Below are positions 1 to 46,136 of a DNA stretch of 46,136 nucleotides, piece after piece. Both the position numbers and the translations under genes were made by a program. The notes under the pieces were generated by a model. That model was not told the origin of the DNA, ran no database searches, and saw nothing but the letters and a program-made list of their open reading frames with translations. Position 1 is the first letter of the stretch, and the number at the start of each line of letters is the position of its first letter. The DNA is from Clostridia bacterium. Its GTDB lineage: Bacteria; Bacillota; Clostridia; Oscillospirales; Acutalibacteraceae. The stretch covers positions 1 through 46,136 of the forward strand of contig JAFWYB010000058.1 in NCBI GenBank assembly GCA_017517865.1, read 5' to 3'.

Positions 1-924
1 AGCAAGAAAATGAAGAAGAAAGGCAAAGTCACAGAGCGGATGAGAATCAACATTCTTATCCGCAAGGATAACAGCCTGATTATCAGCCTTCGCAAAACTG
101 TTCAGGCACTTACAGAGCTTGTTATTACTGCGGCAAAGCTGCTCATACCCGCACTCGCAGATGCTCTTGAAGGTATCCGTGTCAGTATGATTATCCTTGA
201 ATGTGAAAGAAAGAGCATTAACAAAATGAAGCATCAGGCTATGAATGAGGTCCGTGATGCTGATGAGTTTTATGTGTACTTCCATAAGCTACAAGAAGAT
301 ATTAAAGCCACCGAAGAAAAACTCAAAGAGGCAAAGAAGAAGCTGAAGCTTACTCCCAAAGTTATGAAGCAAAAGTACAACTCGGCAAAATGTGAGGTTG
401 GTCACTATGAATTTGAGCTTAAAGAGTTGAAATTTAAAATGCAGAATATTCTCTCACAAAATGAATGCGAAACCGAACAGGATATTGTTAATGCAAAGTC
501 TTACTTTGAGAAAATGCGTAGGTTTGAAATTCCGAAGCTTGAAGACGAGGAAAAGAGGATGGAAGCAGAAATTCAAAAGACACTTGTTCAGTATCAAGAA
601 ACCGAGAAGCAGGCTGATGAAGCAGATGTAGAAGAACTTAAAGCCGAGAGGATGAAAATCCGCCCCGAAAAAGAGAAAGAGGCAAGGCAAAAAGCAGAAG
701 CAGATTACAACATCAGTGAATACGATTTTAACCGAAGCGTTGATACTGTTTCAAAGCTCATAGGTGAGCCGCCACCTAATTATCTTACCAAGGCTGAAAT
801 AGCAAGGCAGGAAGAATATGCCCGCTATGTTAAGCAGCAGGAAGAAAGACAGCGGCAAATCGAAGAACGGTGTAAAACCCGTAATAATCAAAATATTAAC
901 AATAAAAAAGAAAGGAGCCGATAA
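1..924 (+). CDS. Coiled-coil protein of unknown function, mobile-element associated, 5' end uncertain
   Basis: The reading frame is open to the left window edge. The first ATG is at 10, with no convincing ribosome binding site, so the real start may lie upstream. From about base 240 to the end the product is highly charged (Lys/Glu/Gln-rich) with long heptad-like helices, predicting an extended coiled coil; the last 40 residues are Arg/Gln/Asn-rich. The first 60 codons look less protein-like than the rest. In another frame, about bases 99-167 encode a Cys/His cluster (CYYCGKAAH), so a frameshift near the 5' end cannot be excluded. No enzymatic motif was seen. It sits 1 base before the parB-like gene and is probably co-transcribed with it, which suggests a role in mobilization or maintenance of the element. 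Function unknown. Confidence 0.55.
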   Translation, partial: SKKMKKKGKVTERMRINILIRKDNSLIISLRKTVQALTELVITAAKLLIPALADALEGIRVSMIILECERKSINKMKHQAMNEVRDADEFYVYFHKLQEDIKATEEKLKEAKKKLKLTPKVMKQKYNSAKCEVGHYEFELKELKFKMQNILSQNECETEQDIVNAKSYFEKMRRFEIPKLEDEEKRMEAEIQKTLVQYQETEKQADEADVEELKAERMKIRPEKEKEARQKAEADYNISEYDFNRSVDTVSKLIGEPPPNYLTKAEIARQEEYARYVKQQEERQRQIEERCKTRNNQNINNKKERSR

Positions 925-925
925 A

Positions 926-1798
926 ATGGCTAACAAAAAATTAAAAGCACCGGTAAATATCCCGGTAGAAAAAATTCATCCCTTTGAGGGACATCCGTAT
1001 AAGGTGTTAGATAATGATGAAATGAATAATCTCATAGAGAGTATTCAGCAGAAAGGTGTTATATCACCCATTGTCGTAAGACCTTTAGAAAACACAACAG
1101 ATGAATATGAGATAATCTCAGGTCACAGACGACTGAGAGCATCCGTGAAAGCAGGGCTGGAAACAGTACCTGCTTTAATTTATGCCGTAAGCAGAGATGA
1201 AGCGGCTATTATGCTCGTTGACAGTAATCTGCATAGGGAGCATGTTCTGCCAAGTGAGCGAGCATTTGCTTATAAAATGAAACTTGAAGCATTAAATCAT
1301 CAGGGACAAAGAACAGACTTAACTTCGTCGCAAGTTGCGACAAAGTTCGACTCTGCAACTGAAATAGGCAATATTACAGGAGAAAGCCGAGATAAAGTTT
1401 ACAGATATATCCGTCTGACGTATCTCATTCCCGAACTGCTTGAAATGATGGACGAAGATAAAATTGCCTTTTCCGTCGGTGTTGAACTTTCATTCCTCGA
1501 TGACCAAATGCAGTATGATTTGCTCCGTGTAATTGAAGAGCAGGAATGTACTCCGTCATATTCTCAGGCTTGGCATATGCACAAGGATTTTACTGCGGGT
1601 GTGCTTACCGCGGAGAGTATTGAGAATACTCTCACAGCAGAAAAGCCGAATCAGAAAGCTATGTTCAAGACACCTATGGAAAAATTGCAAAAGGTTGCTC
1701 CTAAGGTTAAGGATAAAGACTTTGAAGATTTCGTAATAAAGGCCTGTGAGCATTATTACAGATACCTTCAGCGACAGCGAAATAGGGATGCGAGGTGA
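926..1798 (+). CDS. ParB/Spo0J-like nuclease-domain protein
   Basis: 290 residues. The ATG at 926 is chosen because AAAGGAG lies at 911-917 and the upstream gene ends at 924; upstream in-frame codons are non-homologous spacer. The N-terminal ParB domain (about residues 8-105) carries the nucleotide-binding box around GHRRLRA (residues 66-72) and a VDSNLHRE segment. A central helix-turn-helix-like region follows at about 130-190. ParB proteins bind parS-like DNA and use CTP to form sliding clamps for partition; mobile-element relatives often act in element maintenance or regulation. No ParA partner is visible in the window. The C-terminal 80 residues are lysine-rich and of unknown role. Family assignment is firm; the role on this element is inferred. 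Confidence 0.88.
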   Translation: MANKKLKAPVNIPVEKIHPFEGHPYKVLDNDEMNNLIESIQQKGVISPIVVRPLENTTDEYEIISGHRRLRASVKAGLETVPALIYAVSRDEAAIMLVDSNLHREHVLPSERAFAYKMKLEALNHQGQRTDLTSSQVATKFDSATEIGNITGESRDKVYRYIRLTYLIPELLEMMDEDKIAFSVGVELSFLDDQMQYDLLRVIEEQECTPSYSQAWHMHKDFTAGVLTAESIENTLTAEKPNQKAMFKTPMEKLQKVAPKVKDKDFEDFVIKACEHYYRYLQRQRNRDAR

Positions 1799-1804
1799 TG
1801 TGTA

Positions 1805-2032
1805 TTGAAGTATATTGGAATTCTTAAAGCATATATCCGTTATCTTAATGATGACATCAGAGGAGAATATTCCTTCAAGGTTAAAGGTCACGAGGTAGTT
1901 GCTACCTTTGCAGAAAAACGTAACAATGACATTCTTCCCCGCATTCGTGAAATATTACTGGGTGATTCACACATTCGACAAAGTGATGCCCCTGATATTA
2001 AACTAAAGAAAAATATCAAGGAGGCGGTTTAA
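1805..2032 (+). CDS. Small hypothetical protein (75 aa) of the mobile element
   Basis: The TTG start at 1805 is preceded by GAGGTGATG (1792-1800), which also contains the ParB-like stop. The ATG at 1798 gives only a 9-codon frame. The stop TAA overlaps the recombinase ATG by one base, indicating translational coupling. The product is a compact alpha/beta-type sequence with basic and acidic residues and a lysine-rich C-terminus; there is no signal peptide or membrane segment. I do not recognise the family. Its position between a ParB-like gene and a recombinase suggests an accessory or regulatory role in the element, but the sequence does not show this. Confidence 0.65.
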   Translation: MKYIGILKAYIRYLNDDIRGEYSFKVKGHEVVATFAEKRNNDILPRIREILLGDSHIRQSDAPDIKLKKNIKEAV

Positions 2033-3627
2033 TGTCAAAAAGAGTGTGTTGTCTGTACCGAGTTTCAACAGGTAAACAGGTTGATTATGACAGCAACAAT
2101 GAAGCGGATATCCCGATGCAGAGAAAGGCTTGTCATAAATTTGCAAGTGAAATGGGTTGGGATATTGTTCACGAGGAACAGGAGGACGGTGTTTCAGGTC
2201 ATAAGGTGCGAGCTGAAAACCGTGATAAAATTCAAATCATAAAAGACCTTGCGAGAAAGAAAAAGTTTGATATTCTGCTTGTGTTTATGTTTGACCGTAT
2301 CGGCAGAATCGCAGATGAAACACCGTTTGTTGTTGAATGGTTTGTAAAAAACGGTATTGAGGTTTGGAGTACACAAGAGGGCGAACAAAGATTTGATAAT
2401 CACATTGACAAGCTCTTGAACTATATCCGTTTTTGGCAAGCTGACGGTGAAAGTGAGAAAACATCTGTACGAACAAAAACAAGCCTTGGTCAGTTAGTTG
2501 AATCAGGTCATTTCAAGGGCGGCGTTGCCGCCTTTGGATACGACCTTGTGAAAAACGGCAGATTCAATAAACGAAAACACGAGCTTTACGATTTACAGGT
2601 AAATCCCGATGAGGCGATTGTTGTGAAGATTATCTTTGATAAGTACACTACCGAGGGTTACGGTGCTCACAGAATTACAACGTGGCTGAATAATAACGGT
2701 TACCGAGCAAGAACAGGTAAAATGTGGCACGAGGCAACAATAAGAGGCATTCTGCGTAACCTCACATATACAGGTGTACTTCGCAGCGGTGATGCTCGTT
2801 CCGAGGTTATTCCCGAACTGCAGATAATTCCACCCGAACAATTTGAAAGAGCAATGATGATTATGAAAGAACGTTCAGACAGGAAAAAAGGAAATCCCAC
2901 AGTACCCCTTAACACAAAAGGGAAATCTCTTATCTCCGGTAAGGTTTACTGTGGGCATTGCGGTTCAAGGCTGAATCTTACAACAAGCGGAAGATACCGT
3001 AAAAGAAAAGACGGTTCTGTTGATACAACAAAACGCATCAGATATGCCTGCTACGGCAAAAGCAGGAAGCAGACGGAGTGTGATGGGCAGTCGGGTTACA
3101 CACTTCACATTCTTGATGATTTGATTGATGAAATTGTCCGTGATATTTTCAGGAAGATGAAAGGTGTGTCAAAGAGTGATGTAATCAAGCTCCGTTATGC
3201 TGATGAGCTTGAAGTGAGAAAAGCAAGGCTCAATATGGTGAAAGCTGATTACAGTAAAGAATTTGAAAATCTTACTATTCTGAAAGCAGAGGTTATCAAA
3301 GCAATCAAGGGCGAAAGCTCATTTTCGGCTGATACTCTTTCGGAGCTGATTGTGGAATCTGAAAAGGAGTGCAGCAGACTTTTTGATTTATGTACTGATG
3401 CTGAAAAAGATGTTGCCGACGGTGAAAGTGTTCTCAAAAACTTATCCGACAGCTTTGATGAACTGATTTCTTGGGCAGAGCTTTATGATGAAGCAAGCTT
3501 TGAAAAGAAGAAAATGATTGTGAACTGCCTGATTAAACGGGTTGAGGTAAGCAGAGGGTACAAGTTGAAAGTTGAGTTTAACATTGACTTTGAGCAGTTT
3601 ATGGTGGGTATTGATAAGGTGGCGTAA
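2032..3627 (+). CDS. Large serine recombinase (resolvase/invertase family)
   Basis: 531 residues with an AAGGAGG ribosome binding site at 2018-2024. The N-terminal resolvase domain (residues 4-150) has the catalytic serine in YRVSTGKQ (Ser12) and the DRIGR segment of the arginine-containing active site. The Recombinase domain follows (about 165-290). A zinc-ribbon (about 305-350) has the pair CGHC and later cysteines in ACYGKSRKQTEC. A coiled coil (about 380-470) resembles those that control integration direction. Such enzymes cut and rejoin att sites through a phosphoserine linkage and usually lie next to an element end. Length and domains are complete, so the protein is probably active. Target site not identified. 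Confidence 0.95.
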   Translation: MSKRVCCLYRVSTGKQVDYDSNNEADIPMQRKACHKFASEMGWDIVHEEQEDGVSGHKVRAENRDKIQIIKDLARKKKFDILLVFMFDRIGRIADETPFVVEWFVKNGIEVWSTQEGEQRFDNHIDKLLNYIRFWQADGESEKTSVRTKTSLGQLVESGHFKGGVAAFGYDLVKNGRFNKRKHELYDLQVNPDEAIVVKIIFDKYTTEGYGAHRITTWLNNNGYRARTGKMWHEATIRGILRNLTYTGVLRSGDARSEVIPELQIIPPEQFERAMMIMKERSDRKKGNPTVPLNTKGKSLISGKVYCGHCGSRLNLTTSGRYRKRKDGSVDTTKRIRYACYGKSRKQTECDGQSGYTLHILDDLIDEIVRDIFRKMKGVSKSDVIKLRYADELEVRKARLNMVKADYSKEFENLTILKAEVIKAIKGESSFSADTLSELIVESEKECSRLFDLCTDAEKDVADGESVLKNLSDSFDELISWAELYDEASFEKKKMIVNCLIKRVEVSRGYKLKVEFNIDFEQFMVGIDKVA

Positions 3628-3635
3628 AAAGTAAA

Positions 3636-3670
3636 GGCAGAGAGCTAAAAACTCTCTGCCAATTTTTTAT
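3636..3670 (+). terminator. Bidirectional intrinsic terminator between recombinase and sigma-like gene
   Basis: Nine-base-pair stem GGCAGAGAG (3636-3644) with CTCTCTGCC (3652-3660), a 7-base loop, then AATTTTTTATTTT on the plus strand. On the minus strand the stem is followed by the weaker TTTAC. It ends the recombinase transcript and probably also the convergent sigma-like gene. Confidence 0.85.
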
Positions 3671-5193
3671 TTTAGGACTATATATGTTGTAGGTAAAATA
3701 CTATTGCCGTTATATGGAAACAAAACCTTATTTTCTGCAAGAGTACCAACAGGCACAGAAATTGCATCCTCAAAAATTCTGAAGTATGCCATCTGATATG
3801 CCTGTGATTTCAAATGAACAGGTATATAATTCTTAATTATCTTTGTTGCCTCATTCATTATTACATTAGCATTTTGCTCAACAATTTCAACTTCAGAATT
3901 GAACTGACTCATAAATTGTTCGAATTCCTCTTTTGTGAACACAGGAACATTGACCATGAGCTTACCATTTTCATTTAATACATAACCTTTTTTAACAAGT
4001 TCAGCAACGACAATCTTTTCAAATTCATTATCAAAATCTTTTTTGCCTTTTGCGATATCGAGAAATACATTTGTCAAACTTTTTGAGGAGTAAAAGCTGT
4101 GATGCACCATATCACCATTAACGCTAAAATCAAAAAACTGCACTCTGTCACCGTTTTCGTTTTCTGTATTTGATACACCAAATTCAAAACCTTTGTTTCT
4201 CATTGAATCTACTGATTTTTCAACCGCCCAAACAATACAGTTTTCACCAAATTTGTTTTCGGGAAGTTCTATATTGACTTTTGACTGTAAGTTTTCAAAA
4301 ATTGCTTTGTAAAGGATACAACATACAGTAAGCCATGCTTCAGAATTTGAGAGATTTCTGTTGGTTATAATTTCAGAAAGCGTATCTGAAATATTGTTTC
4401 TGAATACCCGTGTCTTGTTAGCAACCTCAACAGCACATTCTGCAGTAAAAATTACAATGTTGGTGTAATATTTTCTACCATCAAGTCCGAGTGCCTCACA
4501 CTCTACCAACTGTTTGAGATTGTCCTCAATATACGGCAATGCAATACCTAACTCAAGACTTATTTCCTCTGCTGTCAGTTTGTCATTGTAGCACGCAAAA
4601 AGAATATTCTGACTGATTTTGTTTTCATAAACAGTGTTATAGGTGTTTTTTCCGTTGCCCCAATAAAGAATTGATAATTCTTTCGGATTATAACTCTGTT
4701 GACCATAATTTCGTTCCATACTCATACCTTCTTTCAAGATTTGTCTTGATTTGAAAAGCAGGTATTTAACCATGCTTTCACTGATTGAGAGGTGCTTGGA
4801 TATTTCCGAACAAGATTTGTTTTCAATGTAATACAAAATAACAGCTTTTCGGTGCTTTTCAGAGAGCAATGTCAACTCACGACGCAATAGATATAATTCT
4901 GAATTATCATCGTCAAAAGTTTCTGCTACATCAATCAGATTATCGGTTAATTCGCACTCTTTATTCTTTGTTTTTTTCTTGCACCATTGTTTATACACAT
5001 TACCTGCAATCGCCCACATAAATCCATAAAAAGCGTTTGCGTTGCGGATGTTATCAGCAGATTTATAAATCTCTAATATAATATCCTGTGCTAAATCTTC
5101 TGCCTCAAAATGGTTTGAAGTTCGAGCAATACAATATGATAATATAGTCTTTGCTATGTCTGTTATTTTTGTATCAAGTTCGTGTTTATCCAT
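3667..5193 (-). CDS. Sigma-70 family (ECF-like) protein with long C-terminal extension
   Basis: 508 residues from the ATG at 5191-5193, which has AAAGGAGGTG immediately upstream; an in-frame ATG 19 codons earlier has no such site. Residues 15-75 match sigma region 2 (EAEDLAQDIILEIYKS) and residues 105-158 match region 4 (SEKHRKAVILYYIENKS and a helix-turn-helix). ECF sigma factors are normally 160-200 residues. Here about 340 extra residues follow: a probable winged-helix part (about 185-260) with KLTAEEISLELGI, then a mixed alpha/beta region. No membrane segment or anti-sigma gene is adjacent. A TATAAT-like -10 lies at 5300-5305 without a good -35. A perfect palindrome TCACCGGTGA (5219-5228) sits in the leader. 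It may regulate the neighbouring mobile element or an unknown stress response; this is inference. Confidence 0.8.
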   Translation of the reverse strand: MDKHELDTKITDIAKTILSYCIARTSNHFEAEDLAQDIILEIYKSADNIRNANAFYGFMWAIAGNVYKQWCKKKTKNKECELTDNLIDVAETFDDDNSELYLLRRELTLLSEKHRKAVILYYIENKSCSEISKHLSISESMVKYLLFKSRQILKEGMSMERNYGQQSYNPKELSILYWGNGKNTYNTVYENKISQNILFACYNDKLTAEEISLELGIALPYIEDNLKQLVECEALGLDGRKYYTNIVIFTAECAVEVANKTRVFRNNISDTLSEIITNRNLSNSEAWLTVCCILYKAIFENLQSKVNIELPENKFGENCIVWAVEKSVDSMRNKGFEFGVSNTENENGDRVQFFDFSVNGDMVHHSFYSSKSLTNVFLDIAKGKKDFDNEFEKIVVAELVKKGYVLNENGKLMVNVPVFTKEEFEQFMSQFNSEVEIVEQNANVIMNEATKIIKNYIPVHLKSQAYQMAYFRIFEDAISVPVGTLAENKVLFPYNGNSILPTTYIVLK

Positions 5194-5218
5194 TTTTACA
5201 CCTCCTTTGATTTTTGAT

Positions 5219-5228
5219 TCACCGGTGA
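5219..5228. promoter_or_regulatory. Palindrome in the leader of the sigma-like gene, possible operator
   Basis: TCACCGGTGA is a perfect 10-bp palindrome 26 bases upstream of the start codon of the sigma-like gene, between its probable -10 (5300-5305) and its ribosome binding site. The position fits an autoregulatory operator, but there is no second copy nearby, and a 10-bp palindrome can occur by chance. Confidence 0.25.
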
Positions 5229-5369
5229 TTTCACTTGTATAGTGGAACATAATTGCTTTTGGTTAAAGTTTGGTTGAAAAAATTTTTAAATCTTAAAAAA
5301 TTATATCATAAATGTTGAAAGAATAAAATAATTGTTATTGCCCACTGCGAAGGAACATATGTGATGGCA

Positions 5370-5399
5370 TAAAAAATAGCCACTCTCCAAAGAAAGTGG
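5370..5399 (-). terminator. Intrinsic terminator of the tRNA-Ala transcript
   Basis: On the minus strand CCACTTTC (5399-5392), loop TTTG and GAGAGTGG (5387-5380) form an 8-bp stem with one G-U pair, followed by CTATTTTTTATGCC. It lies about 28 bases after the tRNA CCA end. Confidence 0.75.
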
Positions 5400-5426
5400 A
5401 CAAAAAAATAATTACTCAGTATGCTG

Positions 5427-5502
<76 letters not shown>

Positions 5503-5544
5503 ATAAAAGGGCACACTGAGTAATTTATTTATTAAGTTTTCTGT

Positions 5545-5591
5545 GGGGTGCGTTTCTGAGTGCTTCTCGCTCCCAGCTGAGCTACGCCCCC
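5545..5591 (-). ncRNA. tRNA-like 47-mer, copy A (truncated tRNA-Ala, possible small RNA or pseudogene)
   Basis: On the minus strand the first 22 bases equal the 5' end of the adjacent tRNA-Ala. A 2-base deletion in the D-loop and loss of the anticodon, variable and T arms follow. The remainder can refold: GGGG+GCGT pairs with ACGC+CCCC (8 bp, one bulged A), D-stem GCTC/GAGC, and a small hairpin GAG-AAGCA-CTC. The 3' sequence after the acceptor stem is ACAG, so an encoded CCA is missing here. It lies inside the transcript of the tRNA promoter. RNA function is inferred; it may be only a pseudogene. Confidence 0.5.
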
Positions 5592-5629
5592 ATAAAAGGG
5601 CACACTGAGTAATTTATTTATTAAGTTTT

Positions 5630-5680
5630 TGGTGGGGTGCGTTTCTGAGTGTTTCTCGCTCCCAGCTGAGCTACGCCCCC
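5630..5680 (-). ncRNA. tRNA-like 47-mer, copy B, with ACCA end
   Basis: The same fold as copy A (acceptor-like 8-bp stem with a bulged A, D-arm GCTC/GAGC, hairpin GAG-AAACA-CTC). It differs from copy A only at one loop base. Directly after the CCCC of the acceptor strand come A and CCA (complement of 5630-5633), exactly where a tRNA discriminator base and CCA would be. It is the promoter-proximal unit. Whether it is processed by RNase P or aminoacylated is unknown; the G3-U70 identity pair becomes G-C here. Confidence 0.5.
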
Positions 5681-5746
5681 ATATCTGAAGTAATAAGTAA
5701 TAGTGAATAGAGAAAAAGTAAATTTATAATCTCTTATTACTCGGAT

Positions 5747-5776
5747 ATATTACCACAAAAGAATAAGGTTTGTCAA
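5747..5776 (-). promoter_or_regulatory. Sigma-A promoter for the tRNA-like units and tRNA-Ala
   Basis: On the minus strand: -35 TTGACA (5776-5771), 18-bp spacer, -10 TAATAT (5752-5747). No other good promoter lies between it and the tRNA, so the primary transcript would contain both tRNA-like units followed by the tRNA. Confidence 0.8.
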
Positions 5777-5809
5777 TATATTTTCCGCTTTTTTATATGC
5801 GGCGCACAG

Positions 5810-6328
5810 CTATTGCTGTCGCGCCGCCTTGTCTGCTTTTTTCAGCAGCAATGTCACAGGTACAATAAGTATGCCGCATAATAAATTGCTTACTCCGTGT
5901 ATCAGGTCAAAGGGTATACCTGCAATTATCCAGGTTACCATACCGTCAAAACCAAGTCCGAACATAAGCGCCTGGGCAGGTGCATATAAAGCACCGTAGG
6001 CGAAGCCGTGTACACCGCAGATAAGCATATAGACTATGGGAGCAACCTTTTTAGGCATAGACTTCGGTAGAAGCATCGTTATCCCCCACAGTATAGTCCA
6101 TATGTAAAGATAAGGTACCCACCACAGATTGAAGCCACCAAAAAGCCCTGTAAGAAAAACAAATATATATATAGGATATAATGCCTTTTTACGGTACACA
6201 AGAGTGAAGGCAATCGTAAGCACGCCTATAAGATGTATATTCGGAAGCATTTCCATTATCAGCTTAGAGCCGTACATAAGCGTACCAAGCATACTGAATA
6301 TTGCAGTTTCTTTAACTGATATCTTCAT
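5810..6328 (-). CDS. ECF transporter S component, probably for a cobalamin-type substrate
   Basis: 172 residues, nearly all hydrophobic with about five to six membrane helices and a short basic C-terminus, the size and pattern of energy-coupling-factor S components (substrate-capturing membrane proteins that share an EcfA-EcfA'-EcfT motor). The ATG overlaps the stop of the upstream lipoprotein gene by one base (TAATG), so the two are translationally coupled. The pair lies downstream of a cobalamin riboswitch with its own promoter, which points to vitamin B12 or a related corrinoid as substrate. No EcfA or EcfT gene is nearby, as usual for group II systems. Family call is firm; substrate is inferred from the riboswitch and the DUF4430 partner. 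Confidence 0.85.
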   Translation of the reverse strand: MKISVKETAIFSMLGTLMYGSKLIMEMLPNIHLIGVLTIAFTLVYRKKALYPIYIFVFLTGLFGGFNLWWVPYLYIWTILWGITMLLPKSMPKKVAPIVYMLICGVHGFAYGALYAPAQALMFGLGFDGMVTWIIAGIPFDLIHGVSNLLCGILIVPVTLLLKKADKAARQQ

Positions 6329-6759
6329 TATTCAGCCTTGAAGGTATAGGTTTTTCCTTCATCAATTTCTGTAGCATCAACACCGCTCATCGCGTACTCT
6401 CCGTCAATGTAAAATGCCCAGTATTTACCGTCCTTATCATAGTCAAGAGTTGTACCGTCAACGGTTTTAACATATAAACCGTAGGGGCCCTCTTCACCTG
6501 CAATAAGACCTTCCGCAAGAAGTGCAGCACCAACGGTATCCTTATCGGTTTTTACCGTGTATTCCTTTTCAGCACCGTCAAGACCTATTACTGTAAACTT
6601 AAAGCTTGTTTTTTCCTCTGATTCGCTGCCAACAGCCTGATTAACCGTATTTTCCGGTGCTGTTGTGTTTGTATCAGTCGGTGTGTTCGCCTTGTCTGCA
6701 CAAGCGGCAAAGCTCATAAGCATAACAAGGGCAAGCATAATAACAGTTAATTTTTTCAT
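6328..6759 (-). CDS. DUF4430 (transcobalamin-like C-terminal domain) lipoprotein
   Basis: 143 residues. The N-terminal signal peptide (KKLTVIMLALVMLMSFAAC) ends in a lipobox-type Cys20. A Thr/Asn/Glu-rich linker (about 22-50) is followed by a DUF4430 domain (about 52-143) with the hallmark GKYWAFYIDGEYAMSGVD and a closing acidic, aromatic strand. DUF4430 is related to the C-terminal beta domain of transcobalamin and intrinsic factor, which helps enclose B12. Anchored outside the membrane, it probably captures corrinoid for the coupled S component. An ACTCC/GGAGT ribosome binding site lies just upstream of the ATG. The gene is the first downstream of the riboswitch terminator. Corrinoid binding is inferred from the domain and riboswitch. 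Confidence 0.85.
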   Translation of the reverse strand: MKKLTVIMLALVMLMSFAACADKANTPTDTNTTAPENTVNQAVGSESEEKTSFKFTVIGLDGAEKEYTVKTDKDTVGAALLAEGLIAGEEGPYGLYVKTVDGTTLDYDKDGKYWAFYIDGEYAMSGVDATEIDEGKTYTFKAE

Positions 6760-6833
6760 TGTTTTTTACTCCTTTGCTTTGTTTTTTTGATTCTATTTTT
6801 TGCTTAGTCTTTCTTTTTTTACAACATCCTTTC

Positions 6834-6867
6834 AAAAAAATACTTCCCATCCGTACAACGGTGAGAA
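6834..6867 (-). terminator. Riboswitch expression-platform terminator
   Basis: On the minus strand CTTCTCACCGT (6867-6857), loop TGT and ACGG-A-TGGGAAG (6853-6843) form an 11-bp stem with one bulged A and one G-U pair, followed by TATTTTTTT. It stands between the aptamer and the lipoprotein gene. A second hairpin, ACTCTGC/GCAGAGT at 6881-6898 with a TTTT/AAAA loop, may be the alternative fold. Confidence 0.8.
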
Positions 6868-6902
6868 GACAACAAAGAAGACTCTGCTTTTGCAGAGTTT
6901 TT

Positions 6903-7030
6903 TTCGTTGCACTCTCCATTACCCGAAAGCGCGGTACGATATGTAAGGCAAATGAGCATTCCGACTTACACTAAGGATTACGGCAATGGCTGTTGCTCGG
7001 GATTTGCACCCGTATTTCCTCATTCGCTGT
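6903..7030 (-). promoter_or_regulatory. Cobalamin riboswitch aptamer (short, class-II-like)
   Basis: On the minus strand the conserved core GGTGCAAATCCC is followed by GCCATTGCCGTAA, then after a short loop by the B12-box-like AGTCGGAATGC...TTTGCC (complement of 6947-6966). These match the order and core bases of the cobalamin aptamer family. The short interval between GTAA and AGTCGGAA suggests loss of the peripheral P8-P12 arms, as in class II members. It lies just after a consensus promoter and before a terminator. Ligand (adenosyl- or aquo/methylcobalamin) cannot be told from this. Confidence 0.82.
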
Positions 7031-7034
7031 TTTG

Positions 7035-7063
7035 ATTATAGCATTACACAAAAGTTTTGTCAA
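7035..7063 (-). promoter_or_regulatory. Consensus sigma-A promoter of the riboswitch operon
   Basis: Minus strand -35 TTGACA (7063-7058), 17-bp spacer, -10 TATAAT (7040-7035): a perfect match to both hexamers. Transcription would begin at about 7028, right at the aptamer. Confidence 0.92.
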
Positions 7064-7067
7064 CAAT

Positions 7068-7099
7068 AAAAAGCACCCACCGTAAAGTGAGTGCTTTTT
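7068..7099 (-). terminator. Terminator of the LPxTG-like protein gene
   Basis: AAAAAGCACTCAC (7099-7087) and GTGGGTGCTTTTT (7080-7068) on the minus strand form a 13-bp stem with one G-U pair and a 6-base loop; the T-run is within the 3' arm. It may work in both directions and lies 5 bases from the riboswitch promoter -35. Confidence 0.85.
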
Positions 7100-7144
7100 A
7101 TCTGTTTATAGCTTTTTATAAAAAGTTAAAAGAGATTGGGAAGA

Positions 7145-7927
7145 TTATTCTTCTTCCTTCTTCTTCATACAAACAAAAGCTGCGCCGGTTGCTACTGCGA
7201 GAGTGCCAAGTGCTACTATTACTGCAGATGTATCACCTGTCTTCGGAGGCTTTGTAGTTACAACAGGAGGTACTGTTGACTCAGGAACCTTACCGATGAA
7301 GCCGATGTAGAGGTTTGCGAAGAAGTTAACGATTTCGTTGTCAAGTAAGCCTTCGATTGTTGTGGTATCAAGACCGAGACTTTCAAGAGCTGAGAAAAGC
7401 ATATCAGCAATTGTAGCTGTTGACTGTGTTGCTGTTTCTGCAAGCTGAGCAATATTGAATGAACCTGTTTCGTATGAAGCAAGGTTGATGCCCTGGCCGT
7501 TGAACATGCCTACAACTGTGCTCATAAGTGACTCAAGACCGCCGTCTGAAAGAGCGCTGACTACACCTGTAAGAAGGTTGGCAGTTTCTTCTTCAACGGG
7601 AATGAGGCTGATGATTGATGTAAGATCGAAGCCGCCTGCTGTGCCGTTACCTGAGTTTGAAGCCTGAACTGAGTTCATATCCTGTAAAGCACCTTCAATT
7701 TTAGCAACTGTATCGTCGTCATCGCCTTCGAAGCTGTCTACGAGAGCCTCAAGATCAATGCCTTCAAGATCAAGGTCGCCTAAAATTGTTTCAAGATCCT
7801 CTGCAGTAAGTGCGCCGAGATCTACGCCCCCAAGAAGGCTTTCAAGATCGTCTGCTGCTGAAACAGTGGGAACAAGCATGCAAGCGCAAAGCATAATTGC
7901 AACGATTATACCAAGAAACTTTTTCAC
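7145..7927 (-). CDS. Secreted acidic surface protein with C-terminal PKTGD-type anchor
   Basis: 260 residues from the GTG at 7927-7925 (GAAAGGAATGG upstream); this start begins directly with a signal peptide (KKFLGIIVAIMLCACMLVPTVSA) whereas the longer frame adds 33 residues of leader. The mature N-terminus is very acidic and made of short Leu/Asp/Glu repeats such as LETILGDLDLEGIDLEALV, then a low-complexity helical region (about 90-220). A TVPPVVTTKPPKTGDTS linker precedes a hydrophobic segment and KKKEEE tail, which is a sortase-like sorting signal. It is probably wall- or membrane-anchored. No catalytic motif; function unknown. No sortase gene is in the window. It has its own promoter (7998-8026) and terminator, so it is monocistronic. 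Confidence 0.8.
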   Translation of the reverse strand: MKKFLGIIVAIMLCACMLVPTVSAADDLESLLGGVDLGALTAEDLETILGDLDLEGIDLEALVDSFEGDDDDTVAKIEGALQDMNSVQASNSGNGTAGGFDLTSIISLIPVEEETANLLTGVVSALSDGGLESLMSTVVGMFNGQGINLASYETGSFNIAQLAETATQSTATIADMLFSALESLGLDTTTIEGLLDNEIVNFFANLYIGFIGKVPESTVPPVVTTKPPKTGDTSAVIVALGTLAVATGAAFVCMKKKEEE

Positions 7928-7997
7928 GTTATATCCATTCCTTTCATAATATTTATATAGACAGCCAAAGGGCTGAAAATATACTTTTAACTTATGT

Positions 7998-8026
7998 ATT
8001 ATACAATATATTGTGCGAAATTTCAA
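7998..8026 (-). promoter_or_regulatory. Sigma-A promoter of the PKTGD-anchored protein
   Basis: Minus strand -35 TTGAAA (8026-8021), 17-bp spacer, -10 TATAAT (8003-7998), about 70 bases upstream of the GTG start. A small hairpin CAGCC/GGCTG (7962-7974) lies in the leader. Confidence 0.8.
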
Positions 8027-8053
8027 TAGTTTTACAAACTTTTCTGCTAAAAT

Positions 8054-9046
8054 TTACCAAGTTATATAGATATCAAGACCGGATGTTGTAAAGTTTTCGC
8101 CCAATACGAAGCCACTTTCCTTAAGAGCACCGCAGATTGCTACAAGCATCTTGTAATCCTTAGCGGTGATTCTGCAACTCATAGAAAGCTCTGAGCGGTC
8201 TGCAAAGCTGTCGAGCCTGCCGGGAACGAAGCCCGTGCACCACCAATACTTGCCGTATTCTCTGGTATAAATCTCTTCACCCTTACGGTAGCCTGTAAGA
8301 GCCATAAAGAGTGCATCCTCATTACTTGCAGCATCATAATGGTCAACTGTTCTGTCCTTAGGCTTTGTATATACGCCTACCTCGTGACCTACAAAGAGAT
8401 ATCCGTACTGACCCTTCCAAAGCTGAATCATCCAATCCTTGTCGCCGTATTCAAACTTCATTCTTACCGTATCCATATAGATACCGACAAAGGGAGCACC
8501 AAGGTCATAAAGCTCATTGTAGCCGCCATAGCGCTGCCAAGGGTCACTGCTTGTGTAGTAATAGTTACCCTCGGGGTCGTACTGATAGCCGCCAAGGCCG
8601 TTATCAAAAATTGCACCGTTATCTGCATCGGGAGATATTGTTCCCCCGGTTGAGGGTTGTGATGAAGGCTTAGAGCTCGGCTGCGACGAAGGCTTTGAGC
8701 TCGGCTGTGACGAAGGCTCTGAGCTCGGCTGTGACGAGGGCTCTGACGAAGGCTCTGAGCTCGGCTGCGACGAAGACTCTGAGCTGGGCTCAGATGTGGT
8801 ATTGTCTGTAGGGTCGGAAACAATTATTGCAGGGAGGTCATCTGTAGTAATATCTGAAGCGTCATCGCCTGCAGGAACATTATTGCCGGCATCGCTGTTA
8901 TGATTTGTAGGGGTAAGTGTGGTTTTGGGTACCGGTGTGTTATCGCTGCTGTTAATGACTGCGCTTACGCCGATAAAAGAGCCTACGCAGAACACTAATA
9001 CCGCTATAACTACAAGTAATGCGGACTTGTTTTTATCCTTTGACAT
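8054..9046 (-). CDS. DUF4474 domain protein with Ser/Pro stalk
   Basis: 330 residues with GGAGGTTACACT before the ATG. A membrane segment or uncleaved signal anchor lies at residues 9-30, a Thr/Asn/Asp-rich spacer to about 85, then a stalk of SSEP/SSQP/SSKP repeats (about 85-130). The C-terminal domain (about 150-330) matches DUF4474: SSDPWQRYGGYNELYDLGAPF, then DTVRMKFEYGDKDWMIQLWKG and GHEVGVYTKP. Such proteins are common in Clostridia and of unknown function; the domain should lie outside the cell, held away from the membrane by the stalk. It is separated from neighbours and probably transcribed alone. Family firm, function unknown. Confidence 0.85.
   Translation of the reverse strand: MSKDKNKSALLVVIAVLVFCVGSFIGVSAVINSSDNTPVPKTTLTPTNHNSDAGNNVPAGDDASDITTDDLPAIIVSDPTDNTTSEPSSESSSQPSSEPSSEPSSQPSSEPSSQPSSKPSSQPSSKPSSQPSTGGTISPDADNGAIFDNGLGGYQYDPEGNYYYTSSDPWQRYGGYNELYDLGAPFVGIYMDTVRMKFEYGDKDWMIQLWKGQYGYLFVGHEVGVYTKPKDRTVDHYDAASNEDALFMALTGYRKGEEIYTREYGKYWWCTGFVPGRLDSFADRSELSMSCRITAKDYKMLVAICGALKESGFVLGENFTTSGLDIYITW
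8661..8790 (-). repeat. Tandem coding repeat of the Ser/Pro stalk
   Basis: About five imperfect copies of a 24-bp unit (plus-strand GAGCTCGGCTGYGACGAAGG), with some 12-bp half units, encode SSQPSSEP and SSQPSSKP. It is a likely site of copy-number change between strains. Confidence 0.8.
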
Positions 9047-9191
9047 AGTGTAACCTCCGAAAAAAGAACATAATTACAGATAATAATCTATTATATTTTA
9101 ATACATAGTATAGATTAACAGATATTATCAAAAAGGTCAAGTAAAAATAAAAATTTTTACAATTATATATAATAAAATTACATCCTCGACA

Positions 9192-9227
9192 AAGAAAAAA
9201 AGTACAGCCGCAAATTTACGGCTGCAC
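9192..9227 (-). terminator. Terminator after ftsZ, end of the dcw cluster
   Basis: Minus strand GTGCAGCCG (9227-9219), 8-base loop, CGGCTGTAC (9210-9202): a 9-bp stem with one G-U pair followed by TTTTTTTCTTTG. It ends 22 bases after the ftsZ stop. Confidence 0.9.
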
Positions 9228-9248
9228 TGTAGCTTTTTCATAGGATAA

Positions 9249-10607
9249 TCAGTTGTTACCGAAGATGTTTCTGCCCTTGAAAACAGGAAGAATATCACTG
9301 TCATCATCGTCTGTATCGTCGAAAATTGACTCTGCCTTCTTTTCAGCGGGAGCTGCTGCAGGAGCTTCAACGGGAGCTGCTTCCGTTACGGGAGCCTGTA
9401 CGGGCTGAACGGGAGCAAAATCTGCGGGAGTTACGTTGTTGGCACCGTTTGCCTCTGCTGCCTTCTGAAAAATTGAAACGAAGCTCTGACCGAATTTGGT
9501 TGATGCAAAATCAAGAGTTTCGGGATCCATTGAAGAGAAGATTGAGGTTGTGTCCTTTCTTGTTGACTGGCTGATGAACTCGGGGGCTGCCTTCTGCTCC
9601 GGCTGTGCTGCTGCCTGAGCAGCCTCTGAAGCAACTGTTTTTGCATTTTCACCGATACCGAAGCCTGTTGCGATAACGGTGATGAGCATTTCATCGCCCA
9701 TATCCTCATCAAAGACTGAACCGAAGATAATATTTGCATCGGGATGTGTTGCATCTGCGATAAGTGAGCCTGCCTGCTCAATCATATCAAGTGACATATC
9801 GGAAGAGCAGGTAACGTTGATGATTACGCCGCTTGCGCCGTCGATAGCTGTTTCGAGAAGGGGGCTTGTAATGGCCTGCTTTGTTGCCTCAGCAGCACAG
9901 TCTGCACCTCTGCCGCGACCGATACCCATATGAGCAAGACCTGCATCCTTCATTACGCTCTTGATATCTGCAAAGTCGAGGTTGATGTAACCGGGAACCT
10001 TGATTGTATCTGAAATGCTCTTTACACCTTGCCAGAGAACGTCGTTTGCCTTACCGAATGCATCCTTCATACTGAGGCTCTTGTCGCCTAAGAGCTTAAG
10101 TCTTTCGTTGGGAATAACTATAAGGCTGTCTACGTGCTTTTCGAGCTCTCTTATACCGTCCTCGGCTTGTTTCATTCTCTTTCTGCCCTCGAACTTGAAG
10201 GGCTTTGTAACGATACCTACGGTAAGAGCACCGAGCTCTCTTGCAATTTCTGCAACAACGGGAGCTGCACCTGTACCTGTGCCTCCGCCCATACCGGCTG
10301 TGATGAATACCATATCTGTTGAACGGAGAGCATCAGCAATAACGTCTCTGCTTTCTTCGGCAGCCTTTCTGCCGATAGCAGGATCACCGCCTGCACCCAT
10401 ACATCCCGTAACCTTTTCACCAATCTGAATCTTATGGGTTGCCTTTGAATTTTCAAGGATCTGTCTGTCTGTGTTGATTGAAAGGAATTCAACGCCGACA
10501 ATACCTGACTCAACCATTCCGTTAACAGCGTTACCGCCACCGCCGCCGACACCGATTACCTTAATCTGGTTGTAAGCGATATTTTCGTTATCAATGATAA
10601 ATGCCAT
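9249..10607 (-). CDS. ftsZ: Cell division protein FtsZ
   Basis: 452 residues. A tubulin-like GTPase that forms the Z-ring at midcell and recruits the septal wall machinery. The N-terminal nucleotide-binding domain has the tubulin signature GGGTGTG at 107-113, and a T7 synergy loop [11 protein letters not shown] lies near 206-216. After about residue 320 there is a long Ala/Pro/Glu-rich linker, then an atypical C-terminal peptide ([11 protein letters not shown]) where most FtsZ have a D-I-P-x-F-L type motif. AGGAGGAAGTAAA precedes the ATG. The gene has its own promoter (10697-10725), is the last of the cluster and is followed by a terminator. No ftsA is adjacent, so the membrane tether is encoded elsewhere or is a different protein such as SepF. 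Confidence 0.98.
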
Positions 10608-10696
10608 TTTACTTCCTCCTGTAATATATCAATTTGGTGTAAAATCAAATTAAGCAATATACCCGCAGTTGGGCATAATATCTTAGTATCTTTAAG

Positions 10697-10725
10697 ATTA
10701 TACCACGACTTTTCTTAAATTACAA
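10697..10725 (-). promoter_or_regulatory. Probable ftsZ promoter
   Basis: Minus strand -35 TTGTAA (10725-10720), 17-bp spacer ending in TGG, -10 TATAAT (10702-10697): an extended -10 (TGGTATAAT). About 90 bases upstream of the ftsZ start, in the 183-bp gap after ftsQ. Confidence 0.7.
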
Positions 10726-10790
10726 TAAAAATTTCGCAGAAGATTTCTGTTTTTTCAGTTTATTTTTGTAAAAAAAGGGTAAATTTAGCT

Positions 10791-12020
10791 TTATTTCAGC
10801 TTAGTTGAGCCCTCGTTGAAATATGCCGCCTTATCAAAGCGAAGGTCAATATAGCCCTCTTTTCCCTCTGTCTGAGGCGAATTGAGCACCTTACCTGCAA
10901 GAGATATACGCTCGGCAAGATTGCTGCAGTCGCCCAGATAAATCATAATTCTGTCGTCGTAAAGCACTCTTACATTATTTGTGCTTTTTACATTTATAAC
11001 GCCTTTGAGAATTACACCTTCTTCTTCCATAACGCGGACAAGCTCTACGGCAAGATTATATTTTTCAAGATTTTCTGCCGACGGCTCAAAAGCGGTACCG
11101 ACCTCAGCCGTCTGCTCGCTCAGGCCGTTAATTCGGTATAAGCCGTCAGAAAGCTTTTTCTTTTTTAAGCTTAAAACCTTTCCCTCAGAGTCAACGGAGA
11201 TATAACTTTTTCCGCACACAAGAAGAAGATTATCATAGGAAGCAGTAACAGTCAGAAGAAGCTTATCGGGGAGTTTTCTGCTTATTTCAACACTATGCAC
11301 ATAGGGAAGCTTTCCTGAAACAAGAGCACTTATGTTCTTTTCACTTAAGGCAAACATATTTGCTCCTATTTCAATTTCTGCCGCGCTTATAATTTCCTCA
11401 GAGGTGTAAATACTCTCTCCCTCTACGGTTATTTCTGCAACGGGCGCACCCTTGGCATAGGTGTATATGCCAACGAAAGCAAGAACAAAGGTTATAAACA
11501 GTGCAACCGTAATAACATTGCGCTTTATTCTTTTCTTTCTTTTGATTTCTGCTCTTTCCCTGCTGATTTCACCGGGAGATTTGCCTTCCTTTATTCTTTC
11601 ATCGTAGGCTCTCTCTCTTTGTGAAAGCTTTTGACGCTTTTTTACATCACTGTTTTTTGAAAGCTTTTCCTGAGTAAGCTCGGATATGGGCTTACCCTTG
11701 GGAATTCTCGATTTCTTTTTTTTGGATGCCGTTTTCTTTCTGTTATTACCTTCTTTGGCGGCCGCTCCCCTGCCCTCGGAAATAAACTCACCCTTTTTCG
11801 GCTCTGCTTTTGCAGTCTTTGCCGCTTTTTTAGGCTGAAGCTTCTTTTCGGGAGCCTTTTTCTGTGCCTTGCCCGAAGAGGCATCGTTTCCTCCGCTTAT
11901 GGGAGTCCACATATCGGAGGTTACGTTTTTCGGCTCTGCGGCACTGCCCCTGCCCTTTGATGAAGAGCCTGCATATTTACCGAAGGTTTCGGAAACGTTG
12001 CTTTTTTTGTTATCAGCCAT
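10791..12020 (-). CDS. ftsQ: Division protein FtsQ/DivIB with long basic cytoplasmic tail
   Basis: 409 residues, AAGGAGG before the ATG. Residues 1-165 are a Lys/Ala/Ser-rich, highly basic, probably disordered cytoplasmic tail. A membrane helix spans about 168-188. A POTRA domain follows (about 192-265; VAEITVEGESIYTSEEI) and then the FtsQ beta domain to about 395. FtsQ/DivIB bridges the FtsL-DivIC pair and the septal synthase FtsW-PBP. The tail is much longer than in E. coli FtsQ, and longer than the short tail of B. subtilis DivIB. It is preceded by a terminator-like hairpin that separates it from murA, and followed by the ftsZ promoter, so ftsQ may be expressed at a lower level than its neighbours. 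Confidence 0.9.
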   Translation of the reverse strand: MADNKKSNVSETFGKYAGSSSKGRGSAAEPKNVTSDMWTPISGGNDASSGKAQKKAPEKKLQPKKAAKTAKAEPKKGEFISEGRGAAAKEGNNRKKTASKKKKSRIPKGKPISELTQEKLSKNSDVKKRQKLSQRERAYDERIKEGKSPGEISRERAEIKRKKRIKRNVITVALFITFVLAFVGIYTYAKGAPVAEITVEGESIYTSEEIISAAEIEIGANMFALSEKNISALVSGKLPYVHSVEISRKLPDKLLLTVTASYDNLLLVCGKSYISVDSEGKVLSLKKKKLSDGLYRINGLSEQTAEVGTAFEPSAENLEKYNLAVELVRVMEEEGVILKGVINVKSTNNVRVLYDDRIMIYLGDCSNLAERISLAGKVLNSPQTEGKEGYIDLRFDKAAYFNEGSTKLK

Positions 12021-12052
12021 AATAATACCTCCTTAAAATCTTTTAATCCCAA

Positions 12053-12096
12053 GAAAAAGGGGCAGAGTATCTCACCGCGGTGTAATACTGCTGCCC
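12053..12096 (-). terminator. Terminator-like hairpin between murA and ftsQ
   Basis: On the minus strand GGGCAG-C-AGTAT (12096-12085) pairs with ATACTCTGCCC (12070-12060); within the loop CACC/GGTG pair again. The stem is followed by CTTTTTCTTGGG. It has the form of an intrinsic terminator inside the otherwise co-directional dcw cluster, 16 bases after the murA stop. Confidence 0.7.
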
Positions 12097-12111
12097 TACT
12101 TAATATATGCT

Positions 12112-13371
12112 TTACCTTGTTTCTCTGTAAATATCTGCACCTATCATTTTAAGACAGTCTTCTATTTTTTCATATCCCCTGTCGATATGCCGCGGACAGT
12201 TTATCTCGCTTCTGCCTTCAGCTGCGAGAGCCGCAACCACAAGAGCAGCTCCGCCACGGAGGTCTGACGAAGTAACACAGGCGCCGTGTAAGCTTCTTAC
12301 ACCGTCAATGAGTGCTACCCTGCCTTCAATTTTAATTTTTGCGCCCATTCTCGTAAGCTCACTTACATGCTTGAAGCGACTTTCAAAAATATTTTCAACT
12401 ATAACACTCGTACCCTCAGATATTGCCGCAAGGGACATAAAGGGTGCCTGAGCATCAGTCGGGAAGCCGGGATAAGGCATGGTTCTTATATCTCTGAGAG
12501 CCTTCGGCCGCCTTTTCATAGAAAGAAAGACAGTGTGGCTATCACTTTTAACCCTGCATCCTGCCGTTTCATAAAGCGGAAGCACAGAAAGAAAATCGCG
12601 GGTATTTACCTTGTTGAGTCTGACTGCTCCGCCTGTGCAGGCAACTGCACAAAGATAGGTAAGAGCTACTATTCTGTCACCGGTTACTCTGTGCTCACAG
12701 TCGTGAGCCTTTTTTATGCCGTCTATTATAACCGTACCCTCGCTTCCGACCTCAATGCGACATCCCGCACTGTTCAGAAACCTTGCAAGGTCGGTTATTT
12801 CGGGCTCTCTTGCGGCGTTCAGAATAACTGTTCTTCCGTTTCTGAATGCGGCGGCAAGTATTATGTTTTCCGTCGCTCCGACACTGGGAAATGACAGACT
12901 TATTACGGTGTTTTCGGCCTTTTGCGCCATTGAGCAGATTATCTCTCCGCCTCTTTCGTCAATTGATGCGCCCAGTTTTCTCAGCGAGGAAAGATGCAGA
13001 TCAATGGGTCTGAGACCTATTTCACAGCCACCCGGAGAGGTAAGTACGGCCTTGCCGGTTCTGCCGAGCACTGAGCCGAGAAAGACTATTGAGGAGCGCA
13101 TTTCCCTCATAAGCGAGTCGGGTATTCTGTATTCACTGACACCACGCGAGTCAACGGTAACAGTATGGCTCTTTCTTTCAACCTTGCACCCGAGATGGGT
13201 AAGAATTGCCACCGCCGCGTCAACGTCACTCAGAAGCGGACAGTTATGAATAACACTCACCGAGTCGAGAAGCACGGTTGCGGCAAGTATTGGTAGGGCA
13301 CTGTTTTTTGAGCCCTGAACATCAATTTCACCGTTAAGCTGTCTGCCGCCCTCTATAATAATGCTCTGCAT
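12112..13371 (-). CDS. murA: UDP-N-acetylglucosamine 1-carboxyvinyltransferase MurA
   Basis: 419 residues. Transfers enolpyruvate from PEP to UDP-GlcNAc, the first committed step of peptidoglycan synthesis, in the cytoplasm. Lys22 in QGSKNSALP and catalytic Cys116 in the loop SPGGCEIGLRPID (the residue alkylated by fosfomycin) are present; the two-lobed fold is complete in length. The SD AAAGGGTG (13386-13379) is 7 bases before the ATG and is an exact complement of an upstream CACCCTTT (13410-13403), so its access may be controlled by RNA structure. It sits between murG and ftsQ. Firmicutes often have two MurA paralogs; only this one is in the window. Confidence 0.95.
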   Translation of the reverse strand: MQSIIIEGGRQLNGEIDVQGSKNSALPILAATVLLDSVSVIHNCPLLSDVDAAVAILTHLGCKVERKSHTVTVDSRGVSEYRIPDSLMREMRSSIVFLGSVLGRTGKAVLTSPGGCEIGLRPIDLHLSSLRKLGASIDERGGEIICSMAQKAENTVISLSFPSVGATENIILAAAFRNGRTVILNAAREPEITDLARFLNSAGCRIEVGSEGTVIIDGIKKAHDCEHRVTGDRIVALTYLCAVACTGGAVRLNKVNTRDFLSVLPLYETAGCRVKSDSHTVFLSMKRRPKALRDIRTMPYPGFPTDAQAPFMSLAAISEGTSVIVENIFESRFKHVSELTRMGAKIKIEGRVALIDGVRSLHGACVTSSDLRGGAALVVAALAAEGRSEINCPRHIDRGYEKIEDCLKMIGADIYRETR

Positions 13372-13378
13372 ATAGAAT

Positions 13379-13410
13379 CACCCTTTCACCTTATGATATG
13401 CAAAAGGGTG
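13379..13410 (-). promoter_or_regulatory. Hairpin sequestering the murA ribosome binding site
   Basis: Minus strand CACCCTTT (13410-13403) and AAAGGGTG (13386-13379) are exact complements with a 16-base loop. The second arm is the murA Shine-Dalgarno sequence. The pairing would hide the site unless unwound by translation or a ligand. Function inferred. Confidence 0.4.
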
Positions 13411-13440
13411 AAAAACAGTGAATTTTTATCTGATTTTTTA

Positions 13441-14559
13441 TTATTTGATAAGCGAAACCACTATGTCTGCTATTTTTTCCTTGGCATCAATTACAGCCAT
13501 GGCCTTCGCATTGAGCTCAATTTCTTTTCTGAGCTCATCATCGTTTACAAGAGAGAGGAAAAGCTCATCCATTTTTTCTTTGGTAAGCTCTTTTTCTTCA
13601 ATAACTCTTGCCGCATTTTTATTTACAAGCGCCATAGCGTTGTGGTACTGGTGATTTTCGGCAACATTGGGCGAAGGAATAAGAATTGATGCCTTGCCGA
13701 GAGCCTGAAGCTCTGAAAGGGAGCTTGCACCTGCGCGGCATATAACAAGGTCTGCCGCCGACATACAAACGTCCATATCGCTTATGTATTCTCTGATTTC
13801 AACATTTGAGGTGTTTTCGGTATCAACACCGTTTTTCTTAAGCTTTTCGGGTACCCAGAGTCCGTACTGACCCATAGCGTGAAGGAAATAAAGCTCCTTA
13901 TTACTGCTGTGAGCGGTAATAATATCAACCATTGCGTTGTTGATTGTCATAGCACCGAGGCTGCCGCCCATTGAAAGAATAAGCTTCTGATTATCCTTTA
14001 TACCGAGCTGTGCTCTGCTCATATCTCTGTCGGCTCTGAGCATGGCACCTCTTACGGGAAGCCCCGTAACGGTAACGGGATTTTTAGGCTCAAGATATTT
14101 TTCAGCCTCAGCTGCTGTGAGCATCACTCTGTCAACAACCTTGGCAAGAGCCTTATTGGTAATTCCGGGATAAGCATTCTGCTCGTGGATCGCCGTGGGT
14201 ATACCGAGCTTTGCCGCCATTCTTACAACCGGGCCGCTGACATAGCCGCCAAAGCCTACAACAACATCGGGATTGAAGCTTTTAAGTATTTTCTTTACTC
14301 TGCCGTTACAGGTAAGAAGATACCACACTGTAAGAAGATTTCTGAAAATATTTACGATGGATATTTTTCTCTGAAAGCCCGAAATTTTTATCGTAGTGAA
14401 ATCAAAGCCTGCATTCGGAACAAGCTTTGCCTCCATTTTATCCTTAGTGCCTACAAAAAGAATCTGTGCATCGGGATATCTTTCTCTTATTTCGCCTGCA
14501 ACTGCAAGTGCAGGATTGATATGTCCCCCGGTGCCTCCTGCCGCAAAAAGTATTTTCAT
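13441..14559 (-). CDS. murG: UDP-GlcNAc:undecaprenyl-pyrophosphoryl-MurNAc-pentapeptide transferase MurG
   Basis: 372 residues, GAGGAGG upstream of the ATG. Makes lipid II from lipid I on the inner face of the membrane. The N-terminal glycine-rich loop GTGGHINPALAVA (residues 9-21) and the GFGGYVSGPVV motif (about 104-114) mark the acceptor side. The C-terminal UDP-GlcNAc-binding part has SMGGSLGA (about 190-197) and HEQNAYPG lies between. Length and motifs are normal. It lies 24 bases downstream of ftsW, in the usual murG-after-ftsW order. Confidence 0.97.
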   Translation of the reverse strand: MKILFAAGGTGGHINPALAVAGEIRERYPDAQILFVGTKDKMEAKLVPNAGFDFTTIKISGFQRKISIVNIFRNLLTVWYLLTCNGRVKKILKSFNPDVVVGFGGYVSGPVVRMAAKLGIPTAIHEQNAYPGITNKALAKVVDRVMLTAAEAEKYLEPKNPVTVTGLPVRGAMLRADRDMSRAQLGIKDNQKLILSMGGSLGAMTINNAMVDIITAHSSNKELYFLHAMGQYGLWVPEKLKKNGVDTENTSNVEIREYISDMDVCMSAADLVICRAGASSLSELQALGKASILIPSPNVAENHQYHNAMALVNKNAARVIEEKELTKEKMDELFLSLVNDDELRKEIELNAKAMAVIDAKEKIADIVVSLIK

Positions 14560-14583
14560 ATATTATCCTCCTCTTATTACATC

Positions 14584-15846
14584 TTACTTTTTTTCCATTG
14601 AAGCTTCTCTTGAAACGGAAAGCACTACTCCCATTTCACAAAGCAGAACTATAAGAGCCGTTCCGCCGTAGCTGAAAAAAGGAAGAGCTATACCCGTATT
14701 CGGGAAAATATCCGTTACAACACAGATGTTTATTATTACCTGCAGTGCAACCTGAATCATTATACCCATAACAACAAGTGAGCCGAAATAGTCGCGGCTT
14801 TTTCTTGCAATTATGAAGCCTCGCCATATAAGAACGGCAAAAAGCAGAATTACAAGCACCGCACCCACAAAACCAAGCTCCTCGCAGATAACGGGGAAAA
14901 TAAAGTCGTTCTGAGGCTCGGGAATATAAAGCTGCTTCTGCTTTGAGTTTCCGAGACCCACACCAAAAAGTCCGCCTGAGCCGATTGCATAAAGGCCGTT
15001 CACAGTCTGATATCTGTCCCAGGAGCTGTTATCCTTTTCAAGCCAGGCTGAAATTCGCGATGCTCCGAAGCCGCCGAGACTTTCAAGAATCTGCGGGTAC
15101 ATAAGCACAACCGTAACAACTGCCGCAATTGCAAGCCCTAACCACGCAAAATATTTTACCCTCGTACCGCTGAGCCACAGCATAAACACACCCATAGCAA
15201 ACATCAGAATGGTGCACGAATAATGGCTTTCGAGGAAAATAAGTCCGCAATAGGACACTATTATGCAGGCAACCACAAAGCAGGCCTTGAAGGGAGTTCT
15301 CGCAAAGCCGAACACCCTTGTTTCAAGCCCTGTAAGGCCGTCTGACTTCGGGTCAAACTTTGCTACCGCGCCCTTAGGTGCTCTCAGAGGCTTCTGCAAA
15401 GCACACAGCACATAGGCGAGCACAAGAATAAGTGAAAACTTGGCAAACTCTGAGGGCTGAAGCTGAAAGTTGCCTATTTCAATCCATCTTTTTTCGTCCT
15501 TACCTATGTTTACGGCAAGTGTAATAAGAAGCACCGCCATAGTAAGGCCGTAAGCCAGAAGTGCAAAGCGTCCGTTATATATTTTATAATCGAGCTTACT
15601 CAGAACCGCAAGGCCGATAAAGCCGATTACCGCATTTTCGAGCTGTGAATAAAACAGAGCGTTTGCTCCGCCGCGGTTTGATGCCGAATAGGCATAGGAT
15701 GCGGAATACATCATTATTATTCCGAAGGTAAAAAGAAGAAGGACCGTACAGGCGAAAATAAGATCAAAATTACCGTGCTGCACAAGGTTGGTGGAAAACC
15801 TCAGCTTAGATAGTCCGCCGCCCTTTTTCCGGCTCTTATTCGTCAT
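14584..15846 (-). CDS. ftsW: SEDS peptidoglycan glycosyltransferase FtsW/SpoVE
   Basis: 420 residues with GGGAGG 8 bases before the ATG. About ten membrane helices. SEDS signatures include NDFIFPVICEELGFVG (about 310-325) and the PFFSYGGTAL segment near 394 that closes the family motif; an Asp-containing loop after ERW-type sequence KRWIEIGNFQLQPSE (about 119-132) is present. SEDS proteins polymerise lipid II with a class B PBP partner; the SpoVD-like PBP is encoded two genes upstream. FtsW and SpoVE cannot be separated by sequence in this group. Adjacent to mraY (upstream) and murG (downstream). Confidence 0.93.
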   Translation of the reverse strand: MTNKSRKKGGGLSKLRFSTNLVQHGNFDLIFACTVLLLFTFGIIMMYSASYAYSASNRGGANALFYSQLENAVIGFIGLAVLSKLDYKIYNGRFALLAYGLTMAVLLITLAVNIGKDEKRWIEIGNFQLQPSEFAKFSLILVLAYVLCALQKPLRAPKGAVAKFDPKSDGLTGLETRVFGFARTPFKACFVVACIIVSYCGLIFLESHYSCTILMFAMGVFMLWLSGTRVKYFAWLGLAIAAVVTVVLMYPQILESLGGFGASRISAWLEKDNSSWDRYQTVNGLYAIGSGGLFGVGLGNSKQKQLYIPEPQNDFIFPVICEELGFVGAVLVILLFAVLIWRGFIIARKSRDYFGSLVVMGIMIQVALQVIINICVVTDIFPNTGIALPFFSYGGTALIVLLCEMGVVLSVSREASMEKK

Positions 15847-15886
15847 AATACGTTCCTCCCTTCGGGCTCTGTGCCCGTTATATAAA

Positions 15887-16924
15887 TCAGATTACGGTAT
15901 AAATAAGTGCTATACCTATAACTGAACCTATTGTGCTGACAAGTGTAAACACTGCAACAATTTTCTTTTCATTCCAACCGCACATTTCAAAATGATGGTG
16001 AATGGGTGCCATTTTAAATACCTTTTTCTTGCGAAGCTTGATTGAGCCTATCTGGATAATATCCGACACAGCCTCAATTACATATACGATACCTACGGGA
16101 AGAAGTATGAGCGGACACTCGATTGCATAAGCAAGAGCAACAATCATACCGCCCAGGAACATCGAGCCCGTGTCACCCATCATAACCTTTGCCGGGTAGT
16201 GATTCCAGATAATGTATCCTGCGCAGGCGCCTGCAAGTGCCGCACCGAGAATACCTACCGAGGTGTTTTTCATCATAAGTGCCATTACGGTAAAGGCAAC
16301 GCCTACGGGAATAGTTACACTGCCGCAAAGTCCGTCAATACCGTCTGTAAAGTTAACGGCATTGATTGCGCCGTAAATAACACAGATGCCGAAAATGAAG
16401 AAAAATATCATTCCGGGAACGGTATCAAGAGTTACTATACCGTAAAAGGGAATATACATTCTTGTGCTGCCGCAGACAGCCAGAGAGGCAAGATAGCCGC
16501 CGATTATAAGCACCTGGGGAATTGTTTTCTGTATCTCCGTAAGGCCGAGATTTCTCTTTTTTACAACCTTGATATAATCGTCTGCAAAGCCCACAAGAGC
16601 AAACATAACTGCCATCGCAATACCTGCAAAAAGCCTTGTGTACTGCTGATTTTTCAATTCGGCAAGATCACTGAACACCTTGAACGAGCCGAGACTGCAG
16701 GCAATAAGAGCCACTGCAACCGCCACTATTGAGCCGATTATGAACATAATACCGCCCATTGTGGGAGTGCCCTGCTTTTTGGCGTGCCACTTGGGTCCGA
16801 TATCCATAAGTATATTCTGGCCGAACTTAAGCTTATGAAGCACGGGGATAAGAAAATATCCGAGCACTGCAGTAAGCACAAAGGAAACTGCAAGTGAGAT
16901 TACTATTGCAATAATTTCGTTCAT
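15887..16924 (-). CDS. mraY: Phospho-MurNAc-pentapeptide transferase MraY
   Basis: 345 residues from the ATG at 16924-16922, preceded by GAAAGGATG; a TTG six codons earlier would overlap this site. Integral membrane enzyme (about ten helices) that forms lipid I from UDP-MurNAc-pentapeptide and undecaprenyl phosphate. Conserved segments: KQGTPTMGGIMF (about 48-59), FADDYIKV (catalytic Asp pair, about 111-118), NAVNFTDGIDGL (about 188-199), GDTGSMFLGG (about 250) and the APIHHHFE histidine loop near 310. Length normal. Directly downstream of murE, where murF and murD are usually found between or after; they are absent. Confidence 0.97.
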   Translation of the reverse strand: MNEIIAIVISLAVSFVLTAVLGYFLIPVLHKLKFGQNILMDIGPKWHAKKQGTPTMGGIMFIIGSIVAVAVALIACSLGSFKVFSDLAELKNQQYTRLFAGIAMAVMFALVGFADDYIKVVKKRNLGLTEIQKTIPQVLIIGGYLASLAVCGSTRMYIPFYGIVTLDTVPGMIFFFIFGICVIYGAINAVNFTDGIDGLCGSVTIPVGVAFTVMALMMKNTSVGILGAALAGACAGYIIWNHYPAKVMMGDTGSMFLGGMIVALAYAIECPLILLPVGIVYVIEAVSDIIQIGSIKLRKKKVFKMAPIHHHFEMCGWNEKKIVAVFTLVSTIGSVIGIALIYTVI

Positions 16925-16942
16925 TAAAAAACATCCTTTCAA

Positions 16943-18358
16943 TTATACACCGTTTAATATACCGAGCACTATTTCTCTTTCATCGCAGGCTATTTTTTCC
17001 TCGCCTACAATCTGATAGGTTTCGTGCCCCTTTCCGCATAATAAAATAATATCATTCTTTTGCGCTGTTTTCAAGGCATATTCAATAGCTTGCGCTCTGT
17101 TTTTTTGTATATAGACGGGTATTTTTGCTTTTTTCATACCCTCAAGAATATCGTCAATTATGCTTTCGGGGTCCTCTGTTCTCGGGTTGTCGCTTGTTAC
17201 AATCGCCATATCGGAATATTCTGCAACCGCCTTACCCATAAGAGCACGCTTGCTTTTATCTCTGTCACCGCCGCAACCGAAAAGAGTAATTATTCTGTTA
17301 CGCTTAAAGCTCCTCAGAGATAACAGTGCCTGCTTTATTCCGTCGGGAGTGTGGGCATAATCTATTATCACCCTGAAAGGGGTATTTATATTCATTATTT
17401 CCATTCTGCCCTTAACGCCGTAAAAGCTTCTGAGTGCCGCGGCGCAGGTTTCAAGTGAAATTCCGTATTCAATTGCAACAGCTATTGCCGCCATTGAGTT
17501 TGAAACATTGAAATCACCGGGAAGATTAAGCCTTATTCTGTGAATCATACTGTCACCGACTATTGCATAATCCGTTATGTTTTCGTCGTACTTTATGCAC
17601 TTGGCGGTAAAATCTGCCGAATCCTTCTTCACAGAGCAGGTTGTTGCCTTGCCTGAGCAGACGTCTATAAAGCTCTGTGCGTTCGGGTCATCTATATTAA
17701 TGACAGCTCTGTCTGCCTTTTCAAAAAGCTTCAGCTTGGCTTTTCTGTATTCCTGCATAGAGCCGTGATAGTCAAGATGATCCTCGGTAAGATTTGTGAA
17801 CACTGCCATATCAAAATTTATACCGTAAAGTCTTTCCTCACTCAAGCCCTGGGACGAAGCCTCCATTATGCAGTATTCTGCACCGCTTTCGTAAATATCA
17901 CTCAGCATTCTGTGCAGGCTGAAGCATTCCGGGGTGGTAAAATCTGCTCTTTCGCTTCTGCCGCCTATTATATTTTCAACAGTAGAAATAAGGCTGCATT
18001 TTTTACCCGCGGCAGTAAGAATACTGTAAAGCATTCCGCAGACTGTGGTCTTGCCGTTCGTTCCCGTCACTGCAACAATGCGAAGATTTTTGTGAGCATC
18101 ACCGAAAAAGCTGCTGCACAAAAGAGCGTAAGCCTTTTTCGCATCAGGTACGGTAACACGGTTTTCACCCTCCTGCTCACACACGGCAATTACTGCTCCT
18201 CTTTTTAAAGCGTCCTCAATATAGCTGCTTCCTTTCTTATCGCAGACGAACACAGATCCCTCGCAGCATCTGCGCGAGTCATCCGTTATAAATTTTATGT
18301 CTGCATCCGTTCCTTTATACACTACATCGACAGCTTTAAGCAAGCGGGATAGTAACAT
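16943..18358 (-). CDS. murE: UDP-MurNAc-L-Ala-D-Glu:meso-diaminopimelate ligase MurE
   Basis: 471 residues; the ATG at 18358-18356 follows GGAGGTTTTT, so the TTG five codons earlier is rejected. Adds the third stem-peptide residue in the cytoplasm with ATP. ATP loop GTNGKTT (about 103-109), the carbamylated-lysine region and the DHLDYHGSMQEY stretch (about 197) are present. The selectivity motif DNPRTEDPE (from about residue 389) is the meso-diaminopimelate type, not the lysine type, so this organism probably has mDAP peptidoglycan. Located 11 bases after the PBP gene. No murF gene follows. Confidence 0.97.
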   Translation of the reverse strand: MLLSRLLKAVDVVYKGTDADIKFITDDSRRCCEGSVFVCDKKGSSYIEDALKRGAVIAVCEQEGENRVTVPDAKKAYALLCSSFFGDAHKNLRIVAVTGTNGKTTVCGMLYSILTAAGKKCSLISTVENIIGGRSERADFTTPECFSLHRMLSDIYESGAEYCIMEASSQGLSEERLYGINFDMAVFTNLTEDHLDYHGSMQEYRKAKLKLFEKADRAVINIDDPNAQSFIDVCSGKATTCSVKKDSADFTAKCIKYDENITDYAIVGDSMIHRIRLNLPGDFNVSNSMAAIAVAIEYGISLETCAAALRSFYGVKGRMEIMNINTPFRVIIDYAHTPDGIKQALLSLRSFKRNRIITLFGCGGDRDKSKRALMGKAVAEYSDMAIVTSDNPRTEDPESIIDDILEGMKKAKIPVYIQKNRAQAIEYALKTAQKNDIILLCGKGHETYQIVGEEKIACDEREIVLGILNGV

Positions 18359-18369
18359 AAAAACCTCCG

Positions 18370-20715
18370 TCAATCTTCCTGAATATCTTCGCCTCTGAAA
18401 TATACTGTTATTTTCGTGCCTGCGGCTACCATAGTATCGGGCTCGGCGCTCTGTTTATATGCTTTTATTCCCGCCGTATCGGTGGGGCCCGAAAATACTA
18501 CGTTAATACCGCTGTCAACAGCAAGTCTGTTAACCTGACTTACACTCATACCCGAGAAATCCGGTACCTTGACCTTCTGTGTATCTATTCCGTCCTTTGT
18601 ATAAAGAACGATAACACCGTTTTTGGGTATGCTCTCACCCGCAGTGGGTACCTGTGAAACAACCGAATCACCTGAGCCTACAACTCTTACGGTAAAGCCC
18701 TCGCTTGCAGCGGCTGCCTTTGCCTCTGAAAGCTTCTGATTTGTAAGTGAAGGTGTAGTACGGCTGACGGTTTCCAGCTCACTTGCAGTATACTGAGGCT
18801 CAACATTGAGATAGTCAAGTGTAAGCTCCATTACCTCCTTGGCAAGAGGTGCGGCAAGTACACCGCCGCCACGTGAGTCACCGGGAGGATTTTCTACACC
18901 GATGAGAATTGCTACCTGAGGGTCGTCTGCAGGGGCAAAGCACACGAAGGATGCTACGTATACATCCTGCTGTTCGCCCTCACGAACATCCAGCTTTTCA
19001 GCCGTAGCGGTTTTACCTGCTACTCTGTAGCCTGCAATATAGGCATTTTTACCCGTGCCGCTTTCAACAACCGATTCCATCATTGAGCATACCGTATTCG
19101 CCGTTGTTTCGGAAATAACACGCCTTTTAACGACCGGCTCTGTTTCAGAAATAAGGTTTCCGTCAGAGTCTACTATGCTCTTTACAAGATAAGGCTGCAT
19201 AAGCTCACCGCCGTTTGCAATAGCGCAGGTTGCGGTTATAAGCTGAAGGGGACTTATTCGCACAGACTGACCGAAGGAGGTACTTGCAAGGTCAACTATG
19301 CTCATTTTATCCGGGTTATGAACAACGGGATAGGCTTCGTTTGCAACATCTATGCCCGTTCTTTCGTTAAAGCCGAAGGCGTCAAAGTATTTGGCAAACT
19401 TTTCTACACCGAGTCTCTGACCTACCTCGATAAACACCGGATTGCAGGAATTCATCAGTCCCTTTGTAAAGGTCTGATGTCCGTGACCCGAGCGGTTTAC
19501 ACAGTGATAGGTAATATCTGCAACTCTGTAGCTGCCCGTGCAGTTGAAAGTGGAATTGAGGCTTACAGCCCCCTCTTCGAGAGCCGCTGCGGTGGTAAAA
19601 ATCTTAAAGGTTGAGCCCGGCTCGTATGTGCTCGTTACGCAAAAGCTGTTCCACTGCTCAAAAAGAAGCTCGGAATACTTCTGACTGTATTCTGGTGTGC
19701 CCGGTTCAAGACCCTCAAGATCTGTTTTATCGGTGGTTTCAAGCAATACGCGGGGATTGTTGAGGTCAAAGTCCGGCTTGTCGCTCATAGCAAGCACCGC
19801 ACCCGTATCAACATCCATAACTATGCCGTAAACGCCGATGGCTCCGATATCCGTGAGAGCCTGACTCAGAGAATTTTCAAGATAGCCCTGAATATTGGCA
19901 TCTATGGTAGAAACCACACCGTTACCCTCAACAGCGTCAAAATAGGTTTCGTAGCCCGTTTCAAGGGCATTACCCTTGGCATCCTTTGCAGTTACAACTC
20001 TGCCGTCTTCACCGCTGAGAGTTTTGTTATAGTAAAGCTCCAGGCCCGTATCGCCGTTGTTATCTGCATTTACAACACCTATAACCGTTGAAGCAAAGTT
20101 GTTGTCGGGATAGGTCCTTATGCTGTCACTTTCATAGTAAAAATAGTTTACGGGATAAAAATTCTTTGTTACGGTTTTATCCTTCTGCCAGAACTTTTCT
20201 GCCTTCTGGAACACGTCAAAGCTGAAAGGCTCATTGAAAAATTCCTCAAGGCTTACTCTCATCTGCGCAGAAACAGCCTTTTTGATTCTGACATATCTGC
20301 CCTTGGTTTCTCTTAAAAGATAATCCACGTCCTCGGCCTTTACACCGAGAAGCTCTGAGAGATTTTCCGAAACGTAAGCGTAAAACTCTTCAAGCTTTTC
20401 CGGATAAGCCTTGAAGGCGCTTCTGATTTCATCGGGGTTAGCGCAGAGAATCCACGCTGAGGTGCTTGTTACGAGGGGAGTCATATTACAATCGTAAATA
20501 GTACCCCTTACCGCCTCTATGGTACGGTCATAAAGCTGATTTCTCGCAGCCGCTTCACGGTATTCATCACCGTGAACGATCATAATATATCCCACTCTTC
20601 CAAGATTAAGTGCCAGAAAGCAAGCCAGAACAAAGGCAATTATGCCTTTGCTTCTTTTTACAAAGCTGTTATCTGTTTTTCTTTTTATTCTGCCTTTAAA
20701 AATAACAAATTTCAC
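18370..20715 (-). CDS. spoVD: Class B penicillin-binding protein with PASTA domains, SpoVD/PBP2B-like
   Basis: 781 residues from a GTG with GAGGTGTGAACG upstream. Cytoplasmic tail, one membrane helix (about 26-46), dimerisation domain, transpeptidase domain (about 290-630) and two C-terminal PASTA domains (about 650-715 and 715-775). Catalytic SxxK is STFK in EPGSTFKIF (about residue 368); SxN is SCN. The third motif reads GKTATAE, so KTG is KTA, a substitution I believe recurs in Clostridia. PASTA domains in this position mark SpoVD and PBP2B relatives; SpoVD crosslinks spore cortex or septal wall with its SEDS partner. Gene between ftsL and murE. Whether it acts in vegetative division or sporulation cannot be read from sequence. 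Confidence 0.92.
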   Translation of the reverse strand: MKFVIFKGRIKRKTDNSFVKRSKGIIAFVLACFLALNLGRVGYIMIVHGDEYREAAARNQLYDRTIEAVRGTIYDCNMTPLVTSTSAWILCANPDEIRSAFKAYPEKLEEFYAYVSENLSELLGVKAEDVDYLLRETKGRYVRIKKAVSAQMRVSLEEFFNEPFSFDVFQKAEKFWQKDKTVTKNFYPVNYFYYESDSIRTYPDNNFASTVIGVVNADNNGDTGLELYYNKTLSGEDGRVVTAKDAKGNALETGYETYFDAVEGNGVVSTIDANIQGYLENSLSQALTDIGAIGVYGIVMDVDTGAVLAMSDKPDFDLNNPRVLLETTDKTDLEGLEPGTPEYSQKYSELLFEQWNSFCVTSTYEPGSTFKIFTTAAALEEGAVSLNSTFNCTGSYRVADITYHCVNRSGHGHQTFTKGLMNSCNPVFIEVGQRLGVEKFAKYFDAFGFNERTGIDVANEAYPVVHNPDKMSIVDLASTSFGQSVRISPLQLITATCAIANGGELMQPYLVKSIVDSDGNLISETEPVVKRRVISETTANTVCSMMESVVESGTGKNAYIAGYRVAGKTATAEKLDVREGEQQDVYVASFVCFAPADDPQVAILIGVENPPGDSRGGGVLAAPLAKEVMELTLDYLNVEPQYTASELETVSRTTPSLTNQKLSEAKAAAASEGFTVRVVGSGDSVVSQVPTAGESIPKNGVIVLYTKDGIDTQKVKVPDFSGMSVSQVNRLAVDSGINVVFSGPTDTAGIKAYKQSAEPDTMVAAGTKITVYFRGEDIQED

Positions 20716-20735
20716 CGTTCACACCTCGGTCAGTT

Positions 20736-20775
20736 AAAATAGGGGCTGTTTGCTTTTACGCTTTTAACAGTCCCC
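20736..20775 (-). terminator. Attenuator-like hairpin between ftsL and the PBP gene
   Basis: Minus strand GGGG-A-CTGTT (20775-20766) pairs with AACAGCCCC (20750-20742) with one bulged base, followed by TATTTTAACTG. The T-run is poor, so it may be a weak terminator or a processing site. Confidence 0.4.
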
Positions 20776-20802
20776 CTTAAATTCCATATATTATTATATT
20801 CA

Positions 20803-21252
20803 TCATTTCTCAGAGAAAATAACCTTGTTGCCGCCTGCGGTATCAAGATAAACCTCACTGTCTGCCGCAGCCTTTACAAGCCCTAATTCCTCTGTAGCAA
20901 TTCTGTCAATGTTTTCTGCACTGACAAGGCTGTTAAGCTGCACCTTAAGCTCTCTGTTTCTTGCCTCGGAAAAAACATATTCCTCCTTGGTTTTATCAAG
21001 AGTATGTCTTGCTGTATCCCTTGCAACAAAGCTGTCACAGACAACAGCGTAAAGAATAAGGAAGGATAAAACGACAGCGGCTATTTTTACGAGTCTGCGG
21101 TTAGCCTTCTTTTCGCTGCTTATGCGGATTTCAAGCTGAGTTTTGCCGACTCTTCTGAGCTCGGGCTTCTTTTCATTTTCGGGAACTCTTTCCGGTGCTC
21201 TCTGAGGAGCTGCCCCGTAAGCATAGTAATCGTATGCTTTTTCTGCTGCCAT
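20803..21252 (-). CDS. ftsL: FtsL-like septum protein
   Basis: 149 residues; the ATG at 21252 has AAGGGG eight bases upstream, while the in-frame GTG three codons earlier overlaps it. A basic cytoplasmic tail (1-55; Arg/Pro/Glu-rich), one membrane helix (about 57-75; LVKIAAVVLSFLILYAVVC) and an extracytoplasmic coiled coil (about 80-125) give the bitopic FtsL layout. FtsL pairs with DivIC and FtsQ/DivIB to activate septal synthesis. Sequence identity in this family is low, so the call rests on topology and on its place between rsmH and the PBP gene. Confidence 0.8.
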   Translation of the reverse strand: MAAEKAYDYYAYGAAPQRAPERVPENEKKPELRRVGKTQLEIRISSEKKANRRLVKIAAVVLSFLILYAVVCDSFVARDTARHTLDKTKEEYVFSEARNRELKVQLNSLVSAENIDRIATEELGLVKAAADSEVYLDTAGGNKVIFSEK

Positions 21253-21288
21253 TTTTCTCACCCCTTATATCATATCTTTCTGAAAGCC

Positions 21289-22218
21289 TTACTTTATGCG
21301 CTCAACACACCTGAGCGTTGCGCTTCTTGAGCGCGGATTAACTTCAATTTCTCTTTCACACGGTAGTACCTTTTTAAACGGAAGGCGACCGTCGGGAGTT
21401 TTGCCGCAGATACATATGGGAGTCTGCGGGGGGCACTCACAGCCCTTACAGTATTTTGCAAACGCTTTTTTTACTATTCTGTCCTCAAGTGAGTGGAAGG
21501 TGATTATTGCTACCCTGCCCTCTTTATTCAGACTGTAAAACATATCGTCAAGGGTAGCCGAAAGCTTTTCAAGCTCACCGTTAACCTCAAGCCTTATTGC
21601 CTGAAAGCACCTTTTCGCAGGATGTCCTCCGCTTCTTCGCGTTGCGGCAGGTATTGCATTTTTTATAATCTCTGCCAGCTCAAGTGTAGTTTCTATTTCT
21701 TTTTCCTGTCTTATGCTAACTATGCTTCTTGCTATTCTTGAAGCAAACTTTTCTTCACCGTAATCACGGAAAATCCTTGTAAGGTCTCTTTCACTGTAAG
21801 TGTTTACAACATCCTTTGCACTCATACCCTGCTGTGACATCCTCATATCAAGCACGGCATCGTTGTTGTAGGAAAAGCCTCTTTCAGCCTTATCAAACTG
21901 ATGTGAAGAAACGCCTAAGTCTGCCATAACGCCGTCTACGGAATCTATTTCAAGCCCGGAAAGAATTTCTTTCAGCTGTGAAAAGTTGGAGTGAACAACC
22001 GTAACCCTCTTGTCACCGCCGATTCTTTCTTTTATTACCTCAATAGCGTCAGGGTCCTGATCTATGGCTATAAGCCTGCCCTTTTCACCGAGTCTTCTGA
22101 GTATTTCACTGCTGTGTCCCGCACCGCCGGTTGTACAGTCAACGTATATTCCGTCTGGCTTGATATTCAGTGCATCAACGGTTTCCTTAAGCAGAACGCT
22201 TACATGGGAAAATTCCAT
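21289..22218 (-). CDS. rsmH: 16S rRNA (cytosine1402-N4)-methyltransferase RsmH
   Basis: 309 residues from the ATG at 22218, which has AAAGGA at a normal distance; an ATG three codons upstream overlaps it and is less likely. SAM-dependent enzyme modifying C1402 in the ribosomal P site. SAM-binding motif YVDCTTGGAGHS (about 25-36), GVMADLGVSSHQ and the RCFQAIRLEVN segment are typical, as is HSLEDRIVKKAF. The C-terminal Cys-rich stretch KGCECPPQTPICICGK is seen in many members. Second gene of the cluster, 17 bases after mraZ. Confidence 0.96.
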   Translation of the reverse strand: MEFSHVSVLLKETVDALNIKPDGIYVDCTTGGAGHSSEILRRLGEKGRLIAIDQDPDAIEVIKERIGGDKRVTVVHSNFSQLKEILSGLEIDSVDGVMADLGVSSHQFDKAERGFSYNNDAVLDMRMSQQGMSAKDVVNTYSERDLTRIFRDYGEEKFASRIARSIVSIRQEKEIETTLELAEIIKNAIPAATRRSGGHPAKRCFQAIRLEVNGELEKLSATLDDMFYSLNKEGRVAIITFHSLEDRIVKKAFAKYCKGCECPPQTPICICGKTPDGRLPFKKVLPCEREIEVNPRSRSATLRCVERIK

Positions 22219-22235
22219 TTCGTTCATCCTTTATA

Positions 22236-22724
22236 TCACTCGCCCTTATAATCAAGAAGCTTGCCTTCTGCCTTATAGGAACGGAGTATTTTCTTTTCAC
22301 TTTCAATTGCTTCCTCGTCGAGAGTGTTGTTAAGAGTGATGGACTCAAGATATTTGTTGTAGTTTTCAGGGCTCATAACCTCAACATAATCGCCGAAGCC
22401 GACGAAAATGCACTGCTTCTCAATACCTGCCTGCCTTGTGACTATCTGACTTAAAATCACTCTGCCCTGGCTGTCGTATGAGGCCTCACCTGCGCCCATC
22501 ATAAACTCGGCACGGATATTTCTTTTTTCTGTTCTGTCCTTGGCTTCCTCGAGTGCTTCACTGAGAGCATCCTCAAAACCGTGCTTACTGTAAAGCTGAA
22601 TTGAAGGATATTTCGAGCTGTGGTAAGTATAGACGAAGCTTTCGCCCAAATCATCTCTGAACTTTGCAGGTATAAAAACTCTGTTTTTACCATCAAGATT
22701 ATGTTCAAACGTACCGATAAGCAT
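22236..22724 (-). CDS. mraZ: Transcriptional regulator MraZ
   Basis: 162 residues from the ATG at 22724 with GAGAGG upstream (a GTG four codons earlier overlaps it). Two AbrB-like SpoVT motifs: LIGTFEHNLDGKNRVFIPAKF at the N-terminus and EASYDSQGRVILSQ in the second half, each with the DxxGR loop. MraZ forms a ring that binds repeats upstream of its own gene and represses the dcw operon. First gene of the cluster, with a strong promoter and candidate operator repeats upstream. Confidence 0.95.
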   Translation of the reverse strand: MLIGTFEHNLDGKNRVFIPAKFRDDLGESFVYTYHSSKYPSIQLYSKHGFEDALSEALEEAKDRTEKRNIRAEFMMGAGEASYDSQGRVILSQIVTRQAGIEKQCIFVGFGDYVEVMSPENYNKYLESITLNNTLDEEAIESEKKILRSYKAEGKLLDYKGE

Positions 22725-22763
22725 AATTCTGAGCACCTCTCTTTCACTTGGAATTTCGTCGGT

Positions 22764-22826
22764 GAGAGCATTTTTTCACCAAAAATCACCCAATAACAAC
22801 ACTTTGATGATACTTTCCCCCACCCT
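22764..22826 (-). promoter_or_regulatory. Candidate MraZ operator repeats in the dcw leader
   Basis: Between the -10 and the mraZ start the minus strand has several GTG/GGG-containing elements: GGGTGGGG, AAAGTGTT, TTGGGTGAT and TTTGGTGAA, the last two 10 bases apart, so they face the same side of the helix. MraZ is known to bind short G-rich direct repeats at this position. Spacing is not perfectly regular. Confidence 0.4.
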
Positions 22827-22835
22827 GTAGCTATT

Positions 22836-22864
22836 ATTATAATATTATAGACCTCAATTGTCAA
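22836..22864 (-). promoter_or_regulatory. Consensus promoter of the dcw cluster
   Basis: Minus strand -35 TTGACA (22864-22859), 17-bp spacer, -10 TATAAT (22841-22836), both perfect. About 110 bases upstream of mraZ. Confidence 0.9.
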
Positions 22865-22941
22865 TGGGATTTTGTGAATATTTTCAAATATTTTCAGTAA
22901 AAATCAACGGCTTTACGGTGCAAAAAATGCACGGCTATTCA

Positions 22942-22967
22942 GCCGGGTGTTCACAAGAACACCCGGC
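22942..22967. repeat. Perfect 11-bp hairpin
   Basis: GCCGGGTGTTC (22942-22952), loop ACAA, GAACACCCGGC (22957-22967). On the plus strand AGTTTTATT follows. There is no gene transcribed toward it that needs a terminator, since the flanking mraZ promoter reads away from it and polA has its own terminator at 23273. It abuts the inverted-repeat element at 22967. Confidence 0.75.
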
Positions 22968-23114
22968 AGTTTTATTCGCCCTGCGGCGAGCTTTATTGCT
23001 TCGCAGTTTCATTATAAGTGAAACGGATAACAAGGTTATGACGAAGTCAGATCCTTGTTGCGCTTTGCACAGTGTTATTCGCTTCGCGAGGTTTATGCGT
23101 ATAAAATAAAACTG
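22967..23114. repeat. MITE-like 148-bp element with terminal inverted repeats
   Basis: The ends CAGTTTTATT (22967-22976) and AATAAAACTG (23105-23114) are exact 10-bp inverted repeats. Inside are several smaller inverted repeats: CGCC/GGCG, GTTTCA/TGAAAC (23006-23024), AACAAGG/CCTTGTT (23030-23060) and TCGCTTCGCGA. No reading frame. The layout resembles a non-autonomous miniature transposable element or a structured intergenic repeat. No clear target-site duplication is seen. A 7-bp hairpin TGAAGCC/GGCTTCA (23113-23130) touches the right end. Confidence 0.55.
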
Positions 23115-23272
23115 AAGCCCTAAGGCTTCAATAACACTTTTGATTTATCAGAAAATTCACTGCAAATTTTAAATTGCAATATCACTTATACATACCGAAA
23201 AGAATCTGTTTGCGACTGACTCAGATATATAACCCACTATGACACCTTTGAGCCGAAAGTGTCACTTTTTGC
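23115..23272. other. Non-coding interval between the MITE-like element and the polA terminator
   Basis: AT-rich, no gene on either strand. The only structure is TGACA-c-CTTT/AAAG-TGTCA (about 23239-23264), followed on the plus strand by CTTTTTG, a terminator-like hairpin facing right. No promoter that would use it was found. Confidence 0.5.
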
Positions 23273-23313
23273 AAAAAAACAGCCGGAAGGATACGGATGT
23301 CCTCCCGGCTGTT
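23273..23313 (-). terminator. Terminator of polA and the long upstream gene run
   Basis: Minus strand AACAGCCGG (23313-23305) with CCGGCTGTT (23286-23278), partial inner pairing of GAGGA/TCCTTC, followed by TTTTTTTGC. It ends about 23 bases after the polA stop. Confidence 0.9.
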
Positions 23314-23335
23314 ATTTTGATATTCATAGGTTTTA

Positions 23336-25930
23336 TCATCCCTTTGCAAGATACCAGTTTTTTCCGCTGTGCACGTCTGCGAGAAGCCTTACCTTCATTT
23401 CGCAAGCATTTTCCATTTCACTGCGGATTATTTCAGAAACTGTTTTCTCCTCAGCCTCAGGACATTCAACAATCAGCTCATCGTGAACCTGCATAATAAG
23501 CCTTGCTTTGAGATTTTCGCTTCTGAGGCGATCATAAACCCTTACCATTGCAATTTTGATTATATCGGCAGCAGTACCCTGAACAGGCATATTCTTTGCC
23601 ACTCTTTCACCGAATGCCTGAAGCATTTTATTGCTTGCAGTAAGCTCAGGAAGATATCTGCGTCTGCCGAAAAGCGTGCTGCAGAAGCCGTCCTCTCTTG
23701 CCTTTTCAACAACCTCGTCAAGATAGCCTCTGATACCGCTGTAATGGTGAAGATAGCCCTTAATATAAGCGTCAGCCTCCTTGCGGGTAACGCCTATATC
23801 CTTTGCAAGCGAAAAGGCGCCGATACCGTAAACAATGCCGAAGTTTACTGCCTTAGCCCTGCTTCTCATAAGCGGAGTAACCATATGCACGGGCATATTG
23901 AAAACCTGAGAGGCGGTTATTGTGTGTACATCCTCGCCCTTATTGAAGCCGTCAATCATTATACTGTCGTCAGAAAGATGGGCAAGCACTCTCAGTTCAA
24001 TCTGTGAGTAGTCAGCGTCAACGAGCACGTTACCCTCAGAAGCAACAAAAAACTTCCTCATTTCCCTGCCTATTTCGCTTCTGACGGGAATATTCTGTAA
24101 ATTGGGCTCAAGAGAAGAAATTCTGCCTGTTCTGGTTTCCGTCTGATTGAGTGTAGAGCGGATTCTGCCGTCGGCGCAGATTACCTTAAGAAGCCCCTCA
24201 CAGTAGGTTGACTTAAGCTTTGCAAGAGTACGGTACTCAAGAATATCCTTTACTATGGGATATTCGTCTGCAAGCTCTTCGAGCACCTCCGCGTTGGTGG
24301 AGTAGCCGCTTTTGGTCTTTTTCTTTGAAGGAATACCGAGTGTTTCGAAAAGCACTGTGCCGAGCTGCTTGGGCGAATTGATGTTGAATTCACAGCCTGC
24401 CTGCTCATATATTCTTTCTGTGAGCACATCTATCTTTTCAGACATATCCTCGCCGAAATGCTCAATTCCCTCTCTGTCAACGAGGAAGCCCTCGTTTTCC
24501 ATACTTGCAAGCACCTTTGCAAGAGGCAGCTCAATATCGTAAAAGAGCATCTGCTGACCGTTTTCGGATATTTTATCTGCCAGCTTTTCACTGAGACTTT
24601 TCATAACCGCCGCACGCATTGCGCCTTCTTTATATTCATCGGCACAATCCACCTCGGGCACGGTTATTCCGTATTCGTCTGCCAGACGCAAAACATCATA
24701 GCTGTTCGCCGCAGGGTTGAGAATATAACCCATAAGAGATGTGTCAGTTCTGACATTTTTCAGCTCATTACTGTGCAAAAATGCAAATTTATAAAGCTCC
24801 TTCACATCGCTTGTGTACTTTTCGCATTCACCACAAGCAAGCATCGAAAAGAAATCGTAAAAATCAAGTCTTGCAGCATCAACATACCTTACTCCCCCGT
24901 CAGTCATAAAGTACATTCCTTTTATTCCGTCGCCCGCATAGTCGGTAACGAAATAAGCACTGCCGCTGTTTCTGATTTCACCGATAAAGCCGTAAAGGTC
25001 GTCTTCTTCAGCGAAGCTGCACTTTACAGCTTCTTTTTCTTCTGCGGGAATTTCTATCTTTTCTCTTGTGAGTCCAAGCTTTTCTATAATGCCGAACATC
25101 TCAAGATTAACTAACATTTTTATTGCCTTTGAAATATCACCCACACCGATAAGATAGTCATTCATATCAAGCGAAACAGGTGCCTCAAGGCAGATTGTAC
25201 CGAGCTTACGGCTCAGATATGCACTTTCTCTGCCCGCTTCAAGCTTATCGTGTATACCCTTTTTTATATCAAGCTCATCAAGATGGTTATAGATATAATC
25301 AATGCTACCGTATTTCTGAATAAGGTCACCGGCTGTTTTCTGGCCGATACCCGCAACGCCCGGAATATTATCGGATGAGTCACCCATAAGAGCCTTTATT
25401 TCAATCATTCCCTTGGGCTCAACACCGTACTCTTCTTTAAGCTTATCTTTGTCGTAAGGTGTGGTGATTGCCTTGCCCATTTTGGTAGCGGCAAGAAGCA
25501 CGGTTGTGTTGTCACTGACAAGCTGAAGAGAGTCTCTGTCACCTGTGGCGATAAAGCATCTGTCTTCGCCCTTGCACTGCGCCGAGAGAGTACCGAGTAT
25601 GTCATCTGCCTCGTAGCCCTCTTTTTCAACTATTTTATAGCCGAGAGCCGTAAGAAGCTCCTTGAGCACCGGCATCTGACTGCGAAGCTCATCGGGCATA
25701 CCCTTTCTGCCCGCTTTATATTCTTCATACATCTTATGACGGAAGGTAGGAGCTTTAAGGTCAAAGGCAACAGCAACACAGTCAGGCTCACATTCCTGAC
25801 GAAGCTTTATGAGTATATTAAGAAAGCCGTAAATGCCGTTAGTAAACTGTCCGTCTTTGGTTGTCAGCAGCTTTATTCCGTAAAAGGCTCTGTTAACTAT
25901 ACTGTTTCCGTCAATTACAAGAAGTTTCAT
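23336..25930 (-). CDS. polA: DNA polymerase I
   Basis: 864 residues, AGGAGTGAGAAA before the ATG. 5' nuclease domain (1-290; LLVIDGNSIVNRAFYG, GDRDSLQL), a 3'-5' exonuclease-like domain (about 305-470) that lacks the DxE metal ligands (YFVTDYAGDG in their place) and is probably inactive, as in Bacillus enzymes, and a polymerase domain (about 480-864) with DADYSQIELRVLAHL, RAKAVNFGIVYG and the MQVHDELIVE motif C. Removes RNA primers and fills gaps. It is the last gene of a co-directional run and is followed by a strong terminator; dusB ends 19 bases upstream. Confidence 0.97.
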   Translation of the reverse strand: MKLLVIDGNSIVNRAFYGIKLLTTKDGQFTNGIYGFLNILIKLRQECEPDCVAVAFDLKAPTFRHKMYEEYKAGRKGMPDELRSQMPVLKELLTALGYKIVEKEGYEADDILGTLSAQCKGEDRCFIATGDRDSLQLVSDNTTVLLAATKMGKAITTPYDKDKLKEEYGVEPKGMIEIKALMGDSSDNIPGVAGIGQKTAGDLIQKYGSIDYIYNHLDELDIKKGIHDKLEAGRESAYLSRKLGTICLEAPVSLDMNDYLIGVGDISKAIKMLVNLEMFGIIEKLGLTREKIEIPAEEKEAVKCSFAEEDDLYGFIGEIRNSGSAYFVTDYAGDGIKGMYFMTDGGVRYVDAARLDFYDFFSMLACGECEKYTSDVKELYKFAFLHSNELKNVRTDTSLMGYILNPAANSYDVLRLADEYGITVPEVDCADEYKEGAMRAAVMKSLSEKLADKISENGQQMLFYDIELPLAKVLASMENEGFLVDREGIEHFGEDMSEKIDVLTERIYEQAGCEFNINSPKQLGTVLFETLGIPSKKKTKSGYSTNAEVLEELADEYPIVKDILEYRTLAKLKSTYCEGLLKVICADGRIRSTLNQTETRTGRISSLEPNLQNIPVRSEIGREMRKFFVASEGNVLVDADYSQIELRVLAHLSDDSIMIDGFNKGEDVHTITASQVFNMPVHMVTPLMRSRAKAVNFGIVYGIGAFSLAKDIGVTRKEADAYIKGYLHHYSGIRGYLDEVVEKAREDGFCSTLFGRRRYLPELTASNKMLQAFGERVAKNMPVQGTAADIIKIAMVRVYDRLRSENLKARLIMQVHDELIVECPEAEEKTVSEIIRSEMENACEMKVRLLADVHSGKNWYLAKG

Positions 25931-25949
25931 TTTCTCACTCCTGATTTGA

Positions 25950-26927
25950 TTACATATTTTCTCTGACTATATTAAAGGCTAATTCTTCAAGCTGCTCAAC
26001 GCTTTCAAGCATACCCACCTGCTGACGGTATGCCGCAGCCCCGCGTATACCCTTTATGTACCATGCGGCGTGCTTTCTCGCCTCGCGTATGCCGACCCGC
26101 TCGCCCTTATATTCGCATATCTTTTTTATATGCTCTACCATAACCCGCATTCTTTCACTCACCGGAGGCTCGGGCAAAATAACCTCGTGCTCAAGATAGG
26201 CGGTTATCTGACTGAACACCCACGGTCTGCCGAGGGCTCCTCTGCCGACCATAAGGTAATCACAGCCCGTTTCTTCTATCATCTGTGCCGCGGTTATGCC
26301 GTCAACTATATCACCGTTTGCAATAAGGGGTATATCTATATTTCTTTTGACCTCAGCAATCATTTTCCGGTCAACGGGTGGAGCATACATCTGCTGACGG
26401 GTTCTTCCGTGAAGAGTTACCGCCGCCATACCTGCTTTCTGGGCACGCTGAGCAAAATCAATGCAGTTTATGCTTTCACTGTCCCAGCCCAGACGGAATT
26501 TAACCGTAACGGGAACGTCTACCGCTTCCTTTACAGCTCTCATAATTTCTTCTGCAAGCTGAGGATTTTTCATAAGTGCACTTCCGCCGCCGTTGCCTGC
26601 GATTTTCGGTGCGGGACAGCCCATATTGATATCGATTACATCAGGCTTATAGCTGAGACAGCTGACTGCACTTTCAGCCATAATTTTCGGGTCACTGCCA
26701 AAAATCTGAGCCGCCGCAGGTCTTTCCTCATCGGAAAGATATAAAAGCTTTCTGCTTTTTCTGTCGCACATCGTAAGCCCCTTGCTTGACACCATTTCGC
26801 TGACAACATAGGTTGCGCCGTAGCGTACACAAAGCTCACGGAAGGCTCTGTCCGCAACACCCGCCATAGGTGCCAGCGCCGCAGAGCGTGAGTTTATTTC
26901 TATATTTCCAATTTTCATACGCTTCAC
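25950..26927 (-). CDS. dusB: tRNA-dihydrouridine synthase DusB
   Basis: 325 residues. FMN-dependent reduction of uridine in the tRNA D-loop. APMAGVADRAFRELC (about 19-33) at the FMN site, catalytic Cys104 in INMGCPAPK, the GGGSALMKNP segment, and GRTRQQMY and LMVGRGALGRPW later in the TIM barrel. The start is either the GTG at 26927 or the ATG at 26918; neither has a good SD, and the GTG begins directly after the stop of the upstream hydrolase gene, so coupling is likely. DusB-type genes next to DNA or rRNA genes are common in Firmicutes. Confidence 0.94.
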   Translation of the reverse strand: MKRMKIGNIEINSRSAALAPMAGVADRAFRELCVRYGATYVVSEMVSSKGLTMCDRKSRKLLYLSDEERPAAAQIFGSDPKIMAESAVSCLSYKPDVIDINMGCPAPKIAGNGGGSALMKNPQLAEEIMRAVKEAVDVPVTVKFRLGWDSESINCIDFAQRAQKAGMAAVTLHGRTRQQMYAPPVDRKMIAEVKRNIDIPLIANGDIVDGITAAQMIEETGCDYLMVGRGALGRPWVFSQITAYLEHEVILPEPPVSERMRVMVEHIKKICEYKGERVGIREARKHAAWYIKGIRGAAAYRQQVGMLESVEQLEELAFNIVRENM

Positions 26928-27878
26928 TTATTTTTCAAGATGGTCATAAATTCTATCCCAGATTTCCATATCCTGCTCCGTTAACTTATGCCAGTTATAG
27001 CTTTCACGAAAGGCTGTACGGTTTTCTTCAGAATCAAAATAATCTGTTTTAAGCTTATCTGAATATGCCTTGAACATTTCACCGCTGAGCTTTACTGCGT
27101 TTTCCGTATAGTTCGGATTGTGATTTTTGCCCGTAACCTTTAAAAACTCAATATTATCCTTGTCACCGAGAGCCGCTTTCATAACATCAAAGTGCTTTTT
27201 ACAGTTTACGGTTTTATCATCCTCAGAGTGGATAATAAGAGCCTTGACAGGGCTGTTTTTAAGAGAGTCTATTGCATTTGTATTTACAAAATCAGGCTCC
27301 TTGGCTGCTTCCTCAAGATAAAACTTTTTATAAAACACCGATAAAAACTGTTTGAGCACCGCTTCCAGGCTTATAAAGCCCGACATCGCAACAATGTGGC
27401 TGACCTCAGGATGAAAAGCACAGATATTAAGAGCTGAGAAAGCACCCCAGCTGTGTCCCACAACAGAAATATCAAGGTCTTTATATTTTTCGTCGGTCTT
27501 AAGAGAGTTTATGCAATCATTAAGGTCGATGAGAGAATGAAGAAAGCCGCCCGTTGTTTTTCCTCCCGATTCCATACAGCCCGTATGGTCATAGGAAAGG
27601 ACTCTGTAACCTTTGTGGCAGAGCATTTCAATCTCTTTCATATAGCCGGTGTGACCTGAGCCCATACCGTGGTCAAAGATTATAAGGCGGTCAGGTTTGT
27701 AGCCCTCATAGAAATAAAATCCGCCAACGAGAGTGTGCCCGTCCTTTGAAATAAAGGAATAGGGCTCTTTTTTGAGAGCAGGGAAATCCTTTTCGCTGAA
27801 ATAGTAAAGAATTCCCATATCGTCGGCACGGTTATATACTAAGGGCTCATAAATTTTTCTAATCAACTTATGAATCAT
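26928..27878 (-). CDS. Alpha/beta hydrolase (serine hydrolase)
   Basis: 316 residues. Nucleophile elbow GHSWGAFS (Ser143), acid in HSEDDKTVN (about Asp215-216) and His in GKNHNPNY (about 250) form the expected triad; DHGMGSGH near 69-76 is the oxyanion-loop region. No signal peptide, so it is cytoplasmic. The gene's ATG overlaps the stop of the upstream phosphodiesterase by 4 bases (ATGA) and its own stop abuts dusB. The pairing with a glycerophosphodiesterase suggests a lysophospholipase-type role, but substrate is not shown by sequence. Confidence 0.85.
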   Translation of the reverse strand: MIHKLIRKIYEPLVYNRADDMGILYYFSEKDFPALKKEPYSFISKDGHTLVGGFYFYEGYKPDRLIIFDHGMGSGHTGYMKEIEMLCHKGYRVLSYDHTGCMESGGKTTGGFLHSLIDLNDCINSLKTDEKYKDLDISVVGHSWGAFSALNICAFHPEVSHIVAMSGFISLEAVLKQFLSVFYKKFYLEEAAKEPDFVNTNAIDSLKNSPVKALIIHSEDDKTVNCKKHFDVMKAALGDKDNIEFLKVTGKNHNPNYTENAVKLSGEMFKAYSDKLKTDYFDSEENRTAFRESYNWHKLTEQDMEIWDRIYDHLEK

Positions 27879-28594
27879 CTTAAAACCTCTATCATTCTGT
27901 CAGGGAAATTGCCGATAAGGCTGTCAACGCCCCACTTACTGAGCTTTTCAATGTCAGCGTATTCGTTGACTGTCCATGTGTTGATTTCACAGCCCGCTTC
28001 GTGCATTTCCTTTATTACTTCTTCACTTAAGGAAACGTGCCAGGGATGACAGCACTGAACATTTCTTTCTGCTGTATATTTGCCGAAATCGTAAATCCAG
28101 TCGCCTGTAAGGAAGCCTCTCTTGATTTCGGGAGCAATTTCCTCACAGCGCTTAACGGTGAAGTGATTGAAGGAAGAGAAAATAATCTTATCACTAAGAC
28201 CGTATTCTCTTACCATATCGATAACTCTTTTTTCAATGGTGGGATATTCATAAACGCCTGTTTTAAGCTCGATATTTGTGATAATCGGTGTATCCTTTAC
28301 AAGCTCAAAATATTCTCTTAAGGTAGGAATACCGCAGAAGCCGTAAACACCTCTGAAGGTGGCTGATGCATCAAACTTGCGAAGCTCTTCGAGTGTCATA
28401 TCCTTGACAAGACCTTCACCGTCGCAGGTGCGCTTGATATCCTCGTCGTGGATAATTACGATTTCGTTGTCTTTCGTAAGATGAACGTCAAGCTCGATAC
28501 CGTCTACGCCGATCTCGACTGCCTTCTGAAATGCAAGCATTGTGTTTTCGGGATATTTTCCGCTGAATCCTCTGTGAGCAAATATTTTTGACAT
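27875..28594 (-). CDS. Glycerophosphodiester phosphodiesterase
   Basis: 239 residues, AAAGGAGATT before the ATG. Complete GDPD motif: AHRGFSGKYPENT (residues 6-18), GVDGIELDVHLTKDNEIVIIHD (about 31-52), with the two catalytic His and the metal-binding Glu/Asp. Hydrolyses glycerophosphodiesters to glycerol-3-phosphate and an alcohol. No signal peptide, so cytoplasmic, as for UgpQ. Translationally coupled to the following alpha/beta hydrolase, together probably degrading phospholipid headgroups. Confidence 0.92.
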   Translation of the reverse strand: MSKIFAHRGFSGKYPENTMLAFQKAVEIGVDGIELDVHLTKDNEIVIIHDEDIKRTCDGEGLVKDMTLEELRKFDASATFRGVYGFCGIPTLREYFELVKDTPIITNIELKTGVYEYPTIEKRVIDMVREYGLSDKIIFSSFNHFTVKRCEEIAPEIKRGFLTGDWIYDFGKYTAERNVQCCHPWHVSLSEEVIKEMHEAGCEINTWTVNEYADIEKLSKWGVDSLIGNFPDRMIEVLR

Positions 28595-28684
28595 AGCTTT
28601 AATCTCCTTTAAGTGTATTAATCTGAAAGTTATATTTCTTGGATTGAGTTTTTAATCTTTCGTGCGCCGAGAGGCAGACAGTAA

Positions 28685-31600
28685 TTACATATCGAACAAG
28701 CTCATCTGTCTTGTTTCGGGAAGCTCTGCGAAGGCGCCGACCTGACGGAGAGCTTCAATAACCGCACTTGAAGCCGATGCCTTCTGAGCAAAGTCGTCTA
28801 TTGAAACGAACTCCGAACTACCCTCTCTTGCATTGGCAAGAGCAATAGCCGCGTTTTCACCGACACCGGCAAGGGCACCGAAGGGCATACGGATTTTGCC
28901 GTCTTCTATTTCGTAGGTTGTAGCTGTGGATTTATAGATGTCAACGGGTAAAAACTCAACACCTCTTGCCATCATCTCGTTAACAACCTGCAAGGTCGGA
29001 TACATATTAAGCTCCTTGGGCTGAGCATCCTTACCCTTCATTTTGATTTCTGCCATTCTGCGTTTCACGGCTTCTCTGCCCTGAAGCACCGTAACAGCTT
29101 CAAGGTCTCCGCCTCGCACCGTCATAAAGGCAGCATAGTATTCGAGAGGATAGTAAATCTTATACCAGCCGAGTCTGAGTGCCGCGCTTACGTAAGCTGC
29201 CGCATGAGCCTTGGGGAACATATATTTAATTTTCATACAGGAATCAATATACCACTGTTCAACGCCGTTTTCCTTCATAGTGTTGATATGCTCCTCGGTA
29301 AGAAGCTTTGTGGCGTTACCCTTACGTACGATTTCCATAATCTTGAACGCCATACTGGGCTCGACACCCTTATGCATAAGGTAAACCATTATATTGTCTC
29401 GGGTACCGATAACCTCGGAAATGGTGCATATACCGTCTTTGATAAGATCCTGTGCGTTACCGAGCCAAACGTCGGTGCCGTGAGAAAGACCGGAAACCTG
29501 AAGAAGGTCGGAGAAATTTTTCGGCTGTGCGTCAAGAAGCATCTGTATAACGAAGGGTGTGCCCATTTCGGGAATTGAAAGCGTACCCGTGGGACAGTCA
29601 ATATCCTCAGCGGTAACACCAAGAGGCTCGGGGCTGAGAATAAGCTCATAAACCTTAGGGTCGCAAATATCGGTATCCATGGGAGGTATGCCCGTAAGGT
29701 CCTCAAGATGCTTATAAAGTGAGGGAACATCATGACCCAGATTATCAAGCTTGAGGATTGTATCGTGGAGGGCGTGGAAGTCGAAGTGAGTTGTTGTGTT
29801 GTCACTCTTGATATCGTCGGCAGGATGCTGAACGGGAGTGAAATCTGAAAACTCAAATTCATTGGGCACAACAACCATACCGCCCGGGTGCTGACCCGTT
29901 GTTCTTTTTACGCCGGTACAGCCTCTTGTGAGTCTGTCCTCTTCCGCACGGGAAACAACGATATTTCTTTCCTGAAGGTACTTTTTAACATAGCCGTAGG
30001 CGGTTTTATCGGCAACCGAGGCAATAGTACCCGCCTTGAAAACATAGCCGTCACCGAAAAGAGTTTCAGTATAGCGGTGGGCTCTCGACTGATATTCACC
30101 CGAGAAGTTAAGGTCGATATCGGGGCTCTTGTCACCCTTGAAGCCGAGGAAGGTTTCAAAGGGAATGTCGTGGCCGTCACGCACCATAGGTGTGCCGCAT
30201 TCGGGACAGTCAAGAGGCGGAAGATCATAGCCTGAGCCTACCTCACCCTTAAGGAAGAACTGACTGTATTTGCAGTTTGGACATCTGTAATGAGGAGCAA
30301 GAGGGTTAACCTCTGAAATACCCGAAGCATTGGCAACGTATGATGAGCCTACGGAGCCTCGTGAGCCTACAAGATAGCCGTGCTCTTCGGAGTTTTTAAC
30401 GAGCTTCTGTGCAATCATATAAAGAACACCGAAGCCGTGCTTGATAATTGATGTAAGCTCTTTTTCAAGACGCTTAGCAACATACTCGGGCACGGGATCG
30501 CCGAACTGAGACTTTGCCTTTTCCCAGCAGAGTCTTGTCAGCTCATCATCGGCGCCCTCAAGATGAGGCGGATAGTTGCCCGAGGGAATGGGTATGATTT
30601 TTTCAATCATATCCGCAATTTTGTTTGTGTTTGTTATAACAATTTCTCTTGCTGTTTCCTCACCGAGATAATCAAATTCGGCGAGCATTTCTTCTGTGTT
30701 CCTGAAATAAAGAGGTGCCTGATTATCCGCATCGGAGAAGCCCTGACCTGCCATAAGTATAGCTCTGAACTTTGCATCTCCCGGGTCAATGAAATGTACG
30801 TCGCAGGTAGCTACGGTCATCTTTCCGAGTGCATCGGCAACGTGGATAACCTTACGGTTAAAGTTCTGAATATCCTCTCTGCTCTTTACATTGGGGAATT
30901 TTTCTGAGCGTATCATATATTCATTATTGCCGCAGGGCTGAATTTCAAGGTAATCATAAAATGATGCGATTTTAAGTATCTCTTCGTCACTCTTGCCCTC
31001 AGCAATAGCTCTGTAAACCTCACCGGCTTCACATGCCGAGCCTATGATAAGTCCCTCTCTGTGCTTTATAAGCTCACTCTTGGGAATAATCGGTCTGCGG
31101 TGGAAATATGTAAGATTTGAAAGAGAAATTAGCTTATAAAGGTTTTTTAGTCCCGTAAGGTTTCTTACAAGAATAATCTGATGGAAATACTTGTTCTTAG
31201 CCTTTTTCCAATCATCAAAGCTTATGTCGGTATCATCCATAAAATAGGCTTCCATACCGTAGATAATCTTTATCTTACCCCCTGCCGCTTTAACAGCCTC
31301 GGGGTAAGCCTGAACTACTCCGTGGTCGGTAATGGCAATAGCCTTGTGACCCCAATCGATGGCGCGCTTGACAAGAAACTTTGCGTCGGTCAGACCGTCC
31401 ATCATAGACATCTTGGTATGAAGATGAAGCTCAACACGCTTTTCTTCGGCATCGTCTGTTTTGGGAATTTTATCAACAAGACTTATTGCTCTGGGAGAAA
31501 TTACGTTCTCACCTGAAAATTTATCAAAGGCAAGATCGCCTCTGAGCATAACCGTAACTCCGTCCTTGATTTTTGAAAGGATTGCCTCACAGTTTTCCTT

Positions 31601-32419
31601 TCTTTCAAAGACCTTGCAGGTATAAGCATAAGTTCCGTCTGTTATATTAAAGGTGATGATATTGCTTCTGCCGTCTCTTGTTTCTCTGCTTTCAAAGCCG
31701 AATACGTCACCCCATACAACACAGGAGCCGTCCTCCGGTGTGATATCAATAAGCTTAACGGGATTTTTTGTTATCTTGTTGCCGTAGATAGGCTTTGCAG
31801 TTTCAAGATAGAGAGGTATTCCCTCAACTATTTTGTGTTCTTTCGGCTTAGGCGTTGCAATCATAACCGGGTCAAAGCCCTTGGCTACAAGATTTTCCTC
31901 CTCAGCCTTTTTATGGAAGGACTCAATCTGCTCGTCGCTCATGGTAAGCTCGGTTGCACCGCAGAATTCAACAGTAATGCTTCTGTCGAAGCGCTTCATA
32001 ATAAGCCTTTCCATAAATTCAGCCGCACCTACACCCTTGAGGATATCTCCGCCGCCGTGGAAAAGCTCAACGCGAAGCACCTTGCCGTCAAACACTGCAC
32101 TGCTGTCAGCAAAAAAGCCGTTGGTAGCGGCAATAGCAAGGTTTGCTTCCTCAACGAGAGTGCCGAAATATGCCTCGCTGAAGATTTCAGGAGGCATCTT
32201 CGGAAAAACGGTTACACTGTTTACCGAAAGGTTTTCTCTCAGTGTAGCCTCCGCCTTCTGCAATATTTTATATGTTACAATAACGGGAAAAAAAGCATCA
32301 ATCTCGATGCTCTTTTTTTCCATTGATATTCTTACGTTTTCTATCTGTGCATCCCGGAACACCTCGTGCAGCTTTTCATCGTGAAAAGTTCCGAAGAGCT
32401 CCTCAAATCTGTTGTTCAT
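28685..32419 (-). CDS. polC: PolC-type DNA polymerase III alpha subunit lacking the exonuclease domain
   Basis: 1244 residues, against about 1430-1460 for typical PolC. Order: N-terminal domain (1-205), OB fold (about 215-320), PHP domain (about 325-560; HLHTKMSMMDG, AITDHGV), polymerase core (about 560-1150; zinc-binding CPNCKYSQ/CPECG near 725-760, catalytic SPDIDLNF near 787) and C-terminal finger. In standard PolC a 3'-5' exonuclease with DxETTG is inserted in the PHP domain after the YGxEA strand. Here YGMEAYFMDD (from residue 387) runs straight into HQIILVRN (about 410); no ExoI motif exists anywhere in the protein. There is no frameshift. PolC is the replicative polymerase of Firmicutes; proofreading would have to come from a separate protein. 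GGAG 11 bases before the ATG. Confidence 0.96.
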   Translation of the reverse strand: MNNRFEELFGTFHDEKLHEVFRDAQIENVRISMEKKSIEIDAFFPVIVTYKILQKAEATLRENLSVNSVTVFPKMPPEIFSEAYFGTLVEEANLAIAATNGFFADSSAVFDGKVLRVELFHGGGDILKGVGAAEFMERLIMKRFDRSITVEFCGATELTMSDEQIESFHKKAEEENLVAKGFDPVMIATPKPKEHKIVEGIPLYLETAKPIYGNKITKNPVKLIDITPEDGSCVVWGDVFGFESRETRDGRSNIITFNITDGTYAYTCKVFERKENCEAILSKIKDGVTVMLRGDLAFDKFSGENVISPRAISLVDKIPKTDDAEEKRVELHLHTKMSMMDGLTDAKFLVKRAIDWGHKAIAITDHGVVQAYPEAVKAAGGKIKIIYGMEAYFMDDTDISFDDWKKAKNKYFHQIILVRNLTGLKNLYKLISLSNLTYFHRRPIIPKSELIKHREGLIIGSACEAGEVYRAIAEGKSDEEILKIASFYDYLEIQPCGNNEYMIRSEKFPNVKSREDIQNFNRKVIHVADALGKMTVATCDVHFIDPGDAKFRAILMAGQGFSDADNQAPLYFRNTEEMLAEFDYLGEETAREIVITNTNKIADMIEKIIPIPSGNYPPHLEGADDELTRLCWEKAKSQFGDPVPEYVAKRLEKELTSIIKHGFGVLYMIAQKLVKNSEEHGYLVGSRGSVGSSYVANASGISEVNPLAPHYRCPNCKYSQFFLKGEVGSGYDLPPLDCPECGTPMVRDGHDIPFETFLGFKGDKSPDIDLNFSGEYQSRAHRYTETLFGDGYVFKAGTIASVADKTAYGYVKKYLQERNIVVSRAEEDRLTRGCTGVKRTTGQHPGGMVVVPNEFEFSDFTPVQHPADDIKSDNTTTHFDFHALHDTILKLDNLGHDVPSLYKHLEDLTGIPPMDTDICDPKVYELILSPEPLGVTAEDIDCPTGTLSIPEMGTPFVIQMLLDAQPKNFSDLLQVSGLSHGTDVWLGNAQDLIKDGICTISEVIGTRDNIMVYLMHKGVEPSMAFKIMEIVRKGNATKLLTEEHINTMKENGVEQWYIDSCMKIKYMFPKAHAAAYVSAALRLGWYKIYYPLEYYAAFMTVRGGDLEAVTVLQGREAVKRRMAEIKMKGKDAQPKELNMYPTLQVVNEMMARGVEFLPVDIYKSTATTYEIEDGKIRMPFGALAGVGENAAIALANAREGSSEFVSIDDFAQKASASSAVIEALRQVGAFAELPETRQMSLFDM

Positions 32420-32441
32420 TTGTTGTCTCCGTAGTTTTATT

Positions 32442-33488
32442 TTACAAAAGAGCTATTTCTCTGAAAAGCTCCTCAACTATATTTTCTTCCTGAACCTTGC
32501 GCAGTACCTCGCCTTTTTTGAAGATAACCGCACAGCCGTCACCGCCTGCGATTCCGATATCCGCTTCTCTTGCTTCACCGGGGCCGTTTACAACACAGCC
32601 CATTACTGCAACGGTAATGCTTTTATTTACGTCTCTGAGTTTTTCCTCAACCTCTTTTGCAAGTCTGATAAGGTCAATTTTTGTTCTGCCGCAGGTGGGG
32701 CAGGAAACGAGTCTCGGACTCGAATTATCAAATCCGATCGCCTTAAGAATATCCTTGCCGGCATAGACCTCCTTTACGGGGTCGTCTGTGAGGGAAACAC
32801 GGATTGTGTCACCTATTCCTCTTGTGAGAAGTGAGCCGATACCGACCGATGATTTAATAAGCCCCATCCTTTCGGTGCCCGACTCGGTAACACCCAGATG
32901 TAAGGGATAATTACACATTGAAGCAACCTTTTCATAGGCGGCAATCATATTTCTTACATCAGAGGACTTGATTGATATTACTATATCGTCAAAATCGTAT
33001 TTTTCAAGAAGGCGCACGTGATACATAGCACTTTCTGCCATAGCCTCGGGAGTTGGTCCGCCGAAACGCGCAAGAATCTCTTTTTCAACCGAGCCCGAGT
33101 TTACGCCTATTCTTATAGGCACATTATGTAAGCGGCACTTTTCTGCAACCGCTTTTACATTTTCGTCAGCACCGATATTGCCGGGGTTGATGCGCACCTT
33201 ATCAACACCCGCATCAATGCTCATAAGTGCTAATTTATGGTTGAAATGAATATCGGCAACAACGGGTACGGTGAGAGCGTTTTTTAGGGCGGCTACTGTC
33301 TTTACCGCTTGTTCGTCGGGCACTGCAACACGGATAATTTCACAACCCGCCTGCTGAAGTCTGAGCGCCTGCTGAACGTTGCCCTCAATATCGTGAGCAG
33401 GTATATTGAGCATTGATTGAACGGTGATTTTGCTGTCACCGCCGATATAAATATTACCTACCTTAACCTTTTTGCTTTCTCTTTTCAT
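32442..33488 (-). CDS. ispG: 4-hydroxy-3-methylbut-2-enyl diphosphate synthase IspG
   Basis: 348 residues. Iron-sulfur enzyme of the MEP isoprenoid pathway making HMBPP. TIM-barrel N-terminal part (QSMLNIPAHDIEG, ADIHFNHKLAL) and C-terminal [4Fe-4S] domain with SCPTCGRT (about 259-266) and MGCVVNGPGEA (about 294-304). Sits between rseP and polC, a common Firmicutes order; with dxr and uppS in the same run it supplies isoprenoids for undecaprenyl phosphate. GGGGGATAAACG before the ATG. Confidence 0.97.
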   Translation of the reverse strand: MKRESKKVKVGNIYIGGDSKITVQSMLNIPAHDIEGNVQQALRLQQAGCEIIRVAVPDEQAVKTVAALKNALTVPVVADIHFNHKLALMSIDAGVDKVRINPGNIGADENVKAVAEKCRLHNVPIRIGVNSGSVEKEILARFGGPTPEAMAESAMYHVRLLEKYDFDDIVISIKSSDVRNMIAAYEKVASMCNYPLHLGVTESGTERMGLIKSSVGIGSLLTRGIGDTIRVSLTDDPVKEVYAGKDILKAIGFDNSSPRLVSCPTCGRTKIDLIRLAKEVEEKLRDVNKSITVAVMGCVVNGPGEAREADIGIAGGDGCAVIFKKGEVLRKVQEENIVEELFREIALL

Positions 33489-33508
33489 CGTTTATCCCCC
33501 CGTTCATA

Positions 33509-34813
33509 TCAATAGAAGCCGACTCCCGAAATCCATTTCCAGAGGTCGCTGAAGGATATTACTGCCATAAATATCAGAAGCAGAACAAGTCCCGCCGCAT
33601 GAATCCAGGATACGTATTTCTGCGGTATGGGCTTTCTTACAATAAGCTCTATAAGCATAAAGAACAGATGTCCGCCGTCAAGAGCAGGAATGGGAAGCAG
33701 ATTGAAAAGACCGATATTTATGGTTATCATAGCAAGGATCATAAAAAGCTGACTCCAGTCTGTGGAAATCACGCTTTCCTGGGCTATGTCTGTAATTACG
33801 GAAATAGTACCGATAGGACCTGCAAGGTCGTTAAGCCCGTACTGGCCTCTGATGAGATCAAAAAGTGAAAGGTAAACCATTCTGCCCATTGAAAGAGCAT
33901 AACCGAAGGCAGATTCTATAACGTTACCCACCTTCTTTTCTTCACCCAAAATGATGAAATCAAAAACAGTGGCCGTCATAAATTCAACGTCCTCAAAAGC
34001 TAAGGTCTCTTCCCCTCTTTTTACGGTCAGGTCGTAGATATAATCTGTATCGGCCTGAATTGCCGCCATAAGCTCCTCGCCCGTAGCAACCGAAGTGCCG
34101 TTGACAGAGGTTATTGTGTCTCCGTCCTTGAGACCCACCTTTTTGAGCTTTGCGGAAACAGAGCTTATTGAGCACTCAGGTGTATAGCTGAAATTACCGC
34201 TCGTTCTTTTGGCAAAGGGTACCTCATTGAGCTCAAGCTTCTCACCGTCACGCTTTACAACAAAATCGTATTTGCCTGAGCCGTTTCTCTGCATAAGAAA
34301 GCTGATATCGTAATCGGAAAAAACTCTCTTACCGTCTATTTTTATAATTTCGTCGCCGGCCTGAAGCTTCTGTGAGGAAACGGAGCCTTCGTAAAACTGA
34401 AGTATCTCGTTTGTACCTACAAGCTCCTCACTTGAAACAAGAAAGAAGCAGACAACAAGACCCAATATAAGATTGAATACGGCACCTGCAGAAAGAATTA
34501 TCATTCTTTTCCATATTTTCTGATTACAGTAGGCTCTTTCGTCATCACTGCTTTCAGACTCACCCTCCATAGCAACAAAGCCGCCTATAGGGAAAAGACG
34601 CAGAGCGTACTTGGTTTCCTTACCCTGCTTTTTGAGTATGGTCGGACCCATACCTATTGCAAACTCGTTGACCTTTACACCGAAAAGCTTGGCAAAAATA
34701 AAGTGACCGAATTCGTGAATGAGTATAATCAATCCGAAAAAGAGAATCGCAATTAAAATGGGAACAACGTTTGTTGCAAGTGTTGTTTTTAAGGAAAGAA
34801 GCATAAGTTCCAT
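33509..34813 (-). CDS. rseP: Site-2 intramembrane metalloprotease RseP/RasP
   Basis: 434 residues. Zinc motif HEFGH (residues 33-37) in the first membrane helix, two PDZ-like regions between about 130 and 270, and the second conserved site NLLPIPALDGGHL (about 377) with C-terminal helices. Cleaves anti-sigma factors and membrane stubs such as signal peptides or FtsL in B. subtilis. No SD lies close to the ATG: AAAGGA is about 25 bases upstream, with a small hairpin ACGGG/CCCGT in between that could bring them together. Downstream of dxr as in many bacteria. Confidence 0.94.
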   Translation of the reverse strand: MELMLLSLKTTLATNVVPILIAILFFGLIILIHEFGHFIFAKLFGVKVNEFAIGMGPTILKKQGKETKYALRLFPIGGFVAMEGESESSDDERAYCNQKIWKRMIILSAGAVFNLILGLVVCFFLVSSEELVGTNEILQFYEGSVSSQKLQAGDEIIKIDGKRVFSDYDISFLMQRNGSGKYDFVVKRDGEKLELNEVPFAKRTSGNFSYTPECSISSVSAKLKKVGLKDGDTITSVNGTSVATGEELMAAIQADTDYIYDLTVKRGEETLAFEDVEFMTATVFDFIILGEEKKVGNVIESAFGYALSMGRMVYLSLFDLIRGQYGLNDLAGPIGTISVITDIAQESVISTDWSQLFMILAMITINIGLFNLLPIPALDGGHLFFMLIELIVRKPIPQKYVSWIHAAGLVLLLIFMAVISFSDLWKWISGVGFY

Positions 34814-34850
34814 TTGCTGTGCCGACGGGTAAACCCGTTCCTTTCTGAGT

Positions 34851-35999
34851 TTATTTAACGCTGTCCTTTACAAGCTGACGGGCAATACCGTCATATTCAA
34901 AGACATCATCAAGTGTATGGTTTTTAATATCAGTGACAGCCTCCATAGCAAGCTGAACCTTGTCTGCTATTTCAAGAAAGCCTATCTCACCCTTACGGAA
35001 AAGCTCATTTGCCATTTCGTTTGCACCGTTAGCAACACAAGGATAAATTCCGCCCTTGCTTATTGCCTGACGGCAAAGCTCAAGACAACGGAAGGTGTCA
35101 TAATCGGGCTTATAGAAGGTAAGATTCTGATAATCCCACAGATTGAGCTTTTTAACGGGAGAGGGATATCTGTCGGGATAGGTAAGAGCATACTGTATGG
35201 GAATTCTCATATCAGGTACGCCGAGCTGTGCTATCACTGAATTATCATTATATTCAACAAGTGAATGTATAATGCTTTCGCGGTGAACTACTATATCCAC
35301 CTTATCGGGTGCAACATCAAAGAGCCATACCGCCTCTATAAGCTCAAGACCCTTATTCATCATTGATGCACTGTCAACGGTGATTTTTGCGCCCATTTCC
35401 CAGTTGGGGTGCTTAAGAGCCTGAGCTACGGTGACATCTTTTAGTTCGTCTTTTGTTTTGCCGAAGAAGGGTCCGCCCGATGCTGTTAATATGATTGACT
35501 TAAGCTCATCCTTTTTATTCATACCCTCAAGGCACTGAAAAATTGCGCTGTGCTCACTGTCAACGGGAAGAATTGCAACACCCTTTTCTTTGGCTTTATC
35601 CATAACGATTTTACCGCCTGCGACAAGGGTTTCCTTATTGGCAAGAGCTATATTCCTGCCCTCTTCAATAGCCGCAACAGTAGGTGCAAGACCTGCTATG
35701 CCCACTATCGAGTTAAGCACCGTATCACTGTGACCGAGCCTTGCACACTCGATAATACCCTCCTTACCCGAAAGTACCTCTGTATCGGTATCAGCTACTA
35801 GAGTACGCAAGGTCTTTGCCGCTTCCTCGTTGGAAAGGGCCGCATATTCCGGCTTATATTTTCTTATCTGCTCTTCAAGAAGCTTATAGTTACTGTCGGC
35901 AGTAAGGGCAACAACCTCATAGCCTCTCATATCAACAACATCAAGAGCCTGTGTGCCGATTGAGCCGGTTGAGCCTAATATTGTAAGTTTTTCAGTCAT
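34851..35999 (-). CDS. dxr: 1-deoxy-D-xylulose 5-phosphate reductoisomerase
   Basis: 382 residues, GAAAGGAGC before the ATG. NADPH-dependent conversion of DXP to MEP. NADPH-binding GSTGSIGTQALDVV (8-21), NKETLVAGG (about 120), metal and substrate site PVDSEHSAIFQCL (about 145) and TASGGPF (about 170). Length normal. Part of uppS-cdsA-dxr-rseP. Confidence 0.97.
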   Translation of the reverse strand: MTEKLTILGSTGSIGTQALDVVDMRGYEVVALTADSNYKLLEEQIRKYKPEYAALSNEEAAKTLRTLVADTDTEVLSGKEGIIECARLGHSDTVLNSIVGIAGLAPTVAAIEEGRNIALANKETLVAGGKIVMDKAKEKGVAILPVDSEHSAIFQCLEGMNKKDELKSIILTASGGPFFGKTKDELKDVTVAQALKHPNWEMGAKITVDSASMMNKGLELIEAVWLFDVAPDKVDIVVHRESIIHSLVEYNDNSVIAQLGVPDMRIPIQYALTYPDRYPSPVKKLNLWDYQNLTFYKPDYDTFRCLELCRQAISKGGIYPCVANGANEMANELFRKGEIGFLEIADKVQLAMEAVTDIKNHTLDDVFEYDGIARQLVKDSVK

Positions 36000-36045
36000 A
36001 AAAAGCTCCTTTCAGAGATAATAGTAAGCTAAGTTAAAATCTGCT

Positions 36046-36954
36046 TTAAGCTATAAATTCTGATGCTAATTTAAGAATGCAGTAAAGAGCGGGAGCAACA
36101 AAAATACAGCTGTCAAAACGGTCCATAATACCGCCGTGACCGGGTATAAGCTTGCTGTAATCCTTTATGCCGAAGTTACGCTTGATAACAGAGGCGGAAA
36201 GGTCACCGAGCATACTTACAAGTGAAAGTATCATTGAAATGGGAATGATTATGAGATATTTCGTTGCGCTTTCACCGAAAATAGTGTAATCGTAAAGATT
36301 TTTGCAGCCGATTGTGAAAAGGTAGAGTATAAGTACATTAAGTAAAGATGTGATAACAACACCGCCGATTGCACCCTCTATTGACTTTTTAGGGCTGATT
36401 ACGGGAGCCATTTTATGCTTGCCGAATTTAACGCCCACTATATATGCAAAGGTATCTGTAAACCATGAGCAGGAAAAAGCAAGACCGACAAAGTAAACAC
36501 CTTCTTCGTGGGTGAAGCCTTCGAACCAGTCACCGATGTTATTAAGTCTTAAAAAGCATGAAAAGGCAAAGGGAAGCGTAACAGAAGCAAAGAAGGCTGC
36601 CGATGCGTGTGTAAATAAGATATCCTTATGGAAAAACACCATAAGAGTCATAAGCAAGAGCACGTAAACACCGTAAAGTGCCTCTGTGGAAGGTAATGCT
36701 ATGCCGAAGCCCTGAGCCAATACGGTAAAAAGGCTTACGGTACAGGCAACGGTGAAAAGAATTTTACTCTTTCCGCCAACAGCTCTGATTATTTCATAGG
36801 TTGCCGTTGCGGCGAGAAGCGAGAGAATAACTGTAATAACAGGCTGAACATCAAACACTACCGCAGTAAGAAAGCCTGCAAGTGCAAGAACTATTATAGC
36901 AAAGGATATGGTTCTATCCTTTTTAAAAACTTGTTTTTTTTCAGTCTTTTCCAT
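36046..36954 (-). CDS. cdsA: Phosphatidate cytidylyltransferase CdsA
   Basis: 302 residues with about eight membrane helices. Makes CDP-diacylglycerol from phosphatidate and CTP. The family signature SMLGDLSASVIKRNFGIKD (about 242-260) followed by GHGGIMDRFDS (about 266-276) is intact. The N-terminus has a short basic cytoplasmic stretch. Between uppS and dxr, the usual order. Confidence 0.95.
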   Translation of the reverse strand: MEKTEKKQVFKKDRTISFAIIVLALAGFLTAVVFDVQPVITVILSLLAATATYEIIRAVGGKSKILFTVACTVSLFTVLAQGFGIALPSTEALYGVYVLLLMTLMVFFHKDILFTHASAAFFASVTLPFAFSCFLRLNNIGDWFEGFTHEEGVYFVGLAFSCSWFTDTFAYIVGVKFGKHKMAPVISPKKSIEGAIGGVVITSLLNVLILYLFTIGCKNLYDYTIFGESATKYLIIIPISMILSLVSMLGDLSASVIKRNFGIKDYSKLIPGHGGIMDRFDSCIFVAPALYCILKLASEFIA

Positions 36955-37003
36955 TTTGATTTTTACCTTTCGTGTTTGTTTTTATCCGTGATTGTCAAGT
37001 GAA

Positions 37004-37726
37004 TCACACTGCACCGAAGCGACGGTTTCTTCTGCCGTATTCTTCAATCGCTCTGTCGAGGTCGGCAGGGGTATAATCGGGCCAGAGCACATCGTCGATA
37101 TAAAGCTCGGCATAGGCACTCTGCCAGAGAAGATAATTTGAAAGGCGGTATTCTCCGCTGGGTCTTATGATTAAATCAGGGTCAGGCTGACCTGCAGTAT
37201 AAAGCCCCTGTGAAATCATATCCTCGGTGATATCCTCGGGTCTGATAAGACCCTGCTTTACCCTTGCGGCAATATCTTTTACCGAGTGGACTATTTCATC
37301 TCTGCCACCGTAGTTTACGGCAAGGTTGATATTTATTCTCGTTTTATCTGCGCTTTTTTCCTCAACCGTATCCATAAGCTTTATAAGGTCCTTGGGCATA
37401 CCCTCTCTTGCTCCCAGGAAGCGGATTCTGTAACCCGCCTCTTCGTTTTCGAGATATCTTTCCTGCATTTCCTCAAGATAACGTCTGAAAAGATTCATTA
37501 TAGCCGTAACCTCAAGCTTAGAGCGTTTCCAGTTTTCCGTTGAAAAAGCATAGAAGGTCACATACTCAACACCTATTTCAGCGCAGTATTCGCATATCTT
37601 TCTGAAAACCTCAGCACCTACCTTGTGTCCCTCTGTTCTGGGAAGGCCCTTCTGCTTTGCCCATCTGCCGTTTCCGTCCATAATTATGGCAATATGTTTA
37701 GGGAGATTTTCGAATTTCTTTTCCAT
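37004..37726 (-). CDS. uppS: Undecaprenyl diphosphate synthase
   Basis: 240 residues, AAGGAGAGCATAA before the ATG. Cis-prenyltransferase that makes the C55 lipid carrier. IMDGNGRWA (catalytic Asp17), GHKVGAE (about 34), TFYAFSTENWKR (about 67) and RPSGEYRLSNYLLWQSAYAE (about 186) are present. First gene of the run that ends at polA; a terminator for frr lies 31-65 bases upstream, so a promoter should lie in the short gap or transcription reads through. Confidence 0.96.
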   Translation of the reverse strand: MEKKFENLPKHIAIIMDGNGRWAKQKGLPRTEGHKVGAEVFRKICEYCAEIGVEYVTFYAFSTENWKRSKLEVTAIMNLFRRYLEEMQERYLENEEAGYRIRFLGAREGMPKDLIKLMDTVEEKSADKTRININLAVNYGGRDEIVHSVKDIAARVKQGLIRPEDITEDMISQGLYTAGQPDPDLIIRPSGEYRLSNYLLWQSAYAELYIDDVLWPDYTPADLDRAIEEYGRRNRRFGAV

Positions 37727-37756
37727 TTATGCTCTCCTTAAATCTATTTATAATAG

Positions 37757-37791
37757 GCAAAAAGGGACTGTATGGATTACAGTCCTCTTTT
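37757..37791 (-). terminator. Terminator after frr
   Basis: Minus strand GGACTGTA (37785-37778), loop ATCCA, TACAGTCC (37772-37765) then CTTTTTGCC. A T-run on the other strand too (CTCTTTTTT), so it could act in both directions. Confidence 0.75.
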
Positions 37792-37800
37792 TTAATTTAG

Positions 37801-38355
37801 TTAGATTTCCATGATTTCCTTCTGCTTTGCTTCGGAAATTACGTCGATATCTTTGATTGCGTTATCGGTAATCTTCTGGATTTCCTTTTCGCCGTCCTTA
37901 AGGTCGTCCTCTGTGATTTCTGATGCCTTCTTCATAGCCTTGAGCTTTTCAATACAGTCGCGGCGGATTGAACGGGCAGCAACCTTTGAGTTTTCGGCTA
38001 TCTTCTGAATATCCTTTACAAGCTCCTTACGTCTGTCCTCTGTGAGAGGAGGGAAGGTAAGTCTGATAACAGAACCGTCATTCTGAGGATTGATGCCGAT
38101 ATCTGAGGTCTGAATAGCCTTTTCGATTGCCTTGAGCACTGATTTATCCCAGGGCTGAATTGTGAGCACTCTTGCCTCTGTTGCTGACACTGAAGCGAGC
38201 TGATTGATAGGAGTCATTGAGCCGTAGTAGTCAACAGTCACCTTGTCGAGAATCTGGGGATTCGCTCTGCCGGCACGGATTGCACCGTATTCTGACTGAA
38301 GGGCGTGAATTGTTTTGCCCATCTTTGTTTTTGCGGTTTCAAATACTGTCTTCAT
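37801..38355 (-). CDS. frr: Ribosome recycling factor
   Basis: 184 residues, GAGGACTAAATC before the ATG. Three-helix bundle plus small domain that splits post-termination ribosomes with EF-G. GAIRAGRANPQILDKVTVDYYGS (start about 25; GRANP is the family mark) and the C-terminal DLKDGEKEIQKITDNAIKDID helix are typical. Downstream of pyrH with 35 bases between them, the usual pyrH-frr pair. Confidence 0.97.
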   Translation of the reverse strand: MKTVFETAKTKMGKTIHALQSEYGAIRAGRANPQILDKVTVDYYGSMTPINQLASVSATEARVLTIQPWDKSVLKAIEKAIQTSDIGINPQNDGSVIRLTFPPLTEDRRKELVKDIQKIAENSKVAARSIRRDCIEKLKAMKKASEITEDDLKDGEKEIQKITDNAIKDIDVISEAKQKEIMEI

Positions 38356-38390
38356 GATTTAGTCCTCTTTTCTATGTATTTTTTGTTTGA

Positions 38391-39098
38391 TTATTCTTTA
38401 ACAACAGTGCCTATATTTTCGCCCTTGAGAGCCCTTACAATATTCTGAGGGTCATCAAGATTGAAAACAAGAATGGCAATATTATTATCTCTGCAAAGTG
38501 ATGCAGCAGTGCTATCCATAACCTTGAGGCCCTTTGAAAGAACCTCAGAGTGGGTAAGCTCATCATATTTTACCGCATCGGCAAATTTGTTGGGGTCCTT
38601 ATCGTAAACGCCGTCAACATTTGTTGCCTTGAAGATGATTTCAGCGTCAATCTCTGCTGCTCTGAGAGCTGCTGCGGTATCGGTTGAGAAGAAGGGGTTA
38701 CCTGTGCCGCAGCCGAAAATAACAACCTTACCTGCCTCAAGATATTCAACAGCCTTTGACTTTGTGAAAATTTCGGCAACCTGGGGCATCTGAAGCGCTG
38801 TAAGCACCTTGGCATCAACACCGAGCTGAATAAGGGTATCCTGAAGAGCAAGTGAGTTGATTGCAGTTGCAAGCATTCCCATCTGGTCAGCTCTGGGTCT
38901 GTCCATTTCGCCGCTTGAGCGTCCGCGCCAGAAATTGCCGCCGCCTACAACGATGCCTACCTGAGTTCCCATATCGACGCATTCCTTAATAACCTTGCAC
39001 ACGGTTGTTACAACGTCAAAATCGAGTCCTTTTCCTGCCTCGCCTGCAAGAACCTCGCCGCTGAGCTTGAGAAGAATTCTTTTATATTTACTCTGCAT
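38391..39098 (-). CDS. pyrH: Uridylate kinase
   Basis: 235 residues, GGAGGATACTCAAT before the ATG. UMP kinase of the amino-acid-kinase fold. [13 protein letters not shown] (7-19), [10 protein letters not shown] (about 50), [21 protein letters not shown] (starts about 66) and the C-terminal Thr/Asp-rich GVYDKDPNK (about 164) are diagnostic. No promoter of good quality was found in the 84-bp gap to its right. Confidence 0.97.
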
Positions 39099-39182
39099 AT
39101 TGAGTATCCTCCGTATTTATTTTTCTTGACTTCTATTTTACTAAATATCCGTCAAAGTGTAAAGCCTTTTTGCGCTTTTTCT

Positions 39183-40538
39183 TTATATAATTTTATTGTT
39201 TTCGTATTTTTCCGATGCTGAAACGCTTTCAAAGCGGATAATCTCAAGGCCCTTAACATTTTCAGCATAAAGTCCGTGAGCATAGCTGTCACATAGTGTA
39301 CCGAATTTTGCCGAGCTTTTTTCTATTGTTACATTCTCGGCATTTTTTATATAGAAGCAGGAATTTTCACTATCCATAATGCCCACATCAATACCGGGTC
39401 TGAGGTCGTAAATGCCGCAATTCCACTTTGAGGTTTTTGTAAGCTCAACGCTTACTCTTTCAAAGGTCACATTCTCAATCATATTGTCCTCGGTACCGTG
39501 TACCAGTACACCGTTTTCACCCTTACAGGTAACGTTGAAGAAGCGTACATTCTTTATGTGGCCGCACTTTGTATTGGTGTCACGGCGGAAGGCGGTAATA
39601 GCTATGGGCTCTGCACTGCCCCACCAATCGGGACAGAAGCGTCTTGTTTCAATAATGATGTTGCTGAAGGATACATTTTCAACGTTGCCGCCGTCACGTA
39701 TCTGTATTGAAAGACCTCTGTTTGACTTTGAAATCACACAGGAATCAACAATTACATTTCTGAAATTGCCCACACCCTCGGTGCCGATTTTGATTGCGGC
39801 TGAGGTCGAGGTAAGAGTACAACCGCTGATAAGAATGTTTTCGGTAGGTCCGTATTCACTGTTGCCCTTTGAAGCCTTAAGGCAGATACAGTCATCGGCG
39901 CAGGTAACGTGACAGCCGATAATTCTTACGTTTGAGCAGTGGTCAGGGTCAATACCGTCACTGTTTGCAACGTCGAGCGGGTTAAGAATACGGATATGTG
40001 AAATAAGCACATCGTCACAGCCTGCAGGATGGAGAGTCCAGAAGGGTGCATCCTTGATTTTGACATCCTTAACAGTGATGTGGTTACTGTTTTCGATATA
40101 AATGGTAGTCGGGCGGGGGTAGAAATTACCCGTTACGTAGTATTGGTCTTTTCTTTCAACAAAGGCATAGCAGTTGGCATCAATAACACCTTCGCCGCTG
40201 ATTGTTGCCCCGTTTGCGCCGTAGCCGTAAATGAATGCAAAGGAGGGCTTGCCCGTTACGGGATTACCCACAAGGGCGGTTTTCGGATCGTTGATGGTTT
40301 CGCAGGGTCTGATATAGGAATTTATATCACTGCTTGCCTTGATTGTTGCACCCTTCTGAAGATGAAGCTCAACATTTTCACGAAGCTGAATCGAGTGGCT
40401 GTAATAGTTGCCGCTTTCCAGCACAACCCTTCCGCCGCCGTTTTTTGCACATTCATCAATAGCCTTCTGTATAGCACAGCCGTCATCGGTTACACCGTCT
40501 GCAAGTGCACCGTATTTTTTTACGTTATATAAAATCAT
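39183..40538 (-). CDS. GH28-family polygalacturonase-like right-handed beta-helix enzyme, cytoplasmic
   Basis: 451 residues from the ATG at 40538-40536, with AAGGAG seven bases upstream; a longer frame adds 17 non-homologous residues. N-terminal YNVKKYGALADGVTDD is the usual pectin-lyase-fold start. Catalytic region: NSDGIDP (192-198) and ADDCICLK (214-221), then IQIRDGG for the RIK site; the usual GHG is not seen. It has no signal peptide, so it likely works on imported oligogalacturonides or related uronides inside the cell. Located 65 bases after pcrA, with a GC-rich spacer; no sugar transporter or uronate pathway gene is nearby. Substrate inferred from family only. Confidence 0.88.
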   Translation of the reverse strand: MILYNVKKYGALADGVTDDGCAIQKAIDECAKNGGGRVVLESGNYYSHSIQLRENVELHLQKGATIKASSDINSYIRPCETINDPKTALVGNPVTGKPSFAFIYGYGANGATISGEGVIDANCYAFVERKDQYYVTGNFYPRPTTIYIENSNHITVKDVKIKDAPFWTLHPAGCDDVLISHIRILNPLDVANSDGIDPDHCSNVRIIGCHVTCADDCICLKASKGNSEYGPTENILISGCTLTSTSAAIKIGTEGVGNFRNVIVDSCVISKSNRGLSIQIRDGGNVENVSFSNIIIETRRFCPDWWGSAEPIAITAFRRDTNTKCGHIKNVRFFNVTCKGENGVLVHGTEDNMIENVTFERVSVELTKTSKWNCGIYDLRPGIDVGIMDSENSCFYIKNAENVTIEKSSAKFGTLCDSYAHGLYAENVKGLEIIRFESVSASEKYENNKII

Positions 40539-40603
40539 GGTAATACTCCTTATTGCTGTATTTTTGTAATCGCGGACCGCCGAGGGCATCGGACACTGCA
40601 GGA

Positions 40604-43000
40604 CTATATTTTCTCGAGCTTAGCATAGTTAGCCATAAGTTTCTTTGTACCGGCTGTTTCAAAGGCAATTTCAAGCATGGAGTCGTTACCCATAGGCTTT
40701 GAAGAAACAATTACACCCTTGCCGAAAACCTTATGTCTTATGCTGTCGCCCGCACTGAAGGAAACCTTCGGCGCTTCGGCAGCACTCTTTACCGCTGCTC
40801 TCTGCTTTGACAGATAGCCGTTGCCCGAATAAACCTGACGGGAATCGTCTCTTTCATAGTCACCTCTGACAAGCTGCTCAAAGGACATTCTCGAGCTTTG
40901 TGTTCTGCCTGTTTTTTCCGTAAGGGCATCGGGTATTTCAACAATAAAGCGCGAGGGAATATTTCTCGACGTGGTACCGAAAAGCATTCTTGTCTGTGCG
41001 TGGGAAAGGTAAAGATTTTTCTTTGCTCTTGTAATACCTACATAAGCAAGTCGTCTTTCCTCCTCGATATCCTCGGTAGAATACATACTCTGAACACCGG
41101 GGAATATGCCTTCCTCCATACCGGGAATAAATACAACGGGGAACTCGAGGCCCTTAGCCGAGTGGATTGTCATAAGCACAACCGCATCGGTCTGAGCGTT
41201 ATAATTATCAATGTCGGTCATAAGAGCAACTTCCTCAAGGAAGCCTGAAAGAGTTGCTCCCTCATTTTCCTTCTCGTAGGTCATAAGGTTGGAGATAAGC
41301 TCGTTAATATTTTCTTCTCTTTCGGCGCCCTTTTCCTTATCGAGTCTGAGATGAGGTATATATTCAGTCTTTTCAAGCACTTTTTTGAAAAGCTCCTCAA
41401 GAGGTACCTTGTCAACATACTGCCTTAAGCTCTCAATTAGCTCACAGAATTCCTGAAGCTTTTTCGCGCTTCTTCTGAGTGCCTCGTACTCGTCGGCGTG
41501 GCTGAGCACATCGAAAAGAGTCACTCCGATACCCGATGCAATTTCAGCCGCCTTATTGATTGTTGTGTCGCCTATTCCCCTCTTGGGTACGTTGACAATA
41601 CGGCGAAGACGGATGTTGTCGCCCGGGTTGTTAAGTACGGTAAGATAGGAAATGGCATCTTTGATTTCAAGTCTGTCATAGAAGCGGTTACCGCCGATAA
41701 TACGGTAAGGAATACCCGCCTTGACGAGGGTTCTTTCTATGGCGTTGGACTGGGCGTTCATTCTGTAAAGCACAGCGTGGTCGCTGAAGACGTATTTACC
41801 GGAGCTGACGTTTTCTTCTATGGTATCAGCCACAAAGCGAGCCTCATCTCCCTCGTCATAAGCGTTGTTTATAACAACCTTATCTCCGCCGCCGTTTGCG
41901 GTCCAGAGATTTTTGCCCTTACGCTTTTTGTTGTTTGAGATAACCTCATTGGCAACATCAAGAATGGTTTGTGTTGAACGGTAATTCTGCTCAAGACGGA
42001 TGATGCTTGATTCCGCATAGCGATGCTCAAAGGAAAGGATATTTTCGATAGTTGCACCTCTGAAGCGGTAAATACTCTGGTCGTCATCACCGACAACACA
42101 GATGTTTCTGTGACCTGCCGCAAGAAGCTCTGTAAGCTTATACTGTGCGTGGTTGGTATCCTGATACTCGTCAACCATAATGTATCTGAACTTTCTCTGA
42201 TAATACTCTCTGATTTCCTGATTCTGCTCTAAAAGCTTAACGGTATTGAAGATAATATCGTCAAAATCCATAGCGTCGCTGTTTTTAAGTTCCTTCTGGT
42301 ACATAGCGTAAACCTTGGCAATCTGACTCTTTCTCGCGTCCTTGCCCTTTGCCGCATCCTCGGCATAACGGTCGGGAGAAATCATTGAATCCTTGGCGTT
42401 ACTTATTTCGTTGATTATAGTCTTATATGAAAGGTTACCCTCACTTATACCGAGCTGACGCTGGCACTCCTTAACAAGGCGTTTTGAGTCGTCGGCATCG
42501 TAAATGGTAAAGCTCTTGCTGTAGCCTAAAACCTCACCGTCACGGCGAAGAATCTTTACACAGCTTGAATGAAAGGTGGAAGCCCATATATCGGCCGCAT
42601 CCTTCTGACCGAGCATTTTTTCAAGCCTTTCCTTAAGCTCGTTTGCCGCTTTGTTTGTAAAGGTAATGGCAAGAATCTGCCAGGGTCTTGCAGGCTCATC
42701 AATGAGCAGGTCCTCTATGTCGAAGAATTTATCCTCGTCGCCTGCAAGGTAAGCCTTCATATTGGCTATATCTCTTTCGGTGGGCTCAAAATCAACCCTC
42801 TTACTCTCGTAGGCGTTGCCGTATTTTACGATATTTGCGATACGGTTAACGAGCACCGTGGTCTTGCCGCTTCCCGCACCTGCCAAGATAAGCACAGGAC
42901 CCTTCACCTGAAATATAGCCTGCTTCTGCTTATCGTTCATATTTTTAAAATCTTTTTCAATTATCTGCTTTCTTAAGTCAAAAAATTCTTTTGTAGCCAT
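40604..43000 (-). CDS. pcrA: UvrD/Rep-family DNA helicase PcrA
   Basis: 798 residues. SF1A 3'-5' helicase for repair and rolling-circle replication. Walker A GAGSGKTT (41-48), DEYQDTNHAQY (motif II), GDDDQSIYRFRGA (motif III), QNYRST (motif IV), TIHSAKGLEFPVVF (motif V) and VGITRAKKNLYL (motif VI). The C-terminal Tudor-like segment (about 750-798; GDSIRHKVFGKGVI) marks PcrA, used to bind RNA polymerase. A segment of about 30 residues between motifs Ia and Ib (YESKRVDFEPTERDIANMKA and following) looks like an insertion seen in clostridial PcrA. AGAGGTAAAAA before the ATG. Confidence 0.96.
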   Translation of the reverse strand: MATKEFFDLRKQIIEKDFKNMNDKQKQAIFQVKGPVLILAGAGSGKTTVLVNRIANIVKYGNAYESKRVDFEPTERDIANMKAYLAGDEDKFFDIEDLLIDEPARPWQILAITFTNKAANELKERLEKMLGQKDAADIWASTFHSSCVKILRRDGEVLGYSKSFTIYDADDSKRLVKECQRQLGISEGNLSYKTIINEISNAKDSMISPDRYAEDAAKGKDARKSQIAKVYAMYQKELKNSDAMDFDDIIFNTVKLLEQNQEIREYYQRKFRYIMVDEYQDTNHAQYKLTELLAAGHRNICVVGDDDQSIYRFRGATIENILSFEHRYAESSIIRLEQNYRSTQTILDVANEVISNNKKRKGKNLWTANGGGDKVVINNAYDEGDEARFVADTIEENVSSGKYVFSDHAVLYRMNAQSNAIERTLVKAGIPYRIIGGNRFYDRLEIKDAISYLTVLNNPGDNIRLRRIVNVPKRGIGDTTINKAAEIASGIGVTLFDVLSHADEYEALRRSAKKLQEFCELIESLRQYVDKVPLEELFKKVLEKTEYIPHLRLDKEKGAEREENINELISNLMTYEKENEGATLSGFLEEVALMTDIDNYNAQTDAVVLMTIHSAKGLEFPVVFIPGMEEGIFPGVQSMYSTEDIEEERRLAYVGITRAKKNLYLSHAQTRMLFGTTSRNIPSRFIVEIPDALTEKTGRTQSSRMSFEQLVRGDYERDDSRQVYSGNGYLSKQRAAVKSAAEAPKVSFSAGDSIRHKVFGKGVIVSSKPMGNDSMLEIAFETAGTKKLMANYAKLEKI

Positions 43001-43037
43001 TTTTTACCTCTTTGCATTTTACTGTACATTCTTTTTA

Positions 43038-43066
43038 ATTTTACATTAAAAGATAAAAAAATACAA
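43038..43066 (-). promoter_or_regulatory. Promoter of pcrA
   Basis: Minus strand -35 TTGTAT (43066-43061), 17-bp spacer, -10 TAAAAT (43043-43038), about 40 bases upstream of pcrA. Confidence 0.6.
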
Positions 43067-43090
43067 CTGTATTTTATAAATTAAGGCATA

Positions 43091-43120
43091 AAAAATACGC
43101 CCGTAAAATCGGGCGTATTT
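43091..43120 (-). terminator. Terminator of the secreted protein gene
   Basis: Minus strand AAATACGCCCG (43120-43110), loop ATTTTA, CGGGCGTATTT (43103-43093) then TTTATGCC: an 11-bp perfect stem. It separates the secreted-protein gene from pcrA. Confidence 0.9.
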
Positions 43121-43131
43121 ACTATAAAGCT

Positions 43132-44376
43132 TTAAAACTGTTCCGGGGCGATCATTTCTTTGATGAAGGAGAAAACGCTGAAAAACCTTGTAAGTATTGC
43201 AGCGATAATATCCTCAATCACCGTAAGAATATCCTTTTCCTCTTCTTCCTCTGCTTTCTCAACATAAGGAAGCTCTGCCGAGTCACTGTAAAGATATCCG
43301 ATTGAAACATAAAGCTCCATTCCGATAACCTCGTAATCAGGGCTTTCCCAATCGATAATTTCATCACAGCTTACCGTTACCGGCATTGAATCATAAAAAC
43401 CGACAGTTGTATAGAACGGATAAAGCTCCTCACAAAGATAAGGAGTAACATCAACCGTAAAACTCTTGCTTGTTCCGTTGTTCTTCACAATTTTATATGA
43501 AACAGAGGTAAGACCGTTCTCCTCATCAAAATCATAATCTGTCAGTTCAATACTCTCATAAGGTGAATCAACATAGGTAATGTCAAACTCATAAACCGCA
43601 TCGTAATAGCTTATATATGCCTTATTGCCGAAAATTAAACTGCTGAGCACAGCACCGTCAAGAACAAACTCGTCCTCTGCGGGGTCAAACTTAGCCTTAC
43701 AGGTTTTCTGAGTTGAATCGGCAAAGGTAATAACAAAGCTTTCGCCCTCAAGGTTAGGCATAACGGAATCTTCATAATAGGTAGTGTCAAGAGTTGATAC
43801 AGGTGCAATACTCTTTACAAAGCAGTCAACGGTATCCTTGTAAAGTACAAACGAGGATTCCTTACCGATGCCGGAAATATCACTTATAACCTCGCAGCTG
43901 ACCGTTACGGGAATCTCGCTTTCTCCCGCCTCTTTAGCGGCAACAAAATCCTTATATTTAACAACTGCATCTATGTAAATGTAGGTATATCTGTCTATCT
44001 CCGCTCTTCCCTCCGGAAAATCTATTTCGTAAACGCTTCCGTCAGAGAGAGTCGCCTCTACCTTGTATCCGTAATCACAGTCTGAAAGGTAAAAATCGTA
44101 AAGTTCTTCCTTGGATTCATATCCGAGAATATTAAGAACTGTTTCAATATCGAACTCAAGCTCCCCGAATTCCTCTTCAAATTCTTTCAGCATTTCGTCG
44201 ATAAACTCTTCTATCATTTCCTTGCCTGTTTCTATATCCTTTACGGAAACGGGCACATCGTCAATAAATCTCACGCTTTCAACCGTGGGAAGCTTGACGG
44301 TAAAAGCAAGTGACTGAAGCGGACATACGGCGATGAACATAATGACCGTAAGTATAACAGCTATAAATTTTTTCAT
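43132..44376 (-). CDS. Secreted protein of unknown function with repeated beta segments
   Basis: 414 residues, AAGGAGGAAATTTTT before the ATG. Signal peptide (KKFIAVILTVIMFIAVCPLQSLAF). The body is acidic and made of repeated strand-like units that carry variants of PVTVSCEVI (PVTVSCEVISD, PVTVSCDEII, PVSVKDIET) and long Tyr/Asp/Glu-rich strands, suggesting two or three related beta domains. The C-terminus ends in an amphipathic helix (VIEDIIAAILTRFFSVFSFI) of the sort found at the end of many clostridial surface proteins, perhaps for membrane association. No enzymatic motif. Transcribed alone from 44423-44451. Function unknown. Confidence 0.8.
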   Translation of the reverse strand: MKKFIAVILTVIMFIAVCPLQSLAFTVKLPTVESVRFIDDVPVSVKDIETGKEMIEEFIDEMLKEFEEEFGELEFDIETVLNILGYESKEELYDFYLSDCDYGYKVEATLSDGSVYEIDFPEGRAEIDRYTYIYIDAVVKYKDFVAAKEAGESEIPVTVSCEVISDISGIGKESSFVLYKDTVDCFVKSIAPVSTLDTTYYEDSVMPNLEGESFVITFADSTQKTCKAKFDPAEDEFVLDGAVLSSLIFGNKAYISYYDAVYEFDITYVDSPYESIELTDYDFDEENGLTSVSYKIVKNNGTSKSFTVDVTPYLCEELYPFYTTVGFYDSMPVTVSCDEIIDWESPDYEVIGMELYVSIGYLYSDSAELPYVEKAEEEEEKDILTVIEDIIAAILTRFFSVFSFIKEMIAPEQF

Positions 44377-44422
44377 AAAAATTTCCTCCTTTTATTTTTT
44401 CAGAAGCATCTGCTTCAAAATA

Positions 44423-44451
44423 AACTTAGCATAAACCCTTTTAAAAGTCAA
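44423..44451 (-). promoter_or_regulatory. Promoter of the secreted protein gene
   Basis: Minus strand -35 TTGACT (44451-44446), 17-bp spacer, -10 TAAGTT (44428-44423). The leader holds a short inverted repeat GAAGCA/TGCTTC (about 44403-44416). Confidence 0.6.
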
Positions 44452-44572
44452 TAGAAATGAAACAAATGTAAGAAAAGTTTAATAAAAACCTTAACTGCGT
44501 AACAAATATATCACACAAACAGGTTTAATGAGCTTTTTTTGTCTTATCGGTCACTTTTTAAGTACTCTTCGG

Positions 44573-45139
44573 TCAGCACTCACCAAGAGAGCTAAGCATA
44601 GCTTCAGCATCAGTGAAAAGAATGGGGGTTATGCCGATTTCTATGAGATGTTCAAGATTTTTCGGGCTGTCGTCTATCATAAATATCTCATCATACTTTT
44701 TGCCGAAGGAATTGACACAGTGAAGATAAAATGCAGGGTCCGGCTTTGCCATTTTAAGGTTTGCCGATATAAACATTTTATCGAAAAGACGGGTAAGATT
44801 ATTCTTTTCGAAAATTTCTTCAACAAAACCCAAGGGCGCATTGGAAAGAAGAGCTATGTCTGCAGTTTTACCAAGCTTTTCGATGATGGGCGCCATATAA
44901 GGGCGGAAGCGTGTAAGCTCATCCCACTCTTTGAGTATAGTGCTTTTTTCAATTCCGAGCTCTTCGGACATACGGTTAAAAAGCTCGTCTCTTGTTATTT
45001 CGCCAAGGTCGGCGGGTACAAAATATTTTTCCTTGAGGATTGCGGCAGTTTCTTCTTCAAAATGCTTTCTGAAAAAGGGAGGCGCAATCTCTTCAAATAT
45101 AACGCCGAAGCAATCGAAAATTATGAGTCTGTTTTTCAT
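44573..45139 (-). CDS. HAD-superfamily hydrolase
   Basis: 188 residues. Nucleophile Asp9 in IIFDCFGV; the second Asp of the DxD motif is replaced by Phe, as in some HAD-IA members (YihX-like and dehalogenase-like), so hydrolysis could use another residue. Motif II LLSNAP (about 105), motif III Lys in KMAKPDPAFY (about 130) and motif IV MIDDSPKN (about 150) are present, with a helical cap between. Cytoplasmic. It is 9 bases downstream of the GDPD-like gene and probably co-transcribed. Substrate unknown. Confidence 0.88.
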   Translation of the reverse strand: MKNRLIIFDCFGVIFEEIAPPFFRKHFEEETAAILKEKYFVPADLGEITRDELFNRMSEELGIEKSTILKEWDELTRFRPYMAPIIEKLGKTADIALLSNAPLGFVEEIFEKNNLTRLFDKMFISANLKMAKPDPAFYLHCVNSFGKKYDEIFMIDDSPKNLEHLIEIGITPILFTDAEAMLSSLGEC

Positions 45140-45148
45140 TCTATCACC

Positions 45149-45979
45149 TTATCTGTAATATTTATCGGTACGCTTAAGATAGTCAACGAGCATCATTGTC
45201 CAGTCGGTCTGAATAAAATCGAAGCCCTTATCCGCAAGCCAGCCCCAACCCTTATCCTCGCTTTCCGTGAGTGCGGTGTCGTCACTGTGACCGCCCGCAA
45301 GTTGCTGACGGTAATTGTAGATAATAGCGTTTGCCCATACAAGTATGCCGTCACGGTGCATTTTATCAATAAACTCATCAGAGGCAAGAAACTCGTCGTC
45401 CCTTTTAAAAAGAGCCTCAACACCCACATAGTTGATGTTTCTCTTAAGAAGCTCCTCATGGCAGCTGTGACCGTTACGAACTATGGGCATAAAGGGAAGC
45501 TCGGGCGCAAGATTTTCAAGCAAATCAAAAACCTTTTCAGAGGGTGCGCTCTTTACGAGACACTGATCAACCATTCCGTGACGCTTGATTGCATTATATA
45601 TTTTTTCGGGATTCGACCAGAATTTATCGATATTTATATAGCATCTGTCCTTGAACTGCTCGAGAAAATCGTCAAAAGCCGATACGGTAAACTGAGTCTT
45701 GGTGCGATCAAAATTGACATAGTGTATTTTGCTGACAGCCTTATATGAAAGAGTGTTGAGCAGTACCGGTGCGTTCATATGAGAAAGCTCCATCATAGGA
45801 TGAAACAAAAAGAGCTTGCCGTCACGGCTGCAGTTAAGGTCAACCTCAAGCATATCTGCCCCCTGTCTGAGAGCAATTTCGTATGCCGCCATTGTATTGC
45901 AGGGTATATTACCCCCCGCCGCACCTCTGTGGGCAACAACTATTATATTTTCTTTTGATTTTTCGTGAAGTGTTTTCAT
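45149..45979 (-). CDS. Divergent glycerophosphodiesterase-like protein
   Basis: 276 residues from the ATG at 45979, which has GAAAGGAATGC upstream. The frame stays open almost to the window edge, but the added 48 residues look unlike the family. The start fits VAHRGAAGGNIPCNTMAAY, then ADMLEVDLNCSRDGKLFLFHP. Compared with the classical motif, Glu of PENT is Cys (PCNT) and the second HD is HP, so catalysis may be altered or absent. The C-terminal half keeps TIM-barrel repeats (YVGVEALFKRDDEF, FDFIQTDWTMMLVDYL). No signal peptide. Upstream of the HAD gene; the pair might act on phosphodiesters or phosphosugars, which is inference. Confidence 0.82.
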   Translation of the reverse strand: MKTLHEKSKENIIVVAHRGAAGGNIPCNTMAAYEIALRQGADMLEVDLNCSRDGKLFLFHPMMELSHMNAPVLLNTLSYKAVSKIHYVNFDRTKTQFTVSAFDDFLEQFKDRCYINIDKFWSNPEKIYNAIKRHGMVDQCLVKSAPSEKVFDLLENLAPELPFMPIVRNGHSCHEELLKRNINYVGVEALFKRDDEFLASDEFIDKMHRDGILVWANAIIYNYRQQLAGGHSDDTALTESEDKGWGWLADKGFDFIQTDWTMMLVDYLKRTDKYYR

Positions 45980-46136
45980 ATATGCATTCCTTTCGTTAGG
46001 GTGACGAGTATAATCCGAACCCGCCCAAAAGCGTGTATTTTCGCGGCTTTTCGGCATTTCGGTTTTGAAAGGCGTCAGCCTGTCGGCACCCTCAATATCC
46101 AAAAATCCTGCAAAAATTCGCACTTTTGGGTCTGCG
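45980..46136 (-). other. Leader of the GDPD-like gene, open reading frame to near the window edge
   Basis: In frame with the GDPD-like gene, minus strand codons run without a stop to 46123, giving a basic 48-residue stretch rich in Arg, Phe and Thr. It lacks a ribosome binding site at its start and resembles no part of the GDPD family. It may be an untranslated leader, the end of another gene or a conserved repeat. Nothing else recognised. Confidence 0.3.

Follow-up and report, generated by a model that had tools for sequence, protein, structure and literature searches.

We are highly confident that the two tandem repeats in front of a tRNA-Ala gene of this Clostridia bacterium are attL junctions of islands moved by a large serine recombinase (LSR), which would split tRNA-Ala genes in the D-arm and leave a promoterless spare tRNA to be driven by a captured promoter. 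In the proposed mechanism, the island LSR would cut a tRNA-Ala gene in the D-arm at the core GGG-AG-AGCGC. Each repeat unit would then consist of the 5' 22 nt of the target tRNA (the attB half, T5), a palindromic attP half (Y) and a linker (L), and the island would carry an intact, promoterless replacement tRNA-Ala just inside Y. After integration, the target gene's own promoter would drive the replacement tRNA, and the 3' half of the target tRNA would move to the far end of the island, beside the attP half X. Because the replacement tRNA has the same D-arm, it is itself a potential target, and a later island inserting there would add a further T5-Y-L unit between the promoter and the working tRNA. 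Sequence comparison allowed us to show how the junctions are built, that the host tRNA is split, that the island ends do not depend on the host, that the islands are tied to the LSR, that the units lack a promoter-like site, and that L covaries with a trailer segment, L', in a helix around the replacement tRNA.

The window, by which we mean the whole 46,136-nt stretch analyzed, contains an intact tRNA-Ala(GGC) gene on the minus strand at 5427-5502, which we read as a probable island-borne spare. Its D-arm is itself attB, with the core AG at 5481-5482. Two 89-nt units precede it on the same strand, at 5503-5591 and 5592-5680, and we interpret both as attL-type junctions. The tRNA-proximal unit contains tRNA nucleotides 1-22 at 5570-5591, Y at 5545-5569 and L at 5503-5544; in the promoter-proximal unit the same parts lie at 5659-5680, 5634-5658 and 5592-5633. 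A 25-nt word spanning the unit start occurs three times at spacings of 89 and 89, and the two units differ at 3 of 89 positions (97% identity). A single sigma70-like site with 10/12 matches was found within 5000-6300, on the minus strand at 5747-5776 (TTGACA, 18 nt, and the TATAAT-like TAATAT), upstream of both units. The repeat period and the promoter search confirm the first-pass annotation, which had placed two 89-bp units between the tRNA-Ala gene and its only good promoter, and the copies of the first 22 nt of the tRNA that it described proved exact in both units.

Around the tRNA, an L arm at 5511-5525 and an L' arm at 5410-5424, both on the minus strand, can form a leader-trailer helix of 15 bp with one G-U pair. 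The L' arm is followed by a T-run, and a terminator-like hairpin lies downstream of the tRNA at 5380-5399 (minus strand). Between the spare tRNA and the recombinase is a cargo gene (3667-5250, minus strand). Its product, 527 aa long, has ECF sigma domains within the first ~180 residues, followed by a long C-terminal region without a known family. The large serine recombinase gene (2032-3627, plus strand; 531 aa) is convergent with the tRNA and is the proposed integrase of the family. It is preceded by a ParB-like island gene (818-1798, plus strand) and, at the contig end, by an island ORF without a family match (10-924, plus strand). The island runs past the end of the contig.

A search of 34 genus genomes for the unit gave matches in 18, some of which were merely the tRNA's own 22 nt. 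By reading the matches, we recognized units made of a tRNA start plus Y in 10 of the 34 (G000, G005, G008, G010, G011, G012, G013, G015, G030 and G032). In G001, an inverted Y motif is joined to the 3' part of a tRNA-Ala and adjoins the end of a serine recombinase gene. This mirror image, together with the recombinase with full LSR domains in the window, suggested that the two arrangements are attL and attR halves. On a tRNA-Ala(CGC) branch (L166:11071-11378, L168 and L170), the second half of the unit holds a further D-arm-like word, GTAACTCACTTGGCAG.

Island ends that are shared between hosts carry most of the argument. One Y-L stretch, identical up to the tRNA, stands behind six different 22-nt tRNA starts in seven hosts (L209-L215); the DNA upstream is unrelated, the promoters differ between hosts, and identity begins at the core TGGGAG. 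The far ends of this element in three of the seven hosts (L263, L264 and L265) have an identical X end, which continues at GGGAG into three different tRNA 3' halves. The spare tRNA and the orphan half are 24.5, 24.5 and 39.7 kb apart in these hosts. Six comparisons of X and Y, each read outward from the core, gave agreement at 17-21 of 25 positions, and 0 to 5 of 20,000 shuffles did as well. Such a palindromic match is expected of an LSR attP. The attP site consists of two inverted half-sites and has only the GGGAG core in common with attB, with the core placed by us. The attP arms of LSRs are longer than the attB arms, a rule that fits only roughly here. Viral contigs contained neither an intact X-Y attP pattern nor an exact match to the unit core; they contained one recombinase relative (L155, 65% identical), alongside a decayed tRNA 3' half.

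The 3' halves displaced by integration could be traced as orphans. A search with the tRNA 3' half plus trailer in the genome to which the window belongs returned one orphan, at 98%, on contig C67, with an X half-site and the last recombinase codons directly before it; it is the putative partner of the window's units. Orphan 3' halves are present in several genus genomes, and G001 has two, both with the same X/recombinase-end junction and with a different gene between. Within each genome, the host 5' half joined to the orphan 3' half gave a complete tRNA-Ala(GGC) with 7 acceptor pairs in 7/7 genomes (ARAGORN), including the window's own with the C67 orphan, although this acceptor test is weak because wobble lets many mismatched half pairs reach 6-7 of 7. 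Anaeromassilibacillus is the only genome with clearly exclusive halves (7 vs 4), and its orphan lies on another contig, next to an X end of another type. Both host tRNA halves remain separated by the island, and the junction does not restore the target tRNA.

For two genomes with the recombinase and no unit, G002 and G006, we had first considered a canonical restoring island, in which the host 5' half is completed by an island 3' half. We rejected this as a general rule because attL units are present in sister genomes and the unit has been lost at L216, although G002 and G006 themselves may be of the canonical type. L216 has the same trailer as L209-L215 and has neither unit nor L, a pattern as after deletion of the unit between the 22-nt direct repeats.

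Several loci retain traces of further elements. In G001, two successive cassettes (L036:5489-8259, on contig C26) share the recombinase-end/X junction and carry different genes, for 168 and 510 aa, which suggests that such cassettes are non-autonomous, have exchanged their cargo and perhaps move in trans. Short recombinase 3'-end remnants of about 11-100 codons, with the 5' part missing, were seen at L036, L047, L112, L115, L117, L122, L123 and L126. They often directly follow a cargo gene plus terminator and are a marker of old islands. ORFs that run antisense through tRNA-Ala (L036:7209-7433 and L127:4178-7195) encode GDEGDRTPYLLNAIQALS-like peptides and probably give rise to spurious protein annotations. 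G003 has a 203-aa ORF (L114:9373-9984) whose start, judged by eye, resembles a small serine resolvase; it lies among the genes that separate the working tRNA from an orphan 3' half.

The recombinase is tied to tRNA-Ala well beyond the genus. The 531-aa protein of the window has Resolvase, Recombinase and zinc-ribbon (Zn_ribbon_recom) domains, all above gathering scores, and the serine at position 12 falls in an invariant column of an alignment of 18 relatives. Scanning genome contigs with this 18-sequence alignment revealed at least 575 relatives in Clostridia, of which we examined the best 80; these came from Clostridia including Faecalibacterium, Neglectibacter, Angelakisella and Agathobaculum, and from many MAGs. 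Of the best 80 loci, 72 have flanks of 700 nt or more beyond the recombinase gene. The nearest tRNA behind the gene was an opposite-strand tRNA-Ala in 65 of these 72 (57 GGC, 8 CGC), at a median distance of 91 nt, and the other seven had no tRNA within the DNA examined. The eight loci with shorter flanks were set aside, although one of them (L207) has the tRNA. Distant serine recombinases, taken as a control and having shorter flanks, had a tRNA at 0/15 loci. We infer that the family LSR catalyses island integration. At one locus (L109:3388-8818, G030, contig C50), Type I-C CRISPR-Cas genes (cas3, cas5c, cas8c and cas7) form the cargo that separates the spare tRNA-Ala from the recombinase.

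For promoters and unit numbers we used a set of 91 loci, in which genus and family loci were added to the 80; it reduces to 82 non-identical loci, 72 of them with a unit. As the added loci were picked for their units or recombinases, these 72 are a non-random sample. At four loci (L038, L039, L156 and L170) the allele of the working tRNA differs from the half-copy ahead of it, which indicates that the working tRNA arrived with the island. Sigma70-like sites with 10/12 matches occur upstream of the first half-copy at 54 of the 72 loci with a unit (shuffled mean 3.3) and between the first half-copy and the tRNA at only one (shuffled mean 0.5). As promoter-like sites lie ahead of the units and scarcely inside them, the spare tRNA appears to lack a promoter of its own and to be expressed from the captured promoter of the target.

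The linker of the unit pairs with the trailer behind the tRNA. Uninterrupted L:L' helices are 9-20 bp long and take 30 distinct forms among 77 distinct flank pairs, with all four Watson-Crick pairs at most of the inner nine positions. The duplex energy beat at least 99 of 100 shuffles at 38 of the 77 loci, namely at 37/67 with units vs 1/10 without. Controls within the examined loci gave such a helix at 1/12 non-Ala tRNAs and at 0/14 other tRNA-Ala genes, two of which (L135 and L138) adjoin a recombinase of the family. Cross pairs between loci reached 9 bp in 147 of 2000 cases, partly owing to related islands. The suggestion that the units act as a leader affecting tRNA maturation survives in an altered form: the leader-trailer helix of the linker covaries, but the tRNA-like part is not the covarying element.

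Folding predictions give this helix a possible function. Over the 32 loci with a helix of at least 10 bp, the predicted mean pairing of the acceptor with its own strand was 0.42 for the native sequence, 0.07 with the arms scrambled and 0.49 when the helix was re-made with other letters. Scrambling only the L' arm lowered the mean to 0.03, and the native value was higher in 22 of the 32 loci and lower in none, with little or no predicted effect of the helix at about ten. These models suggest that L:L' may act as a clamp, so that the two halves of the replacement tRNA pair with each other and not with the half-copies ahead of them. The window is a clear exception to this prediction, since equilibrium folding of its two-unit transcript pairs the tRNA 3' end with the wrong half-copy (0.86) rather than the right one (0.03); with one unit only, the predicted pairing of the right acceptor is 0.93.

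A serious alternative, to which we give a little less than an even chance, is that the helix is only a terminator or a DNA inverted repeat for recombination and has no role in tRNA folding. An inverted repeat in DNA would look covarying too, and a T-run follows the L' arm at 18 of the 32 loci with a helix of at least 10 bp, where the helix likely serves as a terminator as well. However, the remaining 14 loci have no T-run, the arms directly flank the tRNA and include a few G-U pairs, and the loss of right acceptor pairing on scrambling and its return in the re-made helix are, as predictions, what a folding clamp would give.

It had also been proposed that the units are functional minigenes, giving 47-51-nt tRNA-like RNAs that act as decoys for RNase P, the CCA enzyme or AlaRS. 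We consider this very unlikely, although a stable hairpin is predicted for the unit and the ten genus genomes with units count in its favor. The acceptor-like stem of the original description is supported by a helix predicted when 52 nt of the tRNA-proximal unit are folded (-20.7 kcal/mol, z -2.85, 2/200 shuffles as good). The D-arm described with it is missing from that single-unit fold; a D-arm-like hairpin appeared for the promoter-proximal unit only, within a 361-nt fold. The stem is accounted for by the attL reading because two recombinase half-sites have inverted symmetry. Moreover, the far end of the islands has Y again in inverted form, as X, joined to the other half of the tRNA, where a tRNA-like fold is impossible. 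The A-CCA end is real in the promoter-proximal unit (5592-5680), but the other unit reads ACAG, and of 85 distinct units only 3 have NCCA after CCC, which in one of the three is out of register. With one and the same Y following six T5 alleles, the folds predicted range from -14.3 to -24.3 kcal/mol. A search of 5200-6100 against Rfam at E<=1 matched the intact tRNA and nothing in the units.

In favor of an RNA function, T5 and Y in their natural combinations have folds 0.5-0.8 kcal/mol lower than after swapping, with 0/40, 0/60 and 3/200 swaps as low. On compensatory change in the proposed acceptor and D stems, this slight excess speaks for and the constant Y behind six T5 alleles against. The excess does not show RNA function, because one recombinase must bind both halves and because relatives were counted; it could stem from the recombinase recognizing both halves, from common descent or from selection on the RNA. 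Half-site symmetry, inverted recurrence and the six tRNA starts explain the features of the units, so that decoy RNAs are not needed. Of the options raised in the first-pass annotation, it is the third, scars of repeated insertion at the tRNA, that was borne out, in the form of attL halves of serine-recombinase islands. The case illustrates that tRNA-like repeats may pass for new RNA genes.

Arrays of units bear on how the copies arose. Among the 82 non-identical loci, allowing three mismatches and inspecting 320 nt, we counted one unit in 55, two in 13, three in 4 and none in 10. At L037, L040, L156 and L170, the units of an array are unlike in Y, L or tRNA start, which means that they arose by separate insertions. 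Near-identical units, found within arrays at L166, L168, L240 and in the window, may be duplications; the two units of the window would represent either two insertions or one insertion followed by tandem duplication. That all units derive instead from a partial tRNA copied once by slippage or template switching, with later tandem amplification and decay, we regard as extremely improbable: the 97% identity in the window and the near-identical arrays fit it, and gain or loss of copies by slippage likely adds to the pattern, but duplication leaves unexplained why different hosts share an island, why matching orphan 3' halves lie kilobases off and why Y, L or T5 can differ within arrays. We also considered the unit count as an exact counter of insertions and rejected it, as units and orphans are not one to one. 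The window's own genome has 2 units and 1 orphan found, Neglectibacter 1 unit and 2 orphans, G001 no units and 2 orphans, and G013 1 unit and at least 3 orphans.

Stacked attL junctions left by LSR islands could form part of a broader picture, to which we assign an even chance. A widespread class of islands in gut Clostridia would license themselves by cutting tRNA-Ala and capturing its promoter for a spare that is expressed only once integrated; the covarying clamp would shield the spare from the half-tRNA copies left ahead of it by each insertion, the islands would stack since the spare is a target in turn, and the half-copies would record insertions. The promoterless spare and its putative clamp raise the question of how a cell produces a tRNA whose gene lies behind tandem copies of its own 5' half. 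The precise att sites are testable at once and may serve as integration tools for gut commensals, e.g., Faecalibacterium.

Serine-recombinase islands with a spare tRNA-Ala are apparently a large group that has so far gone undescribed. A literature search covering mainly openly accessible journals found no description of serine-recombinase islands with a replacement tRNA-Ala, and the accessible parts of PMC10083194, PMC12884075, PMC4701971 and PMC5883640 describe no such system. In the sections available to us, serine recombinases at tRNA genes are called rare (PMC3218068) or serine integrases are said not to be known to target them (PMC4383910), whereas here one subfamily with at least 575 relatives is tied to tRNA-Ala.

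Known systems share individual features with these islands. Islander-type islands are marked at their ends by a tRNA gene and a displaced tRNA fragment, and tandem arrays occur; as far as the accessible text of PMC4383910 goes, they restore the tRNA via the attP fragment and use tyrosine integrases, whereas the host halves stay apart here. The rare serine recombinases that enter tRNA genes, as ours would, are those of AICEs in mycobacterial tRNA-Leu and of phage phiRSM1 in tRNA-Ser; phiRSM1 uses the tRNA 3' end, and the accessible part of that paper describes no replacement tRNA for either (PMC3218068). Dehalococcoides ssrA islands likewise combine a serine recombinase (the CcrB-like DsiB) at an essential tRNA-like gene with stacking in tandem. 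They differ in that their target is the 3' part of the tmRNA, with a 20-bp direct repeat and, in the sections available, no spare target copy (PMC3146451). The L:L' helix has a parallel in the long, covarying pre-rRNA leader-trailer helix needed for rRNA biogenesis in E. coli; both join leader and trailer around a structured RNA, but that helix encloses rRNA rather than an island tRNA, according to the part of PMC10250234 available to us.

The closest parallel is the tRNA-dependent lysogeny of actinobacteriophages (Guerrero-Bustamante and Hatfull 2024, PMC10865867; accessible sections). There, integration breaks a host tRNA that is not restored, and an intact tRNA of the same isotype comes with the element, both of which are features of our islands. 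The phages integrate by tyrosine recombinases, and a promoter of its own precedes the phage tRNA, as shown for Fionnbharth; the authors speculate that a second plasmid may use the element's tRNA as attB. The Clostridia islands would work in the same way, except that their integrase is a serine recombinase, the promoter is captured and the islands stack. They differ from the phage system in the serine recombinase, the cut in the D-arm, the promoterless spare beside the attP half, the leader-trailer helix and the arrays of 5' half-copies.
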